Virus record (IMG/VR): IMGVR_UViG_3300001472_000207
Coordinates: 1-22,578 of that record
Reading direction: 5' to 3' (one strand)
DNA: 22,578 nucleotides
DNA from: a virus
The position numbers and the translations under genes were made by a program. This document shows, piece by piece, positions 1 through 22,578 of the stretch (its first letter is position 1; each line of letters starts with the position of its first letter). The notes below the pieces were generated by a model. It ran no database searches and was not told where the DNA came from. It saw nothing but the letters and a program-made list of their open reading frames with translations.

Positions 1-382
1 ATGATCCATCAGTATAATGCCATTTTATATCGTCTAACTTTCTACCTGAGTCTAACATATATTTAGTTCTCATGTAAATTGAAGCATCTGCACATTGATG
101 TAGGTTTCTTCTACCTATAGGATAATCAAATATACCAGCATATGTTATATCTAATCCAGGTAATGTCTTACCATCATAGTATCTACCTTCCTCTAATAGA
201 ATAGGAAAGCTACGAAAGAAATCTGCATAGTTATCTTCTACTCTATCATATCCTTCTGGTACTGTAAATGTATTTTGTATTGTAGTATTTTCTTGATTAC
301 TTTTTTGTGAGTAAGCGTGGATAGCACACATCATGCATGCTAACAAGCCAATACTAAAGCCTTTAATATGAATTTTTTCCAT
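1..382 (-). CDS. DUF4846-like secreted protein (partial, C-terminus off the window)
   Basis: The minus-strand frame is open from an ATG at 382 to the window edge, giving 127 residues. The N-terminus (MEKIHIKGFSIGLLACMMC...HAYSQ) has a short charged segment and a hydrophobic core. It ends near a plausible signal-peptidase I site at about residue 25; LLAC could instead be a lipobox. After a short Ser/Asn/Thr-rich linker come an 'EGYDRVEDNYADFFRSFPIL' segment and a 'HQCADASIYMRTKYML' segment. Both match the layout I remember for DUF4846: an aromatic-rich start, a conserved FxxFLRxLPL-like stretch, then QCADAxxRLRxEY. DUF4846 is a Bacteroidota family of unknown function. Export to the periplasm or envelope is inferred. 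The ATG follows a long A/T leader, as elsewhere in this genome. The frame is secure; the family call is moderately secure. Confidence 0.7.
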   Translation of the reverse strand, partial: MEKIHIKGFSIGLLACMMCAIHAYSQKSNQENTTIQNTFTVPEGYDRVEDNYADFFRSFPILLEEGRYYDGKTLPGLDITYAGIFDYPIGRRNLHQCADASIYMRTKYMLDSGRKLDDIKWHYTDGS

Positions 383-402
383 AGTTTATTTATTTTTAAA
401 AA

Positions 403-428
403 TTAAGAAAAAGCCCCGTGCCAGGCTT
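403..428 (-). terminator. Probable rho-independent terminator of the minus-strand 468-937 genes
   Basis: On the minus strand, AAGCC (428-424) pairs with GGCTT (415-411) across a short G/C-containing loop, followed by TTTTTCTTAATTTTT. It lies about 40 nt after the stop at 468 and just upstream of the DUF4846-like gene. Confidence 0.65.
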
Positions 429-467
429 AATCAACTCTAACTGTCATGAAAACATAATGGACACGCA

Positions 468-707
468 TTATTTAATTTCCTCATATGAGTATGTAGGTAT
501 AATTTCACCTGCATCATCAAAGTGGATTCTTGTTAGAATTTGTTTAACTTGAGTTATATTATCATCGGCGATGTAATCGCCTTGAAAATTTTTCTTGTAC
601 CTACTGAAATACTTTTCAGCTTTTCTACGACTGTTGTACAAAGAACTATGGCTACCATGCTCAGTAATAAAACTAAGACGATACCATACCTTTACATTAA
701 GATCCAT
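468..707 (-). CDS. Hypothetical small protein (79 aa)
   Basis: The ATG at 707 overlaps the stop of the upstream gene by one base (TAATG), so the two genes are probably translationally coupled. The product is basic and aromatic in its first half (VWYRLSFITEHGSHSSLYNS, then RRKAEKYFSRYKKNF) and acidic in its second half, ending PTYSYEEIK. There is no signal peptide or membrane segment and I do not recognise the family. The pattern of a query-like strand, then a charged helix, then an acidic tail suggests a compact cytoplasmic protein. A terminator follows at 403-428. That this is a real gene is likely from the coupled start and the clean intergenic structure; its function is unknown. Confidence 0.6.
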   Translation of the reverse strand: MDLNVKVWYRLSFITEHGSHSSLYNSRRKAEKYFSRYKKNFQGDYIADDNITQVKQILTRIHFDDAGEIIPTYSYEEIK

Positions 708-937
708 TAGGGTCTTCTTGTAAATATGTTAATGGAATGTAAGAACGACTTGAGCTTACTCCATGCGACGTTATGAAGATACATTAGATTGGGATGACCA
801 TCGTAGAAGTCTTTCCAGTTGTTAAATACATGTACATCTACACCATGTTGTTCGTGTGTATAATGAACACATATTACGCCAGTGTCTAATACTTTTATTT
901 CTTTCATTTGTCTGTGATTGAACGTTAATTTCTGCAT
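707..937 (-). CDS. Hypothetical small protein (76 aa)
   Basis: I prefer the ATG at 937 (MQKLTFNHRQMKEIKV...). It is preceded by the A/T-rich leader used elsewhere in this genome. The longer frame from 1003 would add a 22-residue stretch running into the hairpin at 972-1001. The product contains KVLDTGVICVHYTHEQHGVDVHVFNNW, a Tyr/His/Val-rich strand-like segment, then a C-terminal helix ending IFTRRP. No family is recognised. It is the first gene of a two-gene unit with the 79-aa gene, whose ATG overlaps its TAA. Confidence 0.55.
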   Translation of the reverse strand: MQKLTFNHRQMKEIKVLDTGVICVHYTHEQHGVDVHVFNNWKDFYDGHPNLMYLHNVAWSKLKSFLHSINIFTRRP

Positions 938-971
938 ATTATTATTGTTGATGTTAAAAATTAATAAGAAG

Positions 972-1001
972 GAGCGCAAGAATCGTAATAAACTCACGCT
1001 C
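972..1001 (-). terminator. Hairpin after the 164-aa gene (probable terminator)
   Basis: The arms are 972-980 (gagcgcaag) and 993-1001 (ctcacgctc), with a 12-nt loop. On the minus strand the RNA stem is 9 bp, including two G-U pairs, followed by CTTCTTATTAATTTTT. It lies 27 nt beyond the stop at 1028. Confidence 0.6.
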
Positions 1002-1027
1002 AATCCTATCTTCTAAACTAAACTATC

Positions 1028-1522
1028 TTAGAATTGATCTTCAATAGATTCTGCTTCAACAGTGACTTCTTCCTCAATGGATAATTGTTTGCCACCGTTA
1101 TGTTCTTTCGCTACATTAAAATCTTTATCTGAAGCGCTTGAAGCTAACTCTCTACCTGCATCACTTAACATAGTGTTTACCGCTGAGTTAAAATTTGCAT
1201 CTGATTCTAATGCTTCAACAAAACCTGTATAAGTGCTTACTGGTCTATCATCTATCTCATACTCATCAGTTGATGCAGTATAAATAGTACCATACACAGC
1301 TTGTCCTTGTGTAGCATCATACATAAAATGTTTGCTACCGTCTAAATAAGACTGTTCCCAAACACATTTCTTCACTGTCTTTGGTGAAGCTAATGCTAAA
1401 ATAGACTCGCCTGTACTTAAATCTACCACCTCTTTAAAAGCCGGAGCTTCAAGTGTGATAACTTTGTAGTTATTACCGTTACTATCTTTCACGGGTTCAC
1501 TAATTGATTGGATTTTTACCAT
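1028..1522 (-). CDS. Hypothetical acidic protein (164 aa), SSB-like tail
   Basis: The protein begins MVKIQSISEPVKDSNGNNYKV and looks beta-rich through about residue 100, with many alternating hydrophobic and polar residues and 'QAVYGTIYTASTDEYEIDDRP'. A Ser/Ala/Asp-rich segment follows, then a strongly acidic tail ending EAESIEDQF. An acidic C-terminus closing on Phe is typical of single-stranded-DNA-binding proteins, where it recruits partners. An OB-fold cannot be confirmed by eye, so SSB is only a suggestion. The ATG at 1522 follows the leader TATAATTATTTATAGAT. The gene is flanked by hairpins on both sides and is probably monocistronic. It is very likely real; the function is not established. 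Confidence 0.65.
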   Translation of the reverse strand: MVKIQSISEPVKDSNGNNYKVITLEAPAFKEVVDLSTGESILALASPKTVKKCVWEQSYLDGSKHFMYDATQGQAVYGTIYTASTDEYEIDDRPVSTYTGFVEALESDANFNSAVNTMLSDAGRELASSASDKDFNVAKEHNGGKQLSIEEEVTVEAESIEDQF

Positions 1523-1544
1523 ATCTATAAATAATTATAATTGT

Positions 1545-1569
1545 GGAGACAAATTAAAAGGCTGTCTCC
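1545..1569 (-). terminator. Hairpin spanning the stop codon of the 71-aa gene
   Basis: GGAGACA (1545-1551) and TGTCTCC (1563-1569) form a perfect 7-bp stem around an 11-nt A/T-rich loop that contains the stop codon at 1554-1556. On the minus strand the tail is ACAATTATAATTATTT, with no clean T-run. It could terminate transcription, protect a 3' end, or act on the next gene's leader. Confidence 0.5.
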
Positions 1570-1769
1570 TTAACCTTATATCTTACTAACTCATTAATCA
1601 TGTCTTGACAATTAAACATAAAAGCCTGCTTGATATGATCATGCCATTTCTTAGGATAAGTGTTGATTAAATTGTTATACTCTTTGTTGTCGTCTAATTT
1701 TACTACATTGAACTGTCCAGTACTAATGTTGTGACGAATAGACTCGTCGGATAATTTACTATAAAACAT
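1554..1769 (-). CDS. Hypothetical small protein (71 aa)
   Basis: The protein begins MFYSKLSDESIRHNISTGQF and continues with a mostly helical, charged segment containing YPKKWHDHIKQAFMFNCQDMINELVRYKV. It has no membrane segment or recognisable motif. The ATG at 1769 follows an A/T-rich leader (TTAAATCAACAAAGTT). The 7-bp hairpin at 1545-1569 overlaps the stop codon. It is probably a real early or accessory phage protein with no assignable function. Confidence 0.55.
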   Translation of the reverse strand: MFYSKLSDESIRHNISTGQFNVVKLDDNKEYNNLINTYPKKWHDHIKQAFMFNCQDMINELVRYKVKETAF

Positions 1770-1820
1770 AACTTTGTTGATTTAATTACTATTGATTTAA
1801 CTTAATTGATTTAATATAAA

Positions 1821-1895
1821 AGATAGAGTGGTATGATAAACATATAACCAGTGCCTTTACATACATGGGTTATACTGACATATCACACTCTATCT
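1821..1895 (-). other. Long imperfect stem-loop between minus-strand genes
   Basis: An outer stem pairs AGATAGAGTG plus TATGATA (1821-1838) with TATCA plus CACTCTATCT (1881-1895). An inner stem pairs TATAACC (1843-1849) with GGTTATA (1868-1874). The centre is a loop of about 18 nt. The structure starts 10 nt after the stop at 1905. On the minus strand it is followed by TTTATATT, so termination is possible, but it is much longer than the other terminators here. Confidence 0.55.
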
Positions 1896-1904
1896 GTATT
1901 CTAA

Positions 1905-2096
1905 CTATAACTGACCGGTAGATATCATGTATGTCATGAATAATATACCGAAGATAGCTAAGAACATTAGGGTGAAGATCCAGGTATTTACTATAAAGCT
2001 AAGTACTCTGTTCTTATAAGTATCATTTATATCTTGTATGATTGTTAATATCACGGTATAATAAATGTGACTTGTTACTCTTTTTACTGTTTTCAT
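1905..2096 (-). CDS. Small single-pass membrane protein (63 aa)
   Basis: I chose the ATG at 2096 (MKTVKRVTSHIYYTV...). It follows an A/T-rich leader, while the longer frame from 2249 adds residues that do not look like a signal or a domain. The C-terminal half contains a hydrophobic stretch at about residues 40-58 (TWIFTLMFLAIFGILFMTYM). A basic or polar N-terminus precedes it and a short ISTGQL tail follows. A single-span inner-membrane protein is likely. In phages such proteins may be holin/spanin-like or superinfection-exclusion proteins, but nothing specific supports either. The 1821-1895 stem-loop follows. Confidence 0.55.
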   Translation of the reverse strand: MKTVKRVTSHIYYTVILTIIQDINDTYKNRVLSFIVNTWIFTLMFLAIFGILFMTYMISTGQL

Positions 2097-2177
2097 TGTA
2101 TAAATACTATTAAATGGTTTGTATAATTGTAAGCGTTTAATCTGAGACTTGCTTACATTAAGTCTATATACTATAAT

Positions 2178-2198
2178 ATACCTATGTAATGTAGGTAT
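2178..2198. repeat. Palindromic element in the 2097-2309 intergenic stretch
   Basis: ATACCTA (2178-2184) and TAGGTAT (2192-2198) are perfect inverted arms around a 7-nt spacer. They lie about 82 nt upstream of the preferred start of the 63-aa gene, so they may be an operator or a leader hairpin. I see no other gene in 2097-2309. Confidence 0.4.
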
Positions 2199-2280
2199 GA
2201 ATAGGAGGTGAATTGTAGGGTGAGAGACCTGGTAGTCACAAACACACAACCGAATTAACTTGTCGAGGGTTACATTAGGT

Positions 2281-2304
2281 AAAGGGAGATGTTACTCTCC
2301 CCTT
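2281..2304 (-). terminator. Hairpin terminator of the 82-aa gene
   Basis: GGGAGA (2284-2289) pairs with TCTCCC (2296-2301) over a 6-nt loop. The pairing extends outward with one mismatch to A/T pairs at 2281-2304. It lies just after the minus-strand stop at 2310. The downstream T-run is short (TTT). Confidence 0.6.
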
Positions 2305-2309
2305 ATGTG

Positions 2310-2558
2310 TTAGACTGCTAACTCTTCGACAGTCTCATACTCATTAACAGTAGCTATAGCAGTACCATCCTCAGTAATAAGGACGTTATACTCAGCTATA
2401 TTACCATTCTGACTACGCTTACCTACTGGTAATGTCTTTACACTCTCACTATTCTCCCAACTATCTGTAGTGTAGGAAATGAATGCACCGTTAGGTCCTG
2501 TAACCTTTCTAATAAACTTTGCACCTTCTGCTTTAAGATATTCTAATAACTTTTTCAT
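2310..2558 (-). CDS. Hypothetical small protein (82 aa), first gene of the minus-strand block
   Basis: I chose the ATG at 2558 (MKKLLEYLKAEGAKFIRKV...). The frame is open further, to 2660, but that part runs through G-runs and a promoter-like site and reads as non-coding. The protein opens with a short amphipathic helix, followed by an apparent beta-hairpin region (GPNGAFISYTTDSWENSESV), then NIAEYNVLITEDGTAIATVNEYETVEELAV. No family is recognised. Its -7-like element TAACTTTG at 2613-2620 would give a leader of about 45 nt. It is likely real. Confidence 0.55.
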   Translation of the reverse strand: MKKLLEYLKAEGAKFIRKVTGPNGAFISYTTDSWENSESVKTLPVGKRSQNGNIAEYNVLITEDGTAIATVNEYETVEELAV

Positions 2559-2612
2559 TGTATTACGATTTTTAATTACACTACCACTTATTAGCGGGGG
2601 GTAGTTACACCG

Positions 2613-2620
2613 CAAAGTTA
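2613..2620 (-). promoter_or_regulatory. Bacteroidota-type -7 element (TAACTTTG) for the minus-strand block
   Basis: On the minus strand this reads TAACTTTG, an exact fit to the TAnnTTTG -7 consensus of Bacteroidota. No TTTG sits at the usual distance; the nearest TTG is about 15 nt upstream. The call therefore rests on the -7 element and its position 55 nt before the ATG at 2558. Confidence 0.4.
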
Positions 2621-2699
2621 AGTGGGGGAGGTTTACAATAGGTGGTATATACATCGACACCTTTAGATACTTTATGTATAAGGGCGCTTCTTTTGCTTT

Positions 2700-2773
2700 A
2701 GCACCCCCCAGAACCTTTAAATTTTAGAAAAATGCATGTAAGTAAGTATGATATTTGGGTGCTCGAAAGGTTC
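2700..2773. ncRNA. Possible structured RNA: two interleaved complementary pairs
   Basis: AGCACCC (2700-2706) is complementary to GGGTGCT (2757-2763), and GAACCTTT (2711-2718) is complementary to AAAGGTTC (2766-2773). The order A-B-A'-B' is that of a pseudoknot. The linkers are 4, 38 and 2 nt; the 2-nt linker would strain a coaxial pseudoknot, so mutually exclusive hairpins are an alternative. Transcription of this segment is not shown. Confidence 0.3.
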
Positions 2774-2921
2774 AAAGGATAATATCGCTTTTCTTAGATG
2801 TCTTAGTTTGCCCGATCCAACAGTTGGTGTATCTGAAGTGTGGCAACTTAACTAGATTTGCGACTAGAGCATCAATGATACAAAGAAAAAGTTTAATTAC
2901 ATAAGCATGCTAAAAATTTTT

Positions 2922-2953
2922 TTTGTTTTTTTTATAGAGACTTTGTATATTTA
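2922..2953 (+). promoter_or_regulatory. Bacteroidota-like promoter of the early plus-strand genes
   Basis: TTTG at 2922-2925, a 20-nt spacer, then TATATTTA at 2946-2953 match the Bacteroidota pattern (TTTG, 19-21 nt, TAnnTTTG) except for the last base. The first gene starts 24 nt downstream at 2977. The left arm of the 13-bp inverted repeat (2932-2944) lies in the spacer, so a protein bound there could control this promoter. Confidence 0.5.
2932..2944 (+). repeat. Left arm of a 13-bp perfect inverted repeat
   Basis: TTATAGAGACTTT is the exact reverse complement of 3368-3380. The pair encloses the two small genes at 2977-3367. This arm lies in the promoter spacer. Confidence 0.75.
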
Positions 2954-2976
2954 CATATAATTAATACATATATATT

Positions 2977-3144
2977 ATGGCTAAAGCAGAAATACATGCA
3001 TTTGAAAATGAAATATTCGATCATTTTAGAAGTGAAGTAAAAGAAAAAAAGAAGTGGATAAAAAAACTAAAAGAAGAAGGATTTGTAGTTTATGAAAAAG
3101 GAAAAAGAAATGAACAGAGTAAGATCGAAATATTACACCAATAA
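2977..3144 (+). CDS. Hypothetical small basic protein (55 aa)
   Basis: The ATG at 2977 lies 24 nt after the promoter-like element and reads MAKAEIHAFENEIFDHF, then a Lys/Glu-rich helical stretch (VKEKKKWIKKLKEEGFVVYEKGKRNEQSK). The protein is almost certainly helical and charged, with no signal or membrane segment. The end overlaps the next gene by 53 nt, or by 35 nt if that gene starts at 3110. Overlaps of this kind recur throughout the early region. The family is unknown. The position as first gene of the rightward transcript suggests an early take-over protein. Confidence 0.6.
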   Translation: MAKAEIHAFENEIFDHFRSEVKEKKKWIKKLKEEGFVVYEKGKRNEQSKIEILHQ

Positions 3145-3367
3145 AAGTGTAAGAAAAAAGATAGATGGTATTCTAGAAATGAATGCTACCTATTGTGCTA
3201 ACTTAGGAACTAACACACCGTTAGATCTTAAGACTAAAGAGGCAGTGGAAAAGAAATGGGTCGAAATGTCACAGAAAATTTTTGAACTCGATTCCGAGTT
3301 CTATATTAGTGTGATGAAGAATACAGATGGTAACTTTATAAAAAACTATAAGGGACACCCCGAGTGA
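3092..3367 (+). CDS. Hypothetical small protein (91 aa)
   Basis: The frame opens at ATG 3092 (MKKEKEMNRVRSKYYTNKS). A second ATG at 3110, with AGGAAAAAG just upstream, gives an 85-aa product and a smaller overlap with the preceding gene; I cannot decide between them. The body has a central LGTNTPLDLKTKEAVEKKWVEM segment and ends NFIKNYKGHPE. It looks helical and charged, and is not recognised. The stop TGA (3365-3367) is directly followed by the right arm of the 13-bp inverted repeat. Confidence 0.6.
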   Translation: MKKEKEMNRVRSKYYTNKSVRKKIDGILEMNATYCANLGTNTPLDLKTKEAVEKKWVEMSQKIFELDSEFYISVMKNTDGNFIKNYKGHPE

Positions 3368-3380
3368 AAAGTCTCTATAA
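3368..3380 (-). repeat. Right arm of the 13-bp perfect inverted repeat
   Basis: AAAGTCTCTATAA begins at the base after the stop codon of the 3092 gene and is the exact reverse complement of 2932-2944. It also contributes seven bases to the hairpin at 3374-3392. Confidence 0.75.
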
Positions 3381-3392
3381 TAGTCTTATAGA
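3374..3392 (+). terminator. A/T-rich hairpin after the first early cassette
   Basis: TCTATAA (3374-3380) pairs with TTATAGA (3386-3392) over a 5-nt loop. It is followed by TTTGTGATTCTTTTATTT. The stem is A/T-rich and weak. The downstream arm repeats the TTATAGA seen before the 2977 promoter, so it may belong to the next promoter instead. Confidence 0.4.
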
Positions 3393-3420
3393 TTTGTGAT
3401 TCTTTTATTTCGTACTATTT

Positions 3421-3438
3421 TACCATATATTTATGGTA
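3421..3438 (+). promoter_or_regulatory. Palindrome overlapping a -7-like TATATTTA (possible operator)
   Basis: TACCATA (3421-3427) and TATGGTA (3432-3438) are perfect 7-bp arms around 4 nt. The octamer TATATTTA (3426-3433) inside it is identical to the -7-like element at 2946-2953. The gene at 3472 starts 39 nt after that octamer. A dimeric repressor site over a promoter would fit; a hairpin terminator lacks the T-run on either strand. Confidence 0.45.
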
Positions 3439-3471
3439 TAATATAATAAAGAATTATTAAATCAATAAATA

Positions 3472-3771
3472 ATGGATGTAGTAAAATCAGGAGTAGAGTA
3501 TAGAGCGACAGACTTCGCAGATAATACAAAATCTCAAACTATAAAGTTTACGGAAAAAAAAGATGGTAAGTTTCAAGATGGAACTACTAATGAAGAAGTT
3601 ATAAATATTCTCATAGATAGATTTTATAGCTTACAAAAAAGAAATTTTAGTGCAGAGAACCAATGCATCATACTGTTATTAAAGAATGTAAGACAGTTAG
3701 TGGCAAAAAGGTTATCTAGAAAAATAGAAAAAGTAATTAAGTATAATGAAAGTACAAATACCAACTTATAA
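3472..3771 (+). CDS. Acb2/Tad1-like protein, candidate cyclic-nucleotide sponge (anti-CBASS/anti-Thoeris)
   Basis: This is a 99-aa protein. A variable first third (YRATDFADNTKSQTIKFTEKKDG) is followed by DGTTNEEVINILIDRFYSLQ at residues 36-55. Then comes RNFSAENQCIILLLKNVRQLVAKRLSRK (57-84), giving two predicted helices joined by a short loop with 'S-x-EN'. This resembles Bacteroidota phage proteins I remember as Acb2/Tad1-domain members, which read GTTNEEVLxVLIxRLxxLN, then a PCxEN turn, then LxxAxxWLxxRTxxR. Known Acb2/Tad1 proteins are small helical assemblies that bind cyclic di- or trinucleotides or glycocyclic ADP-ribose, blocking CBASS or Thoeris signalling. This copy is divergent: the usual helix-two Trp and a C-terminal RGVEG-like tail are not seen. 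It overlaps the next gene by 26 nt. The family call is an inference; the ligand is unknown. Confidence 0.5.
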   Translation: MDVVKSGVEYRATDFADNTKSQTIKFTEKKDGKFQDGTTNEEVINILIDRFYSLQKRNFSAENQCIILLLKNVRQLVAKRLSRKIEKVIKYNESTNTNL

Positions 3772-4087
3772 AGGAAGATTCCTTAAAGATTATTTAAACA
3801 CAATAAACGGAATATTAAAATTGACACAAACAGAAATTAAAGTTTGTGAGGTATTCCTTAAACTAGATTTAGACAATCCCTGTTCTAAAGATAATAGATT
3901 AAAAGCTTCTGAGCACCTTAATTGGAGTAGGGCGGTATTAAATAATTCTATTAAAAGTTTAAAAGATAAAAAAGTCTTGCTGTATGATCCTAGTAAAAAA
4001 ATACGTTACACGTTTCATCCATTAGTTTATAACTATAAAGCAAATAAAGTTTTAACTTTTGAATTTAAAACCGCAGATGGATTATGA
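3746..4087 (+). CDS. Probable winged-helix DNA-binding protein (113 aa)
   Basis: The protein starts MKVQIPTYKGRFLKDYLNTINGI. It continues LTQTEIKVCEVFLKLDLDNPCSKDNRLKASEHL (28-60), then LNWSRAVLNNSIKSLKDKKVLLYD (59-82), then KIRYTFHPLV. The middle reads as a helix-turn-helix: a helix ending in a turn, 'WSRAVLNNSIKSLKDKKVL' as the recognition helix, and a beta wing (VLLYDPSKKIRYTFHPLV). A transcriptional regulator is plausible because a palindrome overlaps the promoter just upstream of its operon. A replication or terminase-associated DNA-binding protein is an alternative. It overlaps the Acb2-like gene by 26 nt and the next gene by 11 nt. Confidence 0.5.
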   Translation: MKVQIPTYKGRFLKDYLNTINGILKLTQTEIKVCEVFLKLDLDNPCSKDNRLKASEHLNWSRAVLNNSIKSLKDKKVLLYDPSKKIRYTFHPLVYNYKANKVLTFEFKTADGL

Positions 4088-4283
4088 TTATTTTATTGAT
4101 GTACGTATTGTTGGATTGGAGAATGTGTTTGAGTTTTTAAATTTTCAAAGTAAACAATTTTATATAAAAAAAATGAACTTTGAACATGATATATTTGCAG
4201 AAATAGGAGAAGATGATGCTTATACTGTAAGAATGTGGATGAATCCACAAGATTATATAGATTTTTATGGCAAAGTTAAATAA
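4077..4283 (+). CDS. Hypothetical small acidic protein (68 aa)
   Basis: I chose the ATG at 4077 (MDYDYFIDVRIVGLENVFEF), which overlaps the end of the winged-helix gene by 11 nt. A TTG at 4059 is the only alternative. The product is acidic and aromatic: NFQSKQFYIKKMNFEHDIF, then AEIGEDDAYTVRMWMNPQDYIDFYGKVK. No motif is recognised. Its end overlaps the 4267 gene by 17 nt. It is likely real from its place in the overlap chain. Confidence 0.5.
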   Translation: MDYDYFIDVRIVGLENVFEFLNFQSKQFYIKKMNFEHDIFAEIGEDDAYTVRMWMNPQDYIDFYGKVK

Positions 4284-4413
4284 CTTAACAACACATTATA
4301 AACAGGTTAGAAAGAAAAGACCAGGGGTCCATTCTAAAAATAAAAATACAAATCAAAAAACCGGTAAATATTATGCAGGATCAAAATACAGAGGGCAAGG
4401 GCGTGCTGGTTAA
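4267..4413 (+). CDS. Small basic conserved phage protein (48 aa)
   Basis: The ATG at 4267 starts MAKLNNLTTHYKQVRKKRPGVHSK and ends KYYAGSKYRGQGRAG. The layout of a RKKRPGVHSK-like block, a short Asn/Lys linker and a terminal YRGQGR is one I remember from many small hypothetical proteins of Bacteroidota phages. It is strongly basic and could bind RNA or DNA. It overlaps the genes on both sides. The family is unnamed and the function unknown. Confidence 0.6.
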   Translation: MAKLNNLTTHYKQVRKKRPGVHSKNKNTNQKTGKYYAGSKYRGQGRAG

Positions 4414-4534
4414 ATATATAATATCTACCAACAAAATATCCATGCCTAAAAAAATGGTTGTTACTTGTTCTAAAAAAGATGCAAATACAATTGCAAAACA
4501 ATTAGGAGGAGTAGTTATGTATGAAATTAAGTAA
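4373..4534 (+). CDS. Hypothetical small protein (53 aa)
   Basis: The frame from ATG 4373 reads MQDQNTEGKGVLVKYIISTN, then KISMPKKMVVTCSKKDANTI, then AKQLGGVVMYEIK. The first 41 nt overlap the 4267 gene. A GTG at 4403 and an ATG at 4442 (MPKKM, 30 aa) are shorter options. The stretch before MPKKM already alternates hydrophobic residues like a beta strand (GVLVKYIIST), so I prefer an upstream start. The product looks like a compact alpha/beta fold with one Cys. No family is recognised. The TAA is directly followed by a GTG opening the next frame. Confidence 0.45.
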   Translation: MQDQNTEGKGVLVKYIISTNKISMPKKMVVTCSKKDANTIAKQLGGVVMYEIK

Positions 4535-4603
4535 GTGAGTAAAAATAATTTAGTAACTTTATTAAAAGAAATAGAAGACAAAGTAAATAATGGCAAAAAA
4601 TAA
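4535..4603 (+). CDS. Possible 22-aa micro-ORF
   Basis: A GTG directly abutting the stop of the 53-aa gene opens MSKNNLVTLLKEIEDKVNNGKK, an amphipathic helix. The frame closes 14 nt inside the 4590 gene. It could be a genuine micropeptide or simply a coupling frame. Support is only positional. Confidence 0.25.
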   Translation: MSKNNLVTLLKEIEDKVNNGKK

Positions 4604-4844
4604 GTTAAAACAAGAAATTTACGAAGAGATACAAGAAGAAATGGGAGGAGATTTACAGGAAATAAAACAAATCTGTGAATCCCAGTTTGAATACTTAGAA
4701 AAAATTATGAAAAGAGGAGCTTTCGAAAGCATAAGACTTTCATATTTTGGTAGATTCCATGTAAATCCCAACAGACTAAAAAAATTAAACGATGAAGCTT
4801 TTCAAAGAAGACAATTTTCAAGTAGTAATAAATCCGGAAGCTAA
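4590..4844 (+). CDS. Small HU/IHF-like DNA-binding protein (84 aa)
   Basis: The protein opens with an acidic helix (KQEIYEEIQEEMGGDLQEIKQ, about residues 7-27). It continues SQFEYLEKIMKRGAFESIRLSYFGRFHVNP (31-60), then RLKKLNDEAFQRRQFSSSN. 'ESIRLSYFGRFHVNP' matches the beta-arm entry of HU/IHF proteins, where a helix ends in a GExVxLxGFGTF-like strand. It is shorter than typical HU (about 90 aa) and lacks the arm's RNP segment. DNA bending near the packaging genes would make sense. The next gene starts within it, with a 53-nt overlap. The HU link is an inference. Confidence 0.45.
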   Translation: MAKNKLKQEIYEEIQEEMGGDLQEIKQICESQFEYLEKIMKRGAFESIRLSYFGRFHVNPNRLKKLNDEAFQRRQFSSSNKSGS

Positions 4845-5364
4845 ACTAATACCGGAGTTTAAAAAAATTATAACTAATGACAAAGACAGAAAAAAACGAA
4901 ACGCATACAAGCACCTATCCTACATTTACTTCATGTGCGACTACAGATCTCCCTATTCTATATACCCAGAGAAAGAAAGAACTAAAAGACTGCTCAAAGA
5001 TTTACACATTGACGATAAATCTTCAATCTCCCAATTCATCCTCAACGGGATGGACAAGTACAATGAGTTGCAGCGTACCCCTGCCATAACTAATCTAAAA
5101 GCAATTAAAGAAGGATTGCTTACATCTGCAAAAGTTATTGATGCACTTAATGAACAAATATCTATATCTTTAGAACTTGTTGATGGAGATGAAGACAGAG
5201 ATGTTGGATCTATAATGAAAGATGTAACTAAATTATTACAAGTATCATCAGAAATACCTAAAGCTATAGATACAATAAACTCATTAGAAGAGAAAGTTAA
5301 GAAAGAACAAGCAAATGAAGCACAGATCCGTGGTGGTGGAACTAAAGGAATGTTTGAAGACTAA
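4792..5364 (+). CDS. Candidate small terminase subunit or packaging-associated protein (190 aa)
   Basis: The ATG at 4792 (MKLFKEDNFQVVINPEAKL) lies inside the HU-like gene. The protein continues with DRKKRNAYKHLSYIYFMCDYRSPYS and YPEKERTKRLL, then a long helical segment (PAITNLKAIKEGLLTSAKV to LVDGDEDRDVGSIMKDV), and ends ANEAQIRGGGTKGMFED. Helical proteins just before the large terminase are often small terminase subunits, which recognise the packaging site. No helix-turn-helix is obvious, so the assignment is positional. Codon choice at about 4880-5095 is visibly richer in C-ending codons than the rest of the gene. The stop overlaps the next ATG (TAATG). Confidence 0.4.
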   Translation: MKLFKEDNFQVVINPEAKLIPEFKKIITNDKDRKKRNAYKHLSYIYFMCDYRSPYSIYPEKERTKRLLKDLHIDDKSSISQFILNGMDKYNELQRTPAITNLKAIKEGLLTSAKVIDALNEQISISLELVDGDEDRDVGSIMKDVTKLLQVSSEIPKAIDTINSLEEKVKKEQANEAQIRGGGTKGMFED

Positions 5365-5609
5365 TGAAAAAAATAAAAAATATATTAATTGCTTTTGGAA
5401 ACTTATTTGATGTAGGATGGTACGCTGATAAGATAAATTCTAAGTTAGGAATTTATAAATGGGCAAAACAAAGTAAGTTTCGTAAATGGCAAGAAGGACT
5501 AACCGGTTGGAAGTTTTGGGCATGGCAGATAATAGGAGGAATTACTTTTGTAATTGTAATGGAATTTATACTAAATAAAATAGGCATGACAATGCTACCT
5601 TGGAAATAA
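5364..5609 (+). CDS. Small membrane protein (81 aa)
   Basis: The ATG at 5364 shares a base with the previous stop. The first half is amphipathic and aromatic (FGNLFDVGWYADKINSKLGIYKWAKQ, then WQEGLTGWKFWAWQ). One transmembrane stretch lies at about residues 55-73 (IIGGITFVIVMEFILNKIG), with TMLPWK at the end. Its position between packaging genes suggests a structural or membrane-associated phage factor rather than a host-type transporter. A holin role is possible but not supported by a second span. The stop is coupled to the next ATG (TAATG). Confidence 0.55.
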   Translation: MKKIKNILIAFGNLFDVGWYADKINSKLGIYKWAKQSKFRKWQEGLTGWKFWAWQIIGGITFVIVMEFILNKIGMTMLPWK

Positions 5610-5998
5610 TGGCAAAGATAAAATTTAATACAAATTCTAAATTAAAATGTCTTTGTGGTCATAAATTAAGAATCACAGAGATAAAAAGCGATGGAGTAGA
5701 GTTTGAAAAATTTTGTCCACAATGTGGACGTACTACACATGTTGATTATAAGAATAATGAAACGGGAGGAGAGTTTGTACCATATGGAGCTGCTCATTTT
5801 GTATATGAAAACGATGAAGGTAAAAACTTTAGTGGTACTATAGAAAAAGAAACTGATTTAAAAGGATTAAAATCTTATTGTCATCATCAATATGAAAATG
5901 GACAAAGTTTTTATTTAGTTATATCTAGACTAAAAAAGAACGGACAAGTAGAAGTAGTTAAAAAAGATTATACTCGTACAGAGAGATTAGAAAAATAA
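5609..5998 (+). CDS. Zinc-ribbon protein (129 aa)
   Basis: I chose the ATG at 5609 over a TTG at 5600, because it forms the usual TAATG junction with the previous gene. Two cysteine pairs, C14-x-C16-G-H and C36-x2-C39-G (KCLCGHKL ... KFCPQCGRTTH), make a short zinc ribbon. A beta-rich remainder follows (FVPYGAAHFVYENDEGKNFSG, then SFYLVISRLKKNGQVEVVKKDY). Zinc ribbons of this size bind nucleic acids or scaffold protein contacts. It sits directly before the large terminase with a 1-nt gap, so a packaging or late-transcription role is plausible but unproven. Confidence 0.6.
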   Translation: MAKIKFNTNSKLKCLCGHKLRITEIKSDGVEFEKFCPQCGRTTHVDYKNNETGGEFVPYGAAHFVYENDEGKNFSGTIEKETDLKGLKSYCHHQYENGQSFYLVISRLKKNGQVEVVKKDYTRTERLEK

Positions 5999-5999
5999 T

Positions 6000-7958
6000 A
6001 TGCTGGTAAACACAAGAGCCTTTAGCGAATCAGCTACAAAATTTATAAAAGAGGGAGTATACTGTGGGGACGCTGTAGGTAGTGCTCCTTACTATGAGTA
6101 TTGGGCAGAACAATTAAGACGATGTACAGAAGGATACATTGTAGGAGACACCAGAATCACAGGACATCATTACTTTTATTTAAACTTTTGTAGAATTAAA
6201 CTAACCGAAGCCACAGAAGAACGTAAGGCTGGTTTAAAAACAGTTTCTTTTCCTAATTTCTGGGATGGTGATTACCAATACTTCCACGCATTAGAAAAAT
6301 CTGCAGAACAAGGTAAACATTTAATTGTAGCAAAAGCTAGGCGTAAAGGATTTAGTTACAAAAATGCTGCCATAGCTGCTAATTTATTTAATACTAGACG
6401 TAATTCTTATACATTGCTATGTGCTCATGATAAAAAGTACCTATATCCGAAAGGAATTATGACAATGGTAACTGATTACATGAATTTTCTTAATGAACAC
6501 ACAGGATGGCAGAAAAGAAGACAAGTTGTTGATAAAATCAACCATAAAAGAGCTAGTTATTTACAATATATTAACAAACAAGCAATTGAAAAAGGATATA
6601 AATCAGAAGTAGAGGCTATTACATTTAAAGATAACCCGGATGCTGCTAGAGGTAAAGATGCATCCTTAGTAATATTTGAAGAATGCGGAGCATTTGATAA
6701 TTTAAAAGCATCCTATCTAGCAACACGTCCTTGTGTTGAAGATGGTGGTATTGTTACAGGTCAAATAATTTTATTTGGTACAGGGGGTGATATGCAAGGT
6801 GGAACAATTGATTTTGAGTCTATGTTTTATAACCCAGAAGCTTATGATCTGTATCCCTTTGACAATATATGGGATGAAGGGTCTACAGGATCTACATGTG
6901 GGTTTTTCTTTCCATCATTCCAAAATAAAATAGGTTATATGGATAAAGATGGTAATTCTTTAGCAGATCAAGCAAAAAAAGAAGAAGATGCTAAAAGAGA
7001 CCAACTAAAAAAAGAAGCAAAAGACGCAAGTACCTTAGATAAATATATAACAGAGTATCCTTGGATGCCTAGAGAAGCTTTTTTACAGCAAAGAGGTAAT
7101 ATGTTTCCCGGAGCTGCTTTAGTATCATGGCGTAATGAGTTAATGAGAACAGGATTAGATAAAAAAATGGCAGTAAACGGAATATTAATAGAAACCTCCA
7201 CAGGTATACAATTTAAACCTAGTGATAAAGCAAGACCTGTTTTAAAATTTCCTCATAACAAAGCAGATGATGTAAGAGGGTGTATAATTATGTATCAAGC
7301 TCCCTCATTTAAACAAGAAAAAATACCAGATGATTTATATTTTATAGTACATGATCCTTATTCAAGTGATGGTTATGGTGCCTCGTTAGGAGCTGCTTAT
7401 GTTATAAAAAGAATAAATAATTTCTCCAAACCTGATGATATGATTGTTGCATCTTATGTTGGTAGACCTGAAACTCAAGATGAATACAATTATAATTTAT
7501 TTTTATTAGCAAAATACTATAATGCACAAATAGGGTTTGAAAATGACAGAGGTGAAGTAATACCTTATGCTAAAAGACACAGACTTTTAAATTATTTGTT
7601 ACCAGAAGCAGAATTGTTTGATAAAACAGATGGTGTACGTATACGTAAGCTAAATAGAACTTATGGTATGTCTATGGGGTCTAGTCATAGAAAAAATCAA
7701 GCAGAAATATATCTACGTGACTGGTTAAGAACACCAAGAGGAACACAAGAAGATGGTGATAGAAAATTAAATTTACATTACATTTATGACATTGCTTTGA
7801 TAGATGAGTTAATAAAATACAACACAAAAGGAAACTTTGACCGTGTTTCTGCTCTTCTTGTAGGAATGTTTCATATGAAAGATCTCTATAATAAGGAGAT
7901 AGAATATAATTATGAAGAATCTAATAATTCGTTTTTTAATAGAAGATTTTTTCAGTAA
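6000..7958 (+). CDS. terL: Large terminase subunit (TerL), ATPase and nuclease
   Basis: At 652 aa this is within the range for phage large terminases. The ATPase half has a Walker A-like segment at residues 111-123 (AKARRKGFSYKNA). It also has RGKDASLVIFEECG at 217-230, with a Walker B and paired acidic residues E227-E228, and a coupling motif ILFGTGG at 257-263. The RNase H-fold nuclease half has acidic residues where expected: D452 in IVHDPY, E514/D516 in GFENDRGE, and D614 in NFDRVSALLVGM. It drives ATP-dependent DNA packaging through the portal and cuts the concatemer. The portal gene follows after 9 nt. Pac versus cos use cannot be told from the sequence. Confidence 0.93.
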   Translation: MLVNTRAFSESATKFIKEGVYCGDAVGSAPYYEYWAEQLRRCTEGYIVGDTRITGHHYFYLNFCRIKLTEATEERKAGLKTVSFPNFWDGDYQYFHALEKSAEQGKHLIVAKARRKGFSYKNAAIAANLFNTRRNSYTLLCAHDKKYLYPKGIMTMVTDYMNFLNEHTGWQKRRQVVDKINHKRASYLQYINKQAIEKGYKSEVEAITFKDNPDAARGKDASLVIFEECGAFDNLKASYLATRPCVEDGGIVTGQIILFGTGGDMQGGTIDFESMFYNPEAYDLYPFDNIWDEGSTGSTCGFFFPSFQNKIGYMDKDGNSLADQAKKEEDAKRDQLKKEAKDASTLDKYITEYPWMPREAFLQQRGNMFPGAALVSWRNELMRTGLDKKMAVNGILIETSTGIQFKPSDKARPVLKFPHNKADDVRGCIIMYQAPSFKQEKIPDDLYFIVHDPYSSDGYGASLGAAYVIKRINNFSKPDDMIVASYVGRPETQDEYNYNLFLLAKYYNAQIGFENDRGEVIPYAKRHRLLNYLLPEAELFDKTDGVRIRKLNRTYGMSMGSSHRKNQAEIYLRDWLRTPRGTQEDGDRKLNLHYIYDIALIDELIKYNTKGNFDRVSALLVGMFHMKDLYNKEIEYNYEESNNSFFNRRFFQ

Positions 7959-7967
7959 TTTGTAGCT

Positions 7968-10235
7968 ATGAGTAGAATTCCGAAGCAAAAAATTCCTCGA
8001 AGTCGGAAAACTAAAGATTGGGGGAAGAAAACTATAAATGCCTTTATTGACAGAACTCAGTTTTCTAGTCAACACAAATCGCATATGCATAAATACTATG
8101 ATGCTTACAACGGTAACCTATCCGAAGCAGATTATAATTATGTAATCAATCCTTACAACTCTGAAAAACATAAAACAAAAGGCTTTCCTGCTAAACTCCG
8201 TAGTTACAATATAATTAAACCAGTTATAGATTTATTACTAGGAGAAAAAGCTAAAAGACCTTTTTCACATCAAGTAGTCGTACGTAATTCTGATATGAAA
8301 AGCATGCAAGATGAATTGCTTAAAGATGAGTTACGAACATACCTAGAACAAAAGTTTGTTAATGACCTTAATGAAATGGGTGTAGAAACAGGTATGGATA
8401 CTAAAGAATTACCTCAACTACAACAAATGCAAGAAGACATTGTAGGAAACTACAAAGACATTCGAGCAATAATGGGGCAACAATCTTTAGATTACTTAAT
8501 AGATAAGTTAGAATTACCAGATAATTTACAAACTGCATTTTTTGATTGGTTAGTATCCGGAGAAGTATATACATATAAAGATATTTGCATGGATGATGTA
8601 GAATATGAAGTTGTGTCTCCTTTAGATATAGATTATGAAAAATCACCAGATGTTCAGTTTATAGAAGACGGTGATTGGTGTGTAAGACGTAAGATGATGA
8701 GTATTAATGCTATTCTAGATAATTTTTATGATGTATTAAAAGATTCTGAAATAGATCGTTTAGAAAATCCATCTCAAAAAACAACTACTGGTATAGTGTC
8801 TCCTTTTAGTAATAAATATTCTTCTACTGAGGATACAGAAAGATTTGCAGAAGTTTTACATGTAACATGGAAGTCCTTCACGCGTGTAGGAATACTAACT
8901 TATTATGATGATATGGGTCAAGAACAAAGTATGGTTGTTGACGAAACATATAAAGTAGATGCAGAATCTAACGAAAATGTAGAATATTTTTGGGTTAATC
9001 AGGTTTGGGAAGGGTATAGAATAGATGGTGATATATTTGTCAACATCAGACCCCATCAAGTACAGAGAAACGAAATGTCTAATCTTTCAATTTGTAAGCT
9101 CCCCTACAATGGAAGAATCTACTCAAATAGACACTCGGATCAAATATCCATAGTTTCGATGGGTGTACCCTACCAGATCTTATATAACATATTTCATTAC
9201 AGATTAGAATTATCTATTGCTAAAAATAAAGATAAAATAATGTTAATGGAGATGAACACTATTCCTAAAAGACATGGGTGGGATGAAGAAAAGTTTATGT
9301 ATTATGCTGATGCAATGGGTTATGCATTTATAGATTCTACTGCAGAAGGTAAAAGAGGAGAAAGAGTTTCTTTTAATCAGTTTCAAGTATTAGATATGAG
9401 TTTAGGTCAATACATAGCTGCACAATTCCAATTGTTACAATCTGTAAAACAAGAATGGGAAGAGCTTGTAGGAATATCTAGACAAAGAAAAGGACAAGTG
9501 CAAGCATCTGATGGTATTGGAGCAACAGAAAGAGCTGTGTTTCAATCTTCTGTTATGACCGAAGAGTTATTTAGAAGATTTGATAAATTTACTGAACGAG
9601 AGTTTAATGGTTTACTAGATACATCAAAAGTTGCTTGGAAAGATGGAAAGAAAACTCAATATATTACTAGTGACTATAGAGAAGCTATACTAGATGTAGA
9701 TCCAGGAATGTTCCAAGAAGCAGAGTTTGGTGTGTTTGTTAAAAATAACTCAATTGAACAAGATAAGTTACAAGCTTTAAAACAATTAACATTATCATTC
9801 GCTCAAAATGGAAGTCAACCTGGTACTATAGCAGAAATTCTAGAAGGAAATAACTTTGCACAAATTAAAACAAAATTACAAGAAGTTGATAAGCTTGAGA
9901 AAGAAATACAACAAGCACAACAACAACAAGCTCAACAGATGCAATCACAACAATTACAATCTCAAGCTCAATCTCAAGAGGCAGCTAGACAATTCGAAGC
10001 CTCTGAAAATCAAAAGGATAGAGATAGTAAAATGGAAATAGAACAATTAAAAGTAGCATCTAAAGCTGTCGATCAGGATATGAACGATAATGGAGTGAAT
10101 GATCAAGTAGATTTAGCTAAAGTACAACTCGAAAGAGAGAAATTACAAGTTAAAAAAGAAGAAATAAGAAATAAAAAAGACATTGAAGAGAAAAAAATAG
10201 CTGCACAGAAAAAAATAATAGCTAAAAAACAATAA
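7968..10235 (+). CDS. Portal protein
   Basis: This 755-aa protein comes directly after TerL. The N-terminal part has LRSYNIIKPVIDLLLGEKAKRP, a usual portal entry segment. The wing and stem regions contain GDWCVRRKMMSINAILDNF, SKPYNGR-like strands and QEWEELVGISRQRKG. The portal is a dodecameric ring at one capsid vertex through which DNA enters and exits. The C-terminal ~100 residues are Gln/Ala-rich and then Lys/Glu-rich coiled coil (QQAQQQQAQQMQSQQLQSQ ... EREKLQVKKEEIRNKKDIEE). Within this tail, residues 704-715 (DMNDNGVNDQVD) match an EF-hand or dockerin-like calcium loop. The codons around 9040-9180 use more C-ending triplets than their surroundings. Confidence 0.88.
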   Translation: MSRIPKQKIPRSRKTKDWGKKTINAFIDRTQFSSQHKSHMHKYYDAYNGNLSEADYNYVINPYNSEKHKTKGFPAKLRSYNIIKPVIDLLLGEKAKRPFSHQVVVRNSDMKSMQDELLKDELRTYLEQKFVNDLNEMGVETGMDTKELPQLQQMQEDIVGNYKDIRAIMGQQSLDYLIDKLELPDNLQTAFFDWLVSGEVYTYKDICMDDVEYEVVSPLDIDYEKSPDVQFIEDGDWCVRRKMMSINAILDNFYDVLKDSEIDRLENPSQKTTTGIVSPFSNKYSSTEDTERFAEVLHVTWKSFTRVGILTYYDDMGQEQSMVVDETYKVDAESNENVEYFWVNQVWEGYRIDGDIFVNIRPHQVQRNEMSNLSICKLPYNGRIYSNRHSDQISIVSMGVPYQILYNIFHYRLELSIAKNKDKIMLMEMNTIPKRHGWDEEKFMYYADAMGYAFIDSTAEGKRGERVSFNQFQVLDMSLGQYIAAQFQLLQSVKQEWEELVGISRQRKGQVQASDGIGATERAVFQSSVMTEELFRRFDKFTEREFNGLLDTSKVAWKDGKKTQYITSDYREAILDVDPGMFQEAEFGVFVKNNSIEQDKLQALKQLTLSFAQNGSQPGTIAEILEGNNFAQIKTKLQEVDKLEKEIQQAQQQQAQQMQSQQLQSQAQSQEAARQFEASENQKDRDSKMEIEQLKVASKAVDQDMNDNGVNDQVDLAKVQLEREKLQVKKEEIRNKKDIEEKKIAAQKKIIAKKQ

Positions 10236-10300
10236 AAAGACTATATATAAAGGTAACTATGAACCCTATATATTTTAAATAGAAACTAGTATAATTTAAT

Positions 10301-10308
10301 TAATTTTG
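10301..10308 (+). promoter_or_regulatory. -7-like element (TAATTTTG) before the scaffold gene
   Basis: TAATTTTG fits the Bacteroidota TAnnTTTG consensus and lies 7 nt before the ATG at 10315, so any transcript would have almost no leader. No TTTG is found at the expected upstream distance. The 79-nt gap otherwise holds only A/T-rich sequence. Confidence 0.35.
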
Positions 10309-10314
10309 TAAAAC

Positions 10315-11433
10315 ATGAGTAATAAAGAAGAGAACCTAGATTTATCAAAAGTCACTGTAAGTGATTTGTTAAATGATAAGAAAATCCCTGACTCTACAGA
10401 TCCAAAACCTGAACCGGTTGTGGAAAAAGTAGAAGAAACTGTTGAAGCAACAGAAGAAACAGGAAGTACACAAGAAGTACAGGAAGAAACACAATCTGAG
10501 GAGAGTGTTGAAGAGCCTGTTATTAATGCCGCTGAAGAACCAGTAGCTGAAAACTCTGAGTCTGAAGAAGATTCTGAGCCAACAATTATCCAAAGTTTAA
10601 AAGATAGATTAGGATATGAGATTGTTGGAGAATTTGGAGATGACTATGATGGAATCATAGGTTTAACCAAAGCAGCAGCTACAAAAATGGCAGAAGAGCA
10701 ATTTGAATCAGTATTTTCATCTTTTCCTGATATTCAGGAATATTTGAATTACAGAGTATCTGGAGGAGATCCTGAAAAGTATTTTAAAGTCGCAGCAAAA
10801 GAAATTGACTTTAATACTTTAAAAGTAGATGAAAAAGACGTAGGTATGCAAAAGAAAATTGTAGAAACGTTTTTAAATCAACAAGGATATACAACAGAAG
10901 AAATTGCAGAAACTGTTCAAGATTATGAAGATGCTAAATTATTATATAAAAATGCATCTAGAGCTGTAAACAAACTAGCGGTAACACAAGAGCGAAATAA
11001 GAAACAGTTGATAGAACAACAACAACAAGATGCTCAAGTAGCTGCACAACAAACTCAGCAAACCTGGACTGAGATAAACTCTATTATTAGCAAAGGCAAA
11101 CTTAGAGATTTTACTATTCCAGAAAGCGAGAAGAAAAAATTCTATAATTGGATGGCACAACCAGTGGACGCACAAGGAAAAAGCCAAAGATTATTAGATA
11201 GAGAGAAAATGGATCAAGAGTCTATATTAGCTATGGAATTCCTTATTTATAAGGGGCTTGATTTATCTAAACTCGTAAATACCAAAGCAACCACAAGGCA
11301 GGCTGTGAATTTGAAAAATAAATTAAAATCAAATACACAAACGGCAACCAGAAGAATGAAGGGTAATAAAGGATCGTACAATAAATCTCAAAAGAGAGCT
11401 AGTGTACCTTCTTTAGATAAGCTATTTAGTTAA
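10315..11433 (+). CDS. Probable capsid scaffolding protein
   Basis: At 372 aa and between the portal and the major capsid gene, this is the normal place for a scaffold. The first ~90 residues are disordered and strongly acidic, rich in Glu/Val/Pro/Thr (VEKVEETVEATEETGSTQEV). A structured middle follows (IIQSLKDRLGYEIVGEFGDD), with helical segments such as EDAKLLYKNASRAVNKL and a Gln-rich run (KQLIEQQQQDAQVAAQQTQQ). The C-terminus is basic (KATTRQAVNLKNKLKSNTQT ... KGNKGSYNKSQKRASV) and ends PSLDKLFS. A charged, helical protein with a basic C-terminus that could contact the capsid shell suits a scaffold. Direct sequence homology was not seen. Confidence 0.6.
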   Translation: MSNKEENLDLSKVTVSDLLNDKKIPDSTDPKPEPVVEKVEETVEATEETGSTQEVQEETQSEESVEEPVINAAEEPVAENSESEEDSEPTIIQSLKDRLGYEIVGEFGDDYDGIIGLTKAAATKMAEEQFESVFSSFPDIQEYLNYRVSGGDPEKYFKVAAKEIDFNTLKVDEKDVGMQKKIVETFLNQQGYTTEEIAETVQDYEDAKLLYKNASRAVNKLAVTQERNKKQLIEQQQQDAQVAAQQTQQTWTEINSIISKGKLRDFTIPESEKKKFYNWMAQPVDAQGKSQRLLDREKMDQESILAMEFLIYKGLDLSKLVNTKATTRQAVNLKNKLKSNTQTATRRMKGNKGSYNKSQKRASVPSLDKLFS

Positions 11434-11442
11434 TTTAATTTT

Positions 11443-11469
11443 TTTTTAATCTTTTAATTTATATTTATC
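11443..11469 (+). promoter_or_regulatory. Conserved A/T leader before the major capsid gene
   Basis: TTTTTAATCTTTTAATTTAT, followed by ATTTATC and the ATG, is nearly identical to 14928-14953 before the 278-aa structural gene. It may be a shared late promoter, translational enhancer or ribosome-binding leader typical of Bacteroidota. No Shine-Dalgarno site is seen. Confidence 0.5.
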
Positions 11470-12906
11470 ATGGCAGCAGATAACGCTAAAAAACTTCGTT
11501 TATACGAAGACATTTTCAACGCTGAGGGTATGACTGACGAAAACTCGTTAGCGAACGCCCTTATGACTCAGCCTGATGTACTTTCACCGGTAATTACTCA
11601 CTTAGCTGGAAAAGAAGACAAGAGGTTTCCTCTTTCTTTTCTAACAGAAGGAGTAGGAGCTGTGAATTACATCAATGACATTGAGTACGACTATCCAGTA
11701 ATGGGTAGATTAAACAAAACCGTAAGAGCTTCAGCTCTAGTTAGCGGTTCCGGAGTAAACTCCACTAGATTTAAAGTTAAGTTCGATGAAAAATGGTTCA
11801 TCAAACAATACATTATTGAAAGTGAAGGAGGAGTCCAAGCTAGAATTATGGAAGATCCATATGAAGCAGACGGCGGTTGGGTATACACTTTACAATTAGT
11901 TACAGCTGACGCTACTGACTCAGTAGCATCTAACGATGTAGCAGACAAAAAATGGGTACAATTATTTGCACCTACTGCTATTTCCGGATCAGTTGGTAAC
12001 GAAAGTAACTGGGTTGCTCCATCTAAAATGAGAAATCAAATCTCTCTAATCAGAAAATCCTACAGATATGAAGGAAATATGCCTGACAGAGTGGTTAATT
12101 TTGAATTTAATGTTGACGGAAAGAAGACTAACCTATGGTATGACTTCGAAGAATATCAACACATGTTAAGATGGAAAGAAGAAACAGAATATGCATTATG
12201 GTATTCTAAATACAATAGATCTACTGATGGAACTATTGCTCTTAAAGATGACAACAACAAACCAATTCCTTTAGGAGCTGGTGTTATCGAGCAAATTCCT
12301 AATGTTGATTCTTACTCTAGTTTAACAGCTACAAAAATCAAGTCTGTAGTAAGAGACGCTCTATATGGAGCTTCTGATGCTCAAGACATGAACATTGTTC
12401 TATTTACTGGATTAGGTGGTATGGAAGAATTCGATAACGCAATGAAAGACGAGCTATCTTCAGGTTCTTATATCAAGAACACAGATCCTAGTGCATTTAT
12501 GTCGGGTGGAAGTAACGCTTTACAATTCGGAGGTTTCTTTACTTCTTACAAGCACATTGATGGTCACGTAATTACGGTAAGACATTTACCTTTATTTGAT
12601 CACGGTGCTAGAGCATTAAACAGTCCAAAACATCCAGTGACAGGACTACCTCTAGAATCATACAGAATGATTTTCTTAGACATGTCATCATATGACGGTC
12701 AGAAAAACGTTCAAATGATTTCTAGAAAAGGAAGAGAACTTGTTAGATGGGCAGTAGCCGGAGCAAGTGTCCCTCCAGGATTCAATGGTGGAAACTCCCT
12801 AAGAGCAAATGACGTAGACGGTGCATCTGTACACTTTATGAAAGAGTGCGGAATTGCAATAAGACGTGCTACGAACTGTTTGCATTTAGAGTGTGTTAAA
12901 TCATAA
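11470..12906 (+). CDS. Major capsid protein
   Basis: The 478-aa protein begins MAADNAKKLRLYEDIFNAEG. Its features suit an HK97-fold capsid of this phage group: an N-terminal helix region, VGAVNYINDIEYDYPVMGRL, a long beta-rich centre, and QMISRKGRELVRWAVAGASVPPGF near the end. Together with the terminase, portal and scaffold order, this makes the call secure. Codons are visibly enriched in C-ending forms (AAC, TTC, GAC) compared with TerL, as expected for a highly expressed gene. It is preceded by the conserved A/T leader and followed by a strong terminator, so it probably has its own abundant transcript. The HK97 fold is inferred from family context. Confidence 0.85.
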   Translation: MAADNAKKLRLYEDIFNAEGMTDENSLANALMTQPDVLSPVITHLAGKEDKRFPLSFLTEGVGAVNYINDIEYDYPVMGRLNKTVRASALVSGSGVNSTRFKVKFDEKWFIKQYIIESEGGVQARIMEDPYEADGGWVYTLQLVTADATDSVASNDVADKKWVQLFAPTAISGSVGNESNWVAPSKMRNQISLIRKSYRYEGNMPDRVVNFEFNVDGKKTNLWYDFEEYQHMLRWKEETEYALWYSKYNRSTDGTIALKDDNNKPIPLGAGVIEQIPNVDSYSSLTATKIKSVVRDALYGASDAQDMNIVLFTGLGGMEEFDNAMKDELSSGSYIKNTDPSAFMSGGSNALQFGGFFTSYKHIDGHVITVRHLPLFDHGARALNSPKHPVTGLPLESYRMIFLDMSSYDGQKNVQMISRKGRELVRWAVAGASVPPGFNGGNSLRANDVDGASVHFMKECGIAIRRATNCLHLECVKS

Positions 12907-12924
12907 TACTTAACTTAGTGAATT

Positions 12925-12962
12925 AGGGGGTATTTTATATCCCCTGGTTTACTATTTTTTTT
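12925..12962 (+). terminator. Rho-independent terminator after the capsid gene
   Basis: AGGGG (12925-12929) pairs with CCCCT (12941-12945). The pairing extends inward through a G-T wobble and TAT/ATA to a TTT loop. TTTACTATTTTTTTT follows. It lies 18 nt after the capsid stop. Confidence 0.8.
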
Positions 12963-12982
12963 AACTAGTAAATTATAAAATT

Positions 12983-13792
12983 ATGGCAATAAAAACAGTA
13001 GTAATTAAAAGAAGAGGTAATGCAACTAATCTTCCTGATCACGTTTATGCAGAAGCAAAACGTAAGATAGGATCAACTTTTGGACCTAACGGAGATTTAA
13101 ATACAGGATTAAGCTTTGGTGAACAAAAAAAGTTTTTACCAGGAATAATCGGAGTAGACTCCAAAGATGTTAATTTTCAAAAGGAAGTAAAAAAATACTT
13201 TCAAAACTTAACTATTCTTGTAGAAAATACAGGTACAAAGTTAGAAATTAGTTTAGACCAAGAAGGCGATCCAACTAATTTAATGGATTATGTACGTTAC
13301 AAATTTGCGTGTGCTCATCCCTATGTTGCAGAGAATGAGCAAGCTATTAGCACTAACCGTAGGTATAAATATTATATTTACGATACTGAGATAGAGAAGG
13401 TGAAAAAACTTTCTAATGTCAAAAGGCGTAAAGAAGCGTACAAAGAGTTTATTAAACTTACAGCAGATCAATCAAAAGTTAATCAGCTGTTAATGGTGTA
13501 TGGATATAGTCCTAAATCTATGGATGAAGCTCAAAGAGAAATAACTCTAGAGACTGAATTAGATGCAGACCCTGCACAATTTTTAATGTATGCTCAAGAT
13601 AAAAATATCGAGCACCAAGCGTTTGTACAAGATTGTTTAACAAACGATGTACTACGTAAAGTAGGAAATACATATTTAAATGGAGACGAAGCTATTGGAG
13701 ATAGTTTAGAAGAAACAGTTCTATATCTTAAAGATAAAAAGAACTCTAGCGTCTATACAACTTTAAAAGCACGTCTTAAATCATATAGTTAA
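12983..13792 (+). CDS. Conserved virion structural protein of the head module (269 aa)
   Basis: The protein begins MAIKTVVIKRRGNATNLPDH, followed by VYAEAKRKIG and NGDLNTGLSFGEQKKFLPGI. I remember this N-terminal pattern from proteins next to the capsid in Bacteroidota phages. The middle has DYVRYKFACAHPYVAENEQA and RRYKYYIYDTEIEKVKKLSN, and the C-terminus is helical (DSLEETVLYLKDKKNSSVYT). No enzyme motif is seen. A connector, minor head or tail-adaptor protein is likely. It starts after the capsid terminator and ends in a TAATG overlap with the next gene, so the two are co-translated. Confidence 0.6.
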   Translation: MAIKTVVIKRRGNATNLPDHVYAEAKRKIGSTFGPNGDLNTGLSFGEQKKFLPGIIGVDSKDVNFQKEVKKYFQNLTILVENTGTKLEISLDQEGDPTNLMDYVRYKFACAHPYVAENEQAISTNRRYKYYIYDTEIEKVKKLSNVKRRKEAYKEFIKLTADQSKVNQLLMVYGYSPKSMDEAQREITLETELDADPAQFLMYAQDKNIEHQAFVQDCLTNDVLRKVGNTYLNGDEAIGDSLEETVLYLKDKKNSSVYTTLKARLKSYS

Positions 13793-14922
13793 TGACTGTA
13801 CAAGAAATGCATCACGCGGTAGAACAAGGTCTACAAAAAGTAGCCTCTAACTCATTCGACACATTTTTGCCGGAGGAGCTAGATTTTGCTTTGAATAAAA
13901 TGCAAGAACGTTTTGTTAAACAACGTTTTTGGAGTTTATCAGATCCTAAACAACAGGGTCTTCACGGTGCGCAAAAAAGAGTTGATGATTTACGTATACT
14001 TACTGTTTTAGATAACAGTGATGATGTAGTAACTCCTAACCTTTATGCGGATCATGAAGACTTTGATCTACCTACTGATTACATGTTCTTAATAAACGGT
14101 AGAGTCAAAATATTATATGATGACTGTCAAATTGATCCTGAACTAATAACTAATGGTAGTTTCTCAACAGCTACAAATTGGATATTAGGGGATGGTACAG
14201 ATGATAAATGGACTATTGCAAGTGGATACGTCGCGCACACGAGCGGATCTGGAGCTGCTTTTACAGAAGTTCTTTATCAATCTGTTAGAGTTAAAAAAGG
14301 TAATAAATATCTTATATCTATAATTGTTGAAGGAGCTACGGGAGGCACTAGTGCTTCTACAGGTAGTTTTACTGTATCTCTTGGAAATGCAGCAACACCA
14401 GGTGTAGGTAATACATCATTTACTTTTGATTATTTAACACCTCCTACTCCGGATAACAGAACTATATATCAAACTACACATGCTACAACAGCAAAACAAT
14501 TTGAATTACATGCGTTAGCAGATAATGTTTCATTAGAATTTACACCTAGTGCAGATTTTAATGGTAGAATAGATAACATATCTGTAAAACGTGTAAAAGA
14601 AATACCCTTACGTATAATTGAACCCGATGATGCTTATAATATCTTAGGAAATCCTTTTGCTACCTCCACTTCTAGTAGTGCAATTGGCATAATAAATAAC
14701 ACTGAAATTAAAGTTTTTAATAACGAAAGTTATCTATTAAAAGGACTGAACGTAGATTACATTAGGACACCAGTAGAAATTTCTTTATCTTCGGGAGTAG
14801 ATTGTGAGTTAGCAGATCATACACATCAAGAAATAGTAGACCTAACGGTCAAGCACTTATTAGAAGCTACAGAGTCACAGAGATACCAGACGAATATTGC
14901 AGAAAGCTCACAAACTGAATAA
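13792..14922 (+). CDS. Neck/head-completion-like protein with an inserted carbohydrate-binding-like domain
   Basis: The 376-aa product has an all-helical N-terminal part (MTVQEMHHAVEQGLQKVASN, then FLPEELDFALNKMQERFVKQ). It ends in a C-terminal part (EIPLRIIEPDDAYNILGNPF ... ELADHTHQEIVDLTVKHLLE). Both resemble the neck or head-completion proteins of Bacteroidota phages I remember. Between them, residues ~114-268 form a Ser/Thr/Gly-rich beta segment: ELITNGSFSTATNWILGDGT, YVAHTSGSGAAFTEV, LYQSVRVKKGNKYLISI, then a short FNGRIDNISVKRV end. This is the layout of CBM4/9-like jelly-roll modules often seen in phage adhesins. The neck part seems split by this module. The neck assignment is an inference; the insertion is read directly from the composition change. 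Confidence 0.6.
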   Translation: MTVQEMHHAVEQGLQKVASNSFDTFLPEELDFALNKMQERFVKQRFWSLSDPKQQGLHGAQKRVDDLRILTVLDNSDDVVTPNLYADHEDFDLPTDYMFLINGRVKILYDDCQIDPELITNGSFSTATNWILGDGTDDKWTIASGYVAHTSGSGAAFTEVLYQSVRVKKGNKYLISIIVEGATGGTSASTGSFTVSLGNAATPGVGNTSFTFDYLTPPTPDNRTIYQTTHATTAKQFELHALADNVSLEFTPSADFNGRIDNISVKRVKEIPLRIIEPDDAYNILGNPFATSTSSSAIGIINNTEIKVFNNESYLLKGLNVDYIRTPVEISLSSGVDCELADHTHQEIVDLTVKHLLEATESQRYQTNIAESSQTE

Positions 14923-14927
14923 CTTTA

Positions 14928-14953
14928 TTTTTAATCTTTAAATTTTTATTATC
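14928..14953 (+). promoter_or_regulatory. Conserved A/T leader before the 278-aa structural gene
   Basis: TTTTTAATCTTTAAATTTTT, then ATTATC before the ATG, matches the capsid leader at 11443-11469 except for one substitution and small length differences. The shared TTTTTAATCTTT core and ATC-ATGGCA junction argue for common expression control. Confidence 0.5.
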
Positions 14954-15790
14954 ATGGCAATCAAAAAACAAGTGCTTATCGTTAATAGCGATCTTATTGC
15001 ATCAGCAGCTTTTCAAGCAGGTAAGTTTGGTTTTGTAGAAAACGGTTCAACCCTTTCTGCACTAAACTCAGGAGCTTTAGAATTATCTGGCGGTGAAGAA
15101 GACGTTTCTCTATTTTATGGTACGCAAAACGTAGGTCCTATCAGTGAAGGGGACGTTAAAAAAGTCACAACTTGGGCAAAAAGCGCAGGTACTGCACAAT
15201 CTAGTACGGCTGTTGTCGCATTAGATGGAACATTAGCAGAAGTTAAAATTATTAACACAACGGCAGGTACAATGAATCTTCCTGTTAAAACTTTCGAATC
15301 TGTAGGAGCAGCTAACGCTAACGCCGCTGCAGCTGCAATCGAAGCTTTAATGGATGTAGAATTTGCTAAGTCAAGTTCTCCTTTCTTTGGATTTGGAGCT
15401 AGTGTTAGTAGTGCAACTATTACTATTACTGCACCAATCAACTCACATTTTAGATTAGCAGGTAACGATGCAACTGCCTTTACATATGGCACAGCAGCAG
15501 TTCCTTCTATTGGTTTAGAAGCGGATGTGAAAAAAATAGAAAAAGAAGGATTCACTGATAGCGGTGTATTTGGAAGAGCTGGATCTGCAGCAACTTTCAA
15601 AACTCCTGCATCTGTAGTTTCTGGAGATTATACTTCTATTTTAATTGAAGGTACAAAGAGTTCAAACTCAAAAGCAGTTAGTATTGCTAAGAATTATGAT
15701 GACTTCGCAATTTGGGTTTTTGTTAAGCACGGTAACTCAACATTAACACCTGCTAACATCGTAGCTCAAGTTGTAAAACTAAAAGCATAA
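14954..15790 (+). CDS. Abundant Ala-rich virion structural protein (278 aa)
   Basis: The protein begins MAIKKQVLIVNSDLIASAAF. The body is beta-rich with a central Ala-rich helix at about residues 119-133 (ANANAAAAAIEALMD). Strands such as ASVSSATITITAPINSHF follow, and it ends KHGNSTLTPANIVAQVVKLKA. No cysteines or enzyme motifs are seen. Abundant expression is suggested by the capsid-like A/T leader, the C-ending codons and the terminator right after it. An auxiliary capsid (decoration) or tail/sheath-like protein are both possible. Without structure prediction the role cannot be fixed. Confidence 0.55.
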   Translation: MAIKKQVLIVNSDLIASAAFQAGKFGFVENGSTLSALNSGALELSGGEEDVSLFYGTQNVGPISEGDVKKVTTWAKSAGTAQSSTAVVALDGTLAEVKIINTTAGTMNLPVKTFESVGAANANAAAAAIEALMDVEFAKSSSPFFGFGASVSSATITITAPINSHFRLAGNDATAFTYGTAAVPSIGLEADVKKIEKEGFTDSGVFGRAGSAATFKTPASVVSGDYTSILIEGTKSSNSKAVSIAKNYDDFAIWVFVKHGNSTLTPANIVAQVVKLKA

Positions 15791-15807
15791 AAAGTAATCT
15801 TTACTTT
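15791..15807 (+). terminator. Short hairpin directly after the 278-aa gene
   Basis: AAAGTAA (15791-15797) pairs with TTACTTT (15801-15807) over TCT, beginning at the base after the stop. It is A/T-rich and precedes the main terminator, so it may protect the 3' end rather than terminate. Confidence 0.35.
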
Positions 15808-15827
15808 GTTTATTTAGTTAGTTATAG

Positions 15828-15857
15828 AAAAGGCGGTGGTAATATATCGCCTTTTTT
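15828..15857 (+). terminator. Strong rho-independent terminator after the 278-aa gene
   Basis: AAAAGGCG (15828-15835) pairs with CGCCTTTT (15848-15855) over a 12-nt loop, ending in TTTTTT. This separates the head genes from the metallophosphoesterase and fibre genes. Confidence 0.85.
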
Positions 15858-15896
15858 ATATTAAAGAAAAATTGTAAATTTAAGAAACGCATAATT

Positions 15897-17117
15897 GTGA
15901 CTATAGAAAGCTTAGAACTATTAATAGAAGACATCCTAAAAAAGTATCCAAAAGAATCTTTTAGCAAAACAGCAGACCGTATATTAGAAAAATGTGATTT
16001 ATTTTCACATAGAACATTAAGAAGACGGGTTGCGAAAGTAACGAAACAGATGAAAGAAAATTTATCTGGTGTAGCTACTACGTATAATTATAAAGGTGAA
16101 CAGCCTATAACCTCATTAGAGGAAGCTATAAAGTTCTTTGATATTGATGTCAACGAGTACGAAGTTACCGGGTATTCTTGTAATGCTTGGGACGTAAGTA
16201 CAAAAACGGGTAAAAAAACTAATTATCAGGTAAAGCTCACGCTAAAACCGAGAGCAGAAGAATTAGACTATCAGGAGGTCAAAAAACAACTTGACTATGC
16301 GATATCTAAAGTTAATATAAAAAAGATTCCTGGTGTAAACACAGGAGTCGTATGTCTGGCAGATTTACATATTGGCGCTGATATTAGAAATTTACAACGT
16401 ACACCTGATTTTAATTTTAAATCTGTTATACAGTATTTAAAAGATATAGCAAATCAGGTAAACCAACGAGGATATGAAAAAGTAGAAGTTATATTTCTAG
16501 GAGATTTCATAGAATCGTTTACAGGACTTAACCACGTAAATTCTTGGAAATCTATGGGTAAAGGACTATATGGGCATCACGTTGTGATTTTAGCATTTGA
16601 GATAATGAGAGAGTTTATAAAAAATATAAATAATCTTAAATCTGTGTACATGGTTTCTGGTAATCATGATAGATCAACCTCAGATGCTAAAGTTGACAAT
16701 GAAGGAGACGTAGCAGGATTACTAGCATATATGCTTCGTAGTTCTTTAGATAAAGTTAATGTAGAATTTTCTCCTTTAGTATTAGGAAGTGCGATAGACG
16801 GAATATATTATGTAATGACACATAATCATCACGCACTATCTAGAAGAGATTTAGGAAAGATAATGTTTGAGTATGGTAAGCAAGGAATGTATAATGTACT
16901 TTTAGGAGGGCATTGGCATTCTAGAAAAAGTAAGAAAGTTTTTCATACGTTACAAGAAACGTATGTAGATCAAGCAGATTATAGAGCTATTGATGTTGCT
17001 CCTTTGTTTACCGGCAACTTTTATAGCGAATCTATGGGATTCTCTAGTTCAGCTGGATATACTCTTATAGAAAGTAATGGTAAAGGTAAACCTAACGTAT
17101 TTGATTATTCACTATAA
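15897..17117 (+). CDS. Calcineurin-like metallophosphoesterase (406 aa)
   Basis: The start is GTG at 15897, 40 nt after the terminator. All five metal-binding blocks of the calcineurin-like family are intact: D156-x-H158 (LADLHIG), G202-D203 (LGDFIES), G255-N-H-D (SGNHDR), H309 in VMTHNHH, and G338-H339-W-H341 (LGGHWHS). The family cleaves phosphoester bonds with two metal ions; the closest relatives in phages are Mre11/SbcD-like nucleases. The first ~60 residues are basic and helical (TLRRRVAKVTKQMKENL). Residues 61-118 form a separate region ending NYQVKLTLKP. No SbcC-like partner is in the window. A TAATG overlap links it to the next gene. Whether it acts on DNA or another phosphoester is not known. 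Confidence 0.85.
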   Translation: MTIESLELLIEDILKKYPKESFSKTADRILEKCDLFSHRTLRRRVAKVTKQMKENLSGVATTYNYKGEQPITSLEEAIKFFDIDVNEYEVTGYSCNAWDVSTKTGKKTNYQVKLTLKPRAEELDYQEVKKQLDYAISKVNIKKIPGVNTGVVCLADLHIGADIRNLQRTPDFNFKSVIQYLKDIANQVNQRGYEKVEVIFLGDFIESFTGLNHVNSWKSMGKGLYGHHVVILAFEIMREFIKNINNLKSVYMVSGNHDRSTSDAKVDNEGDVAGLLAYMLRSSLDKVNVEFSPLVLGSAIDGIYYVMTHNHHALSRRDLGKIMFEYGKQGMYNVLLGGHWHSRKSKKVFHTLQETYVDQADYRAIDVAPLFTGNFYSESMGFSSSAGYTLIESNGKGKPNVFDYSL

Positions 17118-17464
17118 TGGCAGCAGGATCTCACAATTTTAAAATAGAACAAGGAGCAGATTTCAATAATACTATAACTTATGAAGATGCTTCTGGAAAT
17201 AAAATCAATATATCTGGATCTTCTATCACATTAAAAGCTAAAGATAATAGGTCTGATACAGATTTTGTTATAAATTTGAGTGTAGGAAACGGTATTACAT
17301 TAAGTAATCCTAGTCAAGGTCAATTTACTATAGCAATACCAGCAGCAACAACAGCTACATATAATTGGAATAGAGCTTTCTATGATTTAGATGTAACAAT
17401 ATCAAACGTAGTCACTAGACTATTGCAAGGACAAGTACAAGTAATTAAATCAGTAAGTGGATAA
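17117..17464 (+). CDS. Small tail/fibre-associated beta protein (115 aa)
   Basis: The ATG overlaps the previous stop. The protein reads SHNFKIEQGADFNNTITYED, then SGNKINISGSSITLKAKDN, then GNGITLSNPSQGQFTIAIPA. It ends FYDLDVTISNVVTRLLQGQV. The sequence KIEQGADF, then an 'I.L.G' strand, then G.FTI.IPA, then YDL.V, is the pattern of small phage baseplate or tail-fibre-associated beta-sandwich proteins. I remember these upstream of fibre genes in marine phages. A structural linker at the tail tip is likely. A 2-nt gap separates it from the next gene. Confidence 0.55.
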   Translation: MAAGSHNFKIEQGADFNNTITYEDASGNKINISGSSITLKAKDNRSDTDFVINLSVGNGITLSNPSQGQFTIAIPAATTATYNWNRAFYDLDVTISNVVTRLLQGQVQVIKSVSG

Positions 17465-17466
17465 TT

Positions 17467-17823
17467 ATGGCAAACACATATGTTACTATATCAACTCCTG
17501 CTGGAAATGTAGTCAAGGTTTCTGAAGCTACTAGCAATAAAATTGTTACTACTGGCAATACAATTAAAATAGTATCAGTAGGTGCACAAGGACCTGCAGG
17601 AGCAGGAGATTTAAACGCAGTACATACACAAGACACTGCTGCTTCTACTTGGCAAGTAACACATAATTTAGGAAAGTACCCATCAGTTAGTGTAATAGAT
17701 ACATCTAATACTCTTGTAAATGGAAAGATACTATATGAAGATTGGGATACCAATCAAGCTAGTACTTCTAAGTTACAAATTATTTTTACCGCAACATTTG
17801 CAGGTAAAGCTTTTTTAAATTAA
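17467..17823 (+). CDS. Small tail-fibre-related protein with a collagen-like segment (118 aa)
   Basis: A variable N-terminal part (TYVTISTPAGNVVKVSEATS) is followed by a collagen-like GAQGPAGAG at residues 39-47. The C-terminal module reads AVHTQDTAASTWQVTHNLGK, then YPSVSVIDTSNTLVNGKILY, then LQIIFTATFAGKAFLN. This module (HNLG-x-YP-S-V ... I-I-F ... G-K-A-F-LN) is a beta-rich domain found in many marine-phage fibre proteins and resembles the end of the 706-aa fibre. It likely folds as a receptor-facing or trimerisation tip. Confidence 0.6.
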   Translation: MANTYVTISTPAGNVVKVSEATSNKIVTTGNTIKIVSVGAQGPAGAGDLNAVHTQDTAASTWQVTHNLGKYPSVSVIDTSNTLVNGKILYEDWDTNQASTSKLQIIFTATFAGKAFLN

Positions 17824-17836
17824 AAAATAAAATATT

Positions 17837-19957
17837 ATGTCAATCAAATATTTAAATCATATAAACTTACAAGGGAATAGGATAGAAGGAGCTACTATTG
17901 AACCTTTAGGATCAGCTCCTAGTAATAATCTACAAATAGGTAGAGTTTATTATGATACTTCCGGTTCAACAAAAGCATTAAGAATATATGATGGTAGTAA
18001 CTTTGTGTCTATTACTGGAGATATTACAGGGGTAGCAAATACAACTACAGGTCAGTTGACTATATCAAATATGGATGGTCCTGTACCGAGTTTTGCTATT
18101 TTAACAGGAGCTATATCTGAAAATGGAGCTAAGTTAGCTACACAAGCACAAATTAAAACTTATGTAGATTCTAAAATAGATGATTTTGATACTTTAGCTG
18201 AACTTACAGATACTACTATAACTTCTCCTGCAGATGGAGCAATGCTTCTATATGATACAGGCACATCTAAATGGATTGATAATGTAATGTCTGGAGATGC
18301 TACACTAGCAGATACTGGAGCTTTTACTTTAGCTTCAGTTAACTCTAATATAGGAACTTTTGGATCCGCTACAGCTATACCTGCTATAACTGTTAATGCA
18401 AAAGGATTAATTACAGCAGTAGCTACTAATTCTATAACAACTACTTTAACTATAGACGATGCTTCTTCAACACAAGATGTATCATTAGCTAGTGATGATT
18501 TACAGTTTCTTGGTACAACTAATGAAGTTACAACAGCTGTAACAAAAGTTGGTACAGATGTTAAAGTTACAATTGGTTTACCAGATGATGTATCTATAGC
18601 AAGTCAACTTACTGTAGGAACAGCTTCGGGGACAGATGCACCTGTTATTAAATCTATATCTAATTCTGCATCAGAAAATATTTTATTAGAGGGAAGAGAA
18701 ACGTCATCTGCTTCTGCACCTGATTTAGTTCTTTATAGAAATGCAGGAACTCCTGTAGACAATGATACTTTAGGTGTCCTTGAGTTTAGAGGGAGAAATG
18801 TAATGGGAGCAAGTGCTAATTCATCAGATTTAACTTATACTGGTTTTTACAGTAGGATCTATGATGCAAGTAACCAAGATTCTATAATGGGTCTATCTTT
18901 AAATAAAGGTAATGGAGCTGGAGCATATAAATCAGCAGCTATATTTAAATTATTAGGAAGTAACAACAGTGGTACTGGTGCACTTCTTATTAACCCTGCA
19001 AATGATTTCTCTGTTCCTACACATAACTTAGATGTTAATGGTACTGGTCACTTTAGCGGAGCCGTAACTATTCAAGGAAATCTTACTGTATCAGGAAACC
19101 AAACAACTAAAAATTCTGAAGTTGTATTAATTGAAGATAATATAATTACTCTTAACAGTAATGAAACTGGTACTCCTAGTGAAGATTCAGGTATTGAAGT
19201 AGAAAGAGGAACATCAACTAATGCTATTTTATATTGGGACGAATCAACTGATAGATGGTCACAAAGATTAGCTGGAGCAACAGAGTATAAATTACATACA
19301 GAACAAAATGATGTAGTATTAGGCACTCATACTTCTGGTAGCTATGTACAATCTATTTCTGCAAGTACTAATATAGCTATTACAAACCCAGGCGCGGGCG
19401 AAGGTACTACACATGCGATTAGTGTTACAGGTCTTGATAACTATGATTACTGGAACTTAAAAGTTAATAATACTTCTGTAGATAATATAAGTACTACAGA
19501 ATCTGTTGACTTTGTAGGAGGTGGTGGTATTACTATAGCTTTTGAAAATGGAGAAGATGTTAATATATCGCATAGTGATACATCATCACAAGCATCTGTA
19601 GATAATTCAGGTAATGCAGTTATACAAGATGTTACATTAGATACATATGGTCACGTTACAGCATTAGTTTCCAAAACTATAGAAGTACCTACAGACAGAA
19701 TGTTTGCTGGAACTATAGGAGATGGATCTGCTGTATCATACAATATTGATAATTCTGGTGCTAGTTCACCTCATATAAATCATGGCTTAGGTACCGATTC
19801 TAGTCAATTTATGGTACAGTTAATTGAAGTATCATCAGGTGATACAGTACATGCAGATGTTTCTAGAAAAACCGGAGGTAGGGTGCAAGTTGTTTTTGCT
19901 ACAGGAAATGCTCCTGCTACTAATGGAATTAAAGTTCTTATCAATAAGATAGGATAA
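17837..19957 (+). CDS. Tail fibre protein (706 aa)
   Basis: The N-terminal segment (MSIKYLNHINLQGNRIEGAT) is a probable attachment region shared with the next fibre. A repeat-rich shaft follows: LAELTDTTITSPADGAMLLY, then a long run of Thr/Ser/Ala beta stretches, then FSGAVTIQGNLTVSGNQT and DSGIEVERGTSTNAILYWDE. The C-terminus (DGSAVSYNIDNSGASSPHIN, HGLGTDSSQFMVQLIEV, KTGGRVQVVFATGNAPATNG) ends in IKVLINKIG. The LTDTTI-P-DG-LLYD block and the NLTVSG motif are common in marine phage fibres. The protein probably forms trimeric fibres that bind host surface sugars. No intramolecular chaperone or enzyme domain is seen. Confidence 0.75.
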   Translation: MSIKYLNHINLQGNRIEGATIEPLGSAPSNNLQIGRVYYDTSGSTKALRIYDGSNFVSITGDITGVANTTTGQLTISNMDGPVPSFAILTGAISENGAKLATQAQIKTYVDSKIDDFDTLAELTDTTITSPADGAMLLYDTGTSKWIDNVMSGDATLADTGAFTLASVNSNIGTFGSATAIPAITVNAKGLITAVATNSITTTLTIDDASSTQDVSLASDDLQFLGTTNEVTTAVTKVGTDVKVTIGLPDDVSIASQLTVGTASGTDAPVIKSISNSASENILLEGRETSSASAPDLVLYRNAGTPVDNDTLGVLEFRGRNVMGASANSSDLTYTGFYSRIYDASNQDSIMGLSLNKGNGAGAYKSAAIFKLLGSNNSGTGALLINPANDFSVPTHNLDVNGTGHFSGAVTIQGNLTVSGNQTTKNSEVVLIEDNIITLNSNETGTPSEDSGIEVERGTSTNAILYWDESTDRWSQRLAGATEYKLHTEQNDVVLGTHTSGSYVQSISASTNIAITNPGAGEGTTHAISVTGLDNYDYWNLKVNNTSVDNISTTESVDFVGGGGITIAFENGEDVNISHSDTSSQASVDNSGNAVIQDVTLDTYGHVTALVSKTIEVPTDRMFAGTIGDGSAVSYNIDNSGASSPHINHGLGTDSSQFMVQLIEVSSGDTVHADVSRKTGGRVQVVFATGNAPATNGIKVLINKIG

Positions 19958-19977
19958 AAATATTAAAATGAATAAGT

Positions 19978-22578
19978 ATGGCTAGGAAATTCTTAAATGG
20001 AATACATATATCTGGTACAACACAGATAGACTTTATGCCAGATCACGAAAGTGAAGGTATAATAACATTAGGTAGATACGACTCTAACACGAGCAGGTAT
20101 CACAATATAAAGTCGTACGTGTCTTCTACTGAAGCCAGTAACTATTTAAAATTCTCTCTTCACGCAGGTACGGAAAATGCCATAGTCGATGTCCTTACTT
20201 TAAACGGAAATAAAAACGCAACTTTTGCAGGTGACGCAATTTTTGGTGGCACGTCATTTGAAGATAATAACAGCCTTACAAGAAAAATAGAAATTGCAGC
20301 AGCAAGTCCAGTAGGTTTAATATTAAATGATACTAGAGACACGCATCCAATGGCTATCACTAATGATGGTGCTGTAATGAATTTAAGATATAATACTACT
20401 TCTATGTTAGCTTTAGATGGAGCTACAAGCAATGCAACTTTTGCAGGGAATATTTTAATGGGTAATACGGTTGTAAACCCAGCATCAGGCTTTGCAGATC
20501 AAACAGGTATAGGGTTAAAATATTCAACAACAGCTCCAGAAATACAAGTATCTTCAGATAGTGCATCTTTACAGTTAGGTAGAACATCTACTGGTGGTGA
20601 TGGTATAATAATGGCAATGAGATATGGTTCAAACACCATACACACGTTTAGTACAAACGCGATTAGCATTGGATCAAACGCAACTTTTTCAGGTGATGTA
20701 GGTATGGTAACAGGACACTCATCGGGTAAGTTTGCTGTAATGAGCACTTCTGTTCATGGTTCATACGATTTTTATAATAATGGTACAAGTTATTTTAATG
20801 GTGCTGTTATAATAGATAGCAATATAACTCAAACAGGAGCTACTATTGCTAGTTTTACAGATAAAGTTGGGGTTGGAACCGCGGATCCATATGCTTTTGA
20901 TACTACCGCTACTAAGTTCCATGTTAAAAACCCTGGTTCTGCAGGATCTGTAGTTGAAGTTGCTAGGTTTGAAGGTTCATCTGATGCTGATGGAAGTGGT
21001 GCTGTTGTTAGAATAGGTACATCTAATGATAGAGGTATGTATTTTCAAGCAGGTAGAACTGGTACAGTACCTTATGCTGAAATTGGTACTACAGAATATA
21101 ATGGTGCTAAAACATTAGCACTAACATTAGATGACTCAGGAAACACAACTTTTGCAGGTGATGTTACATTAGGTGATAATCAAAAACTACACGGTGGTAG
21201 AGTACATCCAACAAGTGTATATGGCACAACACCGGCTAATGGCTTTTTAATAGCCACAGACGTAGCGTCAAACCAATACGCTATGATACAGGGTGAAATT
21301 GATTTAATACAATTTAACTCAAGTACAAAACAAAGAATAGAATTCTCAGCAACTCTTAATAATAATGGGACGGTATTTAATAGTAAGGGAACAGCTGATA
21401 TAAATATAACTATAAAACTATTTGTATATAACAGTAAGTGGTATGTGCATATTCCACAAGCTAGCACATACATGACTTGTACTGCTTTAATTTCTAAAGC
21501 AAATGCTTATGTAGGTGATAGCGATGCTAGTAATTCAATAGTAACTCTTACGGCAGCCGCTGTTCCAAGCTCTGGAGTTACTGGTTCAACAGATATAGTT
21601 TGTAAATTTGCTCAAAGCGATGCATCTTTTGCGGGTGATATAACACAATCTGATGGTAAAAGAATTTGGTTTAGAAATTCTAGCGCCTCAAGTGCTACAG
21701 GTGCTCAATCTTATATTCACTCTGATGGTTTAAATTTAAAAATCAAAGGTGACGACAATGTGAGAATATTAGGTGATGGTGGAGGAACTATTGCTCATTT
21801 TGATTATACAGGTAAAGTTGGTATTGGTATAGAATCCAGTTTAGCAGGTTTACTTCATGTAAAAGGCTCTGGTGATGCTATTAGAGTAGAATCAACAAAC
21901 ACAGGGGCAGGTGGTGCTCAAATGGATCTATTGCATTTTACAACCTCACCAGCAGATGAAGATACTCACGCTGTGATCAACATGGGTGGTTATTACACAG
22001 GGTCAACAAGTGTTTATGGTACACAAATAAAAAGTATATGGACTGATGTTTCAGAAAGACACAGTAGATTAGAATTTACAACCTGTGATACAACAGTAGG
22101 TACAGCGTTAACGTTAGCGCATGATAAATCCGCAACTTTTGCAGGAAATGTAACTTTAGATCCAGCTGCTAACACAGATGTTAAATTAAAACTACATACA
22201 AACTCAGGAGCGTTAGGTGACGCTTATAGTTGGAACATGGTCTCTAGATCCTCTGGAGCTAATTATAACTTTGAAATACAGCAAGGCACTACAACTGTAA
22301 TGAGTATAGGTAATACCGCCGCTGTCGCAGGACATCCTGTGACTTTTGCAGGTGATATAGAATTAGCAGCAAACTTACACTCTACTGGTCAAAATTTAAA
22401 GTTTCACGCCGCTGGAACCCATGTTATGAATATTGATATAAATGGTAAAGTTTATCCAAATACTCATAACGCGTACGATTTAGGTCATAGCGCAAGTTTA
22501 GCATGGAGACATATTTACTCTTCAGGAACAATAGTAGCTAACAACATATCAGTTGCAGGAACTTTATCTGGAGCTGGT
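19978..22578 (+). CDS. Second tail fibre protein with ATFAG repeats (partial, runs off the window)
   Basis: The frame opens at ATG 19978 and stays open for 867 codons to the window end, so the C-terminus is missing. The N-terminus (MARKFLNGIHISGTTQIDF) parallels that of the 706-aa fibre. The shaft contains seven spaced motifs of the form (N/A)(A/T)(T/S)F(A/S)G(D/N), starting near 20215, 20431, 20677, 21142, 21619, 22129 and 22336, each beginning a beta segment. Near the end, NGKVYPNTHNAYDLGHSASL followed by AWRHIYSSGTI is a known phage-fibre segment usually close to the tip. It is a probable trimeric receptor-binding fibre; the tip specificity lies outside the window. Confidence 0.75.
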   Translation, partial: MARKFLNGIHISGTTQIDFMPDHESEGIITLGRYDSNTSRYHNIKSYVSSTEASNYLKFSLHAGTENAIVDVLTLNGNKNATFAGDAIFGGTSFEDNNSLTRKIEIAAASPVGLILNDTRDTHPMAITNDGAVMNLRYNTTSMLALDGATSNATFAGNILMGNTVVNPASGFADQTGIGLKYSTTAPEIQVSSDSASLQLGRTSTGGDGIIMAMRYGSNTIHTFSTNAISIGSNATFSGDVGMVTGHSSGKFAVMSTSVHGSYDFYNNGTSYFNGAVIIDSNITQTGATIASFTDKVGVGTADPYAFDTTATKFHVKNPGSAGSVVEVARFEGSSDADGSGAVVRIGTSNDRGMYFQAGRTGTVPYAEIGTTEYNGAKTLALTLDDSGNTTFAGDVTLGDNQKLHGGRVHPTSVYGTTPANGFLIATDVASNQYAMIQGEIDLIQFNSSTKQRIEFSATLNNNGTVFNSKGTADINITIKLFVYNSKWYVHIPQASTYMTCTALISKANAYVGDSDASNSIVTLTAAAVPSSGVTGSTDIVCKFAQSDASFAGDITQSDGKRIWFRNSSASSATGAQSYIHSDGLNLKIKGDDNVRILGDGGGTIAHFDYTGKVGIGIESSLAGLLHVKGSGDAIRVESTNTGAGGAQMDLLHFTTSPADEDTHAVINMGGYYTGSTSVYGTQIKSIWTDVSERHSRLEFTTCDTTVGTALTLAHDKSATFAGNVTLDPAANTDVKLKLHTNSGALGDAYSWNMVSRSSGANYNFEIQQGTTTVMSIGNTAAVAGHPVTFAGDIELAANLHSTGQNLKFHAAGTHVMNIDINGKVYPNTHNAYDLGHSASLAWRHIYSSGTIVANNISVAGTLSGAG
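20215..22356 (+). repeat. Seven dispersed ATFAG-type repeats in the second fibre gene
   Basis: Short protein repeats (seven residues, 21 nt) sit at 20215-20235, 20431-20451, 20677-20697, 21142-21162, 21619-21639, 22129-22149 and 22336-22356. Several share GCAACTTTTGCAGG exactly at the DNA level, enough for homologous exchange between units. Confidence 0.65.

Follow-up and report, generated by a model that had tools for sequence, protein, structure and literature searches.

Tad1 is a known family of sponge proteins with which phages take up bacterial alarm molecules. They form hexamers built from three dimers, bind cADPR isomers and cyclic di- and/or trinucleotides, and block Thoeris or CBASS. 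Its members consist of a β-sheet and two helices, whereas Acb2 has a short helix and two helices, and the C-terminal tail of Tad1 contributes to the pocket (PMC12043709). The Tad1 of the jumbo phage phiKZ was described in a review as being injected and as blocking both CBASS and Thoeris (PMC13282480). In separate sources, phiKZ gp184 was validated as an injected protein (PMC10449902), one chain of PDB 8Y6V is named gp184 and has a Tad1-like C-terminus, and phiKZ orf184 is mentioned in PMC12043709; taken in combination, these sources identify gp184 as phiKZ Tad1. Here we describe a Tad1 variant that goes unrecognised by Pfam and is a core gene in a crAss-like clade.

The variant is encoded in a 22.6-kb virus record (22,578 nucleotides, referred to here as the window). 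Many crAss-like phages are matched by the large terminase subunit (TerL) of the window, which shares 39% identity with its counterpart in Flavobacterium phage Fpv20. CrAss-like phages were likewise matched by the major capsid protein, and the portal and capsid PHROGs agree, so that the phage is, judging from these matches, crAss-like. Three Bacteroidota MAGs also contain relatives of the Tad1-like gene, and the host is therefore probably a Bacteroidota bacterium. The features discussed below are listed in Table 1.

Table 1. Positions of the features discussed, in the window unless a locus is named
Feature	Position	Strand	Basis or remark
Inverted repeat TACCATA-TATT-TATGGTA, proposed operator	3421..3438	.	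Not above chance
Tad1-like protein, 99 aa	3472..3771	+	Sequence and profile matches, AlphaFold model, Foldseek
Hairpin core, residues 36-85, most conserved part	3577..3726	+	Alignment of relatives
113-aa protein, no family found	3746..4087	+	26-base overlap with the end of the Tad1-like gene
HU/IHF-like DNA-binding protein	4590..4844	+	PF00216, E=5.6e-4, just under cut-off
190-aa protein in small terminase (TerS) position	4792..5364	+	Assigned by position only
Terminase large subunit, crAss-like	6000..7958	+	
Portal protein	7968..10235	+	
Major capsid protein, crAss-like	11470..12906	+	
P0002, intermediate between the window family and canonical Tad1	L086:8001-8312		

Relationship to Tad1 in sequence and fold

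The Tad1-like reading frame, which runs from an ATG start to a TAA stop, is as the initial annotation had described it, and translation places the stretches quoted there at residues 36-51 (DGTTNEEVINILIDRF), 57-71 (RNFSAENQCIILLLK), and 73-84 (VRQLVAKRLSRK). Full-length homologues with 54-99% identity occur in many viral contigs (>120 candidates), indicating that this is a real, selected gene. Their mean pairwise identity was 77% in the hairpin (residues 37-85) versus 55% in residues 1-36. At one locus (L027:253-535), the frame is broken into two by a frameshift or an assembly error.

Our searches identified the protein as a distant, divergent relative of Tad1 rather than of Acb2, and this conclusion survived testing. 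An assignment to a joint Acb2/Tad1 family had been suggested from the sequence alone; its Tad1 half was borne out by PDB, PHROG, profile-profile, and fold matches, but its Acb2 half was not, Acb2 being absent from all sequence matches of the protein. In a phmmer search of the PDB, CbTad1 chains were the sole matches (E=0.002), and in the PHROGs search phrog_2428 ranked first (E=3.7e-4). The latter was matched by all 41 members of a wider alignment, at best with 5.4e-6. Since a CbTad1 fragment (7.7e-26) and the annotated Tad1 of phage SBSphiJ7 (8e-47) both match phrog_2428, it represents the Tad1 family. A 41-sequence profile of the window family returned CbTad1 (0.0015) and CmTad1 (0.03) from the PDB, the remainder being chance-level chains, and an hhalign comparison of the family with eight phage Tad1 homologues gave a probability of 92% (E=6.3e-7).

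The gap between the window family and canonical Tad1 is bridged by P0002, a 103-aa protein encoded on L086, a Bacteroidia MAG contig. Its N-terminus resembles the window family (MKVIKPGLTYDLQN), and at its C-terminal end it has a canonical Tad1 hairpin complete with an RGVEG tail. P0002 matched the window-family profile at 5.3e-12, CmTad1 at 3.7e-12, and phrog_2428 at 1.4e-22, and scored 25.3 against PF24729, where the cut-off is 27. When it was added to the hhalign comparison with the phage Tad1 homologues, the probability rose to 97% (E=6.8e-11). No other single line of evidence speaks as strongly for homology between the window protein and Tad1 as the link that P0002 forms to both sides. 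CmTad1 (PDB 8KBB-8KBD) and the SBSphiJ7 Tad1, which share phrog_2428 with the window protein, are connected to it through P0002. On its contig, the P0002 gene lies upstream of a DNA cytosine methyltransferase-like gene.

Other proteins of this kind were encountered in passing. A second, different Tad1-family protein (L108:1474-1857, minus strand; phrog_2428 at 1.3e-10) is encoded in a Prolixibacteraceae MAG that also contains locus L085. Tad1/Acb2 hairpin proteins of Lactococcus phage 1706 (L169:2336-2689) and Bacillus phage P59 (L090:478-840), and a related hairpin protein of a Klebsiella phage, are labelled "structural protein" in their annotations.

General profile collections did not recover the family. 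Pfam, NCBIfam, and PADLOC scans of the window protein gave no informative match, and tblastn found no match to it in phage records. A check against the hairpin family, put forward with the initial annotation, came out negative: the window protein and the other members of the close-family alignment gave no match above the curated cut-off of Pfam PF24729 (Acb2_Tad1_hairpin), and loci L030-L033 and L084-L085 were likewise unmatched. Clear Tad1 homologues from Vibrio phages were missed by PF24729 as well. We judged MazF/PemK matches (a broad profile, E 0.23-0.95) and a match to Drosophila ACP53EA in the family scan to be due to chance.

Structure prediction, which had also been proposed as a check, agreed with the Tad1 assignment for the monomer. 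AlphaFold models built from 17- and 33-sequence alignments (pLDDT 80.0 and 85.5, respectively) both have five short strands followed by two long helices, with the N-terminal β-sheet at residues 2-35 and the helices of the hairpin at residues 40-57 and 61-98 in the model of pLDDT 85.5. In a Foldseek search of the PDB with the latter, ranks 1 to 12 were all CbTad1 or CmTad1 at a probability of 1.00, followed by noise, and the query-normalised TM-score to CbTad1 was 0.64-0.67 over ~90 columns. The top ten matches of the first model were all CbTad1. Among viral models, the fold matches included proteins named Acb2/Tad1 hairpin.

These results bear on two other readings of the protein. One is an Acb2-type sponge specific to CBASS signals, for which the hairpin domain common to Acb2 and Tad1 (PF24729) would speak. 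However, Acb2 was found neither in the sequence matches nor among the 50 listed PDB fold matches, and residues 2-35 are predicted to form a β-sheet where Acb2 has its short helix, which puts the modelled protein on the Tad1 side; we consider an Acb2-type sponge very improbable. The other is an unrelated short helical phage protein that has come to resemble Tad1 by convergence, as the modest single-sequence E-values (0.002 for the PDB, 4e-4 for PHROGs) and the silence of Pfam might suggest. We give this even less credence, as it is largely refuted by P0002 and by a full-length fold match topped only by Tad1, together with the profile-profile comparison that includes P0002.

Compared with CbTad1 of a Clostridium botulinum prophage (PDB 7UAV, 7UAW, 8SMD, and 8KBE-8KBH), the window protein has the sheet and two-helix architecture in common over ~90 columns and carries the strand, loop, and hairpin motifs in the same order (IKF, G, DR, Q, FS, EN, R), with ~26-28% identity over aligned columns. 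It is shorter than CbTad1 (99 versus ~125 aa) and has a shorter N-terminus, one residue is deleted before the EN motif, and a longer charged helix replaces the RGVEG tail. In an alignment of 19 sequences, F26, G37, E41, R50, and R80 do not vary, and N63 hardly does. The ligand residues F82 and N92 of CbTad1 would presumably align with L54 and N63 of the window protein. The absence of the helix-2 Trp and the RGVEG tail, already pointed out in the initial annotation, was confirmed by the alignment, and an RGVEG-type tail is missing from all close relatives as well. It is also missing from two Vibrio phage Tad1 homologues, so that this tail is typical of Tad1 rather than defining. Given that the C-terminal tail has been described as part of the Tad1 pocket, its loss suggests that the ligand preference of the window protein may differ from that of typical Tad1. 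The Acb2 proteins of T4 and PaMx41 (gp24) share with the window protein a helical hairpin assigned to one Pfam domain but have no β-sheet domain, and phiKZ gp184, reported to be injected with the genome, shares the Tad1-type hairpin but is 230 aa long and carries this hairpin at the C-terminal end.

Gene order and conservation in the crAss-like clade

The genomic setting that had been proposed, namely, an early-type operon behind an operator-like palindrome, found no support. The gene heads a block that encodes the HU/IHF-like protein, the protein in TerS position, TerL, the portal protein, and the major capsid protein. The palindrome is at chance level in this AT-rich DNA, as the window contains 16 such inverted repeats where 16.5 would be expected, with P=0.26 when the 104-bp intergenic stretch is taken alone; it is kept in the closest relatives only and lost beyond them. 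A TAnnTTTG motif recurs upstream of the genes of many relatives, and by inspection no exact copy is present in the window. We take this motif to resemble Bacteroidetes -7 promoter elements.

Using tblastn with the window genes, we found one arrangement throughout the loci of the relatives, i.e., the Tad1-like, 113-aa, HU/IHF-like, TerS-position, TerL, and portal genes, with the bridge locus L086 as the exception. The 113-aa gene is next downstream in nearly all relatives and is fast-evolving; by eye, its product has a winged-helix look. In Bacillus phages that we examined, Tad1 lies beside recombinase or other non-structural genes, whereas the window gene comes first in its packaging operon. 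Farther downstream in the window, a calcineurin-like phosphoesterase or DNA-repair-exonuclease-like protein is encoded amid structural genes (15897-17117, plus strand). Two consecutive long proteins, one of 706 aa (17837-19957, plus strand) and one of at least 867 aa whose frame is open-ended (19978-22578, plus strand), have repeated NATFAGD/TFSGD-like motifs and are probably tail fibre or adhesin-like.

Presence of the gene was counted in loci fetched with TerL, the count over all loci being set aside because part of these had been fetched with the Tad1-like gene itself. The TerL-anchored set comprises 80 listed loci, which are the closest TerL relatives and include some near-identical contigs. 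A single copy was present in every locus with at least 2.6 kb of upstream sequence (42/42). Among loci with >1.5 kb upstream, the sole apparent miss was L111, whose contig ends where the gene would lie. No copy was detectable in six more distant crAss-like or Flavobacterium phages, Fpv20, Cellulophaga phi14:2, crAss001, crAss002, cr8_1, and ctcc615. Given this sampling and the six distant phages, the Tad1-like gene is a core gene for this crAss-like clade only.

Pairwise identity of the Tad1-like protein follows that of TerL (r=0.90). At 65-72% TerL identity, the averages were 59% for the Tad1-like protein, 60% for the portal protein, 51% for the protein in TerS position, 47% for the HU/IHF-like protein, and 38% for the 113-aa protein. 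The Tad1-like protein thus changes at roughly the slow pace of the portal protein, and within its clade the gene is universal and syntenic, unlike most counter-defence genes.

A possible packaged sponge or core virion component

With the entire fold and the positions of the hairpin preserved, the best-supported reading is that of a compact, divergent Tad1-type sponge of a crAss-like Bacteroidota phage, which would sequester a host nucleotide alarm signal; we regard it as somewhat more probable than not. Against it stand the missing RGVEG tail, a conservation unlike that of most counter-defence genes, and the modest single-sequence E-values together with the lack of a Pfam match. By homology, the subunits would assemble through their two-helix hairpins, such that one subunit turns its β-sheet domain and loops towards the helices of another. 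The oligomer could then sequester the host alarm nucleotide, be it a cyclic ADP-ribose isomer and/or a cyclic oligonucleotide, and the Thoeris or CBASS effectors would stay silent. Because the gene constantly leads the packaging and capsid operon, the protein is probably made together with virion proteins. As an extension of this reading, we hypothesize by analogy that it might be packaged and delivered with the DNA like phiKZ Tad1.

The same position and conservation would, however, also fit a Tad1 fold that has been taken over for a core function, as a small protein of the virion, of packaging, or of morphogenesis that acts alongside the HU/IHF-like protein and terminase, its sponge activity gone. 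Such a role would account just as well for a gene that is always present and evolves slowly. It would be in line with the single copy in all 42 TerL-anchored loci, the invariable place before the 113-aa, HU/IHF-like, TerS-position, TerL, and portal genes, and an identity that tracks TerL at the level of the portal protein and above the HU/IHF-like and TerS-position proteins, as well as with the lost RGVEG tail and the "structural protein" labels of the hairpin relatives in Lactococcus phage 1706, Bacillus phage P59, and the Klebsiella phage. Yet a packaged sponge accounts for the same facts, these labels are unchecked annotations, and the Tad1-common positions F26, G37, E41, R50, N63, and R80 are retained. 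We consider a repurposed protein without sponge activity the main rival, though the less likely of the two.

Whichever of the two applies, we tentatively propose that a Tad1-type protein may now be an obligate core component in this crAss-like lineage, either as a sponge that virions carry and deliver with the DNA or in a new role in packaging or capsid assembly. Since the family is unmatched by the Pfam, NCBIfam, and PADLOC models, surveys built on these would miss it. Genes for counter-defence tend to be accessory and patchily distributed, and a universal, slow-evolving Tad1-type gene syntenic with TerL departs from that pattern, suggesting either that the phages of this clade cannot avoid nucleotide-based immunity as a barrier or that the fold serves a second, essential function. 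The window protein offers a concrete test case for whether sponges are also carried in the virions of phages other than jumbo phages.
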